A DNA stretch of 35,236 bases from Pontiellaceae bacterium B12219 (GTDB lineage Bacteria; Verrucomicrobiota; Kiritimatiellia; Kiritimatiellales; Pontiellaceae): positions 1-35,236 of the forward strand of contig JARNMJ010000048.1 of NCBI GenBank assembly GCA_029432795.1, read 5' to 3'. The notes beneath the pieces were generated by a model. It was not told the DNA's origin and did no database searches. It saw only the letters and a list, made by a program, of their open reading frames with translations. Within the stretch, counting starts at the first letter, position 1, and every line of letters begins with the position of its first letter. A program made the position numbers and the translations under genes. Shown here piece by piece: positions 1 to 35,236 of the stretch.

Positions 1-66
1 ATATGCTGCTGAGATTTCAGCTAACCACTTTTGATTATCATCAGGGATGGGGATTGCTTTGTTCAT
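1..66 (-). CDS. Partial hypothetical ORF in gene cassette 2
   Basis: Open reading frame running off the left edge; the 22 visible residues begin MNKAIPIPDDNQKW. The ATG lies 16 nt inside the second integron cassette, whose first base after the recombination point is at 82. That mirrors the first cassette, whose ORF also starts 16 nt in. There is no clear Shine-Dalgarno sequence. Not recognised. Being a cassette gene is inferred from position and orientation (away from intI). Confidence 0.55.
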   Translation of the reverse strand, partial: MNKAIPIPDDNQKWLAEISAAY

Positions 67-76
67 TATTTATTCT

Positions 77-164
77 GTCGAACGTTATGGGTGAGGCTGA
101 GGGGAATAAAACTTTGACCGGATTAACCGACGTCACCCCGATAGCCTCCAACCACTGGTTCGCA
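77..164 (-). other. attC recombination site of cassette 1
   Basis: Read on the minus strand, the site opens with TGCGAAC (158-164) and closes with GTTCGAC (77-83). The arms between them pair imperfectly: both carry GAGGCT and GGGG blocks in complementary positions, with unpaired single bases as in attC hairpins. The cassette's own start, at the attI junction (651-657), reads GTTCGCA, the exact complement of TGCGAAC. That is expected when one cassette's attC is split between its two ends. The rightmost TTCGAC therefore belongs to cassette 2. The family rule is the RYYYAAC...GTTRRRY pattern; these ends deviate slightly from that consensus. Confidence 0.75.
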
Positions 165-171
165 TTTTATT

Positions 172-336
172 TTATGAGTCAGGCCAAATTGTATCAACGA
201 CGTGAGGATGTGCTCCTCTGATCCAACCATCCCAACCCAAGTTATTCCCATTTGAATCCCGCCAGGAATCAAGCTCGCTTGCTTCTTGAATAAATCCAGA
301 TTCTCTGAGGAGAATTACAGCATCATCTTTTGTCAT
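172..336 (-). CDS. Small hypothetical protein, second ORF of cassette 1
   Basis: A 54-residue ORF beginning MTKDDAVILLRES and rich in Trp, Asp and Gly toward the C terminus. Its ATG follows a good Shine-Dalgarno (AAGGA) and lies 13 nt after the stop of the DUF5076 gene, so the two look co-transcribed. The stop at 172 sits 8 nt before the attC, the usual position for the last ORF of a cassette. No family recognised. The clean start signal and tight packing argue for a real gene. Confidence 0.65.
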   Translation of the reverse strand: MTKDDAVILLRESGFIQEASELDSWRDSNGNNLGWDGWIRGAHPHVVDTIWPDS

Positions 337-349
337 TTTTCATCCTTTT

Positions 350-640
350 TTATTCTACGAAATCACCTGGATGCTCTGATGTTGGTTGAATTAACTCATC
401 ATTTAATTTTTCAGTAATGATTTTGAATAATTCTTCTTTTCCTAAATCTGTTTCGGCTTCAAGGGCATTGGATAGATGATGAACTACATCTGCTAATAAC
501 ATTCCCCATATTTCTGGGGTATCTTTCCAAACCCATGGTGCCAATGAAACTTGAAGTTTGTTATTAACAATCCAACCTCTGAAAACTTCAAGAGCTTGGT
601 CTGCCTCTTTGGCTTCTGGTGGTAAGGGTAGTTCTTTCAT
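350..640 (-). CDS. DUF5076 domain protein in integron cassette 1
   Basis: 96 residues beginning MKELPLPPEAKEADQALEVF. The N-terminal LPLPPEA, the central V-x-L-x-P-W-x-W-K-D and the W-G-x-L-L-A-D block match what I know of DUF5076, a small family of unknown function. It is the first ORF after attI and starts only 16 nt into the cassette. It has no Shine-Dalgarno; instead a five-codon ORF (637-651, M-I-K-I-stop) ends in an ATGA overlap with its start, which could couple translation. Expression presumably depends on an integron promoter in the attI/intI region. Function unknown. Confidence 0.8.
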   Translation of the reverse strand: MKELPLPPEAKEADQALEVFRGWIVNNKLQVSLAPWVWKDTPEIWGMLLADVVHHLSNALEAETDLGKEELFKIITEKLNDELIQPTSEHPGDFVE

Positions 641-651
641 ATTTTTATCAT
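637..651 (-). other. Five-codon leader ORF overlapping the DUF5076 start
   Basis: ATG, ATA, AAA, ATA, TGA, with the stop overlapping the ATG of the next gene. It spans the first bases of the cassette, so it would be recreated at the head of the array only when this cassette is first. A translational role is inference. Confidence 0.3.
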
Positions 652-656
652 GCGAA

Positions 657-808
657 CAGTGTGTTAGATCGAATCGTTTTAATTCGGGTAATTTAGTGCT
701 CTGTATATCCCATTAACAGCCCGTGCTGTCTATTATTAATTTTAACTTATGTTTGATTGTTAAGATTTGGCTGTTTGATATGGTCCTTTGTAAAAGGAGG
801 AGGGGGCT
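657..808 (-). promoter_or_regulatory. attI region and putative cassette promoter region
   Basis: Non-coding, AT-rich DNA between the integron integrase start and the first cassette. The recombination point is inferred between 657 (G on the minus strand, attI side) and 656 (first T of cassette 1), because GTTCGCA spans it. A small inverted repeat ACAGC-CCGT-GCTGT lies at 716-729. Minus-strand TA-rich hexamers around 735-765 could form the cassette promoter, but I could not fix a convincing -35/-10 pair. The intI gene has a strong AAGGAGG ribosome-binding site at about 794. Confidence 0.65.
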
Positions 809-2167
809 ATGGCTCAGTGGATTGAGGATTTTTCAATTGTTTTAAACCAAAAGGGCATCAAAGAGCAGCATTCAAAGTGGTATCTAATTCGGGCGAAGGG
901 TTTTCTTGGAAGTGTGGGATGTAGTAATCCGTATGGTGTAACAAAAGATAAAACAGAAACGTATCTCTCGGAATTAGGCCGAAATCCTGGTTTGGAAAAA
1001 TGGCAGTTCCGGCAAATTATTGATGCTGTCAGAATTCTGGTACTCGATGTTTGTAAGCATGAGTGGGCGGGTGAGATTGATTGGGCTTTTTGGTATGGCA
1101 CGTATAAAGATGTTGGGCGAGAGCATGTAACTTTGTTGCGGGAGTCTGACCGGACGACCGCTGATTTTTCGGCGTATAATCTGGATGAGCATGGAGATCC
1201 TCCGGAGGGAATGGCGGAGCTTTTAGAACGAGTGAAGCAGCGGATTCGTCGAACGGGTTATGCTGTGCGTACCGAGCAGACGTATCTTTTTTGGTGTGAC
1301 AAGTTTCTGCGTTTCCAAAATTGCGGCAATCCTGATGAACTTTCCGAGGAGTCGGTTCGGGAATATATGTCGTATCTTGCTTTGGGAAAAAACTCGTCGG
1401 CCGCCACACAGCGTCAGGCTTTGAATGCCATTGTGTTTCTTTTCCGTCATGTGCTTGGCAGGGAGTTAGGCAGTTTTGGCGATTTTATTAAATCTAGGAA
1501 GCCGAAGCGTTTGCCAGTTGTTTTGTCTATCTCTGAAGTTCGAGATCTTTTGGCTGAGCTTGATGGATCCTACCAGATAATGGCGGGTTTAATGTATGGC
1601 AGTGGACTTCGACTTATGGAGTGTCTTCGTTTGCGGGTGCAGGATGTTGATTTTGATGGCGGTCATATTGTGGTTCGTGGAGGGAAGGGGGGGAAAGATC
1701 GAGTGGTGCCTCTTCCTGAACGCTATGTGCCTCGTTTGAGGAAGCAGGTTGTTATGGTTAGCGATTTGTTTGACCGAGACTGCAAGGCTGGATTTAGCGA
1801 GGTTTACATTCCGGCTTCCGTGCGAAATAAACAGCCTAAAGCCGCGTTGGAATTGAAATGGCGTTTTCTGTTTCCTTCCAGTCGGATTGCGTTTGATGAG
1901 CGAAGCGGCAAGAACAGGCGACATCATTTGCATGAATCCGGTATTCAAAGAGCGGTTAAGGTGGCTGCTGAAAAAGCAAATATCATGAAGCGTGTTACAT
2001 GTCATACTTTACGGCATTCTTTCGCGACGCATTTGCTTGAGGGAGGATCTGATATTCGTACGGTGCAAGAGTTGCTAGGCCATTCTGATGTCTCAACGAC
2101 GATGATTTATACGCATGTCATGAATCGACCTGGTCTTACCGTGAAGAGTCCGTTGGATTTGCTTTAG
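809..2167 (+). CDS. intI: Integron integrase (IntI-type tyrosine recombinase) with N-terminal extension
   Basis: Site-specific recombinase that captures and excises gene cassettes at attI and attC. The catalytic set is visible: R268 (GSGLRLME), the K of GGKGGKDR, H399 and R402 (CHTLRHSF), H425 (LLGHSDVS) and nucleophile Y434 (MIYTHV). The extra motif that separates IntI from XerC/D is present around residues 345-375 (KWRFLFPSSR then RRHHLHESG), and the C terminus ends with the IntI-typical SPLDLL. At 452 residues it exceeds the usual 320-340. Residues 1 to about 125 form an additional region with its own SAM-like core-binding look, ahead of the normal core-binding domain (about 133-225). Start ATG follows a strong AAGGAGG. 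It is transcribed away from the cassettes. Confidence 0.93.
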   Translation: MAQWIEDFSIVLNQKGIKEQHSKWYLIRAKGFLGSVGCSNPYGVTKDKTETYLSELGRNPGLEKWQFRQIIDAVRILVLDVCKHEWAGEIDWAFWYGTYKDVGREHVTLLRESDRTTADFSAYNLDEHGDPPEGMAELLERVKQRIRRTGYAVRTEQTYLFWCDKFLRFQNCGNPDELSEESVREYMSYLALGKNSSAATQRQALNAIVFLFRHVLGRELGSFGDFIKSRKPKRLPVVLSISEVRDLLAELDGSYQIMAGLMYGSGLRLMECLRLRVQDVDFDGGHIVVRGGKGGKDRVVPLPERYVPRLRKQVVMVSDLFDRDCKAGFSEVYIPASVRNKQPKAALELKWRFLFPSSRIAFDERSGKNRRHHLHESGIQRAVKVAAEKANIMKRVTCHTLRHSFATHLLEGGSDIRTVQELLGHSDVSTTMIYTHVMNRPGLTVKSPLDLL

Positions 2168-2585
2168 TGTTGGTTTGGAGATGTTTGCGGTTGTTTTTGG
2201 CGGAAGTTATATTGCTGATTGGCGGGGTGTGTGCATGCTTCCGCCCTTGGTCGAGCGGTGCACATGAATTGGAACAGTATTGGTTTGCACAGTTTTAAAT
2301 TTGGCAGAATGGAATTCCTTTTTAAATTATAAAAAGTGTTGGATTTTATAGGATGGATATTGAGATTAAATCTAAGTGTGGTTTGGGTTTTAGGTTTTAG
2401 GTGTTAGGTTTTAGGTGTTAGGTTTTAGGTGTTAGGTTTTAGGTGTTAGGTTTTAGGTGCTAGGTGCTGGGTGTTGGATACGGCGGGGGAGGACGCCTGC
2501 CCTCCAGTTTTTACAGGGTGCTTAGTGCGTGATGCTGTAAGCAGGGTTCTGTCTTTGAGGGGGGCGCAAAGCAGAAGCTGATTGC
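2168..2585. other. Gene-free interval downstream of intI
   Basis: No credible gene on either strand. It is AT-rich up to about 2380, then holds a 14-bp tandem repeat (separate entry), then a GC-rich stretch where GGAGG and CCTCC face each other around 2487-2505. No Rho-independent terminator for intI is evident. Confidence 0.6.
2391..2474. repeat. 14-bp tandem repeat (two heptamers per unit)
   Basis: Unit TAGGTTTTAGGTGT occurs four times perfectly from 2391. A fifth copy ends at 2460 with its last base changed, and a sixth degenerate copy ends at about 2474. Each unit is two related heptamers (TAGGTTT, TAGGTGT). It lies 224 nt after intI and in no plausible ORF. Confidence 0.95.
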
Positions 2586-3014
2586 TTAGTCGATGATGTA
2601 TTTTTCGAGGTGTTCTTCGTCGGCGAGGAATTCGGGGATAAGTTTCTTTTTTGCGGAGGCGCCGTGTTGGTGAACGGAGGATGGGTCGCCGGTTATGAGG
2701 GGGTGCCAGCGGGGGAGAGGTTTGCCTTCGTGGAGGAGGCGGTAGGCGCAGGTTTCGGGCATCCATTCGAAGTATTCGGGGTTGTTGACGGAGAGCACGG
2801 CGCAGTCGGGGACGAGTTCGTGGCGCTGTTGGTAGTTGGTGCAGCGGCAGGTGTTGACGTCGAGCATGCGGCAGGCGACACAGGTGTAGTGAACTTTTCC
2901 GGTTTCTTCGACCTGGAGTTTGTGGACGCAGCATTTTGCGCAGCCGTCGCACAGGGATTCCCATTCGAGTTTGTTGAGTTCGTTTAGTTTTTTTGTTTCC
3001 CAGAATGGTTTCAT
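2586..3014 (-). CDS. YcgN/YkgJ-family cysteine-cluster protein (UPF0260)
   Basis: 142 residues. Conserved cysteine groups are visible: C22-x2-C25-x2-CC28/29, C45-x2-C48, C56-x-C58 and a later C in TCAYRLL. The framework WESLCDGC, PDC, FEWMPETCAYRLL and LPRWHPLITG matches E. coli YcgN closely, and the length is typical. The family is thought to bind metal (Zn or an Fe cluster) through these cysteines; its cellular role is not settled. The ATG overlaps the stop of the sensor kinase gene (ATGA), so the two are translationally coupled, which is an unusual partnership for this family. Confidence 0.88.
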   Translation of the reverse strand: MKPFWETKKLNELNKLEWESLCDGCAKCCVHKLQVEETGKVHYTCVACRMLDVNTCRCTNYQQRHELVPDCAVLSVNNPEYFEWMPETCAYRLLHEGKPLPRWHPLITGDPSSVHQHGASAKKKLIPEFLADEEHLEKYIID

Positions 3015-5491
3015 AGTTCGTGGAGGTAGTGGTTGATGAGGTTAATGAGGCCTTGTTGGCTGATGGGTTTTGAGATGTAGTCGTTCATTCCGCCGTCGAT
3101 GCATTTTTGTTTGTCGTCTTTCATGGCGTGTGCGGTGATGGCGATTATGGGGATGGTGTTGAGCGGGGGGGGCATGGCACGGATGCGTGCGGTGGCCTCG
3201 AAGCCGTCCATGACGGGCATCTGGCAATCCATAAGGATGAGGTCGTATTTTGCGGTCTGAATCTGTTGGATGGCATCCTGGCCGTTTTCGGCGGTGTCAA
3301 CATGGCAACCGGCTTTGCGTAGAATGGCGGTGGCGACTTTCTGGTTTACGAGGTTGTCTTCGACGAGGAGGACTTTTGCATTTTCTTTTGAGATGGTTTT
3401 GGGGTGGGCGCTTTCGGGGGCTTTCAGTGCGGTGGGCTGGGTGGCTTGCTGCAGGGTGAGGTTGAAGAAGAAGGTGGAGCCTTGGCCGGGCGAGCTGATC
3501 AGGCCGATCTCTCCGCCCATGAGTTCGACGAGTTGTTTGCAAATGGCGAGTCCGAGCCCGGTTCCGCCGTAGAGTCGTTTGGCGGAGCTGTCGGCCTGGA
3601 TGAATTTGTCGAATATGGTTCCCTGCTTTTCTTTACTGATTCCAATGCCGGTATCGATGATCTGGAAATGGAGGTCGGCTTCGTTGGCGGATTTGCTGCG
3701 GCACTCTATGTTGAGGGTGATGGAGCCGTTATGGGTGAATTTGAGTGCATTTCCTAGGAGATTGATGAGGATTTGTTCAATGAGGCCTTCGTCGCCCATG
3801 ACAAAGAGGGGGACGTTTTTCTGGCAGTGGCAGCTGATGGTGACGCCTGATTGCCGGGCCTGGGGCTCGAAGAGCTGGAAGAGGGAGTCGCAGATTGCGC
3901 GCAGATCAATGGTGGAGAGGCGGACATCCATCTGGCCGGCTTCAATTTTGGAAATATCGAGCACGTGGTTGATGATGTTGAGCAGTCCACCGGTTGATTG
4001 CTGAATGGTTTCGAGGCAGTTGAGCTGTTCGCTGCTGAGCTGGGTATCGGCCATCAGCTGTGTCATTCCAACGATGCCGTTGAGGGGGGTGCGGATTTCG
4101 TGGCTCATATTGGCGAGAAATTCGCTTTTGGCCTGGCTGGCCTGTTCGGCAACTTCGCGTGCATGTTCGGCCAGCCGTTTTGCTTCTTCGGCCATTTCGC
4201 GGGCATTGAGCATTTGTTCTTCAGCTTTTTTGCGGAGGGTGATGTCGCGCACGTGGAGCTGGAGCACTTCTTTTCCGTTGAGTTTCTGGAGGGCGCCGGT
4301 CATTTCGATGGGGAATAATGTGCCATCGGAAACGAGGGTATAGCCTTCGCATTGCTTGATTTCGCGGGCAAACCATTTGCGCATGTTTTCGGTGACCTCT
4401 GCTTCGAATGAAGGGGGTGAAAAATCATGAATGCGTTTGGAGAGTATTTCGAGTTTGCTCATTTTCACGGAGGTGCAGGCCCGGTCGTTGGCGGAGAGGA
4501 TGTTGCCTGTCTGGTCGAGCACAAATACCGCGTCGGGCGAATTTTCGAAGATCTGTCGGAGGCGGTCCTCGCTTTCGGCATACTGGCGGGTGCGTTCGTG
4601 GACTTCGAGCTGGAGTTTTCGGTTCCAAAACAGGATCAGAAAGATCAGGGCGGCCACGAGAGCGGCAGTGCCGGATGTGAAGGCGAGGATGTGCCGGATG
4701 GGCATGATTTGGCGGGCATATTCCGAGCCGAGCCATTTTGCCTGAATACGGTTGAGTGTGCCGCTTTTCTGGGCATAGTTGATGCCTTTGTTCAGGAGGT
4801 TGAGCAACTCGTGATTACCATCTTTGACGGCCATGCAGAGGCGGGCGGTATAGAGCGGATCGCCAACCACTTTAAGGCCGCCGGCTCCGGATGCATACAT
4901 ATAGTGCTGTGTGACCAGTTCGTTACTGATCATGGCATCGACTTCGCCTTTTGTGACGAGTTCGACGCATTCTTCGGTGGAAGAGACAAATTTTATTTCA
5001 CAAAGAATCTCATGTTTTTGCAGGATTTCAATGGCATGGCCCGAGCCGACAATTGCGACGCTGCGGTGGTTGAGTGAATAGATGTCGTGTATATCTTCGG
5101 TATCGCTGCGAACGTACAGTGTGACGGGCGTTATTTTCAGGGTTTGGGTGAAGTCGAATTCTGAATTAAGTTCGGGGGCGTTGAAGAGGCTGGTCATGGC
5201 ATCGGCATCGCCGTTACGGACCATTTCCATGGCGACATTGGGGGGCGCGGTTTCGATCCGGATTTTGAAGCCCATATCGGCGGCCATCCACTGCGCCAAT
5301 TCCACGTTCATGCCGGTGACCTGACGCTTGTTCACAAATCCAAAGGGGGCGTTATTCGGCTGGACGACAAATACAATTTCTTTTTTTTCAGCGAGATAAG
5401 CGCGGTCGCGTTCGCTGAGCGGAGCTGCCAGCGCAGCAACGGTTGAAGCAAGATATGCGTATAAAATGAATTGCTTTATGAAAGTCGCCAT
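3011..5491 (-). CDS. Hybrid sensor histidine kinase with periplasmic solute-binding sensor, PAS and receiver
   Basis: 826 residues from the ATG at 5491, chosen because AGGAA lies just upstream and a signal peptide follows directly ([16 protein letters not shown]). Domains in order: signal peptide, bacterial extracellular solute-binding family 3 domain (about 35-255), one membrane helix (about 267-289), PAS (about 312-415), a coiled coil of Ala/Glu repeats (about 420-455), HisKA with H464 ([10 protein letters not shown]), HATPase with the N box ([10 protein letters not shown]) and G boxes (DTGIGIS, GTGLGLA), and a C-terminal receiver with phosphoacceptor D755 plus T786 and K808. The sensor domain suggests detection of an amino-acid-like or other small ligand in the periplasm (inference). 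There is no separate output regulator next to it. Divergent from the glycosyltransferase gene. Confidence 0.93.
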
Positions 5492-5617
5492 AAGATTCCT
5501 AGAGTTTCGGACTATAGGGTGCGGCTGATTGAGGGTAAACAAAAAGAACTGCCGAAAAGCAGTCGGCCCAAGTTGTACTTCCAAGGGTTGGAAAAAAGCC
5601 CTAGTCTTCATGTTCTT
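5492..5617. promoter_or_regulatory. Divergent intergenic region between sensor kinase and glycosyltransferase
   Basis: 126 bp expected to hold promoters for both directions. It contains one exact TTCCA-N5-TGGAA palindrome at 5579-5593. Open frames run through it on both strands, but no start there has both a ribosome site and family support. Confidence 0.5.
5579..5593. repeat. TTCCA-N5-TGGAA palindrome, copy 1 (intergenic)
   Basis: TTCCAAGGGTTGGAA, 25 nt before the likely glycosyltransferase start. First of 19 exact copies in the window. Confidence 0.9.
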
Positions 5618-6877
5618 ATGCCCCAGATAAAAAAAACAGTTCATGTGATGCGTCGGTTTTCCCCTGAAAAATGGGGCGGGACCGAGTGTGTTGTTTTTCA
5701 AACTTCGCGGGAGTTGATCCGGCGGAAAATTAAAAGCCCGGTTTTCTGCACGTCTATGCTGTCGCGTCCGGGTTTCCAATTATTGGAAAAAATTCCGGTT
5801 CATCGTTTTCCATATTGTTTTCCGTGGCTGTTCCTCTCGTCGGCGGCGCGTCGGAAATTGGAGCTGAAAGGGGGGAGCCCGTTATCGCTGCCGCTGTTTT
5901 TCGGATTGATGAGGGAACGGGATGTTTCAATCATCCATACCCATGTGCAGCATCGGCTTGGCGGGATGGCCCGCACGGCGGCGCGGCTGAAAAAGATACC
6001 GTATGTGGTGAGTCTGCACGGGGGGCATTTTACCTTGCCGAAGGCGCAGGTGGAGCAGATGACGGCGCCGTTTCGCGGAAAGCCGGAATGGGGGAAGGCA
6101 TTCGGGGCGCTTTTCGGTTCCCGTCGGGTGCTCGAAGATGCGGCGGCCATTATCTGCGTGGGGCAGAGTGAGTGCGATGAGGTGCGGAAACGCTATCCGG
6201 AGAAGGCGGTGCATTATGTGCCCAACGGGGTTGATGTGGCGCATTTTTCTGCAGCCGATGGCGAGCTGTTTCGTTCTGCATACGGCTTCCAACCTTCGGA
6301 AAAACTGGTGCTGTGCGTGTCGCGGCTGGATTATCAGAAAAATCAGCTTGGTCTGGTGCGGGCCTTCAGCTTATTTGCGGCCCGCCATCCAGAACACCGG
6401 CTGGTGCTCATCGGGCCGGTTACGGTGGAGGCCTATTGCGATGCCGTCCGTACGGAAATCCAACGATTGGAGCTTACGGACAAGGTTACGCTGATTGAGG
6501 GATTTGCGCCGGATAACCCGTTGCTGGCTTCGGCGTATAAGGCGGCCGAGCAGTTTGTGCTGCCTTCGCTGCATGAACCGTTCGGGATTGTGGTGCTCGA
6601 AGCGTGGGCATCCGGTCTGCCGGTTGTGGCGGCGCGCGTGGGCGGAATTCCGGGGTTTGCGGCCGATGGTGAAACGGCGCTTTTGGTGGAACCGGATAAC
6701 GACGGGGCGCTGGCCGATGGGATGGCGAGACTGGCGGGGGATGTCGGTTTGCGGGCGGATCTCTCCCGCCGGGCGTTTGGGGAAGTGGCGGCTCATTATG
6801 ATTGGCCAAAAATTATTGATCAGCTGTGTGTTGTGTATGAAAATTCGATGAAAAACAACTCCGGTTCGGCGGGGTGA
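5618..6877 (+). CDS. Family 4 glycosyltransferase (GT4, GT-B fold)
   Basis: 419 residues from the ATG at 5618; an in-frame ATG at 5648 is an alternative, and neither has a good Shine-Dalgarno. The N-terminal Rossmann half has HTHVQHRLGG (about 108-116) and SLHGGH (132-137). The acceptor/donor linker reads VPNGVDVAHF (201-210), followed by SRLDYQKNQLGLVRAF. The retaining GT4 E-x7-E motif is E320/E328 in HEPFGIVVLE, followed by SGLPVVAARVGGIP. Such enzymes transfer a sugar from a nucleotide donor in polysaccharide or glycolipid synthesis. The UDP-glucose dehydrogenase downstream suggests exopolysaccharide or uronic-acid glycan assembly (inference). Substrate cannot be read from the sequence. 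Confidence 0.88.
   Translation: MPQIKKTVHVMRRFSPEKWGGTECVVFQTSRELIRRKIKSPVFCTSMLSRPGFQLLEKIPVHRFPYCFPWLFLSSAARRKLELKGGSPLSLPLFFGLMRERDVSIIHTHVQHRLGGMARTAARLKKIPYVVSLHGGHFTLPKAQVEQMTAPFRGKPEWGKAFGALFGSRRVLEDAAAIICVGQSECDEVRKRYPEKAVHYVPNGVDVAHFSAADGELFRSAYGFQPSEKLVLCVSRLDYQKNQLGLVRAFSLFAARHPEHRLVLIGPVTVEAYCDAVRTEIQRLELTDKVTLIEGFAPDNPLLASAYKAAEQFVLPSLHEPFGIVVLEAWASGLPVVAARVGGIPGFAADGETALLVEPDNDGALADGMARLAGDVGLRADLSRRAFGEVAAHYDWPKIIDQLCVVYENSMKNNSGSAG
5774..5788. repeat. TTCCA-N5-TGGAA palindrome, copy 2 (in GT4 gene)
   Basis: TTCCAATTATTGGAA, read in frame as F-Q-L-L-E at residues 53-57 of the glycosyltransferase. Confidence 0.9.
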
Positions 6878-6958
6878 AAAGTCGTTATAAAAACTGGTTA
6901 AATCCGAAACAAATCCGCATATTTCATAATCTGAATTTTAACCTCGAAGGGGAACGGT

Positions 6959-7210
6959 ATGCCGCATAATGATGTGAAAAAATCGATCGAAGCGCTTAAG
7001 GGCGAGCTGGTGCAGACGCCGAAAGAAACCGGCCGGTTTGAGGAAACACTTGAGTCCGCGAAAGAAGGCATTGAGCACTACACTCCGGAAGCGGTGAAGG
7101 ACCTGGTACAAACATTGCAGAGAGAAGCAGACGAATTTGAAGTGGAGCATCCGCGAATCACGGCATTAATTAATAATGTCATGACCTCGCTGAGTAATCT
7201 GGGAATTTAA
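6959..7210 (+). CDS. DUF4404 family protein
   Basis: 83 residues with an AAGGGG ribosome site just upstream of the ATG. The pattern L-x2-L-x-x-E-L then F-E-x-E-H-P-R-I-x2-L-I-N-x-V-M-x2-L-x2-L-G-I at the C terminus is that of DUF4404, small helical proteins of unknown function. It ends 15 nt before the UDP-glucose dehydrogenase start, so the two are probably co-transcribed. Mostly amphipathic helix, with no signal peptide or membrane segment. Confidence 0.8.
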   Translation: MPHNDVKKSIEALKGELVQTPKETGRFEETLESAKEGIEHYTPEAVKDLVQTLQREADEFEVEHPRITALINNVMTSLSNLGI

Positions 7211-7225
7211 AAGGAGAGACGATTC

Positions 7226-8596
7226 ATGACTAAGATTTGTTGTATTGGTGCCGGCTATGTGGGCGGCCCGACGATGGCAATGATTGCCAAGCAGTGCCCC
7301 GACGTTGAAGTGAATGTGGTTGATATTAATGAAGCACGTATTGCCGCCTGGCAAACCGATGAACTGCCGATTTATGAACCCGGTCTGCTGGAAGTGGTGA
7401 AAGAAGCCCGCGGTAGAAACCTCTTTTTCTCCACGGATGTGGATGAAGGAATTCGTCAGGCTGACATTGTTTTCGTGAGTGTGAATACACCCACTAAAAC
7501 CTTCGGGGAAGGGGCCGGCTGTGCCTCGGACCTGCAATACTGGGAACTCTGTGCCCGCCGGATTAAAGCGGTTTCCACTTCCGACAAAATCATTGTTGAA
7601 AAAAGCACGTTGCCGGTCCGTACAGCCGAGGCGATGGAGCGGGTGCTGCATTCCGGGGCGAATCCGGTTCATTTTGAAGTGCTTTCCAATCCTGAGTTTC
7701 TGGCGGAAGGCACGGCCATTGAAGATCTGAAAATGCCGGACCGTGTGCTGGTCGGCGGCCATGAAACCGAAAGCGGTCAGAAAGCGGTTCAGACGCTGGT
7801 GGATATTTATGCCAAATGGATTCCGCGGGAGCGCATTCTGACCACAAACGTTTGGTCTTCTGAACTCTCCAAGCTTACGGCGAACGCCTTTCTGGCTCAG
7901 CGCGTCAGTTCCATCAACGCCATTTCAGCGCTTTGCGAAGCAACCGGTGCAAATATTTCCGATGTGTCGCATGCCATTGGAACCGACAGTCGGATCGGCC
8001 CGAAGTTTCTCAAGGCTTCGATCGGTTTCGGGGGATCCTGCTTCAAGAAGGATATTCTGAACCTGGTCTACCTGTGCGAAACCTACGGCCTGAAAGAACC
8101 GGCCGATTACTGGCGGCAGGTGGTTACGATGAACGAATATCAGGAGCGCCGTTTTGTGACAACGATGCTCCACAGTATGTTCAACACCATCGCGAATAAG
8201 CGCATTGCCGTGCTTGGATTTGCTTTTAAGGCCGATACCGGCGATACCCGTGAAAGTCCGGCCATTAAGGTTTGCCGGGAACTGGCGGCTGAGCATGCCG
8301 CCATTGTGGTTTCCGATCCGGAAGCCATGGAAAATGCCAAGCTGGAAATGCCCGAACTGGCCGATAAGATTGAGTTTGAAGAAGATCCCTATAAGGCGGT
8401 CGAGAATGCACATGCCCTCGCCGTGCTGACCGATTGGAAGCTTTATAATGAACTCGATTTCCAGCGGATCTACGATTCGATGCAGAAGCCGGCCTTCCTG
8501 TTCGACGGCCGTAATATGCTCGACCATGATGCTTTATTCGAAATCGGCTTCGAGGTCTATTCCATCGGGAAGGGCTACAAAACCCATCTCAACTAA
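7226..8596 (+). CDS. ugd: UDP-glucose 6-dehydrogenase, animal-like type
   Basis: Oxidises UDP-glucose to UDP-glucuronate with two NAD+. 456 residues; GAGYVG NAD-binding motif at 8-13, SVNTPTKT, EKSTLPVRTAE, LSNPEFLAEGTA, the catalytic Cys C272 in GFGGSCFKKD, and FKADTGDTRESPA. The sequence follows the animal UGDH framework (KICCIGAGYVGGPT, NLFFSTDVD, LTANAFLAQR, LCEATGA, FGGSCFKKDILNLVYLCE) much more closely than the shorter E. coli Ugd type; this is recalled family knowledge, not an alignment. AAGGAGA precedes the ATG. It should supply uronic acid precursor for glycans, fitting the adjacent GT4. Confidence 0.97.
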   Translation: MTKICCIGAGYVGGPTMAMIAKQCPDVEVNVVDINEARIAAWQTDELPIYEPGLLEVVKEARGRNLFFSTDVDEGIRQADIVFVSVNTPTKTFGEGAGCASDLQYWELCARRIKAVSTSDKIIVEKSTLPVRTAEAMERVLHSGANPVHFEVLSNPEFLAEGTAIEDLKMPDRVLVGGHETESGQKAVQTLVDIYAKWIPRERILTTNVWSSELSKLTANAFLAQRVSSINAISALCEATGANISDVSHAIGTDSRIGPKFLKASIGFGGSCFKKDILNLVYLCETYGLKEPADYWRQVVTMNEYQERRFVTTMLHSMFNTIANKRIAVLGFAFKADTGDTRESPAIKVCRELAAEHAAIVVSDPEAMENAKLEMPELADKIEFEEDPYKAVENAHALAVLTDWKLYNELDFQRIYDSMQKPAFLFDGRNMLDHDALFEIGFEVYSIGKGYKTHLN

Positions 8597-8598
8597 TT

Positions 8599-8613
8599 TT
8601 CCAGCACTTGGAA
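8599..8613. repeat. TTCCA-N5-TGGAA palindrome, copy 3 (intergenic)
   Basis: TTCCAGCACTTGGAA, starting 2 nt after the ugd stop codon and 12 nt before copy 4. Confidence 0.9.
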
Positions 8614-8620
8614 AACAGAG

Positions 8621-8653
8621 CGGGCTTCCAATTCCTGGAAGCCCGTTTTTTTT
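8621..8653 (+). terminator. Rho-independent terminator of ugd, built on palindrome copy 4
   Basis: Stem CGGGCTTCCA (8621-8630) pairs perfectly with TGGAAGCCCG (8636-8645) over a 5-nt loop, then eight T residues. The inner half of the stem is the exact TTCCA-N5-TGGAA motif (8626-8640), so the iterated palindrome here forms part of a terminator. Confidence 0.92.
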
Positions 8654-8899
8654 CGGGAAAAGGACGGGATGTAAAAATTGAGGACCGAAATATACTTCGT
8701 CGGCCAGCGTGGTAATACCAATCGTAATAACGTTGCGGTATGAATTTAATTCTTCTCAGAGACGCTGAGAACACAGAGAAACGCTGTAATACGGCTCAAC
8801 GGGCTCTGCGGCTTTGCGAGGAATATCCGGGCAGTTTGGCCCGGTATGTTTCGGTAAATGGTTTGAACATTCTTCTGCCAAAAGCAGCCCGTTTCAGGT
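8654..8899. other. Gene-free interval between ugd and the S4 gene
   Basis: No gene seen. A reiterated-word tract (CAGAGACGCTGAGAACACAG and flanks) lies at about 8755-8784. The flanking genes converge on this interval. No clear terminator for the leftward operon was found. Confidence 0.5.
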
Positions 8900-9109
8900 T
8901 CAACCTTGAAGGATGTTGATGGTCTGGTCGGCGAACTCGACGGTTTGCCCGGCGCGTATTTTGCAGCGCTTACGGGTTTCCAACTGGCCGTTGACCTGCA
9001 CGAGCCCCTGCGCAACCACTTCTTTGCCTTCTCCGCCGGACATGACGAGGTTTACGGCTTTCAGCAGTTTGCAGAGTTCGATGTATTCGTCTTTAAGTGT
9101 GAAGTCCAC
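8900..9109 (-). CDS. S4-domain RNA-binding protein, YbcJ-like
   Basis: 69 residues from a GTG start, with AGGAA 7 nt upstream and only 2 nt after the preceding stop. The whole protein is one S4 fold: IELCKLLKAVNLVMSGGEGK, then VAQGLVQVNG, ETRKRCKIRAGQTVEF. That matches the YbcJ family of small proteins thought to associate with ribosomal RNA. It is the last gene of the leftward run. The ATG-less start is supported by position and by the family N terminus (short lead then F-x-L-K). Confidence 0.87.
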   Translation of the reverse strand: MDFTLKDEYIELCKLLKAVNLVMSGGEGKEVVAQGLVQVNGQLETRKRCKIRAGQTVEFADQTINILQG

Positions 9110-9111
9110 AG

Positions 9112-9372
9112 CTATTCCTGTTCGGCTGTTTTTTTGAGCTTTCGGACGAGCTCAAGGTTTTTATAGGGCTGGCGCCGGCGGTGGTAGAGCTGGTCCATTT
9201 TATCGAGCAGCGTTTCCCAGTCATCAAGGGTGGGCGGGGTGTCGTAATCCCAGAACTCTTCATCGGAACGTTTGAACTGCCACTTGAGTTTGTCCTGGCC
9301 TTCAAAGGTGATGCGTATCTTGCGTTTGATCCGGTTTTCGAGTTTTTCAACCCATTCAATATCTGCTTTCAA
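9112..9372 (-). CDS. Hypothetical protein, 86 residues
   Basis: I place the start at TTG 9372 (GGGAG 7 nt upstream), not further upstream, because a longer frame would overlap the preceding small membrane protein gene and run through two iterated palindromes. The protein is charged and mostly helical: EWVEKLENRIKRKIRI, then FWDYDTPPTLDDWETLLDKM, ending with a Lys/Arg-rich tail. No signal peptide, no membrane segment, no family recognised. It ends 2 nt before the S4 gene, so co-expression is likely. Confidence 0.6.
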   Translation of the reverse strand: MKADIEWVEKLENRIKRKIRITFEGQDKLKWQFKRSDEEFWDYDTPPTLDDWETLLDKMDQLYHRRRQPYKNLELVRKLKKTAEQE

Positions 9373-9384
9373 AAGGTGCTCCCG

Positions 9385-9427
9385 TTCCAAGGGTTGGAAA
9401 ATTTGAAGCCGTTTCCAGAGGTTGGAA
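9385..9427. repeat. TTCCA-N5-TGGAA palindromes, copies 5 and 6 (paired, intergenic)
   Basis: Two exact copies, 9385-9399 and 9413-9427, 13 nt apart in the 62-bp gap between two small genes. The same close pairing is seen at 8599/8626. Confidence 0.9.
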
Positions 9428-9434
9428 CCGGGCT

Positions 9435-9656
9435 TTATTTTGGATAGAACCAGCGCCCGGCCGTTCCGGCAATCAGGCAGATGCCGGCAATCATAATTCC
9501 TATCAGCGGAAAGATCATCCGCTGCGTACGCATTGTAACGTCGATCTCGGCCTGCGTTCTCAGGAAATAGTAAAGTGCGCCTGAGACGGCCAGCGAGATG
9601 ATGGCCACCCACCAAAGGAGGGGGTGCGGTTGAACTGGTCGGTTATTTGGTTTCAT
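9435..9656 (-). CDS. Small membrane protein with two TM helices
   Basis: 73 residues. Two hydrophobic helices: PLLWWVAIISLAVSGALYYF (about 12-31) and MIFPLIGIMIAGICLIAG (about 47-64), joined by a short polar loop (RTQAEIDVTMRTQR). No family recognised and no obvious Shine-Dalgarno. It follows batE by 37 nt on the same strand, so it may be read with the Bat operon. Confidence 0.65.
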   Translation of the reverse strand: MKPNNRPVQPHPLLWWVAIISLAVSGALYYFLRTQAEIDVTMRTQRMIFPLIGIMIAGICLIAGTAGRWFYPK

Positions 9657-9693
9657 AGTTAAGCGCGCATTAAGTACGAAGCCGTTAGTTATA

Positions 9694-10425
9694 TCAAGGA
9701 GAAACGGGACTTATATGGTCCGTTTTGAGCCAGCCCTGTTTGCCGTCGTATTCCACTTCGACCCATCCTTTCGAGTCGGTACTGCGTTGCTGCACCAGAG
9801 CTCCGAGCGGCAATTTGAAATGGGCGGTGCTGCCTTCCACCGGGCCGAACAGCGCGGTGGCTTCTGTTTTCACAACGACCCATTCGGGATGAATGCTGAG
9901 CTGTCGCCACTGATTCCATCCAAAGCCGGCGAGCAGAAGCAGAGCGGCGGGAATGAGGCCGATTCTGAGCAGCGTCCGCCGGGCTCGTTTCATGAAAAGC
10001 ATCAGAATGAAAAGCAGTGTGAGCAGGATATATCCAATGACGGCCACAATAATCCATTCACTGCGAGATAGACTGTAGAACAGATGCTCGAGGAAGGAGG
10101 GCGTGGATTCGATGGCTCCGGCAGCGTTCAGCGCAAAATGCAGGTTGGCTTTAATGTCCGGATCGCGCGGCAGATCATACCAGGCGGTGCGGTAGTGGCT
10201 TACGGCTTTGGGCAGATCGCTGTCCTTGAAGCAGGCATTGGCCAGGTTGTAGTGCAGTTCAGGATTATCAATGCCGCGCTCAATCAGACTTTCATACAGC
10301 AGAACGGCTTCGGCATATCGCCCCTCGTCGTAGGCGGTCTGTGCTTTCTGAAACGATTCATCCTGCGCCTGCGCTGTTGCAAGGCAGAGCAGCAGGCCGA
10401 TGATTATGCGGAGGAATTTGTTCAT
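9694..10425 (-). CDS. batE: BatE-like protein: TPR, two TM helices and SH3b domain
   Basis: 243 residues from the ATG at 10425, which overlaps the batD stop (ATGA). Order: signal peptide (MNKFLRIIIGLLLCLATAQA), tetratricopeptide repeats (AQTAYDEGRYAEAVLLYESL and ELHYNLANACFKDSDLPKAV), two membrane helices (WIIVAVIGYILLTLLFILML and LIPAALLLLAGFGW), then a C-terminal bacterial SH3-like domain (GWVEVEYDGKQGWLKTDHI). This order is characteristic of BatE in aerotolerance-type operons, where Bat proteins are thought to form an envelope complex with BatA/B. Molecular function unproven in the family. Confidence 0.85.
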   Translation of the reverse strand: MNKFLRIIIGLLLCLATAQAQDESFQKAQTAYDEGRYAEAVLLYESLIERGIDNPELHYNLANACFKDSDLPKAVSHYRTAWYDLPRDPDIKANLHFALNAAGAIESTPSFLEHLFYSLSRSEWIIVAVIGYILLTLLFILMLFMKRARRTLLRIGLIPAALLLLAGFGWNQWRQLSIHPEWVVVKTEATALFGPVEGSTAHFKLPLGALVQQRSTDSKGWVEVEYDGKQGWLKTDHISPVSP

Positions 10426-12194
10426 AGCCGGACCCTTTCGCATTTTTTCAGTGTAGACGTGAGTTCATTCAGGAGCGCCTTCATTTCGTCGGGCGCGAGG
10501 GGCGCCTCGGCGGTGAAACCGTAGCGCCGCTGTTCGATGGTATTGAACAGGTGATCGATGGATTCCTGCTGTTTTGGAAATGCCGTGCGTACCGCCGGCA
10601 GCGCGACTTCGCCGGGGGCGAGGTTGAGGCGGTGGCCGAAATATTCAGCAAGCGCATTCCAAAGGGCTTCATAGAAAGCTTTTTCATCCTTTTTACGCCG
10701 CGCCTGTTCTGCAAGCTGAACATGCCGCCGGGCGGCTTTCGGCGCTTTCTGTCGGCGGGCGAGGGCAACATTTCCGGCCAGCTGATTGTGCCGGGCCGTT
10801 CCGCCGGCAATCAGGAGCAGCAGGAGAAGGGGAAGTGCCAGCAATACCCGGAAGAGCGGTTGTTCGTACCACGTACGGTCTGCCGCGGTTTTCCAATGTT
10901 CGGGAGCGGGTTTCAGATAAACAATATCGCGTCCAAGGATTTTGGTTTCCTGCTGAATCGTACTGGGTACGGTGGCAATCACCTGTGCGGCCTGCTGTGG
11001 TGCGGCCTCGACGGTCACCGGGAAGGGGCCCCGGGTGATGGTACGGAAATCGGTGGTCTTGGTGTTGAAATAGGAAAATGAAATGGGCGGAACATTGGTT
11101 ACGGAATCCGACTTTGGAATCAATACCTGCTCGAAGAGAATTTCGTTGGGTTTATCGGTGGCGACGGTGCGGGCATCGTAGAGTTTAAAGGCATGGTTTT
11201 CCTGTATCTTCGGCGGCGTGATCTGAGTCAGGTTTCCATTGCCGGCAATGCGCATTTTGATGGTGATCGGCTCACCGGCCTTCACTTTGTTCGGCCCGAT
11301 GCTGACATCAAAATCAAAAATACCAACCCCGCCGGTAAAGGAGTCCGGCCTTCCGGCCATTGGAACCGGCTGCACATTGACCTGCAGTTTATTGCAATCG
11401 AGTACAAACGGACGGGTTTCCTGACGCCCGAAAAAGTCGCCGAAGAACGGGTCGTCGAACCCGTAAGAGCGGCGCTCCTGCCGGGGAATGATGACATTCA
11501 TCTGCACCTGCGGCTGGAAGGTGAAGGTGCCGGCTGTGAGGGTGCGGGCGGTGGCAGCCAGTGTGTAGACCTTGAATATGGAGCCGTTGACTTCTTCACG
11601 GGTCTGATCGATGACGTTCCAGGCGAGGTCGCCGTCCATGCCGTTTTCGGGCATACCGCCGCGAATCGCAAAGTTGCCGTCAATCTGCACGCCATCGCGA
11701 ATAAACACTTTCAAGGTCAGCTCGAAGGGTTCCTGCACATGCGGCGCATGGCGGTCGGTACTGATTTCGGAATACATCAGCTCCGAAATTTCCTGCGCTT
11801 TTTTATCGTCGCTGGGTTTAATGACCCGCAGCTGCGCGGTCAGTTCTTTTTGGCCGCCTTTGTATTGAGCGGTCACGGGGCCGATTGTGAAGTCGCCCAC
11901 TTTTGACGGGGTGACCAGATAGGTGTGCACCACCTTGGAGGTACGTTTCATATTCACAATGCGCGTTTCCGAGCTTTGGCCCTGATACTGAATATTCAGC
12001 CCGTCAACCTGAGGGATATCCAATGCGTTTCCGCTGGCATTAATGAATTCAACTTTGAGAACGGCGCGGTCGAGCAGACTGATCAGCTGCGGCTCAATCG
12101 ACATCTGTACATCGGCCGCCAAGGCCGAGAGGGCACAGAAAAAGATTCCAAGGATTGGAAGTATTCGTTTCAAATTTCGAATTTCGAATTTCAA
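10422..12194 (-). CDS. batD: BatD (oxygen-tolerance family) membrane protein
   Basis: About 590 residues from TTG at 12194, chosen because TAGGAG lies 8 nt upstream; TTG 12212 or a later TTG are alternatives. Signal peptide (RILPILGIFFCALSALAA) followed by Ig-like beta domains (QPQLISLLDRAVLKVEF region; VGDFTIGPVTAQYKGG; GVGIFDFDVSIGPNKVKAGEPI), then a membrane helix (LFRVLLALPLLLLLLIAGG) and a cytoplasmic helical tail. The first eight or so codons are a heptamer array (12168-12202), and the signal peptide carries palindrome copy 7. Overlaps batE by ATGA. The BatD role is presumed structural in the MoxR/Bat envelope machinery. Confidence 0.88.
   Translation of the reverse strand: MKFEIRNLKRILPILGIFFCALSALAADVQMSIEPQLISLLDRAVLKVEFINASGNALDIPQVDGLNIQYQGQSSETRIVNMKRTSKVVHTYLVTPSKVGDFTIGPVTAQYKGGQKELTAQLRVIKPSDDKKAQEISELMYSEISTDRHAPHVQEPFELTLKVFIRDGVQIDGNFAIRGGMPENGMDGDLAWNVIDQTREEVNGSIFKVYTLAATARTLTAGTFTFQPQVQMNVIIPRQERRSYGFDDPFFGDFFGRQETRPFVLDCNKLQVNVQPVPMAGRPDSFTGGVGIFDFDVSIGPNKVKAGEPITIKMRIAGNGNLTQITPPKIQENHAFKLYDARTVATDKPNEILFEQVLIPKSDSVTNVPPISFSYFNTKTTDFRTITRGPFPVTVEAAPQQAAQVIATVPSTIQQETKILGRDIVYLKPAPEHWKTAADRTWYEQPLFRVLLALPLLLLLLIAGGTARHNQLAGNVALARRQKAPKAARRHVQLAEQARRKKDEKAFYEALWNALAEYFGHRLNLAPGEVALPAVRTAFPKQQESIDHLFNTIEQRRYGFTAEAPLAPDEMKALLNELTSTLKKCERVRL
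12146..12160. repeat. TTCCA-N5-TGGAA palindrome, copy 7 (in batD signal peptide)
   Basis: TTCCAAGGATTGGAA on +; on the coding strand it gives L-P-I-L-G-I, a different frame from the glycosyltransferase copy. Confidence 0.9.
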
Positions 12195-12202
12195 GTTTCT
12201 GA
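12168..12202. repeat. Heptamer array (TTTCGAA-like, five units) at the batC/batD junction
   Basis: Five consecutive heptamers on +: TTTCAAA, TTTCGAA twice, TTTCAAG, TTTCTGA. The array overlaps the batD start and encodes K-F-E-I-R-N-L-K ahead of the signal peptide. Confidence 0.85.
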
Positions 12203-12205
12203 CTC

Positions 12206-12775
12206 CTACCAATCTTTATCCACTCTAACAGGAGCGCCCATCACCGGATGCAGCTGCAACCGCTTGTTTTCTTCATCCTGTTTCATCGCGTCCAGCAAGC
12301 GTTCCGCTTCATCCTGACTCATCTGTTCGGCCGTGGGAGGCGGTTGCTGTGCCTGATCCTGACTCTGCTGATTCTGTTGATCCTGTTGGTTCTGGTCTTC
12401 GTTCTGCTGATCATCCTGATTCTGTTGATCCTGGTTCTGCTGGTCTTGATTCTGATCCTGATTTTGGTCCTGGTTCTGTTGGTCCTGGTTCTGTTGATCT
12501 TCGTTCTGTTGGTCTTCGTTCTGTTGGTCCTGATTCTGTTCCTGATTTTCCTGTTCCTGCTCTTGGTCCAGCAGTTCTTTCAGTCGCAGCAGTTTCCCGT
12601 TATCCGGAAAAATGGAGAGGCCGGTATAGACGAGGTTGCTCGCTCCGGCGGAATTGCCCTGCACATACATGCTGGCGGCCGGGTGAAAATAGGTGGAATC
12701 AATATCAACCTCGGCCTCCTGTGCGGATACGGCGACCGCCAGCGCGGTCAATAGAATGGTTAGGGTCGTCTTCAT
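12206..12775 (-). CDS. batC: BatC-like exported protein with long Gln/Asn/Asp repeat
   Basis: 189 residues: signal peptide (MKTTLTILLTALAVAVSAQ), a short conserved part (SMYVQGNSAGASNLVYTGL), then about 74 residues (71-144) of almost only Q, N, D and E, and a C-terminal QDEAERLLDAMKQDEEN...DKDW. The AERLLDAM-x-DE and terminal KDW are typical of BatC in these operons. The acidic, glutamine-rich tract has prion-like composition and is encoded by imperfect repeats that could vary in copy number. Its ATG overlaps the TPR gene stop (ATGA). Naming by context and C-terminal motif. Confidence 0.75.
   Translation of the reverse strand: MKTTLTILLTALAVAVSAQEAEVDIDSTYFHPAASMYVQGNSAGASNLVYTGLSIFPDNGKLLRLKELLDQEQEQENQEQNQDQQNEDQQNEDQQNQDQQNQDQNQDQNQDQQNQDQQNQDDQQNEDQNQQDQQNQQSQDQAQQPPPTAEQMSQDEAERLLDAMKQDEENKRLQLHPVMGAPVRVDKDW
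12344..12565. repeat. Imperfect codon-level repeat encoding the Q/N/D tract
   Basis: Reiterated CTG-TT-CTGGTCCTG-type units of 6 to 18 bp on +, within the batC-like gene. Such repeats invite slippage or recombination length changes in multiples of three. Confidence 0.85.
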
Positions 12776-13767
12776 TGTGCAATATTGGTGGTCGGGAACA
12801 GGTCCTGGATGATCTTCAGGATTTCCTCATTCTTCTTAATGGTCTCTTCGTATCGTTTCTTCAAATCGGGTTTCAGATCAAATGCATATTTTCGCTCATC
12901 CGTCTCGGTTGTCAACCGTTGGGCGGCGAGCATGTATTGATAGTCGGCAATATACTGGAATGCAGTCTTCAGGTCGATCTCGGCCGCTTCAACCGCGAGT
13001 GCCAGCATTTCGAGGCGTTCATCGATTTTCGGCAGATACTGCTGCGACTCCCCATGGTTCGGATCCACATTCTCCAGAATATGCTTAAACTGCTTTTCGG
13101 CCAACTGGTAGTTTTTCTGTGCGTCCTTCGCTTTGTATTGCGGGAGCAACGATTCCGCCTGATCAAAATACCAGCGGCCCAGGTTGTATTCGAGTTGCAG
13201 CCGCAGGTTTCCGGCCCGCTCAAAGTTTTGTTTGCTCTCCAGATCGTCGGGTTGCAGCAGCATCGACTTTTCATACATATCCATCGCCTGAAATGCGAGT
13301 TCGATGGCCTGACTGATCTGTTCGGTCTGGGTGAGTTCCGTGGTGCGCGCCAGCAATGCATTGCCCCGGTTGAAATAGGCCTTTGCCTGCAGCTCAAGAT
13401 CGGTTGTGCGCAGGGCTTCGTTAAAGGCCTCCGCTGCCGCTTCATAATCGCCGGAGCGGTAGAGGGCATTACCGAGGTTGTAGTTTCCAAGGTCTGGAAA
13501 TTCCAATACGGTTTTTTTAAGCTGTTGCACGGCATTGGTGTAATCGCCTGCATGATAAGCTTTCAGGCCTTTCCGCATCGACGAACGCGGCGTGTCTTCC
13601 GCCTGAGCGGTCAGCACACTGAAGCTGAGCATGACGACCGCAGATAGACGCCATGTTATTTGCGATTGCCGATTGCCGATTGTTGATTGAATAGCAGAGG
13701 GGAGGCGTATGCCAAGGAGCCCAATCGTCAATCGGCAATCAGTAATCTTCAATAATAAATTGCTCAT
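12772..13767 (-). CDS. TPR-repeat protein of the Bat operon
   Basis: 331 residues from the ATG at 13767, which overlaps the batB stop (ATGA) and follows GGAGGAG. After an odd 40-residue lead encoded by inverted heptamer arrays comes a signal-peptide core (LSAVVMLSFSVLTAQA, about 41-56). Tetratricopeptide units follow: GLKAYHAGDYTNAVQQLKKT, YNLGNALYRSGDYEAAAEAF, AYFNRGNALLA, EYNLGRWYFDQAESLL. Such TPR proteins accompany BatA/B and probably scaffold the complex in the periplasm. The stop overlaps the next gene's ATG. The extended N terminus ahead of the signal core may impair or delay export unless a later start is used. Confidence 0.85.
   Translation of the reverse strand: MSNLLLKITDCRLTIGLLGIRLPSAIQSTIGNRQSQITWRLSAVVMLSFSVLTAQAEDTPRSSMRKGLKAYHAGDYTNAVQQLKKTVLEFPDLGNYNLGNALYRSGDYEAAAEAFNEALRTTDLELQAKAYFNRGNALLARTTELTQTEQISQAIELAFQAMDMYEKSMLLQPDDLESKQNFERAGNLRLQLEYNLGRWYFDQAESLLPQYKAKDAQKNYQLAEKQFKHILENVDPNHGESQQYLPKIDERLEMLALAVEAAEIDLKTAFQYIADYQYMLAAQRLTTETDERKYAFDLKPDLKKRYEETIKKNEEILKIIQDLFPTTNIAQ
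13485..13499. repeat. TTCCA-N5-TGGAA palindrome, copy 8 (in TPR gene)
   Basis: Encodes part of E-F-P-D-L-G-N in the first TPR region. Confidence 0.9.
13664..13756. repeat. Inverted pair of heptamer arrays at the batB/TPR junction
   Basis: Left arm: four heptamers of GATTGCC type (13664-13691). Right arm: five of CAATCGG type (13722-13756), the reverse complement of the left word. Both arms lie inside the first 35 codons of the TPR gene. Confidence 0.88.
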
Positions 13768-14765
13768 CGGTGGCTCCTCCATTTGGTGGGACGAACGGCG
13801 GCTTCGAGGATCAGCAGGAGAATCGCAGCACCGAGGAACCACTGGAAACGTTCATTCCAGGTTTTTGACATACGCGATTCACGGTCTTCGCGCTGCAGTT
13901 CGGCAATGCCCTGTTGGTAAACCCGTTCGAGGCCGAAATCGCCGGGGGCCGAGCGTACGTAGAAACCGCCGGTTTCAAATGCGAGCTGTTCGAGCAGTTT
14001 TTCATTGAGTGCACTTTTCACCACATTGCCTTGCTGGTCTTTCACAAAACCGTCCGAGGTCTGGATCAGGTCGCCTTCGCGGGTGCCCACGCCGATGGCG
14101 AAGACGCGGATCTTTTCTTCTTTGAGTCGCGGCAGCAGGGCGAGCGGATCGCCGGTGTGCCCTTCGCCGTCGGAAATCAGGATGATGACTTTATCGGACT
14201 TCGATTCTTCTCCTTTCTCAAAGCTTTCGATGGAGGTTTCCAATGCCTGGAAAAGGTCAGTGCCGCCGACGGGAACAATGCCGGCATAGACATCGTCGAG
14301 CATCATCATAAACGCGGCGTAGTCGATGGTGGCGGGGCATTGCAGAAAGGCATCGCCGGCAAATGCCACAAGGCCGATGCGGTCGCCGTTGAGTTCATTC
14401 ACCAGATCGCGGATACCCCATTTGGCCTGTTGCAGGCGGTTGGGTTTGATATCCTGTGCGAGCATACTCTTGGAGGTGTCGAGCGCCACCAGAATGCTCA
14501 GTCCGCGCTGCTGGACCTTTTCCCATTTGAAACCCCATTGGGGGCGGGCCAGTGCGGCAATTGCCAGCGCGATGATTACCGTGCGGATGAAATTTTTGAA
14601 GCGCTGACGGCTGGGCGAAAGATAGGGAATCATGGTGCTCCACAGGCCTTCATCGCTCATTCGTTTCAGGAGGGCGAGGCGGCGTCTGAGCATCAGCCCG
14701 GTAATCAGCAGGAACGGCAGCAATGCCAGCAGCCAAAGCAGGATGTCGGGATTATTCCATTTCAT
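13764..14765 (-). CDS. batB: BatB: VWA-domain membrane protein
   Basis: 333 residues: N-terminal membrane helix (ILLWLLALLPFLLITGLML), second helix (TVIIALAIAALA), von Willebrand A domain with an intact MIDAS (D96-x-S98-x-S100 in LDTSKSM, T in GGTDL, D in ISDGEGH), and a C-terminal helix (FLGAAILLLILEAA). This is the standard BatA/BatB build: a metal-dependent adhesion-type domain held at the inner membrane. Start ATG overlaps the batA stop (TAATG). Palindrome copy 9 lies in the VWA domain, read as F-Q-A-L-E. Confidence 0.93.
   Translation of the reverse strand: MKWNNPDILLWLLALLPFLLITGLMLRRRLALLKRMSDEGLWSTMIPYLSPSRQRFKNFIRTVIIALAIAALARPQWGFKWEKVQQRGLSILVALDTSKSMLAQDIKPNRLQQAKWGIRDLVNELNGDRIGLVAFAGDAFLQCPATIDYAAFMMMLDDVYAGIVPVGGTDLFQALETSIESFEKGEESKSDKVIILISDGEGHTGDPLALLPRLKEEKIRVFAIGVGTREGDLIQTSDGFVKDQQGNVVKSALNEKLLEQLAFETGGFYVRSAPGDFGLERVYQQGIAELQREDRESRMSKTWNERFQWFLGAAILLLILEAAVRPTKWRSHR
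14238..14252. repeat. TTCCA-N5-TGGAA palindrome, copy 9 (in batB)
   Basis: TTCCAATGCCTGGAA on +. Confidence 0.9.
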
Positions 14766-15727
14766 TACGGCAACCTCCCGATGCGTGTGAGTGACAGCAG
14801 TTGTTCCAGCCCGAGGAACAGAATACCCGCCAAAATCCAGCCTTTGGAGGTTTCTTCAAACCGGGTAAACCGTTCGACTTCTATTTCGGTTTTTTCAAGC
14901 AGATCGATTTCGTCGTACACCGCCTCGAGGGTTTCAAGATCCTTGGCACGGTAAAATTTGGCGTTGGTGGTTTCGGCAATTTTTTTTAGCGAATCTTCAT
15001 CCACTTCCTGCCGCTGCATAAAGAATCCAGTTCGGGCTCCGCCGGCCCCGATGGTGTAGATTTTGATACCGAGTGCTTCCGCGGCACTGGCCGCATTTTC
15101 CGGTGCGAGTGTGCCGTGGTTGTTGGCGCCGTCGGTCAGCAGAATGATGACTTTGCTTTTGGCTTCGCTTTCGCGCAGGCGGTTGATGGCGGAGGCGATC
15201 CCGTCGCCGATGGCGGTCCGATTGCCATCGAGCATGCCGGTGTGCAGGCCTTCCATGCGTTGGTTCAGCCAGCCGTGGTCCAGCGTGAGCGGAGCAACGG
15301 CGTAGGGCAGGGTGGCAAAGGCCACGATGCCAATCCGGTCGTCCGGCCGGTTTTCGAGGAAACGGGTAATCACTTCTTTGGATGCCTCCAGGCGGCTCAT
15401 GCGTTTGCCGAATTTCTGGAAATCCTGTGTGTCCATCGATCCCGAAAGGTCAACCAGCAGGATAATGTCTACGGCTTCAGTGCGCACCCGGCTGTCGTCC
15501 AGTCCCCGCTGCGGACGGGCCAGAGCCACAATCAGGCAGATGAGGCCGAGCGTGTAAAAGATCGGGAGAATGGGCTGCAGGCGCACGCGCCAGCTGACAG
15601 GCAGCCCTTTAAGCACGTTGCTGTTGCTGAACTGCATCGACTGTTTCCGTACCATAAACAGCCGAAGCCACAGCAGGACCGGAATCAGCAGGAGCAGTAA
15701 TAGAAAATATGGATGAGCCAAATGCAT
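14765..15727 (-). CDS. batA: BatA: VWA-domain membrane protein
   Basis: 320 residues with the same plan as BatB: N-terminal helix (YFLLLLLLIPVLLWLRLF), second helix (ILPIFYTLGLICLIVALA), VWA domain with MIDAS D93-x-S95-x-S97 (VDLSGSM), T in NRTAIGD and D in LTDGANN, and a C-terminal helix (GWILAGILFLGLEQLL). The conserved ALARPQRG before the VWA domain is typical. The gene lies 105 nt after the lipoprotein gene; that gap holds an imperfect hairpin. TAATG overlap with batB. Confidence 0.93.
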   Translation of the reverse strand: MHLAHPYFLLLLLLIPVLLWLRLFMVRKQSMQFSNSNVLKGLPVSWRVRLQPILPIFYTLGLICLIVALARPQRGLDDSRVRTEAVDIILLVDLSGSMDTQDFQKFGKRMSRLEASKEVITRFLENRPDDRIGIVAFATLPYAVAPLTLDHGWLNQRMEGLHTGMLDGNRTAIGDGIASAINRLRESEAKSKVIILLTDGANNHGTLAPENAASAAEALGIKIYTIGAGGARTGFFMQRQEVDEDSLKKIAETTNAKFYRAKDLETLEAVYDEIDLLEKTEIEVERFTRFEETSKGWILAGILFLGLEQLLSLTRIGRLP

Positions 15728-15759
15728 TAGGAATTACCAAGTTCCGATTTTTTATTTGG

Positions 15760-15834
15760 AACCGCGAAGGAACGCAAAGAACGCATAGATTTCCGTTCTT
15801 CTGGTTTTTGCGTTTGCTGTGTTCTTTTGCGGTT
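15760..15834. repeat. Imperfect long hairpin of reiterated words at the lipoprotein/batA junction
   Basis: A 26-nt left arm (15760-15785, containing AACGCAAAG then AACGCATAG) matches the reverse complement of a right arm (15809-15834) at about 20 of 26 positions. The right arm touches the stop codon of the lipoprotein gene. It could form an intra-operon stem-loop. Confidence 0.8.
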
Positions 15835-16813
15835 AATCATTATTTTGTTTTTCCGTGGTTTTCGTTTCTTCGACAAACTGTCTGGTGGTTGAGAAGGCAG
15901 ATTCCATGGTGGTTCGGTCGGGGTGTCCTTTGGCGAATTTTACCATGTCGGCCTGTCGCATGAATTCCTGAAGAATATTGCGTTGTGAGCCATTCAGTTC
16001 AGGGGATTTGCTGAGTTCTTCAATGATCTCTTCAGTGGTCTCATCCGGAGCATTCAGTTTAAAGCGGCCTTCGAGGTAGGAACGGAGAATCAGTGAAAGT
16101 TCGGTATAGAACGGATTGCACTCATCCTTTTCGAGTAAGCCTTTGTTTTTGAGGGCTTCCAGAGCCTGGAGCGCAAGGGTATGCGGAGGAACCGGTGGAG
16201 CTTTCGGGATCAGCGTTTCGCGGTTTTTCCAAAGCTTGGAAGTAATCAGGCCAATCAAAAAGGCAATGGCGGCCGTGCCGAGCACAAACCAGATCCATTG
16301 AGGAATCCGGCCAGGCAGTTTCTGCATGCCTTTAATGTCGGCGATTTGAGAGGTCGCATCGTCTCCGAGCGAACTTTCAACCTGCAGGGTGATACTCGGG
16401 AAATTGGTGGTGAAGGTCTGGTCGCCCAGTGCGCAGGAAATCATGCCGGTGGTTACCAGATGTTCGCCGAGCCGGAATGAGGTGATGGAATAGCGGCTTT
16501 CGGATTGGACGAGAGCATCCTCGCGCGGAATATTTTCCCAATCTCTGGAAAGCAGCACCACGTCTTTTTCTCTTCCGATTTCCGGGAGGGTCAAAATTCC
16601 ATTGGTTGGAAAGTAGGCGGTAACAACCAGCTCAACCGGATCGCCCAGTCGGATGGTTTCGCGGTCGACCGAATACTCTACGGTCAGCTGATTCTGCGGA
16701 TAAACCTTCTGTTCCTCTGGTTTGCAACCCATCAACAGTAGGAGGAGAAGCCATGGAGCAACACGGATGAACGCGGATTTATTAAAAGCTGATCTGTGTT
16801 TTTCTGTGCTCAT
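15833..16813 (-). CDS. Lipoprotein with BatD-like beta domain and DUF4381-like tail
   Basis: 326 residues. Lipobox LMGC gives a lipidated C30 after an unusually long lead (MSTEKHRSAFNKSAFIRVAP) encoded by a repeat tract. A beta-rich domain follows (VEYSVDRETIRLGDPVELVV ... LPEIG), then one membrane helix (WIWFVLGTAAIAFLIGLI, about 173-190) and a cytoplasmic helical region (FYTELSLILRSYLEGRF, then MVKFAKGHPD) like DUF4381/BatD C-terminal parts. A lipoprotein anchor plus a TM helix is odd, so the Cys may instead simply follow an ordinary signal. No Shine-Dalgarno is clear before the ATG. Member of the MoxR/Bat operon; role inferred from context. Confidence 0.75.
   Translation of the reverse strand: MSTEKHRSAFNKSAFIRVAPWLLLLLLMGCKPEEQKVYPQNQLTVEYSVDRETIRLGDPVELVVTAYFPTNGILTLPEIGREKDVVLLSRDWENIPREDALVQSESRYSITSFRLGEHLVTTGMISCALGDQTFTTNFPSITLQVESSLGDDATSQIADIKGMQKLPGRIPQWIWFVLGTAAIAFLIGLITSKLWKNRETLIPKAPPVPPHTLALQALEALKNKGLLEKDECNPFYTELSLILRSYLEGRFKLNAPDETTEEIIEELSKSPELNGSQRNILQEFMRQADMVKFAKGHPDRTTMESAFSTTRQFVEETKTTEKQNND
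16227..16241. repeat. TTCCA-N5-TGGAA palindrome, copy 10 (in lipoprotein gene)
   Basis: TTCCAAAGCTTGGAA; coding strand reads S-K-L-W-K just after the membrane helix. Confidence 0.9.
16597..16611. repeat. TTCCA-N5-TGGAA palindrome, copy 11 (in lipoprotein gene)
   Basis: TTCCATTGGTTGGAA; coding strand reads F-P-T-N-G-I. Confidence 0.9.
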
Positions 16814-16821
16814 CGGTGGTT
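16760..16821. repeat. Inverted reiterated-word tract at the DUF58/lipoprotein junction
   Basis: Left part ACACGGATGAACGCGGAT (about 16761-16778) and right part of the type GATCTGTG...CTGTGCTCATCGGTG are imperfect reverse complements. The tract encodes the first 18 or so residues of the lipoprotein and covers its start codon. Confidence 0.75.
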
Positions 16822-17707
16822 ATCGTCGTTGCGCGCGTTGGCGGAAAAATTTGATGAATTGTTTGTCGTAGGGTTCTCCGGCAAAAAGGCGAATGGTGTC
16901 GATGCCGGCTTTGCGGTGCAGCTCGTCGATTTCCTCAGCCCGGCGGGTTTGTTCAATGCCCAGCTGGGTGCGTACTTTTTTGCTGGAGGTGTCCACCAGT
17001 ACCGTTTCGCCGGTCTCAGCATCGTGCCAGTTGATGAGGCCGATGTCCGGCCAGGCAATTTCCCGTTTGTCGCCAATGATTACGCTGATGAGGTCGTGAC
17101 GGCGCGCTGAGATTTTCAGCAGCTTTTCATAGGCATCATTAAACATGAAATCCGAAATCAGGAAGGTTACATTCTTACGGGTGCTGATGTGGTTGAGGTA
17201 GTCCAGTGCCGGTGCGGCGTTGGTGCCTTTACCTCTCGGTTTGTGCGAGAGCATTTCGCGCACCAGACGCAGCACATGGCGTGTGCCTTTTTTCGGTGGA
17301 ATATATTTTTCAACGTCTTCCGAAAAAAGAATCAATCCGATCCGATCGTTGTTGCGAATGGCCGAAAAAGCGAGAACCGCGGCGACTTCCGCCGCCAGAT
17401 CACGTTTCATCTGAGTTCCGCTGCCGAAGAGGTTGGATGCTGAAATATCGACCACCAGCATGACAGTCATCTCGCGCTCTTCCACAAATTTTTTGATGTG
17501 CGGCGAGCCGGAGCGGGCGGTTACATTCCAGTCGATGGTGCGGATGTCGTCGCCGGGAACGTATTCCCGAACTTCATCGAATTCCATACCGCGCCCTTTA
17601 AAGGTGGAATGGTACTGCCCGGCAAATACGTCGTTCACGGCGTGCTTCGTCGTGATCTGTATTCGCCTGACTTTTTTCAGCAGTTCTTTATGGCTAATTT
17701 CGTTCAT
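16820..17707 (-). CDS. DUF58 domain protein
   Basis: 295 residues with the DUF58 signature EYVPGDDIRTIDWNVTAR at about 49-65. A VWA-like fold follows (LVVDISASNLFG, FSEDVEKYIPP, FLISDFMF), a degenerate MIDAS typical of the family. No membrane segment. DUF58 proteins are nearly always next to moxR and are thought to work with that AAA+ chaperone. It lies between moxR and the bat genes here. Good start at MNEISHKELL. Confidence 0.92.
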   Translation of the reverse strand: MNEISHKELLKKVRRIQITTKHAVNDVFAGQYHSTFKGRGMEFDEVREYVPGDDIRTIDWNVTARSGSPHIKKFVEEREMTVMLVVDISASNLFGSGTQMKRDLAAEVAAVLAFSAIRNNDRIGLILFSEDVEKYIPPKKGTRHVLRLVREMLSHKPRGKGTNAAPALDYLNHISTRKNVTFLISDFMFNDAYEKLLKISARRHDLISVIIGDKREIAWPDIGLINWHDAETGETVLVDTSSKKVRTQLGIEQTRRAEEIDELHRKAGIDTIRLFAGEPYDKQFIKFFRQRAQRR

Positions 17708-17720
17708 GGAATGAAGGCAG

Positions 17721-17779
17721 CGGTCGGAAGGTCAAAGGTCGAAGGTCAGGTGACTTACGATCTTTAGACTTTTGACCAT
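17721..17779. repeat. Heptamer array (AAGGTCA-like) at the moxR/DUF58 junction
   Basis: AAGGTCA, AAGGTCG, AAGGTCA at 17728-17748, with a degenerate unit before, and a loose inverse arm GACTTTTGACC at about 17767-17777. The tract fills the 73-bp gap between the two genes. Confidence 0.82.
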
Positions 17780-17780
17780 G

Positions 17781-18767
17781 TTAAGGAACCGGGATTTCGG
17801 AGAGAATCTTTTCAATAATATCTTCGGAGGTCAGCTCTTCGGCTTCGGCTTCGTAGGAAACGATGACGCGGTGACGCAGGACATCGGGGGCAATTGATTT
17901 TACATCCTGCGGAGTTACATAGCCGCGGCCCTGCATGAAGGCGTGAGCCCGTGCGCCCATGGTCAGATTAATGGTGGCGCGTGGAGAGGCTCCGTATTGC
18001 AGATAGTCCTTGATATCGAGGTTATACTTTTCGGGTTCGCGGGTGGCGAATACGATGCTGAGTATGTAGTCCTTGATTTTTTCATCGATGTAAATTTCAT
18101 CCACAATTTCGCGGGCTTTCAGGATTTCATCGGGATGCAGCACGGATTTGATTTCAATTTCGGTATTGGAGTGCGCCATGCGGTCGAGGATGCGGCGCTC
18201 TTCTTCAAGGGTCGGATAGCCGACTTTGAGCTTGAGCATAAAACGGTCGACCTGCGCTTCGGGAAGCGGATACGTGCCTTCCTGCTCAATCGGGTTTTCC
18301 GTGGCCATCACAAGAAAGGGCTTCGGCAGTTTAAAGGTTTCATCGCCGATTGTGACCTGTTTTTCCTGCATGGCTTCGAGCAGGGCGCTCTGTACTTTCG
18401 CCGGGGCGCGGTTGATTTCGTCGGCCAGAATGATGTTTGCAAAAACGGGTCCTTTTTTAATGATGAAATCGCCGTCTTTCTGATTATAGATCAGGGTGCC
18501 GATGATGTCGGCCGGAAGAAGGTCGGGCGTGAACTGAATGCGTTGAAATGTGGTATCGAGTGCTTGGGCAAGTGTGTTGATGGTGAGGGTTTTAGCCAGT
18601 CCCGGAACGCCTTCCAGCAATACGTGTCCATTAGCCAGCATGCTGATGATCAGTCGGTCGATCAAATATTCCTGACCCACAATCACCTTTGCAATTTCAG
18701 TTTTAAGGGTGGGGACAAATGCACTTTGCTCGCGCACTTTCTGATTAATTACTTCGATTCCCGCCAT
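17781..18767 (-). CDS. moxR: MoxR-family AAA+ ATPase
   Basis: 328 residues. Walker A GVPGLAKT (53-60), Walker B IILADEINRAP (D116, E117), sensor 1 region VMATENPIEQEGTYPLPEAQ, and the arginine-finger region VDRFMLKLK; the C-terminal lid has GASPRATINL. MoxR ATPases act as chaperone-like remodelers, here presumably of the VWA proteins BatA/BatB. AGGAG precedes the ATG and overlaps the stop codon of the 19-codon ORF upstream. Length normal for the family. Confidence 0.96.
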   Translation of the reverse strand: MAGIEVINQKVREQSAFVPTLKTEIAKVIVGQEYLIDRLIISMLANGHVLLEGVPGLAKTLTINTLAQALDTTFQRIQFTPDLLPADIIGTLIYNQKDGDFIIKKGPVFANIILADEINRAPAKVQSALLEAMQEKQVTIGDETFKLPKPFLVMATENPIEQEGTYPLPEAQVDRFMLKLKVGYPTLEEERRILDRMAHSNTEIEIKSVLHPDEILKAREIVDEIYIDEKIKDYILSIVFATREPEKYNLDIKDYLQYGASPRATINLTMGARAHAFMQGRGYVTPQDVKSIAPDVLRHRVIVSYEAEAEELTSEDIIEKILSEIPVP

Positions 18768-18779
18768 AGTTCTTAACTC

Positions 18780-18839
18780 CTATTTAAAAAAGTTGATGGG
18801 AACTTCGACCGCAGCCTTCGGCGTGCGTTCAAAATTCAT
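18780..18839 (-). CDS. 19-residue ORF between trmL and moxR
   Basis: MNFERTPKAAVEVPINFFK; its ATG overlaps the trmL stop (ATGA) and its TAG is part of the moxR ribosome-binding site. It may be a coupling peptide. The pattern R-x-P-K-A-A-V-E-V-P-I-x-F resembles the start of a PilZ domain, so a remnant of a lost PilZ gene is also possible (weak inference). Confidence 0.4.
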   Translation of the reverse strand: MNFERTPKAAVEVPINFFK

Positions 18840-19288
18840 CGGTTAATTTGACGCAGGGCTTCGTAAAGCGTAATGGACGTGCAATTTGACAAATTCAGCG
18901 AGCGTACGCAATCGAGTTTTATCGGGATATTCAAGATCTGATCAGTCGGTTGTGCGTCAATGATTTTGTCGGACAGCCCAAAGGTTTCGTTGCCGAAAAT
19001 CAGATAGTCTCCCGGTTGAAATTCGGCATCGTAGTATTTCCGTTTTCCGGCAGTGGAAAAGAAGTATTTCCGACCGGCTGGATTTTTTTCCAGGAAGGTA
19101 TCGAAATCGGGATGAACGGAAATATCAACGGAATCCCAGTAGTCGAGTCCGGCCCGGCGCACAGCTTTTTCGGAGATATCGAATCCGAGCGGTTCAATGA
19201 GGTGCAGCCGGGACCCGGTGGCAGCGCAGAGCCGGGAAATGTTTCCGGTGTTCGGAGGAATGGAAGGCTCAACCAGAACAATGTTCAT
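18836..19288 (-). CDS. trmL: tRNA (cytidine/uridine-34 2'-O) methyltransferase TrmL, SPOUT family
   Basis: 150 residues from the ATG at 19288, the position of the family N terminus MNIVLVEPSIPPNTGNISRL. Motifs: AATGSRLHLIEPLGF, DYWDS, FGNETFGLS and the knot-forming C terminus RSLNLSNCTSITLYEALRQ. Methylates the wobble ribose of certain leucine tRNAs with S-adenosylmethionine. A longer in-frame upstream extension exists but is not supported; the likely ribosome site GGAAG lies inside palindrome copy 12. It appears to head the moxR/bat run, with an ATGA overlap to the small ORF. Confidence 0.93.
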   Translation of the reverse strand: MNIVLVEPSIPPNTGNISRLCAATGSRLHLIEPLGFDISEKAVRRAGLDYWDSVDISVHPDFDTFLEKNPAGRKYFFSTAGKRKYYDAEFQPGDYLIFGNETFGLSDKIIDAQPTDQILNIPIKLDCVRSLNLSNCTSITLYEALRQINR

Positions 19289-19294
19289 GGGGAC

Positions 19295-19309
19295 TTCCAG
19301 CCACTGGAA
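19295..19309. repeat. TTCCA-N5-TGGAA palindrome, copy 12 (5' leader of trmL)
   Basis: TTCCAGCCACTGGAA; ends 7 nt upstream of the trmL ATG, so its TGGAA half on the minus strand supplies the purine-rich ribosome-binding sequence. Confidence 0.9.
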
Positions 19310-19611
19310 GTCGAGCTCTACCCGCTTCCGGTCTGAAAAACGCATCTGTTCATTCTTTTTCATGAACGGCAGAGAATAGCAAAGCCTGCGCGTGCGGGAA
19401 GTCTGGGGAACTAAAAAATGGTCAGGGTTGGAGTGTGTTTCAGTCATTTTTCATGCTGATCACCATCCATCTGTGCGAAGGGGGGGGCATTGAGACTGCG
19501 GTTGAGCCGGTCTGTGCCGACAGGCCTGCCTTCCTTGTTGTCAATGAAATAAGTTTGGGGAAGCGGACGGGAACGAGTGTCGGAACTCGTTTTCACGCCC
19601 GCTCTGAGTGC

Positions 19612-19643
19612 AAAAAAGGGAACGCCGGTAAGCCGGCGGTTCC
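19612..19643 (-). terminator. Rho-independent terminator of the sulfatase gene
   Basis: On the minus strand, GGAACCGCCGG pairs with CCGGCGTTCC around a 4-nt loop and is followed by six T residues. It starts 15 nt after the sulfatase stop. Confidence 0.9.
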
Positions 19644-19657
19644 AATGCGGTATCTGT

Positions 19658-21223
19658 TCAGTTCGAACGGGCTGCGTTTCGCAGTTGTTCTTCGATCTTG
19701 CTGAGGTTGAAGGAACCGGGGGATTGGCTCGGCGGGAAGTCGATGAACGACTGAAGAAATTCGCCCGCGAGAACCTGCATTGGAACGAGGACGTAAACGC
19801 GGTCGATATACCAGTCCCAGTATGTATTTGAGTTTTCCTGTGCTTTTTCGAATGGATCTCTTCGCAGGTTGAACAGGTACGGGATACGCAGCTCAATGAA
19901 CGGTTCCTGCCAAACTCCGAGCTGTTTTCCGCGGTTCGCCAGAAATACGGCTTTCCACGGCTGGTATCGGATGGCGACAATCTGGCCGTCGTCGTTTACA
20001 TACCAGAACTCATTCCGGGGAGATTCTTCGGTTTTTCCCATCAGATAGTCCAGCTGGTTGTAGCCGTCCAGGTGTTGTTTATATGTTCGTCCGATGGCCT
20101 GGAACGTGCCGTCGAGCAGTTGCTGTTTGATGGAGTCATCGCCGGCGGCGGCTGCAAAGGTCGGCAGCCAGTCTTCGTGGGAAACAATTCCGTTAAGCGT
20201 TTTATTTGCGGGAAAATGACCGGGCCAGCGGATAAAGGACGGTACACGATAGGCCCCTTCCCAGTTGGAGTTTTTCTCGCCACGGAAGGGCGTCGTTCCG
20301 GCATCGGGCCAGGTGTTGTAGTGCGGACCGTTATCGGTGGAGTACTGGACGATGGTATTGTCGGCGATGCCCAATTCATCGAGCAGAGTGAGGAGTTCGC
20401 CGACGTGCATATCATGTTCGACCATGCCGTCGCCATATTCATCCTGACCGGAGATACCCCGGTGCTCGTCTTTGACATGGGTGCGGAAATGCATGCGCGT
20501 TCCGTTCCACCAGCAGAAGAAGGGCTTGCCGGCCGAGACCTGCCGGATGATGAAGTCCTTTGCTGCGGCCAGAGTTTCCTCATCAACGGTTTCCATTCGT
20601 TTTTTCGTCAGTGGTCCGGTGTCTTCAATGGTTTGTGTTCCGTCCGCATTGGCGTAGGATTTGATCACGCCTCGGGGACCGAATTTCTCGCCGAAGGTCT
20701 GGCCATCTTTCAGGAGCATATCGGAGGGATAGTCTTCGTGCTCGGGTTCTTCTTCGGCATTGAGATGGTAGAGGTTCCCGAAGAACTCGTCGAAGCCGTG
20801 GTTGGTGGGAAGATGTTCATCGAGATCGCCCTGATGATTTTTGCCGAACTGTCCGGTGGCATAGCCAAGGGACTTCATGACTGCAGCCATGGTTACATCC
20901 TTTTCCATCCAGCCCTCTTTCGCGCCGGGCATGCCGACCTTGGTCATGCCGGTGCGTACGGGAACACAGCCGCCGATAAAGGCCGCGCGGCCCGCGGTGC
21001 AGGATTGCTGGGCATAGTAGTCGGTGAAGGACAGTCCTTCGTTGGCAATACGGTCAATATTGGGGGTTTTATAGCCCATCATTCCGCGGTTGTTGTGGCT
21101 GATATTCCAGATGCCGATATCATCGCCCCAAATGACGAGGATGTTGGGCTTGTCGGTTTGTGCGGTTCCAAACATTGGAACGAGTGCTGTGATCAGGCAC
21201 AGCGCAGCTAGTCGTACATTCAT
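19658..21223 (-). CDS. Secreted sulfatase (arylsulfatase type, formylglycine family S1)
   Basis: 521 residues: signal peptide (MNVRLAALCLITALVPMFGTAQ), then the sulfatase N-terminal metal pair DD at 34-35 (VIWGDDIGIWN). The activation motif is C75-T-A-G-R79, the Ala variant of CxPxR, followed by PVRTGMTKVG. Other motifs: FGKNHQGDLDEHLPT, STDNGPHYNTW (second metal site) and FRGEKNSNWEGAYRVP. The Cys would be oxidised to formylglycine by a maturase not encoded in this window. It hydrolyses sulfate esters, likely on an organic or polysaccharide substrate; substrate not inferable. AGGAGG precedes the ATG. Palindrome copy 13 is in the signal-peptide codons. A terminator follows. Confidence 0.94.
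   Translation of the reverse strand: MNVRLAALCLITALVPMFGTAQTDKPNILVIWGDDIGIWNISHNNRGMMGYKTPNIDRIANEGLSFTDYYAQQSCTAGRAAFIGGCVPVRTGMTKVGMPGAKEGWMEKDVTMAAVMKSLGYATGQFGKNHQGDLDEHLPTNHGFDEFFGNLYHLNAEEEPEHEDYPSDMLLKDGQTFGEKFGPRGVIKSYANADGTQTIEDTGPLTKKRMETVDEETLAAAKDFIIRQVSAGKPFFCWWNGTRMHFRTHVKDEHRGISGQDEYGDGMVEHDMHVGELLTLLDELGIADNTIVQYSTDNGPHYNTWPDAGTTPFRGEKNSNWEGAYRVPSFIRWPGHFPANKTLNGIVSHEDWLPTFAAAAGDDSIKQQLLDGTFQAIGRTYKQHLDGYNQLDYLMGKTEESPRNEFWYVNDDGQIVAIRYQPWKAVFLANRGKQLGVWQEPFIELRIPYLFNLRRDPFEKAQENSNTYWDWYIDRVYVLVPMQVLAGEFLQSFIDFPPSQSPGSFNLSKIEEQLRNAARSN
21166..21180. repeat. TTCCA-N5-TGGAA palindrome, copy 13 (in sulfatase signal peptide)
   Basis: Coding strand reads V-P-M-F-G-T. Confidence 0.9.
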
Positions 21224-21354
21224 CCGTCTACCTCCTGTTTTTATGTCTGCTTAGTCAAAGTACGGTTGATGCATCTCATCCTTACAGAAAAATGAGTTTA
21301 ATTTGATGAGACTCTGACGGCAATTGCAAACGGGATGAAAGATTTTGCTGTTTT

Positions 21355-22041
21355 TTAGAACCCTGCGGTAAAACTGGCATATAAACCGATGCCATCGACA
21401 TTCGAGCTTCCACCAACTTCGGTAAAATCGAGATTGGCCCATGAACCGCGGACGCTCATACCGAGCATACCTTTTTCAACGACACGGAATTCGATGCCGG
21501 CGCGGGCATAAAGACCGAGTCCGAAGGCGGATTCATCGTCGGATTCGGTTGTGCTGCTGTCGCTATAGGTTCGATCGGATTGATACATCGCGAAGGTCAT
21601 GGTGGGGCCGGCACCGGCAAAGATTCGAACGGTATCGGTTTTTGTAAGGAACAGGTTCATGTAGGGGCCGCCGGCGAGATCGAACATCCACATGGAAGTG
21701 GAGAGGCTGATGTAGGCACCGCCTCCGCCGAGGTAGGCATAGTTCACATCGTCGAAGCGGAATCCGAGCAGGAAGGTGGCTTCCAGTCCATACTGGAACC
21801 GCTCTCCCCGCGGGAGGGTGGTCCAGGCTCCGCCCACCTGGGGGATGAGTGAAAGGTCCACTTCTGCCGGTTCAGCGCTATCCGGCGGAGTGAATTTCAG
21901 GTTCTGATACTGCACGGCTCCCAGCAGACCGGACACCGTGAAGTTTTCTTCCCATACATCGTATTTATGAAACTGCGCCCACGTGCTTGATGCTGTGAGG
22001 ATGAAGAGAACGGTCGTAAAGACTATGGAATTACGGCGCAT
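21355..22041 (-). CDS. Outer-membrane beta-barrel-like protein in RND operon
   Basis: 228 residues: signal peptide (VFTTVLFILTASSTWAQ), alternating hydrophobic strands rich in Gly, Tyr and aromatic residues (YGLEATFLLGFRFDDVNYAYL, GLYARAGIEFRV) and a C-terminal Phe (ASFTAGF), as in OmpA-like or OmpW-like barrels. It begins 2 nt after the RND pump stop, so it is co-translated with the pump. It is not a TolC-type channel: too short and without the coiled-coil repeats. Role in the pump unknown. Confidence 0.78.
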   Translation of the reverse strand: MRRNSIVFTTVLFILTASSTWAQFHKYDVWEENFTVSGLLGAVQYQNLKFTPPDSAEPAEVDLSLIPQVGGAWTTLPRGERFQYGLEATFLLGFRFDDVNYAYLGGGGAYISLSTSMWMFDLAGGPYMNLFLTKTDTVRIFAGAGPTMTFAMYQSDRTYSDSSTTESDDESAFGLGLYARAGIEFRVVEKGMLGMSVRGSWANLDFTEVGGSSNVDGIGLYASFTAGF

Positions 22042-22043
22042 GA

Positions 22044-25000
22044 TTATCCTTCAGTTGTGGATTCTTCCAGAGCAGAGGTTTCCGTTTTTTTACTCACGGC
22101 TTTGGCAATGATGTAAAACAACATGGGCACAAAGATCAGGCTGGCAACCGTGGCCACAAGCATACCGCCGAATACCGTGGCGCCGAGCACCTTCCGGCTT
22201 TCGGCCCCGGCCCCGGAGGCGGTCAGCAACGGAATGACTCCCAGAATAAAAGAGAAGGCGGTCATCAATACCGCGCGGAAACGCAGTTTTGCGGACGACA
22301 TGGCCGCCTCAAAAAGGCTTTTGCCGTTTTCATTTTCCACTTTGGCGAATTCCACGAGAAGAATCGCGGTTTTGGTACAAAGTCCGATGAGCAATACCAC
22401 CCCGACCTGGGCATATACGTTGTTATCAAAATGCCCGATTATCAGCGCGATCACGGCGCCGAGCAGGGCGGTCGGAACAGACAGACAGACCGAAACCGGA
22501 ATGCTCCAGCTTTCGTACTGGGCTGCCAGCACCAGATAAACCAGCACGATTGCCAGAACGTAGATGATATTGGAGGAGCCCTGTGCCTGTTTTTCCTGAT
22601 AGGAAAGTTCGGTCCATTCAATGCCCATCGAGGCCGGAAGTTTTTCCTTGGCCATATCCTCGACAATACCCATAGCCTGACCGGTACTGAATCCGTCGCC
22701 GGGCTGTCCCATAATCTTGGCGGAAGGATACATGTTGTAGCGATTGATGGACTGCGGCCCGAGGATCTCTTTAATCGACGCCACGGCGCCGAGCGGAAGC
22801 TGTTTGCCATCGCGATTGCGGATGATCAGGTCGAGGACCTGTTCCGGGCGGGTGCGGAAGTCCGGAGCGCCCTGTGCCTTAACCTGGAATACCCGGTTCA
22901 TGTAGGTGAAGTCGTTCATATAGACCGATCCATAGAAATATTGAAGGGCATTGAAGACGGCACTCATGGAGACGTTTTTGGTGAGCACCTGATCGCGTGC
23001 AATATCGACAAACAGCTGCGGTACGTTGGCGCGGAAGGTGGTATACATGCCTTGAAGGCCCGCCTGGGAATTGCCATCGTTCATGAATTCATCCCCCACC
23101 TGCTGAAGGGTATTCATGCCGACTCCGCCGCGATCCTGAAGCTGCATCACGAGACCGCCCGACATTCCAACCCCTGGAAGAGAAGGCATCGGGAAGGCAA
23201 AGGCCACGCCATCCTGCAGTTGCGATAGCTTGCGGTTGAGGTCGCCGATAATCTGGCTTTGGTGAAGGTGTGGGCGTTCATCCCAGTGGGTAAATGTCGT
23301 CACACTGAATGCGGCATTGGGAATGGCTGCGTTGTCGAGAATGGAATAGCCGGAAATTGACATGAAATCGGCCACGCCATCAGTATTGCCAATTACGGTA
23401 TTCACTTCATCGAGAAAGGCCTTTGTCCGTTCAAGCGAAGCGGCTTCCGGAAGGAGCACGTTCACCATGCAGTAGCCTTCGTCTTCCTGCGGAACAAATC
23501 CGCCGGGAAGACTGCCGAAGCCGATGAAGGCAACAACGGACATGCCGAGGAAAAGAATTAGCCCGATTGCTGATTTGCGCAGGGCCTGGTTGACGACTTT
23601 GAGATATCCGGTTTTGGTTGCATTCAGCGATTTGTTGAACAGGCCCAGTGGACCTTTTGTTTTTTCACCGCCGGAAGGCCGCAGCAGCAGTCCACAGAGT
23701 GCGGGGCTGAGGGTCAGGGCGTTGATGGTGGAAAATACGGTGGCAATGGAAATGGTTACGGCGAACTGTTTGAAGAGGGTTCCGGTGATGCCCGGCATAA
23801 AGGTGGTCGGAACGAACACCGATAAAAGAACGAGCGTTGTCGCAATAACCGGCCCCGAAATCTCAGTCATAGCGCGGAGTGCGGCCTCTTTGGGTTTCAG
23901 GCCCTCCTCATCGATCAGGCGGGTGCAGTTTTCCACCACCACGATGGCGTCATCCACCACGATACCAATCACCAGCACCAGGCCGAACAGCGTGAACTGG
24001 TTGATGGAATAGCCCATGGCCGAAAGGGCGGCAAAGGTGCCGATTAATGAAACAGGAATGGTGGCAGACGGAATCAGGGTGGCCCGGAAATTCTGGAGGA
24101 AGATGTAGACGGTCAGTACCACCAGAATCAGCGTGATGAAGAGCGTTTCCACCACTTCCTTGATCGATGCTTTAATAACCACGGTGTTGTCATAAATGAT
24201 GGTGTAGTCCAGCCCCTCCGGGAAACCGGCTTTCAGCTCCTCCATTTTGGTCTTTACGCCATCCACCACATCAATGGCATTTTCGCCGGGGATCTGATAG
24301 ACCGCAATGGTGGCGGATTCGCGACCGTTCAATGATGAGCCGAGGACGTAGGTTTTGGCGCCGAGTTCAACATCGGCAACATCTTTCACGCGCAGCAGGC
24401 GTCCGTCTTCTCCATTGCGGATTACAATGTTGCCGAATTCCTCCTGCGTCAGGAGGCGACCTTTCACCCGCATAGTCATCTGATAGGCCTGCCCGGATGG
24501 AACCGGAGGTTCGCCCACCTGGCCGGCGGCCACCTGCAGGTTCTGTTCTTTGACGGCATTCACGATGTCATCGGCCACAATGCCGCGGGCTTTCATTTTG
24601 TCGGGATCGAGCCACATGCGCATGGAATAGTCGCCGGCCCCGAAGGCCTGGACTTCGCCGACGCCGGGCACGCGGGCCACTTCGTCTTTCACGCGGAGGG
24701 CCACATAGTTGGCCAGAAAGATGTCATCGTAACGGTCGTCGCCGCTGGAGAACCCGATGTACAGATTGGCATCGGTTGATTTTTTCTGGGTTTTAACCCC
24801 GAGGCGCTGTACTTCCAGCGGCAGCTGCGGGATGGCTTTGGCTACGCGGTTCTGGACCAGGACGTTGGCCATATCCAGATCAACACCGGTCTTGAAGGTG
24901 ACGGTCAGTTTCATGGATCCATCGTTGGCACTGATGGAATTCATGTAGATCATGGATTCAACGCCATTGACCTCTTTTTCAATCACGGCGGCCACGGTGT

Positions 25001-25178
25001 CGGCCACAGTCTGGGCATCGGCACCGGGATACACAGCATCCACGGTAATGGCTGGCGGGGCAATGTTTGGATAGCGCTCAACCGGGAGGCCTTTCATAGA
25101 AAACAGGCCGATGAGCACGATCACGATGGCAATGACCATCGCGAAGATAGGGCGTCTGACAAAAAAGTGGCTGAACAT
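22044..25178 (-). CDS. RND multidrug efflux transporter, HAE1 family
   Basis: 1044 residues, the usual length of AcrB/MexB. N-terminal MFSHFFVRRPIFAMVIAIVIVLIG, pore-domain motifs, and the proton-relay pair D409/D410 in GIVVDDAIVVVEN, with the TM10 Lys in GLCTKTAILLVEFA. Twelve membrane helices and two large periplasmic loops are evident. It exports hydrophobic compounds using the proton gradient, with the adaptor encoded 15 nt upstream. Palindrome copy 14 is inside the gene (L-P-G-V-G-M). Specificity not predictable. Confidence 0.96.
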   Translation of the reverse strand: MFSHFFVRRPIFAMVIAIVIVLIGLFSMKGLPVERYPNIAPPAITVDAVYPGADAQTVADTVAAVIEKEVNGVESMIYMNSISANDGSMKLTVTFKTGVDLDMANVLVQNRVAKAIPQLPLEVQRLGVKTQKKSTDANLYIGFSSGDDRYDDIFLANYVALRVKDEVARVPGVGEVQAFGAGDYSMRMWLDPDKMKARGIVADDIVNAVKEQNLQVAAGQVGEPPVPSGQAYQMTMRVKGRLLTQEEFGNIVIRNGEDGRLLRVKDVADVELGAKTYVLGSSLNGRESATIAVYQIPGENAIDVVDGVKTKMEELKAGFPEGLDYTIIYDNTVVIKASIKEVVETLFITLILVVLTVYIFLQNFRATLIPSATIPVSLIGTFAALSAMGYSINQFTLFGLVLVIGIVVDDAIVVVENCTRLIDEEGLKPKEAALRAMTEISGPVIATTLVLLSVFVPTTFMPGITGTLFKQFAVTISIATVFSTINALTLSPALCGLLLRPSGGEKTKGPLGLFNKSLNATKTGYLKVVNQALRKSAIGLILFLGMSVVAFIGFGSLPGGFVPQEDEGYCMVNVLLPEAASLERTKAFLDEVNTVIGNTDGVADFMSISGYSILDNAAIPNAAFSVTTFTHWDERPHLHQSQIIGDLNRKLSQLQDGVAFAFPMPSLPGVGMSGGLVMQLQDRGGVGMNTLQQVGDEFMNDGNSQAGLQGMYTTFRANVPQLFVDIARDQVLTKNVSMSAVFNALQYFYGSVYMNDFTYMNRVFQVKAQGAPDFRTRPEQVLDLIIRNRDGKQLPLGAVASIKEILGPQSINRYNMYPSAKIMGQPGDGFSTGQAMGIVEDMAKEKLPASMGIEWTELSYQEKQAQGSSNIIYVLAIVLVYLVLAAQYESWSIPVSVCLSVPTALLGAVIALIIGHFDNNVYAQVGVVLLIGLCTKTAILLVEFAKVENENGKSLFEAAMSSAKLRFRAVLMTAFSFILGVIPLLTASGAGAESRKVLGATVFGGMLVATVASLIFVPMLFYIIAKAVSKKTETSALEESTTEG
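23165..23179. repeat. TTCCA-N5-TGGAA palindrome, copy 14 (in RND gene)
   Basis: TTCCAACCCCTGGAA on +. Confidence 0.9.
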
Positions 25179-25193
25179 GATTGTTCTCCCGGG

Positions 25194-26348
25194 TTAGTTG
25201 GAAGCAGGAGCTTCGGCAGTCGCTTGGGCTTCTGTTGCGGTAACCGGAATTCCGGGGCGGGCGCGCTGCAGGCCGTTTACAACCACTCGATCTTCAACCG
25301 TGAGGTAGCGGTCTTTTGTCGGATCTTTTTCAACAACCCGTTCCGTGTCGACCAAAGGGCCTTTAACCACATAAACACTTTCCACAATATTGGAGGAGTT
25401 AACGGTCAGTACATAACTTCCGGCCATATCCTGCTGCACTGCAAGATCGGGAACGAGCAGGGCATCTTCGATCATCCGCGGGATGAGGATGTTTCCATAC
25501 AGACCGGGAATCAGTTTGTAATCCGCATTTTCAAAAATGGCACGCGCTTGAGCGGTTCCCGTTTCGGGGTCAAAGGCGGGATCGATATAATTCACTGTAC
25601 CGGTTCCGTCATGAAAGGATCCATCGGCCAGCTCCAGTTTAACCGGAGGAAGGGTTGAAATTTTAGGGATTTCATTTCGAATGCCTTTCTGAAGAAAAGG
25701 GAGCATTGCGCGTTCGTCCACATTAAAGAAGACATCAATCGGGGCTTCCACAACCAGTGTCGTCAGGAGGGTCGACTGGCCGTCGCCTACCAGGTTGCCG
25801 ACACTCAATGCGCGGCGGGCGAGGCGTCCATCCAGCGGGGCATGGATTCGGGTGTAGGAGAGGTTCAGTTTTGCATTGTCGAGTGCGGCCTGAGCTTCCA
25901 TGACGGCGGCATCGGCCGCTTGCTTGTTGGCCTGGGAGGTCAGGAGATCCACTTCGGAGACTGCTTTGGTCTTATACGCATTTTCAGTTCGCTGCAGGGT
26001 GGCCTGAGCCAGTTTCTGAGCCGCTTGCGCCTGAGCCAGCAGAGCTTCGGAGGAGCTGACCTGTGCTTCATACTGTTCCGGCTCGATGGTGAAAAGCAGA
26101 TCGCCTTTTTTAACCCGTTGGCCGTCGGTGAAATCAATCGATTGCAGAAAGCCTTTAACGCGTGCACGGATATCGACCGTGTCGTGAGCCACCAATCGCC
26201 CTGGAAAAGATTCGTAGACGGTAACCGTTTTTTTGACCGGGGCCTGAACGGTTACACCGGGAGGGGGAGGGGGCTGAAATTCATTTTTCGGGGCGCAGCC
26301 GAAAAGCAAGGCGACGGTAACGGCAGGAACAAACAACATTGTCTTCAT
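25194..26348 (-). CDS. Periplasmic adaptor (membrane fusion) lipoprotein of the RND pump
   Basis: 384 residues from the ATG at 26348 (GGAG upstream); an in-frame ATG 15 nt earlier is less likely. Lipobox LFGC with C18. The order is that of AcrA/MexA: barrel-sandwich half (VDIRARVKGFLQSIDFTDGQ), alpha-hairpin rich in Ala/Gln (EALLAQAQAAQKLAQATLQR ... QANKQAADAAVMEAQAALDN), second sandwich half (IHAPLDGRLARRALSVGNLV), beta-barrel and membrane-proximal domains. It links the RND transporter to an outer-membrane channel. First gene of the pump operon. Confidence 0.93.
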   Translation of the reverse strand: MKTMLFVPAVTVALLFGCAPKNEFQPPPPPGVTVQAPVKKTVTVYESFPGRLVAHDTVDIRARVKGFLQSIDFTDGQRVKKGDLLFTIEPEQYEAQVSSSEALLAQAQAAQKLAQATLQRTENAYKTKAVSEVDLLTSQANKQAADAAVMEAQAALDNAKLNLSYTRIHAPLDGRLARRALSVGNLVGDGQSTLLTTLVVEAPIDVFFNVDERAMLPFLQKGIRNEIPKISTLPPVKLELADGSFHDGTGTVNYIDPAFDPETGTAQARAIFENADYKLIPGLYGNILIPRMIEDALLVPDLAVQQDMAGSYVLTVNSSNIVESVYVVKGPLVDTERVVEKDPTKDRYLTVEDRVVVNGLQRARPGIPVTATEAQATAEAPASN

Positions 26349-26493
26349 ATCTCTCATCTCCACGGGTTCAGGGGAAAAGCGTAGTTATCCAAGAGGGGTA
26401 ATGTCGAGATTGAATCCCGTTTATTCCTGTTTCTCGGAGGGGGGAGGCCGCATGTTTGCCGCCTTTTGAACGGATTAAATAAACGACGGTTGG
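26349..26493 (-). promoter_or_regulatory. Leader region of the RND operon
   Basis: 145 bp with no ORF between the porin-like gene and the adaptor gene. It presumably holds the operon promoter. I found no clear operator and no regulator gene nearby. Confidence 0.4.
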
Positions 26494-27327
26494 CTATTGT
26501 TTAAACAGGCTGCTTTCAGGGATCAGGAAATCACAACTGAGCAGGAGGGTCCAGTTGCCGGAATCGGTTGGAGCTTCGGCATAGGAATAGGCTTCAACTT
26601 TAAGGTTTACAGGATGGCGTTTGCCTACCAGTTTTCCGAATCCGCCGCCGAGCGGAATGGTCCAGCGTTCATCCCCCGTTGCTTCCCAGTCAGCGAGATT
26701 GACGGGCGAGGTTCCGACCCACCAACCATTTGCGAAAGTGGCATACGCAAAGTATTCAATGGCCGTTCGATTCACATCTTCAGGATCGCTCTTCCCGGCA
26801 AAAGACCAAAGCTGGTTCACGCGGACGCCGGCCACGATGGGCCCTTTCACAAAAGAGACGGCTCCGGCAATGCCGGCACTCCATTTCTGTGAGCCCAACT
26901 GATTATCCGTTGTGGTGGGAAGTTGGAAGGTTGGGCCCAGCCCCCAGAACAGGTTCCGAACCGTGGAAGGTCCGATAAAACTTTCATAGGTGATATTACC
27001 CAGACCGAACGAATCCTTTTCGCCCGGCGTTCGGCCGGGCTGGTATTTAAAGGGGACGTCCAGCCGGTTGACGATGTTCCAGTCCCTGGAAAATTCAGAG
27101 ACCATGGAGGGTTGAAAAGATAACGTGTAATTCAGCGTTCCTTTATGCCCGTAATCGGTGTCGAACTGATTCACCACCGGAAGTTTAATCAGATCGGCGA
27201 ACGGATTTTGATCCTGCTGTGCCCAATAGGTCTTTTCATCGGCCTGCGCAGAGCGCACGAAGAGACTCAGCAAAACGAGTGTTTTAAATCCGGTTTTCAA
27301 CAGTTGGAATATGGGACGGGGTTTCAT
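26494..27327 (-). CDS. Outer-membrane transporter-like protein (MetA-pathway phenol degradation/neuromedin U-like family)
   Basis: 277 residues: signal sequence (TLVLLSLFVRSAQA), then NPFADLIKLPVVNQFDTDYG, FQPSMV, NIVNRLDVPFKYQPG, GLGPTFQLPTTTDNQLGS and VGTSPVNLADWEA, the look of the PF13557-type outer-membrane proteins often labelled transporter or neuromedin U. Strand-rich throughout. Start codon directly abuts the stop of the preceding gene (TAG then ATG). Substrate unknown. Palindrome copy 15 reads S-R-D-W-N. Confidence 0.75.
   Translation of the reverse strand: MKPRPIFQLLKTGFKTLVLLSLFVRSAQADEKTYWAQQDQNPFADLIKLPVVNQFDTDYGHKGTLNYTLSFQPSMVSEFSRDWNIVNRLDVPFKYQPGRTPGEKDSFGLGNITYESFIGPSTVRNLFWGLGPTFQLPTTTDNQLGSQKWSAGIAGAVSFVKGPIVAGVRVNQLWSFAGKSDPEDVNRTAIEYFAYATFANGWWVGTSPVNLADWEATGDERWTIPLGGGFGKLVGKRHPVNLKVEAYSYAEAPTDSGNWTLLLSCDFLIPESSLFKQ
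27077..27091. repeat. TTCCA-N5-TGGAA palindrome, copy 15 (in outer-membrane gene)
   Basis: TTCCAGTCCCTGGAA on +. Confidence 0.9.
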
Positions 27328-27762
27328 CTAAAAGTACACGCCAACGGTTAGGGCATATCCATCCCAGTCGCCGGCAACATATTTGGCTTCAATGAAAATG
27401 GCGGTTTCTGAATTGAGGTCAAAGGTGGTGCCGCCGCCAATGTTAAAACCGGCCCGGTTATATTTGCTTTGAATGGCCAGGTTCACGCCGGCCAGCGGGT
27501 AGAGACGAAAGGCGGTGTCCCGCCGGAAAATATAGTGAAAATCGGCATTCAATCGTGTGGTGACTTTCTGCTGATTATACAGACCGGCCTGGAGGTCGAC
27601 TGCGTATTGCAGTTCCTTCCCGAATTTAAAATCCTTTCGGCCCTGAATGCCGAAGTCGCTGTCAAAGACGCCAAGTCCGACTCCCCAACCGCTTGGTTCT
27701 GCGAATGCACTGATCGTGCAAAGAGTGAGTAATGCTGAAAGGATCCGTAATTTTTTGATCAT
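27328..27762 (-). CDS. Small outer-membrane beta-barrel protein
   Basis: 144 residues: signal peptide (MIKKLRILSALLTLCTISAFA), then about eight amphipathic strands ending in Y-A-L-T-V-G-V-Y-F with a C-terminal Phe, the assembly signal of outer-membrane barrels. No specific family recognised. It is translated just ahead of the larger transporter-like gene with zero spacing, so the two are a unit. Confidence 0.72.
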   Translation of the reverse strand: MIKKLRILSALLTLCTISAFAEPSGWGVGLGVFDSDFGIQGRKDFKFGKELQYAVDLQAGLYNQQKVTTRLNADFHYIFRRDTAFRLYPLAGVNLAIQSKYNRAGFNIGGGTTFDLNSETAIFIEAKYVAGDWDGYALTVGVYF

Positions 27763-27870
27763 GCATGGTCTCCGCTACCTGGTGAAATTGAGGCAGGATG
27801 CTAGCAGAAGAAATTTACCTCTACAAAGTCGAAGTATGGATAAGCTTAAACTCTTTTCGATGTCTTGCGA

Positions 27871-27899
27871 TTGGTTTTCCCGGAGGCCTTCGGTATAAT
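27871..27899 (+). promoter_or_regulatory. Putative sigma70-type promoter of gltS
   Basis: TTGGTT at 27871-27876 and a perfect TATAAT at 27894-27899 with a 17-nt spacer, 27 nt before the gltS ATG. The -35 is weak. Confidence 0.55.
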
Positions 27900-27926
27900 T
27901 CCTAGGTCTTAAAAGGGAGCGGGCTG

Positions 27927-29150
27927 ATGTTGGATGAATCGGGAATCATTGTGCTGGAAGGACGGCACATCATCGTGATGGCAATTCTGGTGCTTTATCT
28001 CGGGCGGTTTCTGAAATCCAAATCGGACTTTCTGCGGCAAAACAACATTCCGGCTTCGGTCATCGGAGGAGTCATCTGCAGTGTTTTCGTCTCCATTCTG
28101 ATCGGGTTCAATTTGATTCGGTTGGATTTTGATATGTATTTGCGCAATGTCCTGCTGCTGGTTTTCTTTTCATCCATCGGACTGACCTCAAAGTTCAAGA
28201 GTCTGATTCATGGCGGTAAGGAACTCGTTATTTTTGTCATTGCGTGTGCTTTGTTTTTAATCGTACAGAATGCCGTGGGCATTGTGCTGGCTAAGCTGCT
28301 GGGGCAACCTCCAATCCTTGGGCTGTTTGCCGGGAGCATTTCCTTTGCCGGTGGGCATGGAACAGCTGTCGGCTGGGGAGAAACTGCCAATGAAATGGGA
28401 GTACTGAAGGCGGCGGAACTGGGCATGGCCTGTGCCACCTTCGGGCTGATTCTCGGAGGATTGCTGGGCGGCCCTGTGGCCAGCCGGCTGATTAAAAAGA
28501 ACGGACTCAGCGGGGAAGACTGTTATGAGTCAGTCAATCAGCAGGTGGAGGAGCCGGAGAGCCGTCCGAGGAAATACATCACAATTGATGATGTCATCGG
28601 ATCGCTTCTGGCCTTCGGGCTGTGTCTGGCACTGGGCGATTTTGTAAATCAGTTTTTTTCGCACCGCGACATTCCCTTGCCCGGATTTCTGACCGCGATG
28701 CTGGTGGGGCTGTTGATTTCCAATGTGGCCGCACCGATGAAGGTGATTAAGCTGCGTAAAAATGTGATCGAGATTATCGGCGGCGTTTGTCTGCAGTTGT
28801 TTCTCTGCATGAGTCTGATGAGCATGAACCTGATTGCACTGGCCGATTCCGCTCTCCTGCTTCTGGTGGTGGCCACCGTACAGGTGATTGCCATTGTTCT
28901 TTTTGGAACACACATTGTGTTTCGCATGATGGGGAAGGACTACGACGCGGCTGTAATGGTCAGCGGATTCATCGGAATGGGGTTGGGGGCAACGCCCGTC
29001 GCCATTGCCAGTATGGATGCTGTTTCCACCCGGCACGGTCCGTCGTTTAAGGCGTTGCTCGTGGTGCCGCTCGTGGGTGCTTTCTTTATTGATATCATCA
29101 ATGCCGCCACCATTACCGGATTTCTGAGACTGCCCTTCATGGGGCAATAA
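27927..29150 (+). CDS. gltS: Sodium/glutamate symporter GltS
   Basis: 407 residues, the length of the ESS family, with about ten to twelve membrane helices. Family motifs: FLRQNNIPASVIGG, LVFFSSIGL, FAGGHGTAVGWG, GGLLGGPVA in the first half, and LPGFLTAMLVGLLISN, GMGLGATPVAIASMD in the inverted second half. Imports glutamate with Na+. GGGAG precedes the ATG. It converges on the DcaP-like porin and glutaminase genes, which together could feed it: porin for entry, glutaminase to convert glutamine to glutamate in the periplasm (inference). Confidence 0.95.
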   Translation: MLDESGIIVLEGRHIIVMAILVLYLGRFLKSKSDFLRQNNIPASVIGGVICSVFVSILIGFNLIRLDFDMYLRNVLLLVFFSSIGLTSKFKSLIHGGKELVIFVIACALFLIVQNAVGIVLAKLLGQPPILGLFAGSISFAGGHGTAVGWGETANEMGVLKAAELGMACATFGLILGGLLGGPVASRLIKKNGLSGEDCYESVNQQVEEPESRPRKYITIDDVIGSLLAFGLCLALGDFVNQFFSHRDIPLPGFLTAMLVGLLISNVAAPMKVIKLRKNVIEIIGGVCLQLFLCMSLMSMNLIALADSALLLLVVATVQVIAIVLFGTHIVFRMMGKDYDAAVMVSGFIGMGLGATPVAIASMDAVSTRHGPSFKALLVVPLVGAFFIDIINAATITGFLRLPFMGQ

Positions 29151-29174
29151 AAAACCCTTCCTGACTCAGGAAGG
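29147..29174 (-). terminator. Terminator between converging gltS and porin genes
   Basis: A perfect 19-nt palindrome (29156-29174, 9-bp arms CCTTCCTGA/TCAGGAAGG) is preceded on + by a run of A. On the minus strand it therefore ends in a T run and terminates the porin transcript. It may also act for gltS. Confidence 0.85.
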
Positions 29175-29184
29175 ATTTCGGCTG

Positions 29185-29199
29185 TTCCAGAGGTTGGAA
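29185..29199. repeat. TTCCA-N5-TGGAA palindrome, copy 16 (intergenic)
   Basis: TTCCAGAGGTTGGAA, between the terminator and the porin stop codon. Confidence 0.9.
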
Positions 29200-29203
29200 A
29201 CGA

Positions 29204-30415
29204 TTACGAATCGCCGCCCGCGCCCCCGATATACTTCGCACCGAAGGAGAGCCGCACGGAAAACTGGAGCCGGATATCGTTTAAATCCTCAACTTTGCTG
29301 CCTGCCGGTACTGATGGGTCGGCCGCGCCCCCGCTATTGTTCTCGCGCATGCCGTATTGCAGCTCCAACCCATACATGACGTTCGGGGTGGGCTGATGGA
29401 GTAGATTGGCCAGGGCATAATGACCACTGCTAATGGCGGTATTGTATTGTCCGGATGTATTATCGACGTGATACATGGAATAGCCGATGGATGTGCTCAG
29501 GGTGTCACACCACGCATGGTCGTAGAAGGCAACAAGGCCGAGAAGCGGCACGGTTTCTGCGGAACCCGGTCCGGTCGCCCCCACGTCGGGTGCGCCGTCG
29601 TTCAGGTAGTTTCCGATTCCTTCTCCGTAGACCAGTTGAAGACGCAGGGTGTCGTTGTTTATTTTATAGTTTCCACTCAGATTGAGGCCCCAGCCGAGAT
29701 AGGAATCGTCGAGTCCGCCCGGGCCTGTACTTTGGGTTCCGATATAGCGAAGAATACCGGCTGCCTGTATATGTCCCCAGTCTTGAGAGTGACGGTAATG
29801 CGCGGCCAGATCCGGCACGGGAAAATGACTCGCCGTATTCGGCGGGGTGGCGATGGAGCCTTCATCAAAGCCTCCGCCGGGGTTCTCAAGGGAAATCGCC
29901 ACATTGTTTTCTTTTGTCATAACGGGCATATAGCGGAACTGAATATTGCGGTAGAAAATCATACCGCTCGGCCCCCAGTATTCGAGCGAGTTCGGGAATA
30001 CGCTCGGATCCATAAATACGCTCCAGGTTTGGCCGGCGCCGAAGTTTTTATATTGCCCGTAGGCCTGCCGCAGCCGGAACGTCGTCTGGCCGGCGTCGGC
30101 CCCGACGCCGAAGAGTTCGAATTCAAAGATGGTGGTCAGTTCATCATCCCCGACTTCGGTGGCGGTTTTGAACCCGAGGCGACTCTGCCGAACGGAGGCA
30201 TAAAAGTTGCCGTCGGAGCCATATTGATGCTCATAGACCGGCAGTTGGGACGGGCGCACCACATCGTACCAGTCCGGATTATTCTGTCCGGTTTGTGTGC
30301 CCATATCGAGCTGTGCATAGCCATACACATCCATGGTGGTTTTTCCGATTTCGAACTGGGCCGATGCGCCGGCCACTAAACCGCACGCTGCAAGTGTCAT
30401 GATTGCTGATTTCAT
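29204..30415 (-). CDS. DcaP-like outer-membrane porin
   Basis: 403 residues from the ATG at 30415 (TTGGAGA just upstream; an in-frame TTG lies inside that site). Signal peptide ends in GASAQ. The framework VYGYAQLDMGTQ, VRQSRLGFKTAT, FEFELFGVGADAGQTTFRLR, YGQYKNFGAGQTWSVFMDP, YWGPSGMIFYRNIQFRYMP matches the DcaP-like trimeric porin family, which passes small, often dicarboxylic solutes. It lies 36 nt after the exported glutaminase gene on the same strand, so it is probably co-transcribed. Glutamate or glutamine passage is inference from context. Confidence 0.88.
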   Translation of the reverse strand: MKSAIMTLAACGLVAGASAQFEIGKTTMDVYGYAQLDMGTQTGQNNPDWYDVVRPSQLPVYEHQYGSDGNFYASVRQSRLGFKTATEVGDDELTTIFEFELFGVGADAGQTTFRLRQAYGQYKNFGAGQTWSVFMDPSVFPNSLEYWGPSGMIFYRNIQFRYMPVMTKENNVAISLENPGGGFDEGSIATPPNTASHFPVPDLAAHYRHSQDWGHIQAAGILRYIGTQSTGPGGLDDSYLGWGLNLSGNYKINNDTLRLQLVYGEGIGNYLNDGAPDVGATGPGSAETVPLLGLVAFYDHAWCDTLSTSIGYSMYHVDNTSGQYNTAISSGHYALANLLHQPTPNVMYGLELQYGMRENNSGGAADPSVPAGSKVEDLNDIRLQFSVRLSFGAKYIGGAGGDS

Positions 30416-30450
30416 TTTTTTCTCCAAATTGAGTGAGGTGTGCGTACGTA

Positions 30451-31545
30451 TTATTCCGGGTTGGAACCAAAAACGCCCAGGCCGAGCTCGCCGGAAATCT
30501 GACGAATTGCACGCATGGATTTAATGGAGTTTCCTGCTTCGTTCAGACGCGGAGAAAAGGCCGCAATGGCGAATTTTCCAGGAACAACGGCAACAATACC
30601 ACCGCCGACGCCGGTCTTGGCCGGGAGCCCGGCGGTGGCCATCCATTCGCCGGATTCGTCGTAAAAACCGGCGGTGGCCATGATGGCCAGAAGTTCCGGC
30701 ACATGCCGGGGATCCAGCACTTCAATTCCAGTGATTGGATTAGTTCCACTGTTGGCCAGCGTGGCACCCATGACGGCCAGATCGGTTGCGCTTACGCCGA
30801 CGGAGCATTGTTTGGTGTAAACCCGCAGGGCTTCTTCGGGTTCGCAATACAGCCGGCCATAGTTAAACAGGGAGTTGGCGATGGCGCGGTTGCCCCAGGC
30901 GGTTTCGTATTCAGAATTATAGACCGCTTCAAGCAGGGGCAGTTCACGGCCGGCAAAGGCTTCGAGGTTGCCTTTCACGAGCTGCCAACGCTCCGCTTCG
31001 TTTTCGGCATCAACCAGACTCACGGCCGCAATGGCGCCGGCATTCACAAGGGGGTTGACGGAGCGATCATCATAAATTTCGAGCGCGAGCTTGGAGTTGA
31101 ACGGTAAGCCGGTCGGTTCGAAGCCGATATTGTCGGCCACGGCCTCCGGATTCTTTTCCTCCATGACCAGAGCGGCGGTGAATACTTTTGAAACGGATTG
31201 AATGGAAAATTTATAGTCAACATCCCCGGCGGTGAAAAACTGTCCGTCGGGGGTGGCAATCACGATGCCGAACAGATCGCTGGGGGTTTGGGTCAGGATC
31301 GGAATGTAGTCGGCATTTTTTCCTTCCTTCAATCCTTTGAAATTTTGATAGGCCTTGTCGACGGCCGCCTGCAGTTCCTCCGCCGAGAACCCCGTATTCT
31401 GTGATTCAGTAACCTGTTCAACAATAACTTCCTCTGAAGCCGCTTCCAACGGCTGGACGTTACTTGCGCCGCAGAATGCCTGGGGCATCAGGGCCGTGAT
31501 GAGGGCTGCGGTGACTAGCTGGCGATTACAGGATAATGCTTGCAT
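30451..31545 (-). CDS. glsA: Glutaminase A with signal peptide (exported)
   Basis: 364 residues. Hydrolyses glutamine to glutamate and ammonia. Serine-dependent beta-lactamase-fold glutaminase: catalytic S117-x-x-K120 in FSIQSVSKVF, NAGAIAAVSL, NRAIANSLFNYGRL, the Tyr region VYTKQCSVGVSATDLAVMGATLANSG, and PAKTGVGGGIVAVVPG. Unlike the cytoplasmic E. coli enzymes, this copy opens with a signal peptide (about 1-26, VTAALITALMPQAFCGA) and a 40-residue linker, so it should act in the periplasm or outside. AGGAGA precedes the ATG. Upstream of the DcaP-like porin and across from gltS. Confidence 0.93.
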   Translation of the reverse strand: MQALSCNRQLVTAALITALMPQAFCGASNVQPLEAASEEVIVEQVTESQNTGFSAEELQAAVDKAYQNFKGLKEGKNADYIPILTQTPSDLFGIVIATPDGQFFTAGDVDYKFSIQSVSKVFTAALVMEEKNPEAVADNIGFEPTGLPFNSKLALEIYDDRSVNPLVNAGAIAAVSLVDAENEAERWQLVKGNLEAFAGRELPLLEAVYNSEYETAWGNRAIANSLFNYGRLYCEPEEALRVYTKQCSVGVSATDLAVMGATLANSGTNPITGIEVLDPRHVPELLAIMATAGFYDESGEWMATAGLPAKTGVGGGIVAVVPGKFAIAAFSPRLNEAGNSIKSMRAIRQISGELGLGVFGSNPE

Positions 31546-31581
31546 GTGGGCTCTCCTTTTTAATTTATATAGGGAATGAAC

Positions 31582-31600
31582 ATTCCGTATTCTACGGAAT
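31582..31600. promoter_or_regulatory. Inverted repeat in the divergent glsA/lipoprotein region
   Basis: ATTCCGTA, three bases, TACGGAAT: a perfect 8-bp inverted repeat 37 nt upstream of the glsA start and about 50 nt before the lipoprotein start. On the minus strand a TATAAA-like -10 for glsA follows it, so it could be an operator. No regulator gene is nearby. Confidence 0.5.
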
Positions 31601-31649
31601 GGATCTTCCAGTGATTGGTAAAACTTGTCAAATAGTTAAAAGGTTACGC

Positions 31650-32132
31650 ATGCAGGGAATACGATTGAATTTAGGGATAGTGTTCGGTGTGTTTTTTGTC
31701 TTCACAGGTTGCACCACCTTGAATGATGCAACGTTGCGCGAACTTGACCGGACTGCAGATAAAGCGCTTGCCAAAATGGTATTGGCCTTTCCCGGGCTAC
31801 AGAGCGAACTGGGCCTTTCTCAGGGGTATCTGGTGCTGCAGCGTTCCGGATCGTGGGTTCCAACGGTTGGAAAAAAAGGATACGGGATATTGACCGGGAA
31901 AAGCTCGGGCGCGCACTCGTATTTCCGCATTGAACAGGTGGAACTGAACGGAGCCTGGGGGGTCGGCGATTATACGGGACTTATGGTCCTGCCGCAAACG
32001 GTCGAACTGGATCAGGTGATTGCGGAGGGGTTGACGCTGGAGAACAGCGGCACGCTGTATATTTATGCAGAAGATGAGCATCCGGCGGCTTATTCGATAA
32101 AAATCATCTCCATGAAGCCGCTCGAACGCTAA
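31650..32132 (+). CDS. Lipoprotein with SYLF/YSC84-like region
   Basis: 160 residues from the ATG at 31650 (AAAAGG upstream). Signal peptide with lipobox F-T-G-C (C21). The mature part, KALAKMVLAFPGLQSELGLS ... SWVPTVGKKGYGILTGKSSG ... GLMVLPQTVELDQVI, recalls the YSC84/SYLF lipid-binding-type family, but the match is only general. Palindrome copy 17 lies in the coding sequence (V-P-T-V-G-K). Its TAA overlaps the TAG of the convergent psiE-like gene by two bases. Function not assigned. Confidence 0.7.
   Translation: MQGIRLNLGIVFGVFFVFTGCTTLNDATLRELDRTADKALAKMVLAFPGLQSELGLSQGYLVLQRSGSWVPTVGKKGYGILTGKSSGAHSYFRIEQVELNGAWGVGDYTGLMVLPQTVELDQVIAEGLTLENSGTLYIYAEDEHPAAYSIKIISMKPLER
31858..31872. repeat. 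TTCCA-N5-TGGAA palindrome, copy 17 (in lipoprotein gene)
   Basis: TTCCAACGGTTGGAA; a near-perfect inverted repeat of 15 bp. Confidence 0.9.
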
Positions 32133-32557
32133 TCATCCTTTTCCGTTTTCCCGTGTTCATGTAAGGCACGTTTAACGACAAAATATCCCGCAGATAATGC
32201 AAGAACCAGCGCCGCAATGGACAGCAGCATTTCGGGGGTGATTTCATAATAATCGAGAATGATGATTTTTCGGGCCACCGCCACGAGAGCAACCAGCAGC
32301 ACCACTTCAACGTGGATGACGCGTTTGTCCAGATAGGCTTTAATCGTTTCGAGCAGTTCGAGCCCGATCACGACCATCAGAATAAAACCGAACACCTCCA
32401 TCATTTCCTTCACATTCAGGAGCATCAGCGGCGGTTCGAGCATCTGCTGCCAAAGAATCACGCCCACTTCGATCGTGGACAGGAAGACGGCAATCATCAT
32501 GAAGATCATCAGGATCAGTACAATGAGGTGCTCAAATAACTCAAAAAATTTCTTCAT
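32129..32557 (-). CDS. PsiE-family membrane protein
   Basis: 142 residues from the ATG at 32557 (AAGGAA upstream), shorter than the open frame. Four membrane helices: LIVLILMIFMMIAVFLSTIE, EVFGFILMVVIGLELLETI, VVLLVALVAVARKIIIL and LLSIAALVLALSAGYFVVK. The pattern LELLETIKAYLDKRVIHVEVVLLVALVAVARKIIILD is that of the phosphate-starvation-inducible PsiE family. Function unknown beyond the E. coli expression pattern; no Pho box was found upstream. Confidence 0.83.
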   Translation of the reverse strand: MKKFFELFEHLIVLILMIFMMIAVFLSTIEVGVILWQQMLEPPLMLLNVKEMMEVFGFILMVVIGLELLETIKAYLDKRVIHVEVVLLVALVAVARKIIILDYYEITPEMLLSIAALVLALSAGYFVVKRALHEHGKTEKDD

Positions 32558-32680
32558 GACGATTCCTTTTAAAACCGCATTCTGAACATGATTCCGAAGG
32601 GGAAGCAAGAGTGGATAAACGGTACTTCACCGCGCAACGGGCAGGGCAGGGGGTGGGGTGAACCTTAAGAGGTTCTGCCG

Positions 32681-34348
32681 TTAATTTTTCAACGGGCGGT
32701 AGCGTACGCGGTGCGGGCTCCAGCTCTCGCCTTTCTGAGCTTTCATGAATTCCTTGAAGGATTCGTAGTTGCCCTCATGCCAGATCACCTCGTCGCCTTC
32801 GAAGGCGAGGATATGGGTGGCAACACGGTCGAGGAACCAGCGGTCGTGGCTGATCACAACGGCGCAACCGCCGAAATTCATCAGTCCCTCTTCCAGTGAT
32901 CGGAGGGTAGCCACGTCGAGGTCGTTGGTCGGTTCGTCAAGCATCAGCAGGTTGCCTCCGCCGCGCAGCAGTTTGGCCAGATGTACGCGGTTGCGTTCCC
33001 CGCCGGAAAGTACGCCGACCTTTTTCTGCTGTTCCGCGCCCTTGAAATTAAAGCGGGCACAATACGCACGGCTGTTCATTTCGCGGCCACCGACTTCGAT
33101 CGTTTCTTCGCCTTTGGAAATTTCTTCCCAGATGGTTTTGTCGGGATCGAGATCGTCGCGCGACTGATCGACGTAGGAAATGTCGACGCTCTCGCCAAGC
33201 TCCAGCGTTCCGGCGGTGGCCTCTTCTAAACCGAGAATCATTTTGAAGAGGGTGGTTTTTCCGGCACCGTTTCCGCCGATCACTCCCACAATTCCGCCCG
33301 GCGGCAGGTCAAAATTCACGCCATCGAAAAGCAGGCGGTCGTCAAAAGCTTTGGCCAGCTCTTTCGCCACGACCACTTTCTGGCCGAGGCGTTTGCCGAC
33401 CGGAATCTGTATGGCGAGGTTTTCTTCGGCGGTATCGAACTCCTGATTTGCGAGTTCTTCGTATCGCTTCAGGCGGGCCTTGTTTTTGGTCAGACGGCTG
33501 GATGCATTCATACGGACCCATTCCAGTTCCTGCTTCAGCATTTTACGTCGGGAGGCATTCAGCTTCTGGGTTTTCTCGGCAATCATCTGTTTTTGTTCGA
33601 GCCAGGCTTCGTAGTTGCCTTTGTAGGGAAACGTTCGTCCACCATCGAGTTCAAGAATCCATTCGGTGACATTGGAGAGAAAATAGCGGTCATGCGTCAC
33701 AACAATCAGCGTGCCTTTAAAGCGTTTGAGATGCTCTTCCATCCAGCCGACGGATTCAGCATCCAGATGGTTGGTCGGTTCGTCGAGCAGCAGAACATCG
33801 GGATTCTGCAACAGCAGTCGGCACAGGGCAACGCGGCGTTTTTCTCCGCCGGACAGCACGTCCACCACCTGATCGGCTTCCGGCAGGCGCAGCGCATCCA
33901 TCGCCATTTCCACATGGCGTTCGAGTTCCCAAAGATTGTTGGCATCGATTTCGTCCTGCAGTTTTGCGACTTCATCGTTCAGTCTGTCGGACTCTTCGTC
34001 CGAAACATCGCCGCCGAGGAGTTCCCAGATTTCATCGTATCGATCGAGTTTGGCCTGCTGCTCGGCGACCCCCTCCATCACGCATTCCAGTACGGTCTTT
34101 CCTGCGGTAAGCTGGGGCTCCTGCTCGAGGTAGCCGATTTTGGCGCGCTGGGCGATGATGCACTGCCCGATGAATTCGTCATCGATGCCCGCCATAATAC
34201 GCAGCAAACTGGATTTTCCCGAGCCGTTACCGCCGATGACGCCGATGCGGGCGCCGAAAAAGAAGGACAGGTTGACGTCATCGAGAATGATTTTCGCACC
34301 ATGCTGTTTTGTCAGGTTTTCGAGGGTATAAACATATTCTCCAGCCAT
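32681..34348 (-). CDS. ettA: ABC-F protein EttA (energy-dependent translational throttle)
   Basis: 555 residues, family length. Two ABC domains with Walker [10 protein letters not shown] (about 39-47) and GGNGAGKTT, signatures [15 protein letters not shown] and [15 protein letters not shown], Walker [12 protein letters not shown] and [11 protein letters not shown], and the typical EttA linker arm between them ([20 protein letters not shown]). The C-terminal [16 protein letters not shown] is characteristic. Soluble; binds the ribosomal E site and gates early elongation according to ATP/ADP. AGGAG precedes the ATG. Monocistronic to judge from flanks. Confidence 0.96.
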
Positions 34349-34369
34349 GAATCACTCCTTGCAGTCGTT

Positions 34370-34386
34370 ATTTTGCACTGCAAAAT
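34370..34386. promoter_or_regulatory. Inverted repeat in the ettA leader
   Basis: ATTTTGC-ACT-GCAAAAT, 7-bp arms, 22 nt upstream of the ettA ATG. Possible operator or mRNA hairpin. Confidence 0.4.
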
Positions 34387-34452
34387 TATCTATCGCTACG
34401 TTTTGCGGGGAAATCTCCGTAAATTGAAAGCGCCCGTTGTACCGTCGGGCAG

Positions 34453-34483
34453 AAAAAAGGGCAAGCCCGCGGCTTGCCCTTTT
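34453..34483 (-). terminator. Bidirectional-type terminator downstream of the last gene
   Basis: GGGCAAGCC (34459-34467), CGC loop, GGCTTGCCC (34471-34479), flanked by six A on the left and four T on the right. Placed to end the leftward transcript of the gene at 34499-35170 before ettA. Confidence 0.88.
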
Positions 34484-34491
34484 CGCAAGGT

Positions 34492-34506
34492 TTCCAACCT
34501 ATGGAA
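34492..34506. repeat. TTCCA-N5-TGGAA palindrome, copy 18
   Basis: TTCCAACCTATGGAA; overlaps the last codons and stop of the leftward gene and sits next to the terminator. Confidence 0.9.
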
Positions 34507-35170
34507 GTTCGTCCGGCTGCGGCGGGTTGGGAACCCAGTTTCCGTTTTCATCGGGCCGGAAGATTACACGCAGTTCTTTGGCGCGTCCGTCGGTCATATA
34601 TTTCAAAAGAAACGGTTCGGCCTCGATAACTTTACCGGAGGGGGGAAGCTGCATATTTGAGAAGTTCGTGCCGGGAAATTTCTTTTCGAGGGTTTTGATG
34701 GCTACGGCCGAATTCGGCCGGATCTGCAGCAGGAAGGCATCGGCTTCAGGCGTGTTCAGTTCCAGCAGGGCATCCTGGAAGGGGGTTCCGGATAGGTTTT
34801 CCCCCGCCGCAATCCGCCTTGAAACGCTGTCGAGTACCGTTCTTGTGGCGCGGTCGTCATTCAGCTCGACCAGAATCCGGGCGGACAGGGCCGCAAGTTG
34901 CAGATCATCGTCGTTCACGGCGGCGAGCAGCGGGAGTTCTGAGCGCTGGCGATAGGCGCGAAGTTTGCGGAAGGCCAGCGTTTGCCGGTTTCCGGCCGCT
35001 TTAACAGTCTTCTCATCCTCGGAATCGCTGGAGGCCATTTGCTCAATGAGCAGGGGAATCAGTTCGCGGTCGGGCCGGAATTTTTCGGACTTGAGCAGGC
35101 TCGTCGTTTCGTCGTCATCGCCTCTTAATAACCTTTCGCTGCGTTTATGCGGTCGAAGACAGAACACCAC
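34499..35170 (-). CDS. Hypothetical helical-repeat-like protein
   Basis: 223 residues, no family recognised. The middle reads like HEAT-type helical pairs (LPLLAAVNDDDLQLAALSARILVELNDD), while the C terminus has a separate polar region (MQLPPSGKVIEAEPFLLKYM ... PNPPQPDELP). No signal peptide. The start is unclear: GTG at 35170 lies inside an 18-bp palindrome and has no Shine-Dalgarno, and an in-frame stop lies at 35204-35206. The gene may start further in, or be the truncated 3' part of a longer gene. Confidence 0.5.
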   Translation of the reverse strand: MVFCLRPHKRSERLLRGDDDETTSLLKSEKFRPDRELIPLLIEQMASSDSEDEKTVKAAGNRQTLAFRKLRAYRQRSELPLLAAVNDDDLQLAALSARILVELNDDRATRTVLDSVSRRIAAGENLSGTPFQDALLELNTPEADAFLLQIRPNSAVAIKTLEKKFPGTNFSNMQLPPSGKVIEAEPFLLKYMTDGRAKELRVIFRPDENGNWVPNPPQPDELP

Positions 35171-35184
35171 GGGTTTACCCGTGG
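35167..35184. repeat. 18-bp inverted repeat at the end of the window
   Basis: CCACGGGT-TT-ACCCGTGG, perfect 8-bp arms. It overlaps the apparent start of the hypothetical gene. Could be an operator or a small-element end; neither is shown. Confidence 0.6.
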
Positions 35185-35209
35185 ATGAATGAGCCCGGAG
35201 GCGTTATGG

Positions 35210-35224
35210 TTCCAAGTTATGGAA
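35210..35224. repeat. TTCCA-N5-TGGAA palindrome, copy 19 (intergenic)
   Basis: TTCCAAGTTATGGAA, 12 bases from the right edge. Confidence 0.9.
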
Positions 35225-35236
35225 GTACGAATAGCA

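Follow-up and report, generated by a model that had tools for sequence, protein, structure and literature searches.

Repeat arrays at the junctions of a moxR/bat operon are probably the ends of insertion cassettes resembling the 23S rRNA intervening sequence

Why should a single operon carry short repeat arrays, each built from a different word, at five of its gene junctions? The question is raised by the moxR/bat operon of Pontiellaceae bacterium B12219, contained in the window analyzed here, i.e., the whole 35,236-nucleotide stretch of contig JARNMJ010000048.1; all genes and arms located below lie on its minus strand. Profile matches identify moxR (PF07726, AAA_3; 17781..18767), a DUF58 protein (PF01882; 16820..17707), batA (VWA, PF07584; 14765..15727), batB (VWA; 13764..14765), a TPR protein (12772..13767) and batD (PF13584; 10422..12212, scanned as 10422-12167), while a lipoprotein (15833..16813) and a batC-like Gln-rich protein (12206..12775) have no match in the Pfam scan. 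The first-pass annotation had described arrays with units of about 7 bp at five junctions, inverted arms at four of them, and ATGA or TAATG overlaps where arrays are missing. All five arrays are indeed present, four with inverted arms and the fifth single, and the array-free junctions overlap as TAATG (batA/batB) and ATGA (TPR/batC). The 7-bp unit holds for moxR/DUF58 (J1; GGTCGAA, or AAGGTCA), batB/TPR (J4; GATTGCC) and batC/batD (J5; TTTCGAA), whereas the word is a 9-bp unit, GAACGCAAA, at lipoprotein/batA (J3) and a unit of about 10 bp, ACACGGATGA, at DUF58/lipoprotein (J2). This correction matters because unit length goes with the type of gene carried, or cargo. Moreover, the arrays at J2, J4 and J5 are not intergenic, as they lie in frame in the opening codons of the ORF that follows.

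At J1, the heptad arm GGTCGGAAGGTCAAAGGTCGAAGGTCAG (17722..17749; TRF 17728-17748, period 7) is accompanied by an imperfect inverted arm, GATCTTTAGACTTTTGACC (17759..17777, from sequence and fold), the end of which adjoins the moxR stop. The J2 arm adjoining the DUF58 stop (AACCACCGATGAGCACAGAAAAACACAGATC on the minus strand; 16791..16821) provides both that stop (TAACC) and the lipoprotein ATG, and its partner, AACACGGATGAACGCGGAT (16760..16778), has the unit of about 10 bp found in GxxExxY-type arms. At J3, the arm AACCGCAAAAGAACACAGCAAACGCAAAAA on the minus strand (15805..15834) is paired with AACCGCGAAGGAACGCAAAGAACGCATA (15760..15787; TRF 15770-15789, period 9), a 9-bp unit of GxxExxY type. 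The J4 arm, reading CAATCGTCAATCGGCAATCAGTAATC on the plus strand (13722..13747), lies in frame in the TPR ORF and matches a second arm, CGATTGCCGATTGCCGATTGTTGATTG (13663..13689; unit 7, PF05635 type, TRF with 100% matches), as the inverted pair 13664-13682 / 13722-13740. J5 is the single array (12168..12199; TRF), in frame in the n-region of the BatD signal peptide. The expectation that hairpins would fold better than shuffled controls is borne out at three junctions (z = -2.8 at J1, -2.8 at J3 and -5.4 at J4) and marginally at a fourth (-1.8 at J2); the J5 array folds no better than shuffles (z = +0.6) and is thus not a hairpin. An Rfam search of the window returned 0 matches, and an rRNA match was likewise absent.

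Hairpins of this kind could be regulatory elements selected in the operon mRNA, acting on its stability, on translation start or as RNase III sites and so tuning the ratio of MoxR/Bat subunits, as had been suggested for this operon. The folds at J1, J3 and J4 and the position of arms at translation starts, where they give start codons, speak for this, as does the interpretation of similar repeats as regulator sites in passages on Geobacter metallireducens (PMC2700814) and Beggiatoaceae (PMC4679880). However, across 24 related Pontiellaceae operons these junctions are occupied by GGTC, GATTGCC, GTGAAAC, CGTAAT or GCAAAG arms, or are empty. Some species have no element at all at moxR/DUF58, where the word is unconstrained, and the element type at this junction displays almost no phylogenetic signal (14 changes on the tree vs 15.5 with shuffled labels, p = 0.165). 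Turnover there is rapid, the window's GGTC element being nested within a GTGAAAC clade as an in-place switch, and the species comparison and the tree rule out that each junction strictly inherited a single hairpin. Because the moxR/DUF58 element type changes nearly as freely as shuffled labels, expression tuning between subunits is unsupported; with J5 lacking a hairpin and the same arms flanking unrelated genes genome-wide, we regard selection for regulatory hairpins as quite improbable.

The comparison of relatives also revealed a feature beyond the first-pass annotation, as in some of them the arms enclose, at the same junction, an insert of about 450 bp encoding a small protein. A PF05635 ORF lies within the arms at moxR/DUF58 in L055, L059, L060, L064, L067 and L071, and a GxxExxY ORF is found at J3 in L056 and L075 and at J2 in L069, the families having been confirmed for one ORF of each kind. 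These two recurrent cargo families, PF05635 (S23, the 23S-rRNA-intervening-sequence four-helix bundle) and GxxExxY (PDDEXK_3), predict the unit length of the arms. Inverted arrays (inverted-repeat score of at least 28) flank 76% of 71 PF05635 genes from many phyla, compared with 1-3% in the same DNA shifted by 620 bp, and 74% of 27 GxxExxY genes, compared with 0-4% when shifted; among 313 control genes of 90-250 aa in the window's own genome, 2.9% reach this flank score. For PF05635 the arm unit is 7 in 35 of 41 cases within the class and in 48 of 61 cases from other phyla and from plasmids; for GxxExxY it is 8-10 in 36 of 38. About a quarter of the genes of both families have no detectable arms, some of them being truncated by contig ends, and no transposase was seen among the cargo. 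Words vary among loci while both arms of one locus agree, so that the earlier impression of one architecture with unrelated sequences proves correct and general, extending to the relatives and other phyla. PF05635 proteins 81% identical can carry AATTCGT in both arms (L238) or GAGGTCG in both (L241), and word sharing falls from 72% at protein identities of at least 70% to about 1% below 45%. A word fixed by the cargo protein is ruled out, because unrelated arms can accompany proteins that share 75-81% identity.

Such arrays are abundant in the window's genome, of which about 1.07 Mb out of 4.75 Mb was sampled. The genome scan yielded the expected excess of period-7 arrays (score of at least 10), with 36 per Mb vs 0.9 per Mb in dinucleotide shuffles, and 77% of them are non-coding vs 13% expected. 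In an unbiased check that ranked short genes of this genome by flanking inverted repeats, the top seven include four PF05635 genes and one PDDEXK_3 gene, as well as an ExbD gene adjoining a PF05635 gene; other high-ranking genes, i.e., an unassigned 92-aa ORF, a dehydroquinase and a further unassigned ORF, have non-periodic arms that are probably terminators or chance. Single-arm arrays are numerous, and in small samples (0.13-0.2 Mb) from six further genomes, where GC extremes inflate inverted-pair counts, array density did not follow the number of cargo copies.

The host could have generated this pattern without any mobile element, slippage and template-switch (quasipalindrome) mutation making arrays and inverted arms everywhere and the PF05635 and GxxExxY genes being passengers that landed or survived there. 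Many arrays indeed have no cargo. Among long simple repeats of bacteria, heptanucleotides are described as the most frequent, and polymerase has been proposed to slip in steps of 7 (Mrazek et al., 2007, as summarized in PMC4679880). The slippage component is real, since near-identical plasmids differ by whole 7-bp units: in two Planktothrix plasmids that are 96.8% identical over the region, the arrays differ by 7 and 21 bp. On the other hand, passengers would not be expected to go with a particular unit length, yet PF05635 pairs with 7 and GxxExxY with 8-10, and the association of cargo with arms crosses phyla (74-76% vs 0-4%). A few words also recur at unlinked loci, 60 pairs among 51 own-genome arrays sharing a word vs 2.0 expected, which indicates a small lexicon, in a test that counts every array singly so that the two arms of one hairpin add to the sharing. 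Slippage plus inversion, one of the two origins proposed by the first-pass annotation, is therefore retained for slippage and is insufficient alone, given the cargo-specific unit length and the switching of both arms to a new word together; as a full account we consider it unlikely.

We find it probable, instead, that the window arrays are the terminal arms of IVS-like insertion cassettes residing at gene junctions, cargo-less copies belonging to two families; they look like empty or partly eroded cassette ends. With no cargo gene in the window, their kinship to complete cassettes is suggested by the build of the words, the unit length, the location and the related operons. A complete cassette measures about 430-450 bp: tandem words make up a left arm of about 30 bp, a short ORF follows, and the right arm repeats the left one in inverted orientation. 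There are two kinds, PF05635 four-helix-bundle cassettes with 7-bp words, to which J1, J4 and J5 would belong, and GxxExxY cassettes with 8-10-bp words, to which the 9-10-bp J2 and J3 would belong. The word itself is nearly free, unit length and agreement of both arms being kept. Arms often form the in-frame beginning of the following gene, supplying its start codon and sometimes the previous gene's stop, and cassettes would turn over quickly at junctions, slippage afterwards editing the repeat number. Presence and absence of cassettes suggest that they may transpose. A filled and an empty site are seen in Nostoc pC052_A (L239) and five homologous plasmids; this sole usable pair shows a replacement of about 230 bp, no clean insertion and no target-site duplication, and no active movement of cassettes was seen.

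23S rRNA intervening sequences (IVS) with an S23 ORF occur in Coxiella, Leptospira and Brucella. The Coxiella IVS has 428-444 nt (-143.3 kcal/mol), a 28-bp terminal stem, an S23 ORF and three tandem heptamers (GACAGAT) ahead of it, and is cut by RNase III (PMC4990558). The cassettes resemble it in length, in the terminal inverted stem of about 28 bp, in the PF05635-family ORF in the loop and in the tandem heptamers. Their arms (median 33 and 29 bp) form an RNA duplex of about -42 to -44 kcal/mol vs about -20 when shuffled, and whole elements reach -119.5 kcal/mol (L239, 436 nt) and -140.3 kcal/mol (L055, 452 nt); in these two relatives the stem closes a loop of about 430 nt with the S23 ORF, whereas the window elements have no ORF. 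In RNA, the arms would be expected to close into a stem of about 30 bp with the cargo in the loop, as in Coxiella, and the predicted stem strength is compatible with RNase III excision, which would explain the tolerance of elements within polycistronic messages. Unlike the IVS, which sits inside the 23S rRNA gene, the cassettes lie between protein genes or at their starts (in the window, between moxR/bat genes), in many copies and phyla and with locus-specific words, and have a second kind with GxxExxY and longer words. Alternatively, the cassettes might be retroelements that depend on a reverse transcriptase acting in trans, with PF05635 in the role of Avd, the DGR protein, given that PF05635 proteins share structural homology with the Avd of phage BPP-1 (PMC10053308) and that inverted arms could arise by fold-back copying. 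A DGR combines a reverse transcriptase with a template repeat and a variable repeat, yet RVT_1 is absent from the window's genome (96% complete) and from 37 of 58 relatives, most of those with PF05635 cassettes, which disfavors the partnership and leaves it scarcely credible.

The likeness to cyanobacterial STRRs that had been pointed out is apt, as these are mainly intergenic 7-bp tandem words and cyanobacterial PF05635 cassettes bear heptad arms of the same kind (AATTCGT, GATTTAG, AATCCCC-type). J1, J4 and J5 fit the STRR unit length while J2 and J3 (10 and 9) do not, and the arms here are paired, inverted and flank a gene; STRRs are known as single direct arrays with no linked gene. MITEs and REPINs, whose terminal sequence is conserved and tied to a transposase, are alike in being short hairpins of many copies, non-autonomous beside gene-carrying forms. 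The cassettes differ from them in that words vary by locus, with no terminal sequence shared with a transposase-bearing element; what they conserve is unit length and arm agreement, and a transposase was not found. The 'global regulator binding sites' of G. metallireducens (classes 1-3) are tandem 7-8-mers also paired on opposite strands at variable distance, and the class 2 word, TCTCCGTS, is similar to CACGGAG, a word of GxxExxY type (L172); they are read as protein-binding sites, and the passages describing them report no cargo between the pairs (PMC2700814). TAACTGA arrays of Beggiatoaceae, found also in Cyanobacteria and Bacteroidetes, lie just 5' of start codons and are read as translational regulator sites; unlike the cassettes they are a single word, nearly all direct with one inverted case, with no cargo in the part describing them (PMC4679880). 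Besides the Coxiella IVS heptamers, no literature linking arrays to PF05635 or GxxExxY was found among mainly open full texts, preprints aside, and the cassettes appear to be a widespread and largely undescribed class in which the word varies by place and its length with the gene carried.

More tentatively, and with somewhat greater doubt than confidence, the identity of a selfish cassette may be a rule instead of a sequence: inverted arms of any tandem word, the same in both, whose unit matches the length that the cargo protein reads (7 with the four-helix bundle, 8-10 with GxxExxY). That protein would recognize, copy or rewrite the arms, and cyanobacterial STRRs, the paired sites of Geobacter and the 23S IVS would then be members or relics. 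The cassette reading as such places heptanucleotide repeats, cyanobacterial and other, the Geobacter sites and S23 genes in 23S rRNA, so far treated apart, in one anatomical frame, along with PF05635 and GxxExxY, two widespread, uncharacterized families of small proteins from environmental genomes. What these proteins do becomes testable, each being predicted to act on arms of its own unit length. For annotation, a 'four helix bundle' gene within a CRISPR, DISARM or methylase/HEPN operon may be the cargo of a cassette and no part of the defense system, and translation of an arm can give rise to an N-terminal extension like IGNRQSAIGN. In the window, the arms are translated as MSTEKHRSAFNKSAFIRVAP... 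in the lipoprotein, MSNLLLKITDCRLTIG...IQSTIGNRQSQI... in the TPR protein and ...LKFEIRNLKRI... in BatD; the word of the last array, TTTCGAA, nearly equals its own reverse complement.

The moxR/bat operon lies on the minus strand of a contig (G000:C216) assigned to Pontiellaceae, Kiritimatiellales, in the order moxR, DUF58, lipoprotein, batA, batB, TPR, batC and batD. The arrays that the first-pass annotation reported at five of its junctions are all present, and the proposed unit of about 7 bp holds for moxR/DUF58 (AAGGTCA), batB/TPR (GATTGCC) and batC/batD (TTTCGAA), but not for lipoprotein/batA (GAACGCAAA, 9 bp) or DUF58/lipoprotein (ACACGGATGA, about 10 bp). The N-terminus of the downstream ORF includes, in frame, the arrays at DUF58/lipoprotein, batB/TPR and batC/batD. 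Hairpins exceeding shuffled controls, also anticipated, were borne out by negative RNA-fold z-scores at moxR/DUF58 (-2.8), lipoprotein/batA (-2.8) and batB/TPR (-5.4) and marginally at DUF58/lipoprotein (-1.8), but not at batC/batD, where, with a z-score of +0.6, the array is not a hairpin despite a word that is nearly its own reverse complement. The batC coding repeats of 15/45 bp (window 12359-12547) encode a Gln/Asn-rich tract and bear no relation to the heptad arrays.

The same junctions were read in 24 related loci. The moxR/DUF58 junction carries GGTC words in L070, as in the window, GTGAAAC words in L057, L062, L063 and L065, GCAAAG-type words in L056, L058, L068 and L075, CGTAAT words in L074, GATTGCC arms in L053, a plain hairpin in L054, L061 and L072, and no element of such kinds in L066, L073 and L076. 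The hairpins of L054 and L061, two species, are non-periodic and of another kind than the word arms at this site (GGGCGACATGCATGTCGCCC and GGGCGACACCTGTGTCGCCC). In L055, L059, L060, L064, L067 and L071, GATTGCC arms enclose an ORF of ~117 aa; here the DUF58 ATG overlaps the cargo stop codon, and the DUF58 N-terminus is the translated downstream arm (e.g., MSKSIGNRQSAIGNSSEISHRE in L055). An ORF of ~128 aa with GCAAAG-type arms occupies lipoprotein/batA in L056 and L075 and DUF58/lipoprotein in L069. One ORF of each kind was assigned, the shorter to PF05635/TIGR02436, the 23S rRNA-intervening sequence protein (a four-helix bundle), and the longer to TIGR04256 GxxExxY/PF13366 PDDEXK_3. We read the window arrays as ends of such cassettes without their cargo. 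The DUF58 tree places the window, with its GGTC element, within a set of GTGAAAC relatives, and element type at moxR/DUF58 takes 14 changes vs 15.5 with shuffled labels (p = 0.165, 24 taxa).

The window's genome holds eight PF05635 and five GxxExxY copies, and these families occur in 51 (up to 18 copies) and 49, respectively, of the 58 genomes of the relatives search. To score the flanks of genes called as longest ORFs, the 280 bp upstream were locally aligned with the reverse-complemented 280 bp downstream. Scores of at least 28 were reached by 76% of 71 PF05635 genes, drawn also from other phyla, vs 1-3% after a 620-bp shift along the same DNA, and by 74% of GxxExxY genes (n = 27) vs 0-4%; all 14 loci on plasmids of named Cyanobacteria, Chloroflexota, Bacteroidota and Spirochaetota within the PF05635 set scored at least 33. 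Among genes of 90-250 aa in the window's genome, 2.9% reach 28 (n = 313), the top seven including four PF05635 genes, one PDDEXK_3 gene and an ExbD gene whose arm is common to a PF05635 cassette. A 92-aa ORF of the same genome (C111:77955-78234; L016:17956-18234), with no Pfam match, has a 22-bp near-perfect, non-periodic inverted repeat (TTCCCACACTTGCGCAAGTGTG) on both sides. On plasmids, PF05635 cassettes also lie within defence operons (L231, L234, L235, L236, L240; contexts DUF1156/Swt1-HEPN, DISARM drmD, csx2/cas1 and cas2/cas1), where their genes could be wrongly taken for parts of the defence machinery.

Cargo type goes with arm unit length. By automatic calls on short arms, counting those with a clear period, the unit is 7 in 35/41 PF05635 arms within the class and 48/61 elsewhere, and 8, 9 or 10 in 36/38 GxxExxY arms. 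Words are diverse for PF05635 (GTTTGGA, AGGCTTT, GAACAGT, GGTCCAA, AATTCGT and many others) and for GxxExxY (CCACAGAG-, CGCAAAG-, CACGAAG-, CACAGATT- and ACAGGATT-type), a Bacteroides finegoldii plasmid likewise bordering GxxExxY with CCACAGAG-type arms. Words can be unrelated at 81% PF05635 protein identity, and still both arms agree within each locus. In the PF05635 cassette of Nostoc UHCC 0870 (L242) the inverted arms are long and not built of heptads (GCTAACGCAATGGACTAACGTCCCGCTCCGCTAACGC-like), possibly a further arm type.

The excess of period-7 arrays sought by a genome scan was found: 36 per Mb at a score of at least 10, vs 0.9 in shuffles, in 1.07 Mb (less than a quarter) of the window's genome, 77% being non-coding vs 13% expected. 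Fifty-one arrays of this genome comprise 27 words and 60 word-sharing pairs vs 2.0 expected from letter-shuffled words, both arms of one hairpin counting as separate arrays. In small samples (0.13-0.2 Mb each) of six other genomes, array density showed no clear relation to cargo copy number. A longer compound array, TTTAGGTGTTAGGT (window 2382-2477; 7/14 bp, up to 13 copies), overlaps the end of a minus-strand ORF; TTAGG words also border PF05635 cassettes L130, L146 and L155.

Two complete cassettes, from Nostoc plasmid pC052_A and L055, measure 436 and 452 nt, fold at -119.5 and -140.3 kcal/mol and pair their arms at 100% and 85%. The Coxiella 23S rRNA intervening sequence (IVS) is 428-444 nt long (-143.3 kcal/mol) and ends in a stem of 28 bp; tandem GACAGAT heptamers in strain-variable number precede its S23 ORF. 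It is cut by RNase III, and the paper describing it cites older proposals of IVS mobility (PMC4990558). The anatomy of the window elements is alike but their location differs, and since they lie outside 23S rRNA they are not IVSs by definition.

The pC052_A cassette of Nostoc sp. C052 has perfect AATTCGT arms, and because five homologous plasmids have some 230 bp of unrelated sequence at its site, it came with replacement or later deletion. Between two Planktothrix plasmids (96.8% identical) one array shows a 7-bp and a second a 21-bp difference, accompanied by mixing of words; slippage, initially proposed together with inversion as a possible generating process, thus edits arrays that already exist. 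Beyond the anatomy, cargo, unit length, arm match and turnover of the cassettes, which are read directly from the loci, we infer from presence or absence at junctions, including one filled/empty site, that the cassettes may transpose; the cargo protein might act on its own arms, and RNase III could process the RNA stem, letting the element sit harmlessly in the operon message. Although Avd, from diversity-generating retroelements, is a homologue of PF05635 proteins (PMC10053308), no reverse transcriptase need be resident, since RVT_1 was found neither in the window's genome nor in 37 of the 58 relatives-search genomes.

Similar repeats have been described before. A Geobacter metallireducens report lists 'global regulator binding sites' made of tandem 7-8-mers in opposite-strand pairs at variable distance, whose class 2 word, TCTCCGTS, resembles our CACGGAG-type arms (PMC2700814), and an account of Beggiatoaceae describes TAACTGA arrays ahead of start codons, with further occurrences in Cyanobacteria and Bacteroidetes (PMC4679880).
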